Source of the DNA: a virus | Length of the DNA stretch: 31,137 nucleotides | IMG/VR virus record: IMGVR_UViG_3300011187_000036 | Coordinates: 1 to 31,137 of that record | Reading direction: 5' to 3' (one strand) | Part shown: piece after piece, positions 1-31,137 of the stretch | How the letters are laid out: every line of letters starts with the position of its first letter | How positions within the stretch are numbered: position 1 is the stretch's first letter | The notes under the pieces: generated by a model | Told to the model about the DNA's origin: nothing | The model's input: the letters and a program-made list of their open reading frames with translations, nothing else | The model's database searches: none | Program-made: the position numbers and the translations under genes

Positions 1-2
1 AT

Positions 3-440
3 GATTTAATCATTGTGTATTATGATGATGAAGATGATGGTCAGTTGGTGCTACATCATGCACTAGAATCAATGGTTCTGGTGTCTAGTGCCAGATGGGT
101 AGATATTTATAATTTAAGATTCATTGCTAATCATTTTGAAGAAAATTATGATGGTGAATTGATTTTTGATGAATCAATTAAAACTAATGTATCAGTTTCA
201 GATGATGAGTGTGATGGTGATTTAATAAATCTTATCATTGGTACATTCACCAAAGGTGATTCTGAAATTAGGATAGTCGATACAGGGGAATGTTGGGAAA
301 TTAAAATTTATAACAGCGGTCAATGTGAATCATTAAATGAATTTCATTTTTCAAATTGGAGTGATTTATATCGTTTCCATTGTTTACTAAACACCTTACA
401 GACTATTAAAGATTCAATAGTAGTTAGTGATTGTTGGTAA
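3..440 (+). CDS. Hypothetical protein, 5'-truncated by window edge
   Basis: The reading frame is open from base 3 to the stop at 438-440 with no convincing start. A GTG at 15 has no clear Shine-Dalgarno, so the gene probably begins before the window. The visible part is about 145 residues, acidic, rich in Asp, Glu and Asn, with no membrane segment and no motif I recognise. After the stop, a different frame (424-498) continues with protein-like sequence (VGKIFDNIDAIKAF...), so the true C-terminus may lie in another frame. Function unknown. Confidence 0.5.
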   Translation, partial: DLIIVYYDDEDDGQLVLHHALESMVLVSSARWVDIYNLRFIANHFEENYDGELIFDESIKTNVSVSDDECDGDLINLIIGTFTKGDSEIRIVDTGECWEIKIYNSGQCESLNEFHFSNWSDLYRFHCLLNTLQTIKDSIVVSDCW

Positions 441-520
441 AATCTTTGATAACATTGATGCGATTAAAGCGTTCGTCAATTCGCTACCCAATGAATAATT
501 ATGAAAGGAAAGGTTCGTCA

Positions 521-799
521 ATGTGTAATTCTGAACAACAAGATATTCCCCACACATACTTTGAAAGTAGAGAAACCTGTTTTCATGACTTAGGTTTAGC
601 ACGAGCCACGTTTACTAACATAAACACAACGGAAGATGAATATGAGCAAATGGAAAAAACGTTAGGGTTGATGTACCTACATTGTCAAGAAGAAATACAA
701 ACTCTGGTATTATCAACCTTGGATGAAGCCAGTATGCGAAAGATGCACTTTATCCAAAGATGGGCTTTACAACATGATTCTTATAGTGTAGGCTACTGA
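521..799 (+). CDS. Small hypothetical protein (92 aa)
   Basis: The ATG at 521 is chosen because an AAGGAAAGG Shine-Dalgarno ends 7 bases upstream. An upstream ATG at 491 lacks one. The product (MCNSEQQDIPH...) is hydrophilic and mostly helical by eye, with a glutamate-rich middle (EDEYEQMEKTL) and no recognisable domain. Coding-like sequence continues past the stop in the +1 frame (792-917), so the gene may be a shortened version of a longer one. Function unknown. Confidence 0.55.
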   Translation: MCNSEQQDIPHTYFESRETCFHDLGLARATFTNINTTEDEYEQMEKTLGLMYLHCQEEIQTLVLSTLDEASMRKMHFIQRWALQHDSYSVGY

Positions 800-917
800 G
801 AAAATAGATTCTATCAATAAAGCGGTTGATGAAAGCAAATATACTGGCAAAAGCCGCCATCAAAAACACCCAACAAGTGATTTATTTAAACGAGTGGATA
901 TGTGTATCACTATATGA
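792..917 (+). pseudogene. Out-of-frame coding remnant after the 521-799 gene
   Basis: This open frame lacks its own start or ribosome site. It encodes about 41 residues of protein-like sequence (EKIDSINKAVDESKYTGKS..., then SRHQKHPTSDLFKR). It sits directly after the previous gene and would continue it if one base were removed near 790-799. I infer the displaced C-terminus of that gene. It could also be chance, because the segment is short. Confidence 0.35.
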
Positions 918-931
918 AACGGAATACACCA

Positions 932-1936
932 ATGATTGAACAAGCACCGAATATTGTTAATATGAAGTTTGGCTCACATCTTTATGGGTTGGATACTCCA
1001 AACTCTGACGTTGATTGGAAAGGTATTTACCTACCAACATTACCAGAACTGCTACTTAATAGTTATGCAAAATCATACAAGCATAGCACGGGTGGTTCAG
1101 GTAAAAATGTTGCCGGTGATGTTGATACAGAAGTTGTATCCCTTCCACGGTTCATTGAACTTGCATGTCAGGGTGAAACATTCGCTATTGATATGTTACA
1201 TACCAATAACCCCATTCGTGGTGAATTTGGTTTTATTTGGGATGACTTGGTTGATAAGCGCACTATGTTCTACTCAAGAAACCTTAAAGCGTTTGTTGGG
1301 TATGTGAAACGTCAAGCAGCAAAGTATGGCGTGAAAGGTTCTAAATTATCTGCAATGGAAGAAGTATATAACATTGCGGCTGAACATATTCACATGGATA
1401 CATATTCACGTGTTGGTGAAATTATTCACTTGCTACCTATCAATGAATATTGTAAGGTTGTCACTACAGGTGATTCACCATCTGGCCCACAAACATTTTA
1501 TGAAGTATGTGGTCGGAAGTTTCAGGATACGATTGGTATTATTCCATTCTTAGAAAATATCAAAAAGATTCATGATTCTTATGGTGAACGTGCTAAACTG
1601 GCTAAAGATAATAAAGGTGTCGATTGGAAAGCAATGTCACATGCATTACGTGCCGGTTATCAGGCGCGCGCTATTTACGTACACGGTGACTTTGAATATC
1701 CATTACAGGAAACACCGTTTCAAACACAGTTTCTTTTAGATGTGAAACAAGGTAAACTTGATTTCATGACAGAGGTTAATCCGGTACTAGAAGAACTAGT
1801 TGATGAAGTTAATATACTTTCAGATGAATCAACGTTACCAGTAAAGGTAAACCGCACCTATTGGGATAAATGGCTATTAGATGTTTATGATAATGTCTAT
1901 GGCGTTAATGATTTTACGGGGATATATGAATATTAG
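932..1936 (+). CDS. Pol-beta superfamily nucleotidyltransferase (RlaP-like)
   Basis: The N-terminus carries the minimal nucleotidyltransferase signature: GSHLYG at residues 14-19, then SDVD at 25-28, whose two Asp would bind catalytic metal. The later SLPRFIELACQG...DMLHTN stretch is typical of the RlaP/DUF4269-like phage and bacterial branch of the DNA polymerase beta fold. Substrate is unknown. Some relatives are linked to RNA ligases, which would fit the tRNA-rich neighbourhood, but that is inference. I prefer ATG 932, with CGGAA about 7 bases upstream. In-frame starts at GTG 902 and ATG 914 are also possible. The next gene overlaps its end. Confidence 0.75.
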   Translation: MIEQAPNIVNMKFGSHLYGLDTPNSDVDWKGIYLPTLPELLLNSYAKSYKHSTGGSGKNVAGDVDTEVVSLPRFIELACQGETFAIDMLHTNNPIRGEFGFIWDDLVDKRTMFYSRNLKAFVGYVKRQAAKYGVKGSKLSAMEEVYNIAAEHIHMDTYSRVGEIIHLLPINEYCKVVTTGDSPSGPQTFYEVCGRKFQDTIGIIPFLENIKKIHDSYGERAKLAKDNKGVDWKAMSHALRAGYQARAIYVHGDFEYPLQETPFQTQFLLDVKQGKLDFMTEVNPVLEELVDEVNILSDESTLPVKVNRTYWDKWLLDVYDNVYGVNDFTGIYEY

Positions 1937-2135
1937 TGCATTAATAATCGGGGATAGATTCCCCATGAAACAAGAAGAACATGCCAATGAAATTATTATT
2001 AGTGTTATCAATGATAATTTCGAAGTGTATAAACACGAATTATCTAAAGAATATGAAGGTCATGTTTTTCATGTAAGTGAAATACATAACAAAGTGTTGC
2101 GTTTTATTACACCGTGTTACTCAACAGGAAAATGA
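1926..2135 (+). CDS. Small hypothetical protein (69 aa)
   Basis: The gene starts inside the end of the nucleotidyltransferase gene (11-base overlap) after an ACGGGGA ribosome site, so the two are probably translationally coupled. A second possible start at ATG 1965 lies just after a GGGGA/TCCCC hairpin (1950-1964) that could hide it. The sequence (MNISALIIGDRFPMKQEE...) is unremarkable, soluble and without known motifs. The stop codon lies in the 5' arm of a terminator hairpin, marking the end of the transcription unit. Confidence 0.5.
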   Translation: MNISALIIGDRFPMKQEEHANEIIISVINDNFEVYKHELSKEYEGHVFHVSEIHNKVLRFITPCYSTGK

Positions 2136-2163
2136 AGAAATAACCCTGTTATATCTTCATTTT
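2133..2163 (+). terminator. Rho-independent terminator 1
   Basis: TGAAGA pairs with TCTTCA and ATAAC with GTTAT around a CCT loop, with one A/A mismatch, followed by four T. It begins on the stop codon of the preceding gene. Confidence 0.7.
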
Positions 2164-2170
2164 AGAACTA

Positions 2171-2198
2171 AAAAGGCCCGTTAATTCCGGCCTTTTTT
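2171..2198. terminator. Bidirectional terminator 2
   Basis: AAAAGGCC (2171-2178) pairs with GGCCTTTT (2189-2196), with T-runs on both strands. It backs up terminator 1 on the + strand and also ends the tiny minus-strand gene that stops at 2197. Confidence 0.75.
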
Positions 2199-2277
2199 AT
2201 CGGTGTTCACCAGTGTATTGAGCTAATTCATCAATCAGTGCTTTGTTTAATAGGGGTATTAATTCTGAGTTTTCCAT
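2197..2277 (-). CDS. Minus-strand 26-residue ORF with its own late promoter
   Basis: This is a short open frame (MENSELIPLLNKALIDELAQ..., 26 aa) on the opposite strand to its neighbours. Three signals support it: AAAGG about 8 bases before the ATG, a perfect TATAAATA late box at 2310-2317 on the same strand, and an immediate bidirectional terminator. The peptide looks like one amphipathic helix. No homologue is recognised. It could be a decoy peptide, or the transcript could act as an antisense or small RNA. Confidence 0.45.
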   Translation of the reverse strand: MENSELIPLLNKALIDELAQYTGEHR

Positions 2278-2309
2278 TCTTCTACCTTTAATAAATATCT
2301 ATGTACTTG

Positions 2310-2317
2310 TATTTATA
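2310..2317 (-). promoter_or_regulatory. T4-type late promoter (minus strand)
   Basis: TATAAATA reads on the minus strand, about 33 bases upstream of the ATG at 2277. The same octamer precedes several late genes in this window. The + strand gene at 2330 has a near match (AATAAATA) at 2290-2297. Confidence 0.6.
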
Positions 2318-2329
2318 TAGGAGAGAAAT

Positions 2330-2758
2330 ATGAATAAATGGGGCAGAACATCAAAAACCCAATACGATACAGCACATCCAGATTTACAATTAATAGCAGA
2401 TACGGTGTTACAGATTCATGATGCATCATTTATGCAGGGTCATAGAGATAAAGAACCACAAAATAAATATTTCAATAATGGCACATCTAAAGTACAATGG
2501 CCAAACGGGAAGCACAACACACTACCTTCAAAGGCAATGGATTTAGCACCATACATTAAAGGTGAGAATCCTTATGATATGGAACGTGTTCTATTCTTTG
2601 CAGGTATTGTTATGGCGGTTGCTGATATGCTTTACAAACAAGGTAAGATTACCCACAAACTGAAATGGGGTGGTTCATGGCGTAGTGAAGCTGATGCTGT
2701 TTTTTCCTTTGACCGTAATGGATTTTTTGATGGTATACATTTTGAACTGGTGGATTAG
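2330..2758 (+). CDS. Endolysin, M15-family peptidase (L-Ala-D-Glu type)
   Basis: This 142-residue protein has the zinc-peptidase signature of phage M15/VanY-like endolysins: SKVQWPNGKHN...PSKAMDLAPY with H62 and D71 as ligands, and GIHFELV with H137 as the third. The family cuts the peptide stem of peptidoglycan, usually L-alanyl-D-glutamate. Length matches single-domain endolysins. There is no signal peptide, so release needs a holin or another route, and none is obvious nearby. A strong AGGAGAG site precedes the ATG. The gene heads the run with the 63-aa gene and the ClpP-like gene. Confidence 0.85.
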   Translation: MNKWGRTSKTQYDTAHPDLQLIADTVLQIHDASFMQGHRDKEPQNKYFNNGTSKVQWPNGKHNTLPSKAMDLAPYIKGENPYDMERVLFFAGIVMAVADMLYKQGKITHKLKWGGSWRSEADAVFSFDRNGFFDGIHFELVD

Positions 2759-2761
2759 ATT

Positions 2762-2953
2762 ATGACAAGAAATGACGTGGTTAAGTTATTACAACAAATT
2801 CGTGAAGATATGGATGAGTTGAAAAACTATGATACAGATTTCATGTTTAACGAAGGGATTGAGCGTTCAATGATTATTGTTGAAAAACAAATTGAAGAAT
2901 ACTCAAAAACCCCCAATGATTTTAAAAAAGAAAGTGGTTTATACCACAATTAA
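2762..2953 (+). CDS. Small hypothetical coiled-coil-like protein (63 aa)
   Basis: The gene starts 3 bases after the endolysin stop. The sequence is highly charged and helical (LLQQIREDMDELK, then MIIVEKQIEEYSK) and looks like a short coiled coil. There is no membrane segment, which argues against a holin. Its place between endolysin and ClpP-like protease gives no clear role. Function unknown. Confidence 0.6.
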   Translation: MTRNDVVKLLQQIREDMDELKNYDTDFMFNEGIERSMIIVEKQIEEYSKTPNDFKKESGLYHN

Positions 2954-2965
2954 AAGAGAGTAGTT

Positions 2966-3598
2966 ATGTCAGAGAATCTTTACGGGCCACATACAATAGA
3001 ACAAATACATGCATATGGAATTGATGTAGCAATGCGAGAAATTTATTTAGATGGTTCTGAACACTATGGTGATGAGGATGAACCGGGTGTTGAGTTTACA
3101 ATGACGAATCGGTTTATTCGTAATCTAAACATATTAACTAATATCAGTTTTGAACCAATTACTATACACATGAAAACATGTGGTGGTGATGTATCTGAAG
3201 GGATGGCGATATATGATGCCATTAAACAATGTCCATGTGTAACAACTATTATAAATTACACCCATGCGCGCTCGATGAGTTCTATGATTCTACAAGCGGC
3301 TGATGTTCGTATCATGATGCCACATTCAACATTTATGTTCCATATGGGTACAATGTTCATGGGTGGTACAGTTAAACAATTCAATACAGAGTACGTAGAA
3401 CTTCAAAAATCAAATGAACATATGTTTCAGATTTACATTGACCAGTTAAAAGAAACTGGAAGTATGAAACGTAAAACAATGGCACAGATTCGTAAATGGT
3501 TAATTGAACAGATGGATAAACACGAAGAAGTGTACCTATCTGCTGAAGAAGCGGTTAAAATTGGCTTTGCAGATGAAGTCTGGAATATCCGAGAATAA
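2966..3598 (+). CDS. ClpP-like serine protease (S14/crotonase fold)
   Basis: This 210-residue protein is close to bacterial ClpP in length. Visible family features are ITIHMKTCGGDVSEGMAIYDAI (oxyanion glycine region, residues 66-86), the nucleophile region HARSMSSMIL with S103, and the catalytic His in STFMFHMG (H126). A C-terminal SAEEAVKIGFADEV matches the conserved end of ClpP. The N-terminal extension has an acidic HYGDEDEPG insert. It could degrade host or phage proteins with the host ClpA/X ATPase, or act alone. The link to SsrA-tagged substrates of the phage tmRNA is tempting but inferred. GAGAG precedes the start. Confidence 0.85.
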   Translation: MSENLYGPHTIEQIHAYGIDVAMREIYLDGSEHYGDEDEPGVEFTMTNRFIRNLNILTNISFEPITIHMKTCGGDVSEGMAIYDAIKQCPCVTTIINYTHARSMSSMILQAADVRIMMPHSTFMFHMGTMFMGGTVKQFNTEYVELQKSNEHMFQIYIDQLKETGSMKRKTMAQIRKWLIEQMDKHEEVYLSAEEAVKIGFADEVWNIRE

Positions 3599-3764
3599 GA
3601 GCATTTCACCCTGTATAGGGCTGTGCAGGGTGGATTCTCAGGGCTTTTGTGATGGTTGTTATAGGTCATTAAAGCAAATTCAAGAATGGCCCTTATATAG
3701 CGACTCAGAAAGGCTAAAAATCATGGCCTCAATTCAAAATAATTCAAAAAATCTTCGTAAATAG
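3573..3764 (+). CDS. DUF1289-type four-cysteine small protein
   Basis: The gene starts within the last 26 bases of the ClpP-like gene in another frame. The core SPCIGLCRVDSQGFCDGCYRS followed by LKQIQEW...DSERLKIM is the DUF1289 pattern (PSPC..VC..D..G.C.GC.R...EI..W). The four cysteines probably bind a metal. The molecular function of the family is unknown. The longer in-frame start at 3504 is unlikely, because its extra residues only mirror the ClpP frame. There is no clear ribosome site, so coupling to ClpP translation is likely. Confidence 0.7.
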   Translation: MKSGISENKSISPCIGLCRVDSQGFCDGCYRSLKQIQEWPLYSDSERLKIMASIQNNSKNLRK

Positions 3765-3765
3765 C

Positions 3766-3793
3766 TTGCATCTACGGCTCATTGTGGTATAAT
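3766..3793 (+). promoter_or_regulatory. Sigma70-like promoter, TTGCAT family copy 1
   Basis: TTGCAT (3766-3771), 16-base spacer, TATAAT (3788-3793). The spacer begins CTACGGCTC, shared with the copies at 6056 and 12249. It drives the gene at 3828. Confidence 0.75.
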
Positions 3794-3827
3794 ACTTATA
3801 TTGAATAGGAAAACAGAGGAATTAAAC

Positions 3828-4259
3828 ATGGCATATATGAGTCAAGAAACAAAAAAGAAACTTTCTGTAGGTATCAAAGCTGTACTGAAGAAGTACAATA
3901 TGAAGGGTTCAATCTCCGTTCAACATCATAGCGGCTTAGTTGTCACCTTGAAATCTGGTGAACTTGATTTGATTGGTAATTATGTTTCTAATCCTAACAA
4001 TCAAGAATGTTGGGGTAGACAGCGTGACCTGTCAGATGTTAAAGATATTGATGTTAATGTTTACCACATTGATTCTTCATTCACAGGTGAGTACGCTGAA
4101 TTCTTAAACGGACTGCATGAGGCAATGATGGCTTCTGAAGATGGTTCGGTTGCTAATCACAACAACTCTGATGTAATGACTGATTACTTTGATGTTGGTT
4201 GGTACACATACATTCGTGTTGGTAAGTGGGATAAGCCCTACGAATATACAGGTAAATAA
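3828..4259 (+). CDS. Hypothetical phage protein (143 aa)
   Basis: ATG 3828 follows GAGGA at a good distance and lies about 28 bases from the expected transcription start. The N-terminus (MSQETKKKLSVGIKAVLKKY...GSISVQHHSGLVVTLKSG) resembles a short alpha/beta domain common in phage accessory proteins. Similar wording recurs in the next gene, so the two may be distant relatives. Its own promoter suggests early expression. Function unknown. It is not a membrane protein. Confidence 0.65.
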   Translation: MAYMSQETKKKLSVGIKAVLKKYNMKGSISVQHHSGLVVTLKSGELDLIGNYVSNPNNQECWGRQRDLSDVKDIDVNVYHIDSSFTGEYAEFLNGLHEAMMASEDGSVANHNNSDVMTDYFDVGWYTYIRVGKWDKPYEYTGK

Positions 4260-4273
4260 TATTCGTATATCCC

Positions 4274-4302
4274 TTGCATATACGCCACGGAAGGTGTATA
4301 AT
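4274..4302 (+). promoter_or_regulatory. Sigma70-like promoter, TTGCAT family copy 2
   Basis: TTGCAT (4274-4279), 17-base spacer beginning ATACGCC, TATAAT (4297-4302), then TTTATATTGA as in copy 1. It precedes the gene at 4337. Confidence 0.7.
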
Positions 4303-4336
4303 GTTTATATTGATTAAGAGAACAGGTGAGAATATA

Positions 4337-4564
4337 ATGGCTACCAAAAAAGAAATCCGAGATACTATCAAAAAGTTAGGTTTTAAATCTTCTATCCGTA
4401 AACACCCCCTGATTGATAATGCTGTAACGATTCATGTATCGGAATTAGGTATTGGTGATGGTAATGTGTTCGGTGGTGATGCATATGAACAACATAAAGA
4501 TGTTTTCGAATATGTAAACAGTCTATCTAAAACCTTCCTATACACAGGTGAAAAGGTTATTTAA
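4337..4564 (+). CDS. Small hypothetical protein (75 aa)
   Basis: ATG 4337 follows AGGTGAG. The product (MATKKEIRDTIKKLGFKSSIRKH...) begins with a basic helix and has the layout of the N-terminal half of the 3828 gene (basic helix, then a short strand with THVSEL-like sequence). It may be a truncated paralogue. It stops 2 bases before the next gene, so the two are probably co-transcribed. Function unknown. Confidence 0.6.
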   Translation: MATKKEIRDTIKKLGFKSSIRKHPLIDNAVTIHVSELGIGDGNVFGGDAYEQHKDVFEYVNSLSKTFLYTGEKVI

Positions 4565-4566
4565 AA

Positions 4567-4812
4567 ATGGATATGGATTATATGGAGTTTCTGGCATGGG
4601 TTGATAGGTGTATATTACCTATTGACTTGGGTAATGAACTAAAGGAATTGGGTTTACCTGAATCCCTCACTCACATGTATGTAAGCGATTGGCGTAGATG
4701 GGTAGAGACTGAAACATATAAATTTGGAATTATCTATCTTTATCAGTGTTATTGTGTTGGTGGTAGACCACCTGAAGAAAAAGTAACTGAAGTGGAAAGT
4801 TATGATGTATAA
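4567..4812 (+). CDS. Small hypothetical protein (81 aa)
   Basis: This gene begins 2 bases after the previous stop and is probably read from the promoter at 4274. The sequence is rich in Trp, Tyr and Leu (DWRRWVETETYKFGIIYLYQCY) without a clear transmembrane segment. No family recognised. Confidence 0.5.
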   Translation: MDMDYMEFLAWVDRCILPIDLGNELKELGLPESLTHMYVSDWRRWVETETYKFGIIYLYQCYCVGGRPPEEKVTEVESYDV

Positions 4813-4840
4813 TACGTCCCAGTTTAAAATGAGATAAACT

Positions 4841-5032
4841 ATGAGTATAGTTAGAGAAAATTTAATGAACGATGAACACTACACTCCCTATTGTGGTGGT
4901 GAATACAGTGTATGTGGTATGCCTCGAACGCGATTTAATGGTGAACAGTTTGAATGCCCTAGATGTAGCTGGCAATCACAATTTGATGAAGAATTTATTA
5001 AACAATATAAACTGAAATGGAATAAATTATGA
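4841..5032 (+). CDS. Small zinc-ribbon-like protein (63 aa)
   Basis: Cysteines are spaced as in a minimal metal-binding ribbon: YCGGEYSVCGM and, 17 residues later, ECPRCSW. This suggests a structural zinc site and perhaps nucleic-acid binding, by inference only. The stop overlaps an ATG (ATGA), so a tiny downstream frame is coupled to it. Function unknown. Confidence 0.6.
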   Translation: MSIVRENLMNDEHYTPYCGGEYSVCGMPRTRFNGEQFECPRCSWQSQFDEEFIKQYKLKWNKL

Positions 5033-5091
5033 GTTTCGATGAAACATTCCCTGAAGAAAACGATTATAAGTTTAACGAAGAATTGGGCTAG
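5029..5091 (+). CDS. Tiny acidic ORF (20 aa), possibly the start of a longer gene
   Basis: ATGA overlap with the previous stop couples its translation. The 20-residue product is very acidic (MSFDETFPEEN...). After its stop, protein-like sequence continues in the +1 frame (about 5090-5179, ARDFLIMNLKEFVKPDYDYF...), which lacks its own start signal. This may be another small gene split by a frame change. Confidence 0.35.
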   Translation: MSFDETFPEENDYKFNEELG

Positions 5092-5179
5092 AGATTTCTT
5101 GATAATGAATCTTAAGGAATTTGTAAAACCTGATTATGATTATTTTAAACATACATTAAAAACATTGGAGATTTATATA

Positions 5180-5508
5180 ATGAATGGTAGTGAACTAATT
5201 AATGAAATGATGGCTGTACTTGGTGATGACACCTATCCACGCGATGAGTTCATCAGTGAACTCTTAGCTGAAGGTTATCTTTCTGGTGATGACGAAAAAA
5301 ATTAACCGAAGCTGGTTTTAAATACATCAAACAAGAAGGCGGCGGTGAAGGTGGTTCTGGATACTGCTATTCTATTTTTGAATGGAAAGGTCAAGCGTAC
5401 AAGATGGAATATTCATATTACAGTCATTATGGAAATGATTTTGATAATGCAGAAAGTAGTATTTCAGAAGTTACTCCGATTGAGAAAACTGTAACAGTTT
5501 ATCAATAA
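5180..5508 (+). pseudogene. Small gene split at an A7 run (-1 frame change)
   Basis: ATG 5180 follows TTGGAG. The first frame gives 41 residues and stops at 5303-5305, right after seven A (5295-5301). The -1 frame continues without a break to the stop at 5506-5508 as convincing protein (LTEAGFKYIKQEGGGEGG..., ...WKGQAYKMEYSYYSHYGNDF). The junction A AAA AAT is in the right phase for -1 ribosomal slippage. The locus is therefore either a broken gene or one of about 109 residues made by slippage. No family recognised. Confidence 0.6.
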
Positions 5509-5518
5509 ATAAAAAAAT

Positions 5519-5547
5519 TTGCTATATGTGCGCCGTTGGTGTATATA
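5519..5547 (+). promoter_or_regulatory. Promoter of first tRNA genes (TTGC family)
   Basis: TTGCTA (5519-5524), 17-base spacer, TATATA (5542-5547). The spacer contains GCGCCGTTGGTG, similar to the 4274 copy. The first tRNA starts 10 bases after the -10 box. Confidence 0.55.
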
Positions 5548-5556
5548 TAGTAATAT

Positions 5557-5631
5557 GCGGGGTTAGTTTCAATGGTAAAATGGTGGATTGCCAATTCGCA
5601 GTTAGGAGTTCAAATCTCCTACCCCGCACCA
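5557..5631 (+). tRNA. tRNA-Gly (GCC)
   Basis: Acceptor GCGGGGT/ACCCCGC, anticodon loop TTGCCAA, T arm GGAG-TTCAAAT-CTCC region, encoded CCA (5629-5631). Confidence 0.92.
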
Positions 5632-5647
5632 AATTTTAGATTATATT

Positions 5648-5893
5648 ATGTATTCAGAAATTATAGATGGTTATGTTTTAGACTGGAACTATAAGAAATA
5701 TCCACAATCAGAGTTGAATGGTTATGTTTTTCTTATTGGTGATATTCAATTGGGATATATATTCAAAAATAGGAATGGCTGGTGTGCTGTTTCAATATTT
5801 GAACATTACACTCTATGCCCTTTGGATGGATTTAAAACTCGGTTCCATGCTTCCAATTTCTTATTAAAATTATATAGAAATATGCAGGTATAG
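5648..5893 (+). CDS. Hypothetical protein (81 aa) overlapping a tRNA
   Basis: This open frame fills the space between two tRNA-Gly genes. Its last 10 bases, including the TAG stop, are the 5' end of the second tRNA. The ribosome site before ATG 5648 is weak. The product (GYVLDWNYKKYPQSELNGYVFLIGDIQLGYIF...) reads like a small beta-rich globular protein. No family recognised. tRNA processing would cut the message at its stop codon. Confidence 0.5.
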   Translation: MYSEIIDGYVLDWNYKKYPQSELNGYVFLIGDIQLGYIFKNRNGWCAVSIFEHYTLCPLDGFKTRFHASNFLLKLYRNMQV

Positions 5894-5957
5894 TATAATG
5901 GTATTATTGCAGCCTTCCAAGCTGACGATGTGAGTTCGATTCTCATTACCTGCTCCA
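5884..5957 (+). tRNA. tRNA-Gly (TCC)
   Basis: Acceptor GCAGGTA/TACCTGC, anticodon stem GCAGC/GCTGA, loop CTTCCAA, discriminator T, encoded CCA. Confidence 0.92.
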
Positions 5958-5963
5958 AATTCC

Positions 5964-6038
5964 GCTTCCATAGTTCAATTGGTAGAACGCTCGGCTGATA
6001 ACCGTGTAATGTAGGTTCAATTCCTACTGGAAGCACCA
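5964..6038 (+). tRNA. tRNA-Ile (GAT)
   Basis: Acceptor GCTTCCA/TGGAAGC, loop CTGATAA, discriminator A, encoded CCA. Confidence 0.93.
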
Positions 6039-6055
6039 TTTTTGTATTATATCCC

Positions 6056-6083
6056 TTGCATTTACGGCTCAGTGTGGTATAAT
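6056..6083 (+). promoter_or_regulatory. Sigma70-like promoter, TTGCAT family copy 3
   Basis: TTGCAT, 16-base spacer starting TTACGGCTCAGTGTGG, TATAAT. It is almost identical to copy 1 and precedes the HD hydrolase gene. Confidence 0.75.
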
Positions 6084-6113
6084 ATATGTATATTATGAAT
6101 TAAGAGGTAGATA

Positions 6114-6644
6114 ATGAACCGTTTGGCAAAGGCAATGAATTTCGCAACCAAGGCCCACGAAGGCGATAAGCGGAAGTTTAGTGGTGATGACTATATCACC
6201 CATCCCTTGAAAGTCGCTCTAATCGTATCAGCCTATACAAGTGATGTGGATACTATAATTGCTGCTGTTTTACATGATGTTGTAGAAGATACTGAGTATA
6301 CCTTTGATGACATTGAATATAAGTTTGGTGAAACTGTTAGAGATTTGACAGTTGGGATGACTAAAACATATAATGATTCAGATGACTATGAAACTAAGGT
6401 CGTTTCCGAACTGTTGAGGTTTAAAGAAATCTACGATGAACGAGTTCTGTTAATCAAGGTAGCTGATATTTTCGGTAATCTGAGTGATTATAAAAAAGCC
6501 CCTAAAAAATTCCTAAACAAATTCGTTGATAGTAAGAAACGATTAATGGGTGTTATTGTTAACAAGAGTGTTGTTGATAATGCCTTGGTTTCTGACACAT
6601 ATGCATTGATTGCTAAGATTGAAGCATATATAGCTGAAGTATAA
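6114..6644 (+). CDS. HD-domain (p)ppGpp hydrolase-like (small alarmone hydrolase)
   Basis: This 176-residue single HD domain resembles the hydrolase half of RelA/SpoT and stand-alone alarmone hydrolases. Visible motifs are ATKAHEGDKRKFSGDDYITHP (H30), LHDVVEDT (H54, D55, E58, D59), FG..V..L..GMTK, and KVADIFGNL (D118, N122). The metal ligands and the catalytic Glu-Asp pair are present, and there is no synthetase domain. The expected role is removal of ppGpp, blunting the host stringent response during infection. Nucleotide specificity is inferred. A strong TTGCAT-type promoter lies upstream, with AGAGGTAG before the ATG. Confidence 0.75.
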   Translation: MNRLAKAMNFATKAHEGDKRKFSGDDYITHPLKVALIVSAYTSDVDTIIAAVLHDVVEDTEYTFDDIEYKFGETVRDLTVGMTKTYNDSDDYETKVVSELLRFKEIYDERVLLIKVADIFGNLSDYKKAPKKFLNKFVDSKKRLMGVIVNKSVVDNALVSDTYALIAKIEAYIAEV

Positions 6645-6647
6645 ATA
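6640..6647 (+). promoter_or_regulatory. T4-type late promoter
   Basis: TATAAATA overlaps the stop codon of the HD hydrolase gene, 25 bases before the kinase-like gene at 6672. Confidence 0.6.
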
Positions 6648-6671
6648 TATACATAAACTTTGGAGTAAGTA

Positions 6672-7577
6672 ATGTATAACTTTTCAAAACATCTTAATGA
6701 GGGTATGTTATCCGAATCTGATTTGGAATTGATGAATGAAGTTGCCGTCCAATTTGGCGGCAAACGAGAAACACAATTTGGTCAGGTTGTAATCATGGCC
6801 GGTGGTGCGGGTTCAGGTAAAGGATTCGTTAAAGATAAATTACTTGATATTGACGGTAAAGTATTTGACGTTGATGCATTGAAAACAATGGCCATGAAAT
6901 CACCGTTAATCAATAAAAAGGTTAAAGAAGAATTTGGGGTTGAGTTGGATAAACTTGACTTGAAACAAGCTGAAGATGTGCGCAAACTACATGCTATTAT
7001 CAGTTCGGTTGGATTAGATAAAGGGCGTAAGAATGTTGCCGCCAAATCAATCATTGCTGTACCTAAGGATAGAAAACCGAATCTGATATTTGATGTAACA
7101 TTAAAAGATTTGAAAAAGATGGCAAGTATTAGTGGCTATGTTCAAGATTTGGGTTATGAAAAGATAAACATACATGTTGTATGGATATTAAACCAGATTG
7201 ATGTTGCTATCAAACAGAACAAAGACAGGCCACGTAGAGTACCAGAAGATATACTAATGGATACTCACAAACACGTTTCATATGCAATGAGAAATACCCT
7301 AAGTGGTGTGTCAAAACTGCGTTCATATATGGATGGTAAATTTATTATTATACCCAATCAGAAGGATGTAGATAATAAAGCAGTTGCGTCTGAATTACCA
7401 AAGGGCAACTTCTTCAAACGTGAAAAAGCAAGCAGTGGCTTCTATTTCGCAAAAGCGGATTATTACATTGTCAAGGAAAGGGGTAAAGCCTTCGTGGATA
7501 TGAAGAAGCTAGATAAGGAATTGATGCGAAAGATTAAAAAGTATGTACCAAATCCCGAAGTATGGGATAATGATTAA
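6672..7577 (+). CDS. P-loop kinase/ATPase, zeta-toxin-like
   Basis: This 301-residue protein has a Walker A motif in IMAGGAGSGKGFVKDKL (residues 44-51), followed by VFDVDALK, where the Asp pair lies where zeta-toxin-like and small-molecule kinases bind substrate. FDVTLKD (about 143-149) and WILNQIDVAIKQNKDRPRRVP add a likely Walker B/Asp and an arginine-rich lid. Substrate unknown. Such proteins phosphorylate nucleotides, sugars or RNA ends. ATG 6672 has GGAGTAAGT just upstream. A late promoter precedes it. Confidence 0.7.
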   Translation: MYNFSKHLNEGMLSESDLELMNEVAVQFGGKRETQFGQVVIMAGGAGSGKGFVKDKLLDIDGKVFDVDALKTMAMKSPLINKKVKEEFGVELDKLDLKQAEDVRKLHAIISSVGLDKGRKNVAAKSIIAVPKDRKPNLIFDVTLKDLKKMASISGYVQDLGYEKINIHVVWILNQIDVAIKQNKDRPRRVPEDILMDTHKHVSYAMRNTLSGVSKLRSYMDGKFIIIPNQKDVDNKAVASELPKGNFFKREKASSGFYFAKADYYIVKERGKAFVDMKKLDKELMRKIKKYVPNPEVWDND

Positions 7578-7586
7578 TAGGTTTAA

Positions 7587-7664
7587 CGCGGGTTGGTGTA
7601 GTCAGGTCAACATACAGGGTTCATAACCCAGTGAACGTAGGTTCAAATCCTACACCCGCTACCA
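7587..7664 (+). tRNA. tRNA-fMet-like initiator (CAT)
   Basis: The anticodon loop is TTCATAA, closed by three G-C pairs (GGG/CCC) as in initiator tRNAs. Position 1 (C, 7587) faces T72, so the first acceptor pair is not formed, another initiator hallmark (C1 x A72 in E. coli). The rest of the acceptor is GCGGGT/ACCCGC. CCA is encoded at 7662-7664. Confidence 0.85.
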
Positions 7665-7667
7665 TTT

Positions 7668-7760
7668 TACAATGAAATCGGTAAAAAATCGGCTGAAGGT
7701 ATAGGTTATTATTTCAATGATGAACGTGTAGTGGAGGGGAATCCAGATGAAGTGTCCTGA
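7668..7760 (+). pseudogene. C-terminal gene remnant after the initiator tRNA
   Basis: This frame is open from the 3' end of the tRNA to a TGA at 7758-7760. It encodes protein-like YNEIGKKSAEGIGYYFNDER... without a start codon. It overlaps the start of the next gene. I read it as the tail of a gene whose 5' part was replaced by the tRNA. Confidence 0.35.
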
Positions 7761-8121
7761 AGATATTGCAAAACACTTTCCTGAAAAATGGAAGTGTTGT
7801 GGTGAACCACAATTCTATATCAAAGAAGGTTGGTTAAAACCTATTCTGGAATGTCATGAAAAGTTAAAGGCGTTAAGCCCTAAATATGAAATTCATCAAG
7901 TTAAAGAAAAATTTGGTGGCCTTCGATATTATATTGATTATAATACAGGTGATGAGTTTACTCGCAAAGCTATGAATGAAGTTATAGCCGAAGCTGAAGA
8001 AAAATGTGCAACTGCATGTGAAGTTTGTGGTGAACTTGGTCAACCTGTTATTGTCAATAAAAGATATATAACAACTGTATGTGATGAACATAGACCTGAA
8101 GGTAGTGTTATATACAAATGA
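7747..8121 (+). CDS. Conserved phage protein, cysteine-rich (124 aa)
   Basis: Start ATG 7747 follows GGAGGGGA. The N-terminal KWKCCGEPQFYIKEGW, the central VKEKFGGLRYYID and the C-terminal CATACEVCGELGQP...TTVCDEH form a pattern I associate with a widespread but uncharacterised phage protein. The CxxC plus C/H residues suggest a zinc-knuckle. A role in host takeover is only a guess. The gene is squeezed between tRNAs. Confidence 0.65.
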   Translation: MKCPEDIAKHFPEKWKCCGEPQFYIKEGWLKPILECHEKLKALSPKYEIHQVKEKFGGLRYYIDYNTGDEFTRKAMNEVIAEAEEKCATACEVCGELGQPVIVNKRYITTVCDEHRPEGSVIYK

Positions 8122-8125
8122 TTAA

Positions 8126-8199
8126 TGTGGAATGGTGTAACGGCAACACACTACCCTCATAAGGTAGAATTACAGGCTCGGTTCCTGTTTCCACAACCA
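8126..8199 (+). tRNA. tRNA with CAT anticodon (elongator Met or Ile2)
   Basis: Acceptor TGTGGAA/TTCCACA, anticodon stem CTACC/GGTAG, loop CTCATAA, encoded CCA. Whether C34 is changed to lysidine (Ile, AUA) or left as Met cannot be told from sequence. Confidence 0.88.
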
Positions 8200-8204
8200 A
8201 TGTT

Positions 8205-8543
8205 ATGAAAGCAAAATTTTACATATATCGAAATCTACACACAGGTGGATTTTCAATAAAACATCATGGTATAGTTATTGACCATGTACAAGCGTTTATT
8301 GCGCATGATGTTGAGTTGAAAGTAAATGTTGGTGGAAAGAAACGTGCGGTAGAATCTAAAACCAGAAATGTTCATGCATACTTGGTTTGTGATTACTACC
8401 ATGAAACAGAAAGGGTTGTAAATGGTGATGAAATCACGTATAATCCATTCAACGATAACTCATTTGTTATGTGTGAAAGCAGAAAACCAATTTACCATGC
8501 AGATTGTATGTTTGGTAAAGATGGAAAAGTATATATAGTTTAA
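8205..8543 (+). CDS. Hypothetical protein (112 aa)
   Basis: Start ATG 8205 lies 5 bases after the tRNA CCA. MKAKFYIYRNLHTGGFSIKH... is followed by a beta-rich stretch (VELKVNVGGKKRAVESKTRNVHAYLVCDY) resembling a family of small phage proteins of unknown function. It ends 1 base before the tRNA-Ala gene, so the message must be cut from the tRNA precursor. Confidence 0.6.
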   Translation: MKAKFYIYRNLHTGGFSIKHHGIVIDHVQAFIAHDVELKVNVGGKKRAVESKTRNVHAYLVCDYYHETERVVNGDEITYNPFNDNSFVMCESRKPIYHADCMFGKDGKVYIV

Positions 8544-8544
8544 T

Positions 8545-8621
8545 GGGCCATTGGTGTTAATGGGAACATGCCGCCCTTGCAAGGCGTGAGATATGGGTTC
8601 GAATCCCATATGTGTCCACCA
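8545..8621 (+). tRNA. tRNA-Ala (TGC) with a bulged acceptor stem
   Basis: The anticodon loop is CTTGCAA. The acceptor pairs G1-C, G2-C, G3-T, C4-G, then C5-G, A6-T, T7-A only if T8613 is bulged out of the 3' strand. The G3:U70 pair that marks alanine tRNAs is present. CCA is encoded at 8619-8621. Confidence 0.82.
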
Positions 8622-8678
8622 AATTCAGATACACGCTTATGCGTATATTATTTATTTTAAAATAAATTGCAAAATAGC

Positions 8679-8707
8679 TTGACAACTTGTATATATACAA
8701 GTAGAAT
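8679..8707 (+). promoter_or_regulatory. TTGACA promoter with palindromic spacer
   Basis: TTGACA (8679-8684), 17-base spacer, TAGAAT (8702-8707). The spacer is a perfect 18-base palindrome (ACTTGTATATATACAAGT, 8685-8702), placed like a repressor operator. Confidence 0.75.
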
Positions 8708-8747
8708 TACTAAAAATCAATTAACAATGACTTATAAGGTAACTACA

Positions 8748-8798
8748 ATGAAACGAAATTTAAATACAAAACTCGCGGGTGTAACCACACGATTGTAA
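8748..8798 (+). CDS. Putative 16-residue leader peptide
   Basis: ATG 8748 follows TAAGGT and encodes MKRNLNTKLAGVTTRL. It is the first frame after the strong promoter at 8679. Its end forms the 5' arm of a long hairpin (8777-8821) ahead of tRNA-Lys. This arrangement is like an attenuator leader. Confidence 0.4.
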   Translation: MKRNLNTKLAGVTTRL

Positions 8799-8821
8799 TT
8801 TAAGTTCGTTGTGTTGCACCC
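8777..8821 (+). promoter_or_regulatory. Long hairpin ahead of tRNA-Lys
   Basis: GGGTGTAA pairs with TTGCACCC (one G-T), then CACA/TGTG and CGA/TCG with single-base bulges. There is no T-run after it, so it is not a simple terminator. It could be a processing or attenuation structure. Confidence 0.5.
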
Positions 8822-8832
8822 AAAAAGAATAT

Positions 8833-8908
8833 GGGGGTGTAACTCAGCGGTCAGAGTAGTGAGCTTTTAACTCATTCGTCGAAGGTTCGAATCCTTCTAC
8901 CCCCACCA
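8833..8908 (+). tRNA. tRNA-Lys (TTT)
   Basis: Acceptor GGGGGTG/TACCCCC, loop CTTTTAA, T arm GAAGG-TTCGAAT-CCTTC, encoded CCA. Confidence 0.92.
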
Positions 8909-8912
8909 AATT

Positions 8913-8970
8913 AAAGATGTAAACTGCAATCTCAAAAACTCAATATTTAAATTGACCTAATTGCATCTTG
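8913..8970 (+). ncRNA. Repeated structured leader motif, copy 1
   Basis: Outer helix AAGATGT/GCATCTT and inner hairpin TCAAT-ATTTAA-ATTGA, with conserved single-stranded AACTGCAAT and ACCTA. It ends 18 bases before ATG 8989. Related copies lie at 10653-10714 and 13925-13984. Confidence 0.6.
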
Positions 8971-8988
8971 ACTAAAGGGGATACTCTA

Positions 8989-9109
8989 ATGAAGAATCCA
9001 GTTGCTAAACATTCACGTAAATTTAATCGTGCGGTTGTTATGCGAAACAAAAAAAACAGATTATTCCCGTAAAGGAAAATCCAAGTGGAAACTTGAGAAA
9101 CATTCATAA
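8989..9109 (+). pseudogene. Small basic protein gene split at an A8 run (DUF7230-like)
   Basis: ATG 8989 follows AAAGGGGA. The first frame encodes MKNPVAKHSRKFNRAVVMRNKK and stops at 9070-9072. Removing one A from the run of eight (9049-9056) instead gives KTDYSRKGKSKWKLEKHS and a stop at 9107-9109. The joined sequence looks like a family of very small basic phage proteins starting MKNPVAKH..KFN, function unknown. Either the gene is broken or polymerase/ribosome slippage on the A-run restores the frame. Confidence 0.65.
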
Positions 9110-9129
9110 ATATTCCCGTAAAGGAAAAT
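9062..9129 (+). repeat. 19-base direct repeat
   Basis: TATTCCCGTAAAGGAAAAT occurs at 9062-9080 and again at 9111-9129. The second copy follows the end of the small basic gene and carries no obvious gene, so it is probably a partial tandem duplication. Confidence 0.7.
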
Positions 9130-9151
9130 ATAACCTTATGGTTATGATATT

Positions 9152-9226
9152 GCTGCTATGGTATAATTGGGAACACACTGGTTTTGTAATCCAGAGTTCA
9201 GGGTTCGATTCCTTGTGGCAGCACCA
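9152..9226 (+). tRNA. tRNA-Thr (TGT)
   Basis: Acceptor GCTGCTA/TGGCAGC, anticodon TGT in loop TTTGTAA, with a T-T mismatch closing the anticodon stem. Encoded CCA. Confidence 0.85.
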
Positions 9227-9244
9227 AATTTTAGTGATTATTAT

Positions 9245-9333
9245 TCCCTTGTACTCTAATGGTAAGAGGAAGCACTGTTAATGCTTTGTATTCCTGAAAA
9301 GGTATGTTGGTTCGAATCCAGCCGAGGGAGCCA
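9245..9333 (+). tRNA. tRNA-Asn (GTT) with long variable arm
   Basis: Acceptor TCCCTTG/CGAGGGA and discriminator G match Asn tRNAs, and the loop is CTGTTAA. Between anticodon stem (AAGCA/TGCTT) and T stem (GTTGG/CCAGC) lie about 19 bases that can fold (TTCC...GG), a class II style arm not expected in tRNA-Asn. Total 89 bases including CCA. Confidence 0.85.
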
Positions 9334-9379
9334 AATAGAAGTGGAGTGACCACCACCTAAAAAACGGGCCAAGTTTAAT

Positions 9380-9456
9380 GCACCCGTAGCGCAATTGGTA
9401 GAGGCACAAGTTTTAGGTACTTGACAGTGTGAGTTCGAATCTCATCGGGTGTACCA
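9380..9456 (+). tRNA. tRNA with Leu anticodon TAG, short variable loop
   Basis: Anticodon stem CAAGT/ACTTG, loop TTTAGGT (TAG, G37). Acceptor GCACCCG/CGGGTGT has G1-T72. The variable region is only 5 bases (ACAGT), whereas leucine tRNAs are normally class II. Discriminator A, encoded CCA. Confidence 0.85.
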
Positions 9457-9473
9457 AATTATAAAGGTGATAT

Positions 9474-9506
9474 ATGTTTCTAAAATGGTGGTATGACGAT
9501 ATGTAA
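9474..9506 (+). CDS. Putative 10-residue micro-ORF
   Basis: AAAGGTGAT precedes an ATG encoding MFLKWWYDDM and a stop, 23 bases before the next gene's ATG. The strong ribosome site and the paired Trp suggest a leader peptide. It may be chance. Confidence 0.3.
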   Translation: MFLKWWYDDM

Positions 9507-9529
9507 GTATTCTAAAAAGGAGAACTTAT

Positions 9530-9838
9530 ATGTCACGCACATACAGAAAACGTGGAGAAACATTCAATGAATATTATCGTGATTGGATAGATGACATTGA
9601 AAACGGCCTTGCCTTAGAATGGCAAGTAAAGTATATTACCAAAGAGAAATATCGGTACAATACACGTACCGTGAAACATTACGATTTCGGTTTACCTAAG
9701 TCATTCAGAAATATGATAAACCGTCAACGTAGAGCAAAAGATAAGCAGGAAATATGGAAGGCAATAAACCTTCATGATTATCCTGAACAGTGTTCCAAGT
9801 GGAATTGTAAAGATGCAAATCATTGGAAATACTGGTAG
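9530..9838 (+). CDS. Basic hypothetical protein (102 aa)
   Basis: A strong AAAAGGAG site precedes ATG 9530. MSRTYRKRGETFNEYYRDW... is rich in Arg, Lys, Tyr and Trp, with the basic core FRNMINRQRRAKDKQEIW, suggesting nucleic-acid or ribosome contact. It resembles the start of many small phage proteins (MSRxYRK) of unknown role. It ends 6 bases before a tRNA-Leu gene. Confidence 0.6.
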   Translation: MSRTYRKRGETFNEYYRDWIDDIENGLALEWQVKYITKEKYRYNTRTVKHYDFGLPKSFRNMINRQRRAKDKQEIWKAINLHDYPEQCSKWNCKDANHWKYW

Positions 9839-9844
9839 AACAAT

Positions 9845-9923
9845 GCGCCTGTATGCTAATCTTGGTAAAGCAACCATGCTTAAAACGTGGTGAGTGTGAG
9901 TTCGAGTCTCACTGGGCGTACCA
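9845..9923 (+). tRNA. tRNA with Leu anticodon TAA, short variable loop
   Basis: Anticodon stem CCATG/CGTGG, loop CTTAAAA. Acceptor GCGCCTG/TGGGCGT has G1-T72 and other wobble pairs. Variable region 5 bases (TGAGT), again not the class II form normal for Leu. Encoded CCA. Confidence 0.83.
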
Positions 9924-9937
9924 AATTAAAGTATAAT

Positions 9938-10014
9938 GCGGCTGTAGTCTAATTGGATAGGCACTGGATTACGAATCCAGCGATATGTAGGTTCAAATCC
10001 TACCAGCCGTGCCA
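9938..10014 (+). tRNA. tRNA-Arg (ACG)
   Basis: Acceptor GCGGCTG/CAGCCGT with G1-T72, anticodon stem CTGGA/TCCAG, loop TTACGAA, discriminator G, encoded CCA. Confidence 0.92.
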
Positions 10015-10022
10015 AATTAAAG

Positions 10023-10049
10023 TTGACAGAATTATGTCGTTGGTATACT
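10023..10049 (+). promoter_or_regulatory. TTGACA promoter ahead of structured leader
   Basis: TTGACA (10023-10028), a short 15-base spacer, TATACT (10044-10049). The expected transcript starts near 10056, just before the folded leader. Confidence 0.55.
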
Positions 10050-10059
10050 ATACCAGAAC

Positions 10060-10193
10060 GTTGTTAGTTACAGATAGGTAAGTAAACTGTAATGTCACCT
10101 ACTACTGGTGAACCTAACAACCTAGATGACAACAGGGTGCTGAAAGTTGTCACTAGAAGGTTGCACCCTCAAAATTCAATCAAACCTGAAGGT
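10060..10193 (+). ncRNA. Structured 5' leader, riboswitch-like
   Basis: P1 GTTGTTAG/CTAACAAC (10060-10067/10114-10121) encloses P2 TTACAG/CTGTAA (10068-10073/10087-10092) and P3 TCACC/GGTGA (10095-10099/10107-10111). Downstream, TGACAAC/GTTGTCA (10127-10133/10146-10152) and AGGGTGC/GCACCCT (10134-10140/10163-10169) interleave, so they form either a pseudoknot or alternative stems. AACC-TGAA-GGTT (10184-10193) covers the ribosome site of the gene at 10200. Confidence 0.6.
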
Positions 10194-10199
10194 TATATT

Positions 10200-10619
10200 A
10201 TGAGCAATCCGAAAGACCAAGAACTTAAAAACCTGATTAATCAAATAATCGGTGATGTACCAACTACAAATACAACTGAAGAAGTTTCTAGTCAGGAATT
10301 ATTTGATGTGATACAATCGGTTATCAATGGGATGGGTGGTCAAGTTGTAAGCCCTGAAGAAATGTTTGCGTGTGGTGGGTGTGATGAATGTTCTATGCAG
10401 GATGTTTGCCCTAAATATACAGAGATGGGTGAAGAAAACTTCCCTGAAGCGGCTGAAACTATTCAAGCTAAACGAAGCACAGCTGTAATCTCAGGTACAT
10501 TTGAAATCGGATTTGACGCACCTACTGAAGCAGATATTCATAATACGATTTCAGCATTATACGAAGATTCACAAATTGATTTTGTGGTTAATAAAATCCA
10601 AACAACTTCTGAATTTTAA
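10200..10619 (+). CDS. Hypothetical protein with CxxC cluster (139 aa)
   Basis: ATG 10200 follows GAAGG. An upstream in-frame start at 10092 lies inside the structured leader and is rejected. The product has an acidic N-terminal half, a Cys-rich centre (FACGGCDECSMQDVCPKY) that could bind metal, and a C-terminal strand-helix segment (AVISGTFEIGFDAPTEADIHN). No family recognised. A folded 140-base leader suggests regulated expression. Confidence 0.6.
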   Translation: MSNPKDQELKNLINQIIGDVPTTNTTEEVSSQELFDVIQSVINGMGGQVVSPEEMFACGGCDECSMQDVCPKYTEMGEENFPEAAETIQAKRSTAVISGTFEIGFDAPTEADIHNTISALYEDSQIDFVVNKIQTTSEF

Positions 10620-10652
10620 ACAAACACTGCCAGTGTTGTATTAACTCAGTTT

Positions 10653-10714
10653 AAAGATACTAACAGCAATTACAAGCACTTGACTTTTAATCAACCTAGC
10701 TAAAATGTATCTTG
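10653..10714 (+). ncRNA. Repeated structured leader motif, copy 3 (divergent)
   Basis: Outer helix AAGATAC/GTATCTT and inner hairpin TTGA-CTTTTAA-TCAA. Relative to copy 1, paired bases change together (G-C to A-T in the outer helix, C-G to T-A and A-T to G-C in the inner), while GCAAT and ACCTA persist. It ends 21 bases before ATG 10736. Confidence 0.6.
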
Positions 10715-10735
10715 TTTGTTTGATTGGTGAAAAAT

Positions 10736-10933
10736 ATGAATGATGAAAATAAAGTGAAAGAAGGTGCTATACTTGACCTTGAACCAATGAAGGCGTATAC
10801 AGAAGCCGGTGTTGTTGGTGAATCTAAGTGCCAACTTGATAATGAATTTGGTGCATTAGTAGGATTTAAAAATGTAATAATTATATATATTGTTATTGCT
10901 ATAATCGGATTATGGGTGTATACTCTTTTCTGA
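10736..10933 (+). CDS. Small C-tail-anchored membrane protein (65 aa)
   Basis: ATG 10736 follows GGTGA. Residues 1-45 are hydrophilic. The C-terminus (FKNVIIIYIVIAIIGLWVYTLF) is one clear membrane segment ending at the stop codon. Orientation is probably N-in. It might act on the host inner membrane, but there is no family match and no evidence for a holin role. It is preceded by leader motif copy 3 and followed by the tmRNA. Confidence 0.6.
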   Translation: MNDENKVKEGAILDLEPMKAYTEAGVVGESKCQLDNEFGALVGFKNVIIIYIVIAIIGLWVYTLF

Positions 10934-10944
10934 TAAAGAATATT

Positions 10945-11250
10945 ATCATATGAAGTAGAAGGTAGGTAGCCTTGGACGCGGGTTCGAGTCCCGCCATCTC
11001 CACCAAAAGCACACTGACCCTGACGAGGGGTTCTGAGAAGCGTAAACAGGAATTCATGGCCTTAGTAACGGTGAGAACATAGTGTGCTTCTGATGGGGGT
11101 GATACGGTTTCGACAAGGTACTGAGAACACACTGATGGTACGTGAAAGCAACTGCACGTAAAATATCGAAGAAATTAAATATAACTGCAAACGATGAGAG
11201 TTATACGCCTGTTGCTCAAGCTGCTTAAATGTAGTCGAGTTAACTGAGTT
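10945..11250 (+). ncRNA. ssrA: Circularly permuted two-piece tmRNA
   Basis: The acceptor piece comes first: ...CCTTGGACGCGGG, T arm GCGGG-TTCGAGT-CCCGC (10978-10994), acceptor strand CATCTCC (10995-11001), A, encoded CCA (11003-11005). An intervening segment follows, closed by AAGCACACT/AGTGTGCTT (11007-11015/11081-11089). The coding piece begins GGGGGTG (11095-11101), which pairs with CATCTCC. Next come ATACGGTTTCGACAAGG, helix TACGTG/CACGTA, the tag frame 11187-11228 (ANDESYTPVAQAA, stop) and a P5-like hairpin GCTGC/GTAGT holding the stop codon. CAAGG/CCTTG can join the two pieces. Outer ends are approximate. Confidence 0.9.
11187..11228 (+). other. tmRNA tag-peptide reading frame
   Basis: Resume codon GCA, then AAC GAT GAG AGT TAT ACG CCT GTT GCT CAA GCT GCT TAA, giving ANDESYTPVAQAA. 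The AND start is standard. The end is AQAA rather than the usual LAA or VAA. Confidence 0.9.
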
Positions 11251-11257
11251 TTTCTTT

Positions 11258-11298
11258 ATGGGGTTTTCTTGCAAACAGAATAAACCCCATTTCTTTTT
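11258..11298 (+). terminator. Terminator after tmRNA
   Basis: ATGGGGTTT (11258-11266) pairs with AAACCCCAT (11282-11290), followed by TTCTTTTT. Confidence 0.8.
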
Positions 11299-11334
11299 AA
11301 TGCTTGTGTTGGTCGATTGACAAAAACACAACCA

Positions 11335-11505
11335 ATGAGAGCTAATAACTCAATGTTGGCTACAAGAAAAATTGGCAGGGCGCACCAAAATGTATTGACT
11401 TTTATAAAAGGTAACGTTAAGGTAGCAGCAACTAAACTCAATGAACTTGGTGACATGAGGATTTATCATGAAAAGAAACCAAATTCATTAGATGCCTTTT
11501 TTTAA
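11335..11505 (+). CDS. Doubtful small ORF (56 aa)
   Basis: This frame is open after the tmRNA terminator. The sequence (MRANNSMLATRKIGRAHQN...) is basic and protein-like in its second half (KVAATKLNELGDMRIYHEKK). No good ribosome site is seen. The region also folds (CCAATGAG against CTCA...TTGG), so it may be part of an RNA instead. Confidence 0.3.
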   Translation: MRANNSMLATRKIGRAHQNVLTFIKGNVKVAATKLNELGDMRIYHEKKPNSLDAFF

Positions 11506-11565
11506 ACCCATTGAAGTACATATAACAATTAATTTCAAATATTTTTATTTTTTTACAAAAAACGT

Positions 11566-11593
11566 TTGACAAGTTGTATATATACTGTATAGT
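11566..11593 (+). promoter_or_regulatory. TTGACA promoter, same family as 8679
   Basis: TTGACA, 16-base spacer, TATAGT. The spacer shares TTGTATATATAC with the 8679 promoter but lacks the full palindrome. Confidence 0.7.
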
Positions 11594-11644
11594 ATTAAGA
11601 AGTCGTCAATAACAGGCGCATATAAATTAATTAGGATTAAAACA

Positions 11645-11752
11645 ATGTTTACATTTTGTAACTATCAACCAGAACCGTCATTTAGCGTGGAATCTCATGA
11701 ATGGGATACTATGGGTTTTGATATTGCAATTGGTGGAGGTTCGAGTAACTAA
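11645..11752 (+). CDS. Small acidic protein (35 aa)
   Basis: This single-gene unit has a promoter at 11566, TTAGGA before ATG 11645 and a strong terminator at 11779. The product (MFTFCNYQPEPSFSVESHEW..., ending AIGGGSSN) is acidic and soluble, with no known motif. The complete signals make it likely to be expressed in spite of its size. Confidence 0.6.
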   Translation: MFTFCNYQPEPSFSVESHEWDTMGFDIAIGGGSSN

Positions 11753-11778
11753 CCCCCAAGTAAACAAAAGCAACATCA

Positions 11779-11812
11779 AAACCCGCTAAGAGAAATCGAA
11801 GCGGGTTTTTTT
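11779..11812 (+). terminator. Rho-independent terminator
   Basis: AAACCCGCT pairs with AGCGGGTTT, followed by a run of T, after the 35-residue gene. Confidence 0.9.
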
Positions 11813-11826
11813 ATGAGTAGAATAAT

Positions 11827-11903
11827 GGTGAGTATAGCTTAACTGGTAAAGCCACTGATTGTGAATCAGTTAGATGCGAGTTCAATCCTCGTTATTCACC
11901 CCA
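11827..11903 (+). tRNA. tRNA-His (GTG)
   Basis: Extra G at -1 faces C73, the histidine identity pair. Acceptor GTGAGTA/TATTCAC, loop TTGTGAA, encoded CCA. Confidence 0.94.
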
Positions 11904-11958
11904 ATTTTAAATAGGCCGATGAGCCGTGTTAATTAATAATTTGGTTTTTGTTTTCTGT

Positions 11959-12032
11959 TGCCCTTTGGTGTAATGATAGCACAAAGGTTTTACATACCTT
12001 TAGCGATAGTTTGATTCTATCAAGGGCAACCA
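11959..12032 (+). tRNA. tRNA-Val (TAC)
   Basis: Acceptor TGCCCTT/AAGGGCA, anticodon stem AAGGT/ACCTT, loop TTTACAT. The T loop is TTTGATT, with T in place of the usual C56. Encoded CCA. Confidence 0.88.
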
Positions 12033-12036
12033 ATAT

Positions 12037-12111
12037 CTGGATGTGATGTTAACGGTAGCATACCGCGTTTGGGGCGCGGTTGTGAGGGTTCAAATCCTTC
12101 TATCCAGACCA
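12037..12111 (+). tRNA. tRNA-Pro (TGG)
   Basis: Acceptor CTGGATG/TATCCAG with the C1-G72 pair typical of Pro, anticodon stem CCGCG/CGCGG, loop TTTGGGG, encoded CCA. Confidence 0.93.
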
Positions 12112-12113
12112 AT

Positions 12114-12188
12114 ACTCCCGTAGTTTAACGGTTAGAACACCTGACTTTCAATCAGTAGAAGCGAGTTCGATTCTCGTCGGGAGTACCA
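12114..12188 (+). tRNA. tRNA-Glu (TTC)
   Basis: Acceptor ACTCCCG/CGGGAGT, loop CTTTCAA, T arm GCGAG-TTCGATT-CTCGT, encoded CCA. Two bases after tRNA-Pro. Confidence 0.92.
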
Positions 12189-12201
12189 ATTTTATATTTT
12201 G

Positions 12202-12226
12202 GCTTATAAATCAATAACTTATAAGC
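12202..12226 (+). other. Hairpin after tRNA-Glu
   Basis: GCTTATAA pairs perfectly with TTATAAGC around a 9-base loop. No T-run follows. It may protect the 3' end of the tRNA precursor. Confidence 0.45.
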
Positions 12227-12248
12227 GGGAATAATTATCGTAAATAAC

Positions 12249-12276
12249 TTGCATTTACGGACAAGTCCTGTATAAT
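12249..12276 (+). promoter_or_regulatory. Sigma70-like promoter, TTGCAT family copy 4
   Basis: TTGCAT, 16-base spacer starting TTACGG, TATAAT. It drives the SprT-like gene. Confidence 0.75.
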
Positions 12277-12309
12277 TACTTATATAGAGTAATTAATGAG
12301 GATTTATTG

Positions 12310-12819
12310 ATGGATTTAACAAGAGCAAGAGTAGTCGCCCTAACTGAAATGAACAAATGGGGATTAGTTAATGATGGTTGGAATTTTAAATACAACAGTC
12401 GTAAACGTGCCTTGGGTGTATGTAAATACACCACTAAAGAAATTCAATTATCACGTGTCATTACTGAACATGCAGATGACGATAAGGTACTTGATACCAT
12501 TCGCCACGAAATTGCACATGCCCTTGCAGGTAGCGCAGCGAATCATGGCCCTGAATGGAAACGTTGGGCACGAACAGTAGGTTGTAACCCATCACGTAGC
12601 GGTGAAGTTAATAAAGAAACACGTGAAGTGTTGAACACTAAAATTAAGTATGTTATGGTTTGCCCGAAGGGTTTGATTGTTAATACATATTACCGTAAAC
12701 CAAATAGTAATACCTTAATCAACCTTGACCAATATTATGTAAAAGGTCGTAAAACTGAAACGAAAGGTAAACTTGAAATTGTTGCCTATAACCCTTCTGT
12801 TCATGTAGTGAGAGCGTAA
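12310..12819 (+). CDS. SprT-like zinc metalloprotease
   Basis: This 169-residue protein has the SprT/Spartan core: N-terminal helix with KWGL..GW.FKYNSRKRALGVC, then IRHEIAHALAG with HExxH (H66, E67, H70) and the third zinc ligand in NHGPEWK (H79). A Cys pair downstream (GC at 91-92, VCPKG) is a reduced form of the family's zinc ribbon. Relatives cut DNA-bound or DNA-crosslinked proteins, and a phage copy might clear host proteins from DNA. ATG 12310 follows GAGGA. The next gene begins 2 bases after its stop. Confidence 0.85.
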   Translation: MDLTRARVVALTEMNKWGLVNDGWNFKYNSRKRALGVCKYTTKEIQLSRVITEHADDDKVLDTIRHEIAHALAGSAANHGPEWKRWARTVGCNPSRSGEVNKETREVLNTKIKYVMVCPKGLIVNTYYRKPNSNTLINLDQYYVKGRKTETKGKLEIVAYNPSVHVVRA

Positions 12820-12821
12820 TC

Positions 12822-13085
12822 ATGTATAAACTGAACGCGAATGATGGTTATAAAGAAAAGAACCAAGAATTACTTGAGTGGTTAGAGAGTAAAGGTTGGA
12901 AGATTGATAACTTTGGTCATGCCACTAAAGAAAAAAGTAACGGTAAAAAATACCGTTATAAATTTCAGGCAATATCAATCCGGTATGAGGTTCAAGTTAG
13001 ACACGAAGCTACACAATATAGCAATGCTATAAATGAATGGATTCGTGTTAAAACACTTTCATATAAAACAGTAAAGGTGAAGTAA
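12822..13085 (+). CDS. Basic hypothetical protein (87 aa)
   Basis: It directly follows the SprT-like gene and is presumably its operon partner. Rich in Lys, Arg, Tyr and Trp (LLEWLESKGWKIDNFGHATKEK..., KKYRYKFQAISIRYEVQVRHEA). The layout suggests a small DNA- or RNA-binding domain, but I recognise no family. Confidence 0.6.
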   Translation: MYKLNANDGYKEKNQELLEWLESKGWKIDNFGHATKEKSNGKKYRYKFQAISIRYEVQVRHEATQYSNAINEWIRVKTLSYKTVKVK

Positions 13086-13139
13086 TAGCTAAACTAACAT
13101 TAGCCTTGTTAAAGAATTAATCAAGGAATAAAAGAATTA

Positions 13140-13221
13140 GGATGTACACGTTATTGGTGAAACGTAGCGGCTGTAACCCGTGGCTTAGGCTCTGGTGGTT
13201 CAAATCCATCTACATCCACCA
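13140..13221 (+). tRNA. tRNA-Tyr (GTA)
   Basis: Acceptor GGATGTA/TACATCC, loop CTGTAAC, long variable arm (class II, normal for Tyr), T arm GGTGG-TTCAAAT-CCATC, encoded CCA. Confidence 0.9.
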
Positions 13222-13238
13222 AATTAGGAAATTGCATT

Positions 13239-13415
13239 ATGAGTATATTTGACTATCACCATGATAATCCGCCAGCACCTTTTAATCCATCGTCTGACCC
13301 ACGGGCTAAAGGTTGGTATAATGAAACAAGTAACTCAATGGAAGATGATAATTTTTATGACTCACATACACGTGAAGAATGTAAAGCTGAATGGAAAAGA
13401 AGATACGAAAAATAA
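13239..13415 (+). CDS. Small hypothetical protein (58 aa)
   Basis: TTAGGA precedes ATG 13239. The sequence is proline-rich at the start (MSIFDYHHDNPPAPFNPSSD) with a charged C-terminal helix (REECKAEWKRRYEK). It fills the gap between tRNA-Tyr and tRNA-Asp and ends 5 bases before the latter. Function unknown. Confidence 0.55.
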   Translation: MSIFDYHHDNPPAPFNPSSDPRAKGWYNETSNSMEDDNFYDSHTREECKAEWKRRYEK

Positions 13416-13420
13416 AAAAT

Positions 13421-13495
13421 GGCTCATTGGTATAGTGGCAATTACGCTGGTCTGTCTAACCGGAAAGAGGGGTTCGATTCCCCTATGAGTCGCCA
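13421..13495 (+). tRNA. tRNA-Asp (GTC)
   Basis: Acceptor GGCTCAT/ATGAGTC, anticodon stem CTGGT/ACCGG, loop CTGTCTA, discriminator G, encoded CCA. Confidence 0.93.
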
Positions 13496-13501
13496 AATTA
13501 T

Positions 13502-13576
13502 CACGGATAGTTTAAATGTAAAGCACTTCCCATATGGGGGAAGAATTGTGAGGTTTAATTCCTCACTCCGTGACCA
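13502..13576 (+). tRNA. Irregular tRNA-like gene, isotype uncertain
   Basis: Acceptor CACGGA/TCCGTG with one base missing or mismatched at pair 7-66. D stem GTTT/AAGC, T stem TGAGG/CCTCA with loop TTTAATT, encoded CCA. The anticodon arm TTCCC-ATATGGG-GGGAA would give anticodon ATG (His codon CAU). A shifted stem CTTCC/GGAAG leaves an 8-base loop. It lacks the His G-1:C73 pair. It may be a decayed or unusual tRNA. Confidence 0.6.
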
Positions 13577-13596
13577 TATTTTATATAGGTGATATT

Positions 13597-13806
13597 ATGG
13601 ATAACCAAAGTGAATTAAATATCCAAAAAATATGCAATGCATATAATCTTGGATATGAAGATGGATTCATCTCATCATCATATATTAATCCCTTTAAGGG
13701 AAACGCATATAGATTTGAAGCGTATGCATTAGGATATACAGAAGGATTGACTAACCGTGTACCCAATGAATCGTTACCTTCTATGTTACGTAAACAAGCA
13801 GAATAA
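13597..13806 (+). CDS. Small hypothetical protein (69 aa) ending inside tRNA-Phe
   Basis: ATG 13597 follows ATAGGTGAT. The product has a repeated short pattern (AYNLGYEDGF..., AYALGYTEGL), as if two copies of a small helix-turn pair. The last three codons (GCA GAA TAA) are the 5' end of the tRNA-Phe gene. Function unknown. Confidence 0.6.
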   Translation: MDNQSELNIQKICNAYNLGYEDGFISSSYINPFKGNAYRFEAYALGYTEGLTNRVPNESLPSMLRKQAE

Positions 13807-13873
13807 GCTAATCTGGTGAAAGCGTTCGGTTGAAGCCCGAAAGAGGTAGGTTCGAAACCTACATTCCGCACCA
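13798..13873 (+). tRNA. tRNA-Phe (GAA)
   Basis: Acceptor GCAGAAT/ATTCCGC with an A3-C70 mismatch, anticodon stem TTCGG/CCGAA, loop TTGAAGC, encoded CCA. The 5' end overlaps a coding region by 9 bases. Confidence 0.88.
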
Positions 13874-13881
13874 AAATTTAA

Positions 13882-13909
13882 TTGACATGAGATAATATTC
13901 ATGTACAAT
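13882..13909 (+). promoter_or_regulatory. TTGACA promoter with inverted repeat in spacer
   Basis: TTGACA, 16-base spacer, TACAAT. ACATGA (13885-13890) and TCATGT (13899-13904) form an inverted repeat, parallel to the palindrome in the 8679 promoter. Confidence 0.55.
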
Positions 13910-13924
13910 AACTAGAAATAAATT

Positions 13925-13984
13925 AAAGATGTAAACTGCAATCTCAAAAACTCAATATTTTAAATTGACCTAAATTGCATCTTG
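13925..13984 (+). ncRNA. Repeated structured leader motif, copy 2
   Basis: Nearly identical to copy 1 (two single-base insertions, both in loops or joints). Outer helix AAGATG/CATCTT, inner hairpin TCAAT/ATTGA. It ends 37 bases before ATG 14022. Confidence 0.6.
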
Positions 13985-14021
13985 TTATTATAATAATAAA
14001 AATAATAAAAAAGAGTAGTCG

Positions 14022-14492
14022 ATGCCTCATTATAATTTTAATAAAGATTTACCTATTGCTGAACGTACTGAAAATCAAATGGCTGAGTTCCTATGTAGTA
14101 AATTAGATGGGATGCAGTTTATTGAACATTGCAACAACTCAGATTATGATTTGAAATTTAATGTTCGTAATCGTTTTGAATGTACAGTTGAAGTTAAAGA
14201 AGATTTTACATGTAAGAAAACCGGAAATATCGGTGTTGAAACTGAATCATGGGGTAGGCGTTCAGGCATAGCGGTTTCAAAAGCAGATTATTATCTATAT
14301 AAAGTACACAGCCCTGATAATAAAATCGGTGTGTATATTATAGAAACTGACAAGTTAAAGAAAATGATTAAAAACAAACTTTGGCACAGAGAAGTTATTG
14401 GTGGTGATGTTGGTAGTAATTCAAAAAACTATCTGTTCAGATTACCAATAGTTGAAGAAGAATTTATGTTTTTAGGTTACGTCAATGAGTAA
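14022..14492 (+). CDS. Putative PD-(D/E)XK nuclease (156 aa)
   Basis: After an N-terminal helix (AERTENQMAEFLCSKL), SDYDLKFNV (D43) and CTVEVKEDF (E57, K59) give the D...ExK pattern of restriction-endonuclease-like folds, followed by an ADYYLYKVH strand typical of such domains. It may cut host DNA or act as a mobile endonuclease, but the target is unknown. It lies behind a promoter and leader motif copy 2. The next tiny frame starts within its last codons. Confidence 0.55.
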   Translation: MPHYNFNKDLPIAERTENQMAEFLCSKLDGMQFIEHCNNSDYDLKFNVRNRFECTVEVKEDFTCKKTGNIGVETESWGRRSGIAVSKADYYLYKVHSPDNKIGVYIIETDKLKKMIKNKLWHREVIGGDVGSNSKNYLFRLPIVEEEFMFLGYVNE

Positions 14493-14614
14493 AAAGAAAA
14501 ATATATGGCATTGGATTTAATTCTGGTGGTAAATATAAATCAAAGGTAGGTAGTAAACACCAAGTTTTAGTAGACCGCTTAGTTGAAATAGGTGAAGAAT
14601 TTTTAAAAGAATAA
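14485..14614 (+). pseudogene. Small gene split after a start in an A-rich stretch
   Basis: ATG 14485 overlaps the end of the previous gene and reads MSKKKNIWHWI before a stop. Removing one A from the A-rich start gives MSKKKIYGIGFNSGGKYKSK..., then HQVLVDRLVEIGEEFLKE, and a stop at 14612-14614, one base before tRNA-Ser. The shifted frame is clearly more protein-like. Broken gene or frame restored by slippage. Function unknown. Confidence 0.5.
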
Positions 14615-14615
14615 A

Positions 14616-14717
14616 GGTAGAGTAAGCCGAAAGATTCAGGGTAACGGCTGCTGTCTTGAAAACAGTTAATCACGTTAGTAGCGTGGTGTGTGGGTTCGAA
14701 TCCCACTTCTACCACCA
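14616..14717 (+). tRNA. tRNA-Ser (TGA)
   Basis: Acceptor GGTAGAG/TTCTACC, loop CTTGAAA, long class II variable arm (CACG/CGTG), discriminator A, encoded CCA. Confidence 0.9.
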
Positions 14718-14795
14718 ATCGCGCGGCGGGGATATGCCTGTAAGTCGCATGAATAAATAGAACCATATAATAATAATAACAATAAGGTTAGTAAT

Positions 14796-15242
14796 TTGGC
14801 ATATCAGATAAAGAGCAATAACACTGCTGATTTATCTCAATATTTGGTTGTACAGGATTTAATTAAAAAAGGTTGGGTGGTTTTATTTCCATCTTCAAGG
14901 GATACAGTTTATGATTTGGTTATAGAAAAAATAACCAGTAATGGTAACAGAGTATTTAAAACCTTTCAGATTAAAACATTGAAAAATAATTCATTTAAAA
15001 CCAATAATAGAGGTTCATCAAAAGGTAAAGAGCGTACAAGTATTAATGGGAACATTCGTTATAGTTATAGTTACGCAGATGAAAAGATAGATTGGATGGT
15101 TGGTGTTAATCATGAAACAGGGGAAATTTATTATTACCCCTTAAGTGTATATAAACACTATGATAACATCAATGTCAATCAAGTGAAGTCAAAAGAGTTT
15201 GAAATTAATGATGGAATGGTGAATAAAAGAAAACGTAAATAA
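14796..15242 (+). CDS. Putative PD-(D/E)XK / Holliday-nuclease-like protein (148 aa)
   Basis: The start is TTG 14796 behind AAGG. AAIA-type spacing of strands: VVQDLIKKGWVVLFPSSRDTVYDLVIEK (D40) then KTFQIKTLK (Q58, K60), the (D)...(E/Q)xK arrangement seen in archaeal-resolvase-like and restriction-like folds. A Gly/Ser-rich loop and a basic C-terminus follow (NKRKRK). Together with the 14022 gene it brackets tRNA-Ser. Activity and target are not established. Confidence 0.5.
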   Translation: MAYQIKSNNTADLSQYLVVQDLIKKGWVVLFPSSRDTVYDLVIEKITSNGNRVFKTFQIKTLKNNSFKTNNRGSSKGKERTSINGNIRYSYSYADEKIDWMVGVNHETGEIYYYPLSVYKHYDNINVNQVKSKEFEINDGMVNKRKRK

Positions 15243-15248
15243 AATAAT

Positions 15249-15323
15249 GGGGGATTAGTGTTAACGGTAACACGGCGGTTTCCAACTCCGCAACTATGGG
15301 TTCGAATCCTTTATCCCCTGCCA
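15249..15323 (+). tRNA. tRNA-Trp (CCA)
   Basis: Acceptor GGGGGAT/ATCCCCT with G1-T72, anticodon loop TTCCAAC with a T-T pair closing the stem, discriminator G, encoded CCA. Confidence 0.87.
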
Positions 15324-15341
15324 AATTAAGTTTTATTTCGA

Positions 15342-15418
15342 GTACATATGCCTGAGTGGTCTAAAGGTGCGGATTGCAAACTCGTTATTCGTGGGTTCGA
15401 ATCCCACTATGTACTCCA
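15342..15418 (+). tRNA. tRNA-Cys (GCA)
   Basis: Acceptor GTACATA/TATGTAC, loop TTGCAAA, discriminator T as required for Cys, encoded CCA. The last anticodon-stem pair is A-C. Confidence 0.88.
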
Positions 15419-15432
15419 AATAAAATTTCTAT

Positions 15433-15506
15433 TGCCCGTTAGTGTAACGGTAACACACGTGACTTTGAATCACGTATCATAAGTTCAAATCTTGTACGGG
15501 CTGCCA
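15433..15506 (+). tRNA. tRNA-Gln (TTG)
   Basis: Anticodon stem CGTGA/TCACG, loop CTTTGAA. Acceptor GCCCGT/ACGGGC with an open T1-T72 first pair, discriminator G, encoded CCA. Confidence 0.88.
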
Positions 15507-15525
15507 AATTAAAGTGAGAGTAATT

Positions 15526-15750
15526 ATGGATTTAGAGTCGTTTAATCATTACATTGTGTTTTACACAACCGTAAATCTTGAAAACACTTTACAGCATCTA
15601 ATTGGGTTTAATGTTAAGCCTGATATTAATGATACATATGATGCTTTGATTGAGTTTCAAACAGAGGTTCTACCTAAACTTGAAATTGAAGAACCTGTTT
15701 TTATGATTTACATGAACGCTCAAGGTGTTCGTGACATTTTTGGGTTTTAA
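15526..15750 (+). CDS. Small acidic hypothetical protein (74 aa)
   Basis: ATG 15526 follows GAGAG. The sequence (MDLESFNHYIVFYTTVNLEN..., EVLPKLEIEEPVFMIYMNAQGV) is acidic, with two predicted helices and a central strand. No family recognised. It lies between tRNA-Gln and the broken 15765 gene. Confidence 0.5.
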   Translation: MDLESFNHYIVFYTTVNLENTLQHLIGFNVKPDINDTYDALIEFQTEVLPKLEIEEPVFMIYMNAQGVRDIFGF

Positions 15751-15764
15751 TAGAGGAATAGATT

Positions 15765-16074
15765 ATGTATTTAGAAATATCACCTAGACAAACAGGTAAA
15801 ACAATCAGGGTATCCAATATTCTTAGCTGAAGATGGTTATTATGTAGGCACTGCTAAGAAAACCCGTACCGTTGACGATTTACTTAATCATGCAATGGGT
15901 AAACCTGATATACTATTCGATTTACTAAGAATGAATGATGGAAAACATGTAACATATTCTGTTACAAATTTCTTAGAGAATATGACTTTGAAACAGATTC
16001 GTGAAATGAGAAAACAAGTTCCCGAAGAATATGCAAATTTAGAATACGGAAACCAATATGTAAAAACATGGTAG
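15765..16074 (+). pseudogene. Frame-shifted small gene with P-loop-like start
   Basis: GAGGAATAG precedes ATG 15765. The first frame reads MYLEISPRQTGKTIR and stops after 21 residues. A +1 frame opening near 15799 continues with strong protein character (SGYPIFLAEDGYYVGTAKK..., LLNHAMGKPDILFDLL..., MTLKQIREMRKQVPEEY) to a TAG at 16072-16074 inside tRNA-Ser. Deleting one A from TAAAAC joins them. RQTGKT resembles a Walker A core but the rest does not look like an ATPase, so a fusion of remnants is also possible. Confidence 0.5.
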
Positions 16075-16161
16075 GTTGGCTGAGTGGTCGAAAGCAGCGG
16101 GTTGCTAACCCGTACATTCTGAAATATGGGTGCGAAGGTTCGAATCCTTCACCTACCGCCA
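16070..16161 (+). tRNA. tRNA-Ser (GCT)
   Basis: Acceptor GGTAGGT/ACCTACC, anticodon stem GCGGG/CCCGT, loop TTGCTAA, long variable arm, discriminator G, encoded CCA. Confidence 0.93.
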
Positions 16162-16168
16162 CATTTCG

Positions 16169-16196
16169 CATCACACAAACAGGTGATGTATAAATA
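16169..16196 (+). promoter_or_regulatory. Hairpin followed by T4-type late promoter
   Basis: CATCAC/GTGATG (16169-16174/16183-16188) is immediately followed by TATAAATA (16189-16196), 26 bases before the lipoprotein gene. The hairpin may end the tRNA transcript and the late box start the next unit. Confidence 0.65.
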
Positions 16197-16222
16197 TCTA
16201 TTCAACAAATGGAGTAAATATT

Positions 16223-16531
16223 ATGTTTAAATTTTTAACAACTGTAGTGTTTTTGTTTGCGTTAAGTGGATGTAAATTAGATGTGGAACCCACGCTACCT
16301 GCTAACTCAAACTATGAAGCTGTTTCACTGGATGTTTTCATTGGTATAATTGATGGTGTAGAAACCGATATTCCATATCCAAAATACACATGTAATGAAG
16401 CGGATTTACTTACGTATCTGGTTGCTGATAATTCAGCGGTTTTAAATACAGATTCAACACAAGTTACGTGCCTCACTACATTAATAACACGCATTGAGGT
16501 CGATGAGAATAATAGGCCATTGTACAATTAA
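16223..16531 (+). CDS. Small lipoprotein (102 aa)
   Basis: Signal peptide MFKFLTTVVFLFALSGC with lipobox LSGC (Cys17) indicates export and lipid attachment, probably to the outer membrane of a Gram-negative host. The mature part is short, acidic, with two further Cys (YTCNEADLL, VTCLTT) that could form a disulfide. A late promoter lies upstream. Possible roles are an outer-membrane spanin component or superinfection exclusion. No inner-membrane spanin partner is seen adjacent. Confidence 0.7.
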   Translation: MFKFLTTVVFLFALSGCKLDVEPTLPANSNYEAVSLDVFIGIIDGVETDIPYPKYTCNEADLLTYLVADNSAVLNTDSTQVTCLTTLITRIEVDENNRPLYN

Positions 16532-16558
16532 TATAAGGTGAAATAAATGTAGGTAATT

Positions 16559-17041
16559 ATGATGTTTACACAAGAACAAATTGAACAGATTAAAGATTAT
16601 TTAATTGAAGTGGGTGAGGATTCACGTGTATACCTTGGATGTGATAGTCAAAAATATCGCAAAGGTAATACATGGTATGCTCGTTACACTGTTGTTCTTG
16701 TGGTTCATATCAACAACCTTCATGGATGTAAAATCTTTGGTTACACGGATGTAGAGCGTGACTATGACCAAGTGGATAAACCACGTATGCGTTTAATGAA
16801 TGAAGTGTATAAAGTATCTGAACTGTACTTAACACTGGCTGAAGAACTTGAAGATAGAGAAGTTGAGATTCATCTTGACGTTAATCCGAAGAAAGAATAT
16901 GCTTCAAGTGCAGTGGTTAAACAAGCGATTGGTTATATTTTAGGTGTGTGTAATATTCAACCTAAAATTAAACCGGATGCGTTTGCGGCTTCATACGCTG
17001 CTGATGCCGGTGTACGTGGTCGTTGGGAAATGACCAAATAG
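16559..17041 (+). CDS. YkuK-type RNase H-like protein (DUF458)
   Basis: This 160-residue protein matches the YkuK/DUF458 group of predicted RNase H-fold nucleases: YLGCDSQKYRKGNTWYARYTVVLVVHI carries the first Asp in a D-S-Q motif, EVEIHLDVNPKKEYASSAVVKQAIGYILG the second strand with LDVNP, and KPDAFAASYAAD the last acidic position. In T4 an RNase H sits close to gp33/59/32, so this could fill the same primer-removal role by non-orthologous replacement. That is inference. A terminator follows directly. Confidence 0.75.
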   Translation: MMFTQEQIEQIKDYLIEVGEDSRVYLGCDSQKYRKGNTWYARYTVVLVVHINNLHGCKIFGYTDVERDYDQVDKPRMRLMNEVYKVSELYLTLAEELEDREVEIHLDVNPKKEYASSAVVKQAIGYILGVCNIQPKIKPDAFAASYAADAGVRGRWEMTK

Positions 17042-17043
17042 CT

Positions 17044-17071
17044 AAGGGGCGCAATGCCCCTTTTCTTTTTT
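17044..17071 (+). terminator. Rho-independent terminator
   Basis: AAGGGGC (17044-17050) pairs with GCCCCTT (17056-17062), followed by TTCTTTTTT. Confidence 0.92.
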
Positions 17072-17089
17072 ATAATATGAGAAAGTTAA

Positions 17090-17557
17090 ATGAGTAAATT
17101 CAAAACCATTATAATTCTATTTTTAATATTCTTTTCTTTCAATGTTCATGCGAATGAAGTTGAAGAATTAGAATGTTTATCATTGAACATATACCATGAA
17201 GCGCGGAATGAACCTGTTATCGGCCAACTTGCAGTTGCTATGGTTACAATGGAACGTGTACGCGAAACAAGATTTCCAGATACCGTTTGTGAAGTTGTTA
17301 AACAAGGGTATCATATTGGTAGAAGGGATTGTCAGTTCAGTTGGTATTGTGATGGTAAAACAGATACACCTTATGAAATAGATGCATATGAAAAAGCGGT
17401 TGCTATATCGAAGGTGATTTATTATAATTACGATTTCATGACACATCCAATTAAAGGGGCTGACCATTATCACGCAAACTATGTTGCTCCATCATGGAAT
17501 AGCAACATGCGCAAGGTCGCAGAAGTTGGTAATCATATTTTTTGGAAATGGGAATAA
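17090..17557 (+). CDS. SleB-like cell-wall hydrolase with signal peptide
   Basis: The signal sequence (MSKFKTIIILFLIFFSFNVHA) targets it to the periplasm. The mature domain has the Hydrolase_2/SleB pattern: LECLSLNIYHEARNEPVIGQLAVAMVTMERV with the catalytic Glu in YHEARNEP, QFSWYCDG, and GADHYHANYVAPSW near the end. This family cuts the glycan strand as a lytic transglycosylase-type enzyme. It is 155 residues, a single domain. With the M15 endolysin it gives the phage two different wall enzymes. It could be a host-lysis or virion-linked enzyme. ATG 17090 follows GAGAAAG. Confidence 0.85.
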   Translation: MSKFKTIIILFLIFFSFNVHANEVEELECLSLNIYHEARNEPVIGQLAVAMVTMERVRETRFPDTVCEVVKQGYHIGRRDCQFSWYCDGKTDTPYEIDAYEKAVAISKVIYYNYDFMTHPIKGADHYHANYVAPSWNSNMRKVAEVGNHIFWKWE

Positions 17558-17563
17558 TTTTAT

Positions 17564-17806
17564 ATGCATGATATTGAGAAAAGTACAAAAGAACAATTTG
17601 CAATACGAATAGCAGAAATTAGTAGCACCAACAACCTTGATATTATCGAATCCATAACATCATTCTGTGCAGATAATCTTCTTGAAATTGAAGATGTTTT
17701 GCATTTACTGGATAAATCAATGAAAGATAAAATTAAGGTTGCTGCTTTAGAAAAGCGGTGTTTAAAAGGTGTCAAACAACCAAAGGCATTAGATACATAT
17801 GAGTGA
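17564..17806 (+). CDS. 33: Late transcription coactivator gp33-like
   Basis: This 80-residue acidic protein has the pattern NNLDIIESITSFCADNLLEIEDVLHLLDKSMKDKIKVAALEKRCLKG, resembling the helical region of T4 gp33 (IEKMV...YLEATTAFLEEN...KIQSEA...NLL). In T4, gp33 bridges host RNA polymerase and the sliding clamp to activate TATAAATA promoters. Position near gp59 and gp32 is as in T4, and TATAAATA boxes are present in this window. The usual clamp-binding hydrophobic C-terminal tail is not clear here, so the call is moderate. Confidence 0.6.
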   Translation: MHDIEKSTKEQFAIRIAEISSTNNLDIIESITSFCADNLLEIEDVLHLLDKSMKDKIKVAALEKRCLKGVKQPKALDTYE

Positions 17807-17850
17807 ATAGAATTACAAAATCAAGTTAACAATTATAGGATGAAATTAAT

Positions 17851-18129
17851 ATGAATTTTGATGAAAAACTAAAAAAGTGTAACGACTTCGATAAAAATCT
17901 AGCCTTTCTAATTAAGGAAGGTGATGGTATTCTTGAAATTACGAAGAACAGTGAAGAAAACGGGTTAGACGTTAATGCGCTAAGTGATAAAATAGTTGGG
18001 TTCGTTACTATCTGCATGATATTGGTTGCAAACGCCCCCGAACTTAAAAGTAAATGGGATAACACAAAAGAACTAATGGCTTTAACTGAAAGTAAAGTTA
18101 CTGAGTTGGAGGAAAGTTATGGTAGATGA
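17851..18129 (+). CDS. Hypothetical protein (92 aa) in replication block
   Basis: ATG 17851 follows TAGGATG. The product (MNFDEKLKKCNDFDKNLAFL...) is acidic and helical, with a mildly hydrophobic centre (KIVGFVTICMILVANAPEL) too short to call a membrane segment. It overlaps the next gene by 11 bases. Its place between gp33 and gp59 suggests co-expression with replication and late-transcription functions. Family unknown. Confidence 0.6.
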   Translation: MNFDEKLKKCNDFDKNLAFLIKEGDGILEITKNSEENGLDVNALSDKIVGFVTICMILVANAPELKSKWDNTKELMALTESKVTELEESYGR

Positions 18130-18502
18130 TTTAACATTCCAAGGTATACAACATAGACTCGAAACATCACTGGTTGCATTGAATGATACTATCACACCAG
18201 AACAATTTACAACACTTCAAGTTATACTGGATAATTTAAGTAGTAAATTAGTGGAAGCTGTTAAGAAATCAGAACCAAGTGCCGATGAAATTGACTCAAT
18301 GGTTTTATTAGCTGAACAGGAATTTCATAATAGTGTGGGTGAACAGAAAGGTTTAATCCGTGAATCTATGCAGGGTGAAGAAAACGTAAACGTAACAGAA
18401 TTCTTTAACATGAAAGAAGAACCATTCCCTGTTGTAGATATGCAACAACCAACATCTATTAATGATAAAATAAAGGCGAAATTGAATAAAGGTAAAGAAT
18501 AA
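18119..18502 (+). CDS. Hypothetical acidic protein (127 aa)
   Basis: ATG 18119 follows GGAGGAAAG and overlaps the preceding stop. The sequence is acidic and mostly helical (RLETSLVALNDTITPEQFTTLQVILDNLSSKLVEA...), with a short basic end (DKIKAKLNKGKE). It ends 2 bases before gp59. No family recognised. Operon position suggests a partner of the replication genes. Confidence 0.6.
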   Translation: MVDDLTFQGIQHRLETSLVALNDTITPEQFTTLQVILDNLSSKLVEAVKKSEPSADEIDSMVLLAEQEFHNSVGEQKGLIRESMQGEENVNVTEFFNMKEEPFPVVDMQQPTSINDKIKAKLNKGKE

Positions 18503-18504
18503 CA

Positions 18505-19101
18505 ATGGAACCGTATGAAGCCTATCAAAAGTTTCTAGCGGTTAAGGCCCATTTCACTAGACCGTCATATGATTATAAAAAATATAATGGGAAGGTGAAT
18601 GCAAAGTTTAATGCATTCACCAAAGCGAAAGGTAAATTCTTCTACGGTAAATTAGGTAAGAAGTTCAAATCCGATTTCCCTGAATATGTTGCAACCTGCT
18701 TTGCATATTCGGGGAATGTAGGTTGGATTGGTGACTTAGATTCAGAAGAATCATATTTAATGTGGGATGAACATCTAAAGAACATGCAATCAATCAGGCG
18801 AGTGTTTCAAAAAGATGTTCAACAAATATTAGATGTTGCTGAGAAGAATGGATTATCTTTCAAAGAAATGTTCCTATGTAAATCCGGTGAATTACCACCT
18901 GTCGAAAAACTTAGAAAAATAGATTTGATTACAATGGAAAGTTGTGTTATATTAAATCGCTTGTTGGGGTACACAACAAAAATAAAATGTACCAATCCCT
19001 TATGGGGTGATATAAAAATAACTATAGAGAAATTTGACACGTTTTTGCAACTCCCAGCAACTGGAATATTTGCACAATTACTCAAAAGAAAACTTAGTTA
19101 G
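18505..19101 (+). CDS. 59: Replicative helicase loader gp59-like
   Basis: This 198-residue protein (T4 gp59 is 217) is basic and helical. It begins PYEAYQKFLAVKAHFTRPSYDYKKYNGKVNAK and continues FYGKLGKKFKSDFPEYVATCFAYSGNVGWIGDL, the hallmark N-terminal region of gp59 that binds fork DNA. In T4 it loads gp41 helicase onto gp32-coated lagging-strand DNA. The gp59-gp32 adjacency and order are as in T4. The C-terminal half (ESCVILNRLLGYTTKI) corresponds to the gp32/gp41-contacting domain. Confidence 0.85.
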   Translation: MEPYEAYQKFLAVKAHFTRPSYDYKKYNGKVNAKFNAFTKAKGKFFYGKLGKKFKSDFPEYVATCFAYSGNVGWIGDLDSEESYLMWDEHLKNMQSIRRVFQKDVQQILDVAEKNGLSFKEMFLCKSGELPPVEKLRKIDLITMESCVILNRLLGYTTKIKCTNPLWGDIKITIEKFDTFLQLPATGIFAQLLKRKLS

Positions 19102-19114
19102 ACAACCTAACTTG

Positions 19115-19122
19115 TATAAATA
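19115..19122 (+). promoter_or_regulatory. T4-type late promoter before gp32
   Basis: Perfect TATAAATA, 67 bases before the gp32 ATG, in the gap after gp59. Confidence 0.75.
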
Positions 19123-19188
19123 GTAATGTTCTCATAGAAGAATAAACAAAAATACAAAATAATAAAAACAATAAAAAGGTAAAAAATT

Positions 19189-20130
19189 ATGGCAACATTT
19201 GCTCAATTAAAAAAATCCCGCAAGGCTCGTTCCGAATCCCTTAAATCAAAAATCGAAAACGAAAAATCTAGTAGCCGTAAAATTGATGAACGCTATTGGA
19301 AATGTGAAACTGATAAAGCCGGTAATGGTTATGCAGTAATTCGATTCCTACAACCATCCCCTTCTGACATTGAAACTGTTGGTGAAAATGCACCCCCATT
19401 TGTAACATACTACCGCCACATGTTTAAAACACCTACTGGTAAATGGTTTGTAAATAGCTGCCCAACATCAATTGGTAATGAATGTCCAGTATGTACAGCA
19501 AACTCAACGTTATGGAATACTGATATTCCTGCTAATCAAGATATTGTTCGTAAACGTAAACGTCAACAAAAGTATGTTGCAAATATCATGGTTGTTAAAG
19601 ATTCTAAGAATCCTGAAAATGAAGGTGAAGTATTCCTGTTTGAATTCGGTCAGAAAATCTACAAGAAAATTGAAGGTATGATGTTCCCTGAATTTGAAGA
19701 TGAAGTTGCTATTGACCCATTTGATTTTTGGGAAGGTGCTGATTTCAAATTAAAGATTCGTCAAGTTGATGATTACACTAACTATGATAAATCTGAATTC
19801 GATACACCTGATGCAATCTCAGATGACGATGATGCAATTGAAAAACTTTGGAATTCTTCATATTCACTTCAAGAATTTATCGACCCTAAACAATTTAAGG
19901 AATATGATAAACTTGAAACTGAATTTAATCGTGCTATCAACGGCAAGGTAAATAAATCTACTGCTGATGACGATGACAATGATTCTGATGCGAGTGGTTC
20001 ATATCAATCACCTAAGAAAAAATCTGATAACATGGCATCTTCAGATGACAACGATGACGTGCCATTTGACAAAGATGACAACGATGACGTTGATATGTTT
20101 CAGAAAATGCTAGATGAAGATGAAGATTAA
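19189..20130 (+). CDS. 32: Single-stranded DNA-binding protein gp32
   Basis: This 313-residue protein (T4 gp32 is 301) keeps all three gp32 regions. The basic N-terminal LAST-type segment (KKSRKARSESLKSK) mediates cooperative binding. The OB-fold core carries the zinc site H77, C91, C99, C102 in YYRHMF...NSCP...NECPVC. The acidic tail is rich in Asp, with a duplicated DDNDDV unit (residues about 280-300), and recruits replication proteins. It coats ssDNA in replication, recombination and repair. In T4 it represses its own message. An A-rich, unstructured leader with AAAAGGT before the ATG fits that mode. Confidence 0.96.
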   Translation: MATFAQLKKSRKARSESLKSKIENEKSSSRKIDERYWKCETDKAGNGYAVIRFLQPSPSDIETVGENAPPFVTYYRHMFKTPTGKWFVNSCPTSIGNECPVCTANSTLWNTDIPANQDIVRKRKRQQKYVANIMVVKDSKNPENEGEVFLFEFGQKIYKKIEGMMFPEFEDEVAIDPFDFWEGADFKLKIRQVDDYTNYDKSEFDTPDAISDDDDAIEKLWNSSYSLQEFIDPKQFKEYDKLETEFNRAINGKVNKSTADDDDNDSDASGSYQSPKKKSDNMASSDDNDDVPFDKDDNDDVDMFQKMLDEDED

Positions 20131-20154
20131 GGTCTAAATTTTTAACCTAGAACG

Positions 20155-20180
20155 AAAAGGGGGCTTCTAAGCCCCTTTTT
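20155..20180. terminator. Bidirectional terminator between gp32 and the tail genes
   Basis: GGGGGC (20159-20164) pairs with GCCCC (20171-20175), with A-run before and T-run after, serving the convergent genes on both sides. Confidence 0.9.
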
Positions 20181-20183
20181 CTT

Positions 20184-22151
20184 TTAACCCATACCACGGC
20201 CCACCATTCTATCAGTATTACGCTGTATGCTACTGTCAGGGTTCCTAGCACTGGCTAATGGGGTAGTCGCTTGAGTTCCGCTAGTTGACTGGACTGATTT
20301 CTTAGTTGATTTTGGTGTCAGGTTCTGGCCACCGACAATCGCTACATTAGCACGTTCCTTTTCTGATTCAATCTCACTAACCTGATTCTCAATCAAATTA
20401 AGTTTCTGTTCCTGTGCTTTTTGAACAGGCACATCCAGATTATTTTTAGATGACGCATTGGCTAACTCGGCGGCACTTACATAATTACCATCTTTAAGCA
20501 CATGTGGTTGACGCATTCTCTGTAATTCACCATCTGAATCATTTGCTGCGGTCATATTAAATGGTGCAACTGTTCCAGCAATCCCAATGCTGTTATTATT
20601 GCGCATAGAATTATTGGCCACATTATTGGCCAGTTCATCTGATGCAGCACCATCACCTAACCCAAGTACATTTAGGCTAGAATCCAACCAACCAGCAACC
20701 TTTTCTTTGGTTTCATCACTTATACTGAATAAATCTTTAACCGCATCTACTTTGTCACCAATAATTTTGGCCAAATCATTATAAACACCTTTAACAGAAT
20801 CAAAGGTATCTGTTACCAATGAACTAACAAAGTCTCCAATGTTTGACATATGTTCACCAAAGTTATTAAATATGTTCGCAACATCACTCCATAGTTGTTT
20901 AGTTCCCTCGATAATGTTATGGATTGATTCACCTAACCATTCACTGAATGCTGTACCTTCGATAAACTTTTCATATATCCATGTACCAGCCGCATACCCA
21001 GCCGCACCAGCTAATCCAACTAAACCTAGTTTCATCAATGGTGCTAACATAACGAGTAATGGTGCTGCTGATTTTAGAATACCTTTAAACTTATTACCAA
21101 TTCCAGCTAATAGACCAACATCTTCTTCGTTTTCATCTTTCTTTTCATTACCAAGTTCAAGTAAATCATGAATATCAGAAACTTTTTCAAACATGCGCTC
21201 ATCACGTTCTATTGATTCACGACGAAATTCTGTATCTAATCTATCGTCAGTTTCACCCTCAACCTTCATCATTTCATTTGCGGCTGCACCTTCAACTTTT
21301 GATTCACGACTAAACATAGAATCGGCACCAGTTTCAGGTATACTTACAGGTGAAACTTGTCTATCTTGTTTTATTGCTTTTTCTTCAAGTTCTGCAAGTT
21401 CTTTATTACGCTCTTGTTCTCTTTCAAGGGCTGTAACTTTATCTTCTTCTGTTTTTTCAGCCATGAATTGACGGTGCAAATCATTTGAGATAAGTTCTTT
21501 CTGTGCTTTTTTATTTTCACGATAACTGGATAGAGCGTCACCTGCTACACGGAACAATGCCATTGCAATAGGGTTGTCATCGACGAACCCAGAATACATT
21601 GAACGAACGTCCATATACTGTTCTGCTAAGTCACCCATTTTCGCTGTTGCTCTACTTGCGATATTTGAGCGTTTCTTATATTCAGCCTGTAGGAATCTTA
21701 ATGAATTTGAATACTCATCCATTAAGAACTCTTTTTCATCTGAAGATGAATCCGCTAAACCTTCCATTAACACATCCATGCGTTTCATCTGATTCTTCAG
21801 CATACTACGTGACATACCACCTATATCACCAACCAATCCCTTTAACTCACTCACATAGAACTGAGTAACTTCATCTTCATCAAATGCGTTTACTCTATCC
21901 TCATCACTTACTGTTTTACCACTACGTTCAGCCTTAGTTAATTGTTGTACTCTATTAGCAACACGTTCCGCAATGTTTGTCTCTAAATCTTTAACGCGCG
22001 CAGATGAATCCAACTCAGTACGTTCTACGTTATATGAACTTAAAAGTTGCTCAGATTTTTGCATGGCGTTCTGACGTGGGCCTCGTCTAAACGCACCCAT
22101 CATCATAGCACCCATTGTAGTTTTATTTACTGGTGTTGTTTCTTCAGCCAT
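20184..22151 (-). CDS. Tail tape-measure-like protein (655 aa)
   Basis: A long helical protein directly downstream of a frameshifting chaperone-type pair, the usual place for a tape measure. Residues 1-350 are charged and coiled-coil-like (ELAELEEKAIKQDRQ...). About 360-392 form a hydrophobic glycine/alanine-rich segment (LLVMLAPLMKLGLVGLAGAAGYAAG) as in other tape measures. Ser/Asn-rich low-complexity sequence follows. In T4 the hub/tape-measure role belongs to gp29 (590 aa), and this may be its analogue. Length would fit a tail near 100 nm by the usual residue rule. Terminator just after the stop. Confidence 0.65.
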   Translation of the reverse strand: MAEETTPVNKTTMGAMMMGAFRRGPRQNAMQKSEQLLSSYNVERTELDSSARVKDLETNIAERVANRVQQLTKAERSGKTVSDEDRVNAFDEDEVTQFYVSELKGLVGDIGGMSRSMLKNQMKRMDVLMEGLADSSSDEKEFLMDEYSNSLRFLQAEYKKRSNIASRATAKMGDLAEQYMDVRSMYSGFVDDNPIAMALFRVAGDALSSYRENKKAQKELISNDLHRQFMAEKTEEDKVTALEREQERNKELAELEEKAIKQDRQVSPVSIPETGADSMFSRESKVEGAAANEMMKVEGETDDRLDTEFRRESIERDERMFEKVSDIHDLLELGNEKKDENEEDVGLLAGIGNKFKGILKSAAPLLVMLAPLMKLGLVGLAGAAGYAAGTWIYEKFIEGTAFSEWLGESIHNIIEGTKQLWSDVANIFNNFGEHMSNIGDFVSSLVTDTFDSVKGVYNDLAKIIGDKVDAVKDLFSISDETKEKVAGWLDSSLNVLGLGDGAASDELANNVANNSMRNNNSIGIAGTVAPFNMTAANDSDGELQRMRQPHVLKDGNYVSAAELANASSKNNLDVPVQKAQEQKLNLIENQVSEIESEKERANVAIVGGQNLTPKSTKKSVQSTSGTQATTPLASARNPDSSIQRNTDRMVGRGMG

Positions 22152-22153
22152 AG

Positions 22154-22342
22154 CTATTTCCTACTTTTAAGTTTCTCTTTTTCTTTTTCAAGATGTTCAA
22201 TTAACATGAGTGTGTATATTTCCCTTTCATATGGAACCATGTTTTCTATTTCACTTAACGAGTATTGGAAATTATGCATCATTGTAAAGTTTGTTCTATA
22301 CAATGCCATTAACTCACCATGACCAAAGATTATTCTAAAAAA
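22154..22342 (-). CDS. -1 frame extension of gp26-like protein (chaperone T-part)
   Basis: This frame has no stop from the slippery site to TAG at 22154-22156 and encodes RIIFGHGELMALYRTNFTMM..., then SLSEIENMVPYEREIYTLML and IEHLEKEKEKLKSRK. The MxPYEREIY pattern is typical of the second part of tail-assembly chaperones. It can be made as a fusion with the 22330-23091 product (about 312 aa), or separately from ATG at about 22309. It ends 2 bases before the tape-measure ATG. Confidence 0.75.
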   Translation of the reverse strand, partial: FFRIIFGHGELMALYRTNFTMMHNFQYSLSEIENMVPYEREIYTLMLIEHLEKEKEKLKSRK

Positions 22343-23091
22343 TCGTCTAGCCCTTCCAACTTAACGGTTTCTTCATGACCACATGAAGGGCATTTAATCT
22401 TTAGTTCTTTATATAATTTAGGCGATGCTTTAATATACTTCTCAATTTTCCCTAAATCAGCAGAACCCAACTCACCCAACCATTCGGATAATTCTTCATC
22501 AGTAAAGTCAGGGCGTTTATAGATTTCATCTGCATCAAAAGCATAATCAATTGAAAACAACATTGTTAATAAACCACGTTCAGTTGGTGATTCAGTTTCC
22601 TGTAATAGTTTCCAATCACCATATGACAGGTTTTTCATCATCACACCAACGTTATCCGTGAACATTATTTTATTATCCTGTTCGGGAAAATATAACTCAA
22701 TGTCAAATAGATTTAACTTCATTGGTATGGATGTGTTGCATTCATGTTCAGGTAAATCAACTTCCTCACCTTCTGGATTTTTACCCAGCCCTGCTGGAAT
22801 AGTGTTAGTACAACGATAACGAAGGTCTAACATTTCACCGGCTGATTTAGCACGTAGTTTAACGGTTAGATACTCAATATCAGCGATTGGTAATGAATCA
22901 ACTTCTTCACCAAATGTACAGGCGGTTAATGCATCATGTAATGCGTTAACTAACTGACTCTTATCACCCATTTCAATTGCTTGTAGGATGACTTTTTGTT
23001 CTTTAACTAAGAAAGGTCTAAATTTGATTTTCTTACCACTTACAGGTAAGGTTAAATCAAACTTACTACTTTCAAGTTTAGGTAATGCCAT
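22330..23091 (-). CDS. 26: Baseplate hub protein gp26-like / tail chaperone
   Basis: This 253-residue protein of the T4 gp26/baseplate family: MALPKLESSKFDLTLPVSGKKIKFRPFLVKEQKVILQAIE is the typical beginning, followed by an L.LR..C domain with Cys pairs (RYRCTNT, EHECNTS) and a C-terminal zinc knuckle (IKCPSCGHEE). In T4 it belongs to the baseplate hub set. Its place just before a tape measure and its -1 frameshift into a short tail argue that it serves as the tail-assembly chaperone. ATG 23091 lies 14 bases after the upstream tail-tube-like gene. Confidence 0.8.
   Translation of the reverse strand: MALPKLESSKFDLTLPVSGKKIKFRPFLVKEQKVILQAIEMGDKSQLVNALHDALTACTFGEEVDSLPIADIEYLTVKLRAKSAGEMLDLRYRCTNTIPAGLGKNPEGEEVDLPEHECNTSIPMKLNLFDIELYFPEQDNKIMFTDNVGVMMKNLSYGDWKLLQETESPTERGLLTMLFSIDYAFDADEIYKRPDFTDEELSEWLGELGSADLGKIEKYIKASPKLYKELKIKCPSCGHEETVKLEGLDDFLE
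22336..22342 (-). promoter_or_regulatory. -1 ribosomal frameshift site T TTT TTA
   Basis: In the gp26-like frame the codons are gaT TTT TTA gaa taa, a classic heptamer in the correct phase 4 codons from the stop. A -1 slip enters the 60-codon overlapping frame. Confidence 0.75.
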
Positions 23092-23105
23092 AATTTAACT
23101 CCATA

Positions 23106-23810
23106 TTAAAATGTAAATAAATCGGTTGCGTAATCTACGAAACCATCAATAATATCTTCTAGTTTGCTTTGGTTTGGTGCAATTCCAACTGGATATTTAT
23201 ACTTATCATAATCAACAGGTATTGCTTCCCAATATTTATAGGAGAAGCTAACTGTTGAATTTTGAATATCATTCTGTGTTGAATATGAATAATCTACCGC
23301 ACCAATATTAATAGGATATGCATCTTTAATTAATATTGAATATGAAATCTGCCCTTCTCTATCCAATTGATGAACCTTAATATCAGATACATACTCATCA
23401 TAGAAATTCATTGTTCCGGTTTTAATGTTAACAATAGTTTCCTGCCATATCTCAAAAAACTTACGTTCACGGAAATCTTGTGAAGTTGTAAACGTAAATG
23501 ATACATCGTCATATTGAGTTGCATATGGTATTTTAATTGGAGTTTGGTAATGTCTATGTTCTACTGTCATGAATGAACGGCCCGGCATCTGTGCTGCATT
23601 ACACATGATTGACAACTTACCATTCTGGATAGAAGAGGTTTCTACACTTTTAATCTTTCCTGATGTGCTTTCCTCACGTACTTCACCACCTGAACCACTT
23701 ACACCACGAGGTAAAAGAAACTCTACCCAATAGCGATTAGGTGAAGCCAAACCAACTTCACTAATCTGTGCAATAAAATCATCTATCGACTTTTTTCTAT
23801 GTTCTGCCAT
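23106..23810 (-). CDS. Tail-tube-fold protein (gp19/gp54 family)
   Basis: This 234-residue protein has the T4 gp19-like tube signature: NRYWVEFLLPRG, CNAAQMPGRSFMTVEHRHYQTPIKIPYATQYDDVSFTF, FFEIWQETIVN, and VHQLDREGQISYSILIKDAYPINIG. It packs as a hexameric ring in the tail tube, or initiates the tube at the baseplate if it is the gp54 form. The main tube gene usually lies next to the sheath gene, which is not in this window, so initiator is possible. The start codon directly abuts the previous gene's stop. Confidence 0.75.
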   Translation of the reverse strand: MAEHRKKSIDDFIAQISEVGLASPNRYWVEFLLPRGVSGSGGEVREESTSGKIKSVETSSIQNGKLSIMCNAAQMPGRSFMTVEHRHYQTPIKIPYATQYDDVSFTFTTSQDFRERKFFEIWQETIVNIKTGTMNFYDEYVSDIKVHQLDREGQISYSILIKDAYPINIGAVDYSYSTQNDIQNSTVSFSYKYWEAIPVDYDKYKYPVGIAPNQSKLEDIIDGFVDYATDLFTF

Positions 23811-24470
23811 TTATCTACCCACGTATGCTTTTGAATCAGCCCAAACTTCACGTTTGTTAGCCTTACGGAAATCTTCTACTGGTAACATAGCTGCAACTTC
23901 CCATTCATCGAAGGGTACAACTGCGAATGTACTTGCCACATGGCTATACAAATATCGCTTGATAGTTGGTTTATATACTGTATTACCAATACCTTTTAAA
24001 ACTTGATATGAAACATTCACGTAATCTTCATCATTATAATTTTCATGTAATGTAAATAATGCATCTAGTAACTTCGCTCTTAGGATGAAGGGTAAATAGT
24101 GTATGTTTAATCCCAAAAATCCATCTGGATAATAACCAATTGGAATCACTAACGGGAATTTATCATAATACTTCAATTCTTTAGCCCATTTCGGGTTATA
24201 CATGAAGAACATCATTCTACCGATTTCAGGTACTTTGGTGATTTGAATGCCTTGTACATCACCACCACCTAATTTACTGTTTACCCAATTTCTACCACCT
24301 GTACGCTGTTCAGATGTTTTATCTTTACCCATTCGACGCATAACAGATTTTCTAAACCATTGCATGGATGTTTTAGATTGTTGTGCGAGGTCTCTACCAG
24401 ATAACCCTTTCAGGCGTTCTTGGAACTTCTGTATCTGCTTAGATTGTGGTATTCGTTTAATTCGTGGCAT
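23811..24470 (-). CDS. gp2-like DNA end protector / head protein
   Basis: This 219-residue protein sits between gp4 and the tube gene. The motif YYDKFPLVIPIGYYPDGFLGLNIHYLPFILRAKLLDAL, and the later NVSYQVLKGIG, KRYLYSHV, PFDEWEVAAMLPVEDF, recall proteins annotated as gp2 (DNA end protector) in distant T4-like phages. In T4, genes 2 and 4 are neighbours, which supports the call. The N-terminus is basic (RIPQSKQIQKFQERLKG). gp2 binds the packaged DNA end and blocks host RecBCD. Sequence match by memory only. Confidence 0.55.
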   Translation of the reverse strand: MPRIKRIPQSKQIQKFQERLKGLSGRDLAQQSKTSMQWFRKSVMRRMGKDKTSEQRTGGRNWVNSKLGGGDVQGIQITKVPEIGRMMFFMYNPKWAKELKYYDKFPLVIPIGYYPDGFLGLNIHYLPFILRAKLLDALFTLHENYNDEDYVNVSYQVLKGIGNTVYKPTIKRYLYSHVASTFAVVPFDEWEVAAMLPVEDFRKANKREVWADSKAYVGR

Positions 24471-24473
24471 AAT

Positions 24474-24941
24474 CTATTTTCTCTTTTTGATACCGAGTTC
24501 ATATTCAGTCATAACTTTAAATTCTACACCCCTCTCCCCACACCATTGACGTGCAGCTTCCCATTTATCTTGATTGCGCTGAAATGTCATTTGTTCTTCA
24601 AGATGACGCATTTTAGTTTTATGTGTCATGCGCTTAGGTGTAACGGGTGGTATTGTTTCCTTATAAGGTTTTACTTCAATCAATACATTTCCAATACTTC
24701 CATCCCGCTTTCTTAATTTAACCATGAAATCGGTGAAATATCTACGTTGTTTATTATCCACCGATGACCAATACGGAATCACTACTTCTTCACTGTTCCA
24801 TCTCAACACAGAGGGATTATTATCAAGGTGTTTCATGAGTTTTCTTTCCCATAGCGACCTAAATACTATATTAGATGCATCACCTACGTATTTATGTGGA
24901 TTAATCGGCGTGTATTTGCCTTTGTAAGATTTTCTACCCAT
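24474..24941 (-). CDS. 4: Head completion protein gp4
   Basis: This 155-residue protein (T4 gp4 is 150) has NPHKYVGDASNIVFRSLWERKLMKHLDNNPSVLRWNSEEVVIPY, nearly the family consensus, with the restriction-like core E32, D71 (YFTDFMVK) and E89-V90-K91 (IEVKPYK), then WEAARQWCGERGVEF. It is needed to finish filled heads for tail joining and has a TnsA/PD-(D/E)XK nuclease fold. It is the first gene of the minus-strand run and is divergent from the gene at 24992. Confidence 0.9.
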   Translation of the reverse strand: MGRKSYKGKYTPINPHKYVGDASNIVFRSLWERKLMKHLDNNPSVLRWNSEEVVIPYWSSVDNKQRRYFTDFMVKLRKRDGSIGNVLIEVKPYKETIPPVTPKRMTHKTKMRHLEEQMTFQRNQDKWEAARQWCGERGVEFKVMTEYELGIKKRK

Positions 24942-24958
24942 ATAGATATTTAGTCACG

Positions 24959-24966
24959 TATAAATA
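24959..24966 (+). promoter_or_regulatory. T4-type late promoter for the baseplate operon
   Basis: TATAAATA, 26 bases before ATG 24992, in the divergent gap with gp4. Confidence 0.75.
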
Positions 24967-24991
24967 TTAGAAATACAAATGAGGATTTTAA

Positions 24992-25762
24992 ATGGCTGAT
25001 TTGGAATATCCCAAAGGCATAATTAACAAACTTGATACTAATGATGACCAGCTAGTTTCTGCTGTGAAGTTTTCAATAGTGCGCCGTAACGACTCAAAAT
25101 CAACACTTATTGATAAAAACATCTACCTATATATGCCTGAAACATTTGAAAACCCAACTAACATTTCATGGGATTCACAAGGCATTGGATGGATTGGTCA
25201 ACAATTCATGAATAATGGTGAGGGTGGATACCGCCAAGCATTATCTGAATTAGGTTCACGTGCTGGATTGCGCCTTGAGGAAATGCTTAAAGGTGCTGCA
25301 ACTGGCCGTGCTGTTTCTGGTGAGGATTTGGTTGCATTACAGCAAGGTAAAATCCGCAACCCTTACATAAAAATGTTATTCCGTGGTGTTAACTTCCGAA
25401 CATTTGAGTTTGTGTTTAAATTCGCACCACGAAACGAACAAGAATCACAGATTATCGCTGACATTATTAAAGCCTTTCGTACAGCCGCATTACCTGAATA
25501 CGTCGAGGGTGATAATTTCTTAGGTTATCCAAACGAAGTCAAAATTGAATATCTACAAATCCAGCCGGGTGATTCTACTAAAGTTACAAACAAATGGTTA
25601 AACAAATTTAAGAACTGTGTAATCACAGATGTTCATGTGAATTACACAGGTGCTGGATTCTACGCAACAATGCGTAATGGTTTTCCTAGTGAAACTGAAC
25701 TGCGAATCCAATTCAGTGAAAATGAAATTCTTACACGTAAAGATATTGATGGTGGTTACTAA
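24992..25762 (+). CDS. Baseplate tail-tube junction protein (gp48/gp54-like)
   Basis: This 256-residue protein reads LEYPKGIINKLDTNDDQLVSAVKF... then IYLYMPETFENPTNISWDSQGIG and NPYIKMLFRGVNFRTFEFVFKFAPRNEQESQIIADIIKAF, the pattern of proteins that cap the baseplate and start the tail tube (T4 gp48, gp54). T4 gp48 is longer (364 aa), so the exact orthologue is unclear. It leads an operon in which each start overlaps the previous stop. GAGGA precedes the ATG. Confidence 0.75.
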   Translation: MADLEYPKGIINKLDTNDDQLVSAVKFSIVRRNDSKSTLIDKNIYLYMPETFENPTNISWDSQGIGWIGQQFMNNGEGGYRQALSELGSRAGLRLEEMLKGAATGRAVSGEDLVALQQGKIRNPYIKMLFRGVNFRTFEFVFKFAPRNEQESQIIADIIKAFRTAALPEYVEGDNFLGYPNEVKIEYLQIQPGDSTKVTNKWLNKFKNCVITDVHVNYTGAGFYATMRNGFPSETELRIQFSENEILTRKDIDGGY

Positions 25763-26325
25763 TGGCATTCTTTAAACAATTCAACACATTATTATATGAT
25801 GCTGATGGTAATGGTATTCGTAGACAAGCCGTTAATATATTCAATTCAATCATTGTAAGATATGACCAAATTGATAATGTAACCCTCTATTTTTACCACA
25901 TGATTAAAGATGGTGAACGCCCTGAAGATGTTGCATATAGATTTTACGGTGATTCTGACCTTAATTGGGTTATTCTATTAATCAATAGTATTGTAAATCC
26001 ATATTATGATTGGCCATTGACTCAACAGGAATTATCCTCATATACAGCATCTAAATATGAGAATCCAACTGGTATTCACCATTTTGTGGATTTAAACACA
26101 GGTTATCATGTCGATGAGGTTTCACATATTGAATATCAAGATTTAATAGACTCAAGTTCTCCACTACCCGCAAATATCGGAATAGTGACTAATATGGAAT
26201 ATGAGTTTGAGCAGAATACAGAAAAACGTCAAATAAAAATATTGGATAGAACACATCTGAATGACTTTGTTATCCAGTTTGAAAGATTAATGAAACGAAA
26301 AATACTTAATGTGGAAGATGTTTAA
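25762..26325 (+). CDS. 53: Baseplate wedge protein gp53
   Basis: This 187-residue protein (T4 gp53 is 196) has the family core YFYHMIKDGERPEDVAYRFYGDSDLNWVILLINSIVNPYYDWPLTQQEL, which contains a LysM-like segment (residues about 43-85). gp53 clamps six wedges into the baseplate ring around the hub. One-base overlaps with both neighbours mark tight coupling. Confidence 0.9.
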   Translation: MAFFKQFNTLLYDADGNGIRRQAVNIFNSIIVRYDQIDNVTLYFYHMIKDGERPEDVAYRFYGDSDLNWVILLINSIVNPYYDWPLTQQELSSYTASKYENPTGIHHFVDLNTGYHVDEVSHIEYQDLIDSSSPLPANIGIVTNMEYEFEQNTEKRQIKILDRTHLNDFVIQFERLMKRKILNVEDV

Positions 26326-27542
26326 TGACTACAAGATTTCCTAAAGATTATGACCAAATTGTTATAACCATTGATGGTGTTGATGTATCAGGGATTGTTG
26401 GTCAAACAGAAATCTATCAGGATATTTTTTCACCTGTGTGGAGCGCAACATTAATGTTCTACGATACACAGAACCAGTTAATGAATTTGCCTATTATGCC
26501 GGGTTCTGAAGTTGAGATATTACTTGAAACAAGTGCGCCTAAACCATGTAAAGGTAAGAAAACATTTAATTTCATAGTGTATAAGATTGACAACCGTGAA
26601 ATGGTTAAACAAGAAACTTATACCTATATTGTTAGATGTATCGCGCCTGAATATTTTGATGACCAGAAATCACGCATCAGTAAAGCCTATGATGGCACAA
26701 CAGATAAAATCGCTAGAAGTATTATAAATGACTCTGATGTGTTTGGTGATATTACAAAATCAAGTTCTGATTCAAATAGATACAACGTTATTGTACCTAA
26801 CCTATCACCCTTCGCTGCAATTGAGTGGTTGACTATATTCTCTAAAACAAAGAATGCTGGTGCTGATTTCTGTTTCTTTCAAACAGATGAGGGTCAATTT
26901 GCATTTTCTTCAATTGAGGATATGTTTAATGATAGAACCGATTTGTCATTGAAACAGATAATTCCTAACGCTAAAAAAGAATCACAGGATGTTGATGACG
27001 CATTCATAAGCATTCAACAATATCAGTTTATTAATCAATTTGATGCATTGCCTAATTTTGATATGGGGTTCTTTGGTAGTAAAACATTATCACATGACAT
27101 AATTAATAAGAAATTCACAACATCAACATTTAATTATGGAGATGATTTAGCGACTGATAAAACCTATGCACCATTTAAAGGCGATATATTTGAGAATGCA
27201 GGTAATGCTAATATTTCATTTGTTCCTGTACATGGTGGTGTTATGGAGAAGGGATTAGTGCCTAATGAAACACATAAACAATGGAAGGGTTCACGAAAAT
27301 CCAGCATTATGAAACTGGAAACAAATAGACTGTTAGTAGATATACCCGGTCATGTTTGTCTATATGACCAGTTAGGTAGAACAATCCAAGTTCTGTTACC
27401 ATCACATCAGGATTCAACTAAAGATAGGCATGATAAATATTTGAAAGGTGATTATCTGGTTACAGCGATACGTCATGTAATTGGAAAAGAATATACTATC
27501 TTTATGGAACTGAGTAAGAAGCGGATGAGTGAGAAATATTAA
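26325..27542 (+). CDS. 27: Baseplate hub protein gp27-like
   Basis: This 405-residue protein (T4 gp27 is 391) opens with DYDQIVITIDGVDVSGIVGQTEIYQDIFSPVWSATLMFYDTQNQLMNLPIMPGSEVEILLE, the strand pattern of gp27/gpD-type hub rings, and has VPNLSPFAAIEWLTIFSK in the middle. gp27 forms the trimeric ring that holds the gp5 spike and meets the tail tube. Adjacent to gp53 and upstream of the gp5-like gene, which supports the call. Confidence 0.85.
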   Translation: MTTRFPKDYDQIVITIDGVDVSGIVGQTEIYQDIFSPVWSATLMFYDTQNQLMNLPIMPGSEVEILLETSAPKPCKGKKTFNFIVYKIDNREMVKQETYTYIVRCIAPEYFDDQKSRISKAYDGTTDKIARSIINDSDVFGDITKSSSDSNRYNVIVPNLSPFAAIEWLTIFSKTKNAGADFCFFQTDEGQFAFSSIEDMFNDRTDLSLKQIIPNAKKESQDVDDAFISIQQYQFINQFDALPNFDMGFFGSKTLSHDIINKKFTTSTFNYGDDLATDKTYAPFKGDIFENAGNANISFVPVHGGVMEKGLVPNETHKQWKGSRKSSIMKLETNRLLVDIPGHVCLYDQLGRTIQVLLPSHQDSTKDRHDKYLKGDYLVTAIRHVIGKEYTIFMELSKKRMSEKY

Positions 27543-28471
27543 TGGCATATAATGATGTTATCTTAGCGGATTTACCTATTGCATATTGGCGTTTAGGTGA
27601 AGCAAGTGGTACTGTGGCTGTTGATGAAGTTGATACAAACGATGGAACGTATATTGGTACTCCAACTCTAGGTGTCACTGGTGCATTAGATGGTGATACT
27701 GACACAGCAATTACCACATCTTCAGGTAACTACGCATCTGTTGCTCATGATACATCATTAAATTTTACTGGTGCATTCTCAGTTGAATGTTGGTTTAAAA
27801 CATCAAACACAACAGGTCGTCAATTTCTACTATCTAAGTATCTTGAATCTTCATCTTACACTGGATGGGAATTATCCCTGTTAGATAGCACTGGAAATAT
27901 AAGATTTACATCAATTAGTAATTGGTCTAGTGATACATTAAGAATGACCACAACAGAAGGTTTTGCTGATGGTGAATGGCATCATGTAGTGGTCACATAT
28001 AGCGGCACTGGTAGTTCTACAGGTGCTAAGATGTTTGTTGACGGTGTAGAAAAAACACTTACATACGAAATTAATTCTTTAAGCGGCAGTATAGTTTCTA
28101 CAGCAGATTTGAATATTGGTCAACGTTGGGCTTCAACACCAGAACCATTAATTGGTTCTATTGATGAGGTTGCTTTATGGGATAGTGAATTAACACCAAC
28201 TCAAGTTGCTGAACATTATGATGCTGCAATATACAAGTTTGAAATATCAGGTGTAACTCAGGTTCAAGATGCATTAGCGGCATGTATTATTAGATTGTAT
28301 TTAAGAAGTAATGGAACATTGGTTGATTCTGTTGTGAGTTCTGCGGTTGACGGAACCTATACTTTTACAGGATTAATAGAATCAACAGAATATGATATAG
28401 TATGTATTAATAATACACCTAATATATGTCCTCAAATATCTGGGCCAATACAACCAGCTGAGGTTATTTAA
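27542..28471 (+). CDS. LamG/concanavalin-fold baseplate or adhesion protein
   Basis: Residues about 5-230 form a LamG-like jelly roll: LPIAYWRLGEASGTVAVDEVDTNDGTYIG..., FSVECWFKTSN, GEWHHVVVTYSG, KMFVDGVEK, LNIGQRW, GSIDEVALWDSELTPTQVAEHYDAA, all standard for the Laminin_G_3 type. A small beta domain of the carboxypeptidase-regulatory/Ig kind follows (CIIRLYLRSNGTLVDS..., GTYTFTGLIESTEYDI). Such modules bind sugars, so it may decorate the hub or bind the host. Overlaps the gp27-like stop by 1 base. No such gene sits here in T4. Confidence 0.8.
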   Translation: MAYNDVILADLPIAYWRLGEASGTVAVDEVDTNDGTYIGTPTLGVTGALDGDTDTAITTSSGNYASVAHDTSLNFTGAFSVECWFKTSNTTGRQFLLSKYLESSSYTGWELSLLDSTGNIRFTSISNWSSDTLRMTTTEGFADGEWHHVVVTYSGTGSSTGAKMFVDGVEKTLTYEINSLSGSIVSTADLNIGQRWASTPEPLIGSIDEVALWDSELTPTQVAEHYDAAIYKFEISGVTQVQDALAACIIRLYLRSNGTLVDSVVSSAVDGTYTFTGLIESTEYDIVCINNTPNICPQISGPIQPAEVI

Positions 28472-28704
28472 CAACACCACATATTAATATTATACTTACA
28501 TGTGGAGTAACAGATATTAGTTATCGCCGTAGGCGAGTGGTGTTTCACACCACGTATTAGTTAATAACGTAATTAATAACGTAATTAATAATTAGTAATA
28601 TAATATCATTGCGGCCACATGCGCAGCATATCAAGCTGTCAAATGCTTGTCAAGCATTATTTTAACTTATTTTAAATTAATTTTTAAAACCCTTTGGAAT
28701 CAAT
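28472..28704 (+). other. Non-coding gap in the baseplate operon
   Basis: This 233-base gap has no credible gene. It holds CCACAT/ATGTGG, a hairpin GTGGTGT/ACACCAC (28537-28553), a 12-base tandem repeat, and a perfect palindromic hairpin AATGCTTG-T-CAAGCATT (28642-28658) followed by AT-rich sequence. The other genes of this operon overlap by one base, so the gap is notable. Confidence 0.6.
28561..28592 (+). repeat. 12-base tandem repeat, about 2.7 copies
   Basis: TTAATAACGTAA at 28561-28572 and 28573-28584, then partial TTAATAAT. Confidence 0.85.
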
Positions 28705-29649
28705 ATGATACAAAACAATCAAAATGAATCAATGGCCTTCTCAATGGGTTCATTTGTATGGTGGATAGGCGTAGTTGAGGATAGATTAGACCCTGAGATG
28801 TTAGGGCGTGTACGTGTGCGCATTGGTGGATACCATACGGCTGATAAGGGTGATATAGCGACAAATAAGCTATTGTGGGCCTACCCTATGCAACCAATCA
28901 CTTCAGCGGCTATGAACGGCTTAGGTGAAGCCCCTGTAGGTGTTGTGGAGGGTACGTGGGTAGTTGGGTTCTTCCGTGATGGTCATAACGCTCATGACCC
29001 TGTAATTATGGGTACATTGGGTGGTAAACCAGAATCTAAAGATAAAAATCAAGGATTCAATGACCCTAATGGGGTGTATCCTAAAGATGCTTATCTAGGC
29101 GAACCAGATACCAATCGGTTAGCACGTAATGAAAAAATAGAAGAAACAATAGTCCAATCTAAAAAAGATGGGGTTAAAGTAGGTGTTTCGCTTGCATTAG
29201 GTTCAGGGAACTGGGATGAACCAGAAACACCATATGCAGCTGAATACCCATACAATCATGTAAAGGAAACTGAAAGTGGTCATGTTCAAGAGTTTGATGA
29301 CACAGAAGGTGCAGAACGTATTCACACATATCATAAATCAGGAACATTTGAAGAAATTCATCCTGATGGTACGAAGGTTACTAAAGTAGTTGGTGCTGAT
29401 TATGAGATTGTGCTTGATGGGAAAAATATGCACGTTACTGGAAACTTGAATATTACCATAAATGGTGATGCTAATATTTTAGTTGATGGGGATTGTAAAT
29501 CAGAAGTGACGGGTAATAAGGATGAATATATACATGGTAAATACCAATTGAAAGTTGGTGGTGATTTAGTAATGAATGCGGGTGGTAATTCATATCTTGA
29601 TGGCGCACAGGTACATTTTAATTTACCCGGCCCTGTACCTGCATTTTAA
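28705..29649 (+). CDS. 5: gp5-like central spike, no lysozyme domain
   Basis: The N-terminal OB fold (FVWWIGVVEDRLDPEMLGRVRVRIGGYHTADKGD..., LLWAYPMQPITSAAMNGLGEAPVGVVEGTWVVGFFRDG...DPVIMGTLGG) is that of T4 gp5. The C-terminus has the repeating strand pattern of the triple beta-helix needle (NLNITINGDANILVDGDCKSEVTG...KVGGDLVMNAGG). At 314 residues it lacks the about 170-residue lysozyme domain of T4 gp5 (575 aa). It pierces the outer membrane, so wall cutting must come from another protein. GGAA precedes ATG 28705. Confidence 0.85.
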   Translation: MIQNNQNESMAFSMGSFVWWIGVVEDRLDPEMLGRVRVRIGGYHTADKGDIATNKLLWAYPMQPITSAAMNGLGEAPVGVVEGTWVVGFFRDGHNAHDPVIMGTLGGKPESKDKNQGFNDPNGVYPKDAYLGEPDTNRLARNEKIEETIVQSKKDGVKVGVSLALGSGNWDEPETPYAAEYPYNHVKETESGHVQEFDDTEGAERIHTYHKSGTFEEIHPDGTKVTKVVGADYEIVLDGKNMHVTGNLNITINGDANILVDGDCKSEVTGNKDEYIHGKYQLKVGGDLVMNAGGNSYLDGAQVHFNLPGPVPAF

Positions 29650-29661
29650 GGAATTTTTATA

Positions 29662-30666
29662 ATGACAAAACCTACAGTTTATACATGGCTAGACGATAGC
29701 GCACCTGTTTATAGCAATACGATGAGTTCATTCATTGCACTGTTACGTGCCTGTTTAGTTGATGGATATGGCACAAAGGCTGGTGCAGGTTGGAGTATCC
29801 CCTTTGAAGATGCAACTAGTTTAATTCTAAAACAAGGCGGCACAAATCCATTAAAACATTGTTTGAAGATATATGATTTTGAGGCGAGTACGACTCGTGC
29901 TTACGCACATTATCAAATCGCTCAAGATTACACTGATTTAAACACACCAGTAGATAGTTGGCATGATTCTAGTATACCAGACACATATTTAAAATTCCCG
30001 AAAGGATATAGTAGTAGCACAGCATATCAGGTTCCGTGGATTATATTAGCCACAAGTCGCGCTGTTTATTTTATGTTTGGATATAACAATACTGTATCTG
30101 GTTCTATACCTGATAAATTCTCAAGTAATAATAGTTTAGAGAGAGGGTATAATTTCAATGGATTCTTTGGGGATTATACACCATATCATGAGTGGAATAC
30201 TAGAAACACCATGTATGTGTTGGGTTCAACTCCGTATCCATACCCAACATATTTAACGCATTTTATAACTCAGTTAGGTACATCAGCGAGCAACAAATCG
30301 TTTTGTGGAAGCTTGAAGGATAATAGAGTTGCTTATAGTAGAGCGTATTATAATACACTTGTACCCGAATCGAAGGGTGATAACGGTTACTTAGGATTTA
30401 ATTTTACACTACAAGGGTATAACTCAAAAGATAATCCAGTTGATAATTCATTAAAATTAGATGTGGTTAGATTGACAAATGAGTTTGCTCTTGTTGGTGA
30501 AATGCCCGGCCTTCTATATCATATACATGGTAGATATTTTGATAAAGATAAAACGGATGACATATCATTTAAAGGGGTTGGTGGGTATGAAGGTAAGAAT
30601 ATCTACATTGTAAATACATATAATGGTCAGGCATTCATCCATGATGGTGAATGGGGGGTTGAATAA
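29662..30666 (+). CDS. Tail-associated protein, tandem paralogue A (334 aa)
   Basis: The N-terminus VYTWLDDSAPVYSNTMSSFIALLRACLVDGYGTKAGAGWSIPFED recurs in phage genes next to spike or fibre genes. VPWIILATSRAVYFMFGYN follows at about 125-143. The rest is Gly/Tyr/Ser-rich beta sequence. The next gene is a clear paralogue. It may form part of the tail tip or an adhesin, but function is unknown. AAGGAA precedes ATG 29662. Confidence 0.65.
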   Translation: MTKPTVYTWLDDSAPVYSNTMSSFIALLRACLVDGYGTKAGAGWSIPFEDATSLILKQGGTNPLKHCLKIYDFEASTTRAYAHYQIAQDYTDLNTPVDSWHDSSIPDTYLKFPKGYSSSTAYQVPWIILATSRAVYFMFGYNNTVSGSIPDKFSSNNSLERGYNFNGFFGDYTPYHEWNTRNTMYVLGSTPYPYPTYLTHFITQLGTSASNKSFCGSLKDNRVAYSRAYYNTLVPESKGDNGYLGFNFTLQGYNSKDNPVDNSLKLDVVRLTNEFALVGEMPGLLYHIHGRYFDKDKTDDISFKGVGGYEGKNIYIVNTYNGQAFIHDGEWGVE

Positions 30667-30670
30667 TGTA

Positions 30671-30678
30671 TATAAATA
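30671..30678 (+). promoter_or_regulatory. T4-type late promoter
   Basis: TATAAATA, 31 bases before ATG 30709, between the two paralogues. Confidence 0.7.
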
Positions 30679-30708
30679 TAGTTAATTATAGATTAGAGGA
30701 ATAATTAA

Positions 30709-31137
30709 ATGGCAAGTCCAATAGTATATTCATGGCAAGATGCAAATGCACCTGTATATTTAAAAACTGCTGCATCTTTTCAGGCACTGCTCACTGCATG
30801 TTTGGTTGACGGTTATACAGGTAAAGCAGCGGCTGGATGGAGCAAACCTTTCAGTGATGCTAGTAGTTTTGTTCTTAAACAAGGCGCAAGTGTAGCTAAT
30901 CCAACCGCACCACAACAGTGTATAAAGTTATATGATTATCATGTAACTCCAACACAACCATATTGTAGTTTTGAGGTGGCTGAAGATTTTACTGACCTTA
31001 ATACTTCAATCAATCCGTGGGCAGGTAATGAAACATATGATTGGTTCTCAACCGGATATGCATCAGCAACATCATATGAAGTTCCTTGGATGATTTTTGC
31101 AACCAGTCGTGCCGTTTATTTCTGGTTTGGTTATAAT
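30709..31137 (+). CDS. Tail-associated protein, tandem paralogue B (partial)
   Basis: AGAGGA precedes ATG 30709, and the frame is open to the window edge (143 codons). It matches paralogue A in order: VYSWQDANAPVYLKTAASFQALLTACLVDGYTGKAAAGWSKPFSD, then CIKLYDYHV, DFTDLNTSINPW, YEVPWMIFATSRAVYFWFGYN. The gene continues outside the window. Its own late promoter allows separate expression. Confidence 0.7.
   Translation, partial: MASPIVYSWQDANAPVYLKTAASFQALLTACLVDGYTGKAAAGWSKPFSDASSFVLKQGASVANPTAPQQCIKLYDYHVTPTQPYCSFEVAEDFTDLNTSINPWAGNETYDWFSTGYASATSYEVPWMIFATSRAVYFWFGYN

Follow-up and report, generated by a model that had tools for sequence, protein, structure and literature searches.

The viral DNA analyzed here comes from a T4-like phage that carries a real and intact circularly permuted tmRNA gene that is unexceptional within its class and very probably functional. 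The gene lies at 10944–11298 on the + strand of the window (the whole 31,137-nt stretch) and, as an earlier note made from the letters alone had claimed, its normal 3′ half is upstream of its normal 5′ half. ARAGORN called a permuted tmRNA at 10911–11319 with the tag ANDESYTPVAQAA, and made no permuted call in 300 random windows (first-order Markov sequences built on the window's own dinucleotide frequencies). In the covariance searches that the note had proposed, RF04321 (tmRNA_permuted, Rfam) matched 10944–11228 at 105.4 bits (E = 7.8e-20, cut-off 47), and the standard one-piece model RF00023 gave 30 bits, below its cut-off of 47. The order of the halves, a G3:U70 pair with CCA, and a tag frame accompany this score, and the gene belongs to the RF04321 family. 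It passed only one of the three subtype models, RF01849 alpha_tmRNA (62.8 bits, cut-off 50); RF01850 beta_tmRNA (57.9 bits, cut-off 84) and the RF01851 cyano tmRNA model (31.9 bits, cut-off 70) scored below threshold. When 20 phage loci were scanned together, the window gene had the lowest RF04321 score, and all 19 loci outside the window's species, Moby included, passed the beta model.

Organization of the gene and its surroundings

The acceptor piece, or normal 3′ half (10944–11005, + strand; RF04321 alignment and ARAGORN), comprises the 3′ strand of P2, the T arm, the 3′ strand of the acceptor stem, and CCA. The P2 strand GTAGCCTT (10966–10973, +; sequence and RF04321-marked pairs) pairs with AAGGTAC (11115–11121) of the coding piece, leaving one bulged G. 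The T arm, GCGGG TTCGAGT CCCGC (10978–10994, +; sequence and RF04321 alignment), is followed by the acceptor segment read from the sequence (10995–11005, +), which consists of CATCTCC (10995–11001), the discriminator A11002, and an encoded CCA (11003–11005). The two halves do pair as GGGGGTG/CATCTCC, 11095–11101 with 10995–11001, and the positions first proposed for the end of CCA (11005) and the start of the 5′ half (near 11095, here G11095) hold in the sequence. The third acceptor pair is G11097:U10999, that is, G3:U70, the alanine identity pair for AlaRS.

A transcribed spacer of 89 nt (11006–11094, +), with a fold of -24.5 kcal/mol and covariation in 83 phage relatives, leads to the coding piece, or normal 5′ half (11095–11256, +; RF04321 alignment to 11228, then fold). 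This piece contains the acceptor 5′ strand GGGGGTG, the P2 5′ strand, the PK1 region, the tag, and a P5-like hairpin, and its 3′ end would fall at 11256. The tag frame (11187–11228, +; ARAGORN) runs from GCA to TAA, and its resume codon GCA, its stop codon, and the -AA end of the peptide are all intact. The stop codon sits in the loop of the P5-like hairpin (11211–11244, +; fold); past the tag, the fold contains only this hairpin and that of a terminator, hence the description of the RNA as minimal is fair. The likely intrinsic terminator (11258–11298, +; fold) consists of a ATGGGGTTTT/TAAACCCCAT hairpin (11258–11290) with TTCTTTTT directly after it. A pattern scanner for terminators did not list 11258–11298; the scanner accepts loops of up to 8, and this one exceeds that. 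A scan of the window found no promoter above chance.

The setting agrees with the note on two further points. The T4-like character of the phage is supported by gp32 (~50% identical to cyanophage gp32), by gp53 (~34–36% identical to gp53 of Stenotrophomonas, Pelagibacter, and Synechococcus phages), and by the tail tube; tail tube and baseplate hub families were both matched in the window. The gene also lies within a tRNA array, between tRNA-Arg and tRNA-His on the + strand and among 23 tRNA genes for all 20 amino acids (5557–16161, all +; ARAGORN and RF00005). A 65-bp near-identical repeat (~97%) occurs in this array at 8908–8970 and 13920–13984; one copy begins where tRNA-Lys ends, the other 47 bases past tRNA-Phe. 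In or near the array there are also an RlaP-like RNA-repair nucleotidyltransferase, an HD_4 hydrolase, and a weak zeta-toxin match (902–1936, 6114–6644, 6672–7577). A second IMG/VR contig, 99.9% identical over 20 kb and with an identical tmRNA, represents the same species and is therefore silent on selection. No riboswitch in the window reached the Rfam threshold.

A gene for a ClpP-like serine protease (2966–3598; PF00574, 84.7 bits) lies 7.3 kb upstream of the tmRNA and also matches phrog head maturation protease families. ClpP-like genes were present in 14 of 25 IMG/VR tmRNA contigs. A link between this gene and tmRNA was considered and set aside, as a ClpP-like gene occurred in 2/11 isolates with a permuted tmRNA versus 1/8 without, which shows no association.

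A covarying helix and a UGAU linker precede the coding piece

The intervening segment had been described as closed by a 9-base helix. This helix, AAGCACACT/AGTGTGCTT, pairs 11007–11015 with 11081–11089 and is lengthened by one G-U pair (to 11007–11016/11080–11089); a UGAU linker (11091–11094) then precedes the mature 5′ G11095. In a thinned set of 83 phage relatives, the bases just after CCA likewise pair with a stretch that stops precisely 4 nt short of the mature 5′ G. With this 4-nt linker, the first ten positions were paired in 90% of cells on average, versus 62% when partners were shuffled among sequences, and helix registers slid from this position gave 36–54%. Pairing at 12 of 12 helix positions exceeded that in every one of the 500 shuffles, and single positions showed as many as six pair types; the sequences are related, and these shuffle counts are not probabilities. 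The spacer was left free in the search pattern, so the covariation of the helix was not built in; the first four acceptor pairs were fixed by that pattern, and their invariance is not counted as evidence. The linker is conserved as well (T in 79, G in 72, A in 73, and T in 78 of the 83), and its UGA is present in all 12 of the bacterial beta-type genes that were fetched. We infer that the helix and the UGAU linker form a signal that would place an RNase P cut between U11094 and G11095, a precise and testable signal for precursor processing. Phage spacers of ~19–37 nt and of 60–90 nt (>100 nt in some isolates) mostly have the same closing hairpin.

Proposed function

Several lines of evidence argue for a functional phage-borne two-piece tmRNA gene, a reading that we hold with high confidence: the RF04321 score together with a permuted ARAGORN call that includes an intact tag, the covarying spacer helix and UGAU linker in the 83 phage relatives, its grouping with phage genes as nearest kin, and the several isolate phages that keep a permuted tmRNA beside tRNAs. 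Against it stand the lowest RF04321 score of the 20 phage loci, the passing of the alpha subtype model only, and the want of a promoter above chance. In the mechanism that we propose, acceptor stem and spacer helix would join into a single long hairpin in the folded transcript of the tRNA array, interrupted by an internal loop ACCAA/CUGAU. RNase P would cut at U11094/G11095 and so generate the coding piece's 5′ end, while a 3′ processing step would open up the spacer and shorten it as far as the encoded CCA (11005). Both mature RNAs would then be held together by the acceptor stem and P2, and could be charged with alanine via G3:U70. SmpB was sought as a phage-encoded protein and found in none of 20 tmRNA phage records (the window and 19 others, most >140 kb); host SmpB would therefore serve. 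Stalled ribosomes would be freed and ANDESYTPVAQAA, which ends in -AA, added for proteolysis. The predicted benefit to the phage is that the tmRNA probably supports translation in infected cells alongside the phage tRNA set.

The lack of a phage SmpB would also suit an RNA that acts as a decoy or modulator, binding SmpB, AlaRS, or the ribosome to block host trans-translation. Mycobacteriophage DS6A has been proposed to use its tRNA-like domain in this way, and a molecule with the tRNA-like domain only inhibits tmRNA (PMC4131195, PMC11915505). A decoy would not need a tag, however, and the tag frame keeps its GCA, stop codon, and -AA end both in the window gene and in most relatives, hence we regard this reading as very unlikely. 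Still less credible to us is a decayed passenger, i.e. a captured bacterial gene that is not expressed or not processed. A model score below those of the other phage relatives scanned and the lack of a clear promoter are what one might expect of such a gene, but it retains intact identity elements, an intact tag and spacer helix, and an intact terminator, and the helix is conserved across phages. A working two-piece tmRNA thus remains the reading that we prefer.

Permuted tmRNA genes in other phages

A permuted tmRNA in a T4-like phage had been thought unusual, a view that does not survive comparison. In a previous survey, 402 of 18,146 phage genomes had a tmRNA gene; 53 of 133 unique phage tmRNA genes were two-piece, and 50 of these 53 came from marine or aquatic samples (PMC9004378). 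The arrangement is also common in IMG/VR and is the same in Menderavirus. A strict DNA pattern (acceptor 3′ strand, CCA, 60–90 nt, acceptor 5′ strand) matched at least 119 IMG/VR stretches, nearly all of which ARAGORN called permuted tmRNA, and a second scan with a 16–46 nt spacer found 29 further viral stretches. The window gene is therefore one more example of a kind already known in phages.

Among 19 isolate phages, 11 had a permuted tmRNA above the cut-off, on varied hosts, a proportion that is not a prevalence because several isolates were picked for DNA resembling the window's T arm. The carriers are Stenotrophomonas phages DLP6 and Bhz51; Xanthomonas phages Rb1, X1, and XacN1 (two copies); Alcaligenes phage QDWS595; Acinetobacter phage BUCT628; Caulobacter phage CcrPW; Synechococcus phage BUCT-ZZ01; Pelagibacter phage HTVC008M; and Mosig. 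In several of them the gene lies beside tRNA genes. At both XacN1 loci and in BUCT-ZZ01, tRNAs with a CTA anticodon, possible amber suppressors, are close to the permuted tmRNA.

With RF04321 two-piece tmRNAs in general, the window gene shares the order of the halves, the G3:U70 acceptor stem, CCA, the T arm, P2, and a tag; its spacer of 89 nt differs from those of the bacterial permuted genes read here, which are mostly 22–57 nt. The Stenotrophomonas Menderavirus phages Moby and Bhz51 are likewise T4-like, with a permuted gene between tRNA genes and a helix-closed spacer, but their tag is VAANDDSYTVRIAA and they pass the beta model (94.6 bits). The tmRNA genes of the mycobacteriophage Bxz1 group and of Bacillus phage G are one-piece genes in standard order. 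The window gene, which fails RF00023, differs from such one-piece phage genes. The likeness to the Bxz1 group and phage G is that a phage carries the tmRNA (PMC4131195). Methylophage Melnitz and pelagimyophages resemble the window's phage as T4-like myophages whose tmRNA gene is two-piece, and Melnitz differs by a glutamine riboswitch reported at its gene (PMC9004378).

Kinship and origin

We placed the window gene in a tree (139 rows, 174 columns), in which one extra row labelled alpha is a mislabelled one-piece gene. The gene scores above the RF01849 cut-off, yet its place in the tree is among phage genes: it belongs to a 97/95 set made up of 41 phage rows and 6 rows from Oxalobacteraceae, and the 20 genes of the alphaproteobacterial type cluster in a 100/100 clade. 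Its nearest phage gene shares 72% identity with it, and the closest bacterial row by identity, Herbaspirillum, is 59% identical. The pattern used to fetch the phage rows was derived from the window and so favours look-alikes, and AU tests rejected none of the constraints (window with alpha, p = 0.297; phage monophyly, p = 0.204; beta monophyly, p = 0.0845); kinship with phage genes is thus favoured by the tree, not proven.

A recent acquisition from an alphaproteobacterial host, by which the gene would mark such a host, could account for alpha_tmRNA being the only subtype model passed, and the joining of window and alpha rows was not rejected. We consider this origin unlikely, given the separate alphaproteobacterial clade, the position of the window gene among phage and Oxalobacteraceae rows (with the bias of the phage rows noted above), and Herbaspirillum as the closest bacterial row.

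Genes of Herbaspirillum and Stenotrophomonas sit close to phage genes but apart from one another, a placement that hints at uptake of permuted phage copies by bacteria. A broader possibility, which we put forward only tentatively, is that a pool of permuted tmRNA genes circulates across unrelated phages, some of them on one-piece hosts, and supplied bacteria such as Stenotrophomonas, Herbaspirillum, and perhaps even the 'beta' lineage with permuted, often second, copies, with the window gene as a deep branch. If so, the form of a phage tmRNA would carry no information on the host, and one could test where one of the permuted lineages came from; the idea deserves a proper tree. The window gene offers an entry to two questions, namely whether phages carry a ribosome rescue RNA of their own into hosts whose form differs, and whether the permuted gene spreads among bacteria by way of phages.

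The permuted form does not identify the host

The earlier note had further suggested that the gene might point to a two-piece host. This does not follow, and tmRNA form as a host marker is ruled out by the cases below. The permuted tmRNA gene of Synechococcus phage BUCT-ZZ01 scores 111.9 bits with RF04321, and the control genome of its host species, S. elongatus, had no RF04321 match above the cut-off. One of the 14 control genomes passed, presumably Caulobacter, which among these genomes is the known user of the two-piece form. The permuted cut-off was passed by 6 of 81 Stenotrophomonas genomes and missed by 75; the three carriers read at their other locus all hold a one-piece gene too, which rules out Stenotrophomonas as a native two-piece genus. 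The beta cut-off was passed by 4 of 150 Burkholderiales genomes. In a bacterial genome collection, the strict pattern gave 0 matches with a 60–90 nt spacer and 10 with 16–46 nt, counts that are not prevalences because the pattern misses alphaproteobacteria.

Second ssrA alleles in bacteria were noted earlier (PMC4131195). Here, permuted and one-piece tmRNA genes were seen in the same genome in Stenotrophomonas (three loci), Herbaspirillum (one), and Duganella (one), and the Herbaspirillum and Duganella tags end in GT, not AA.
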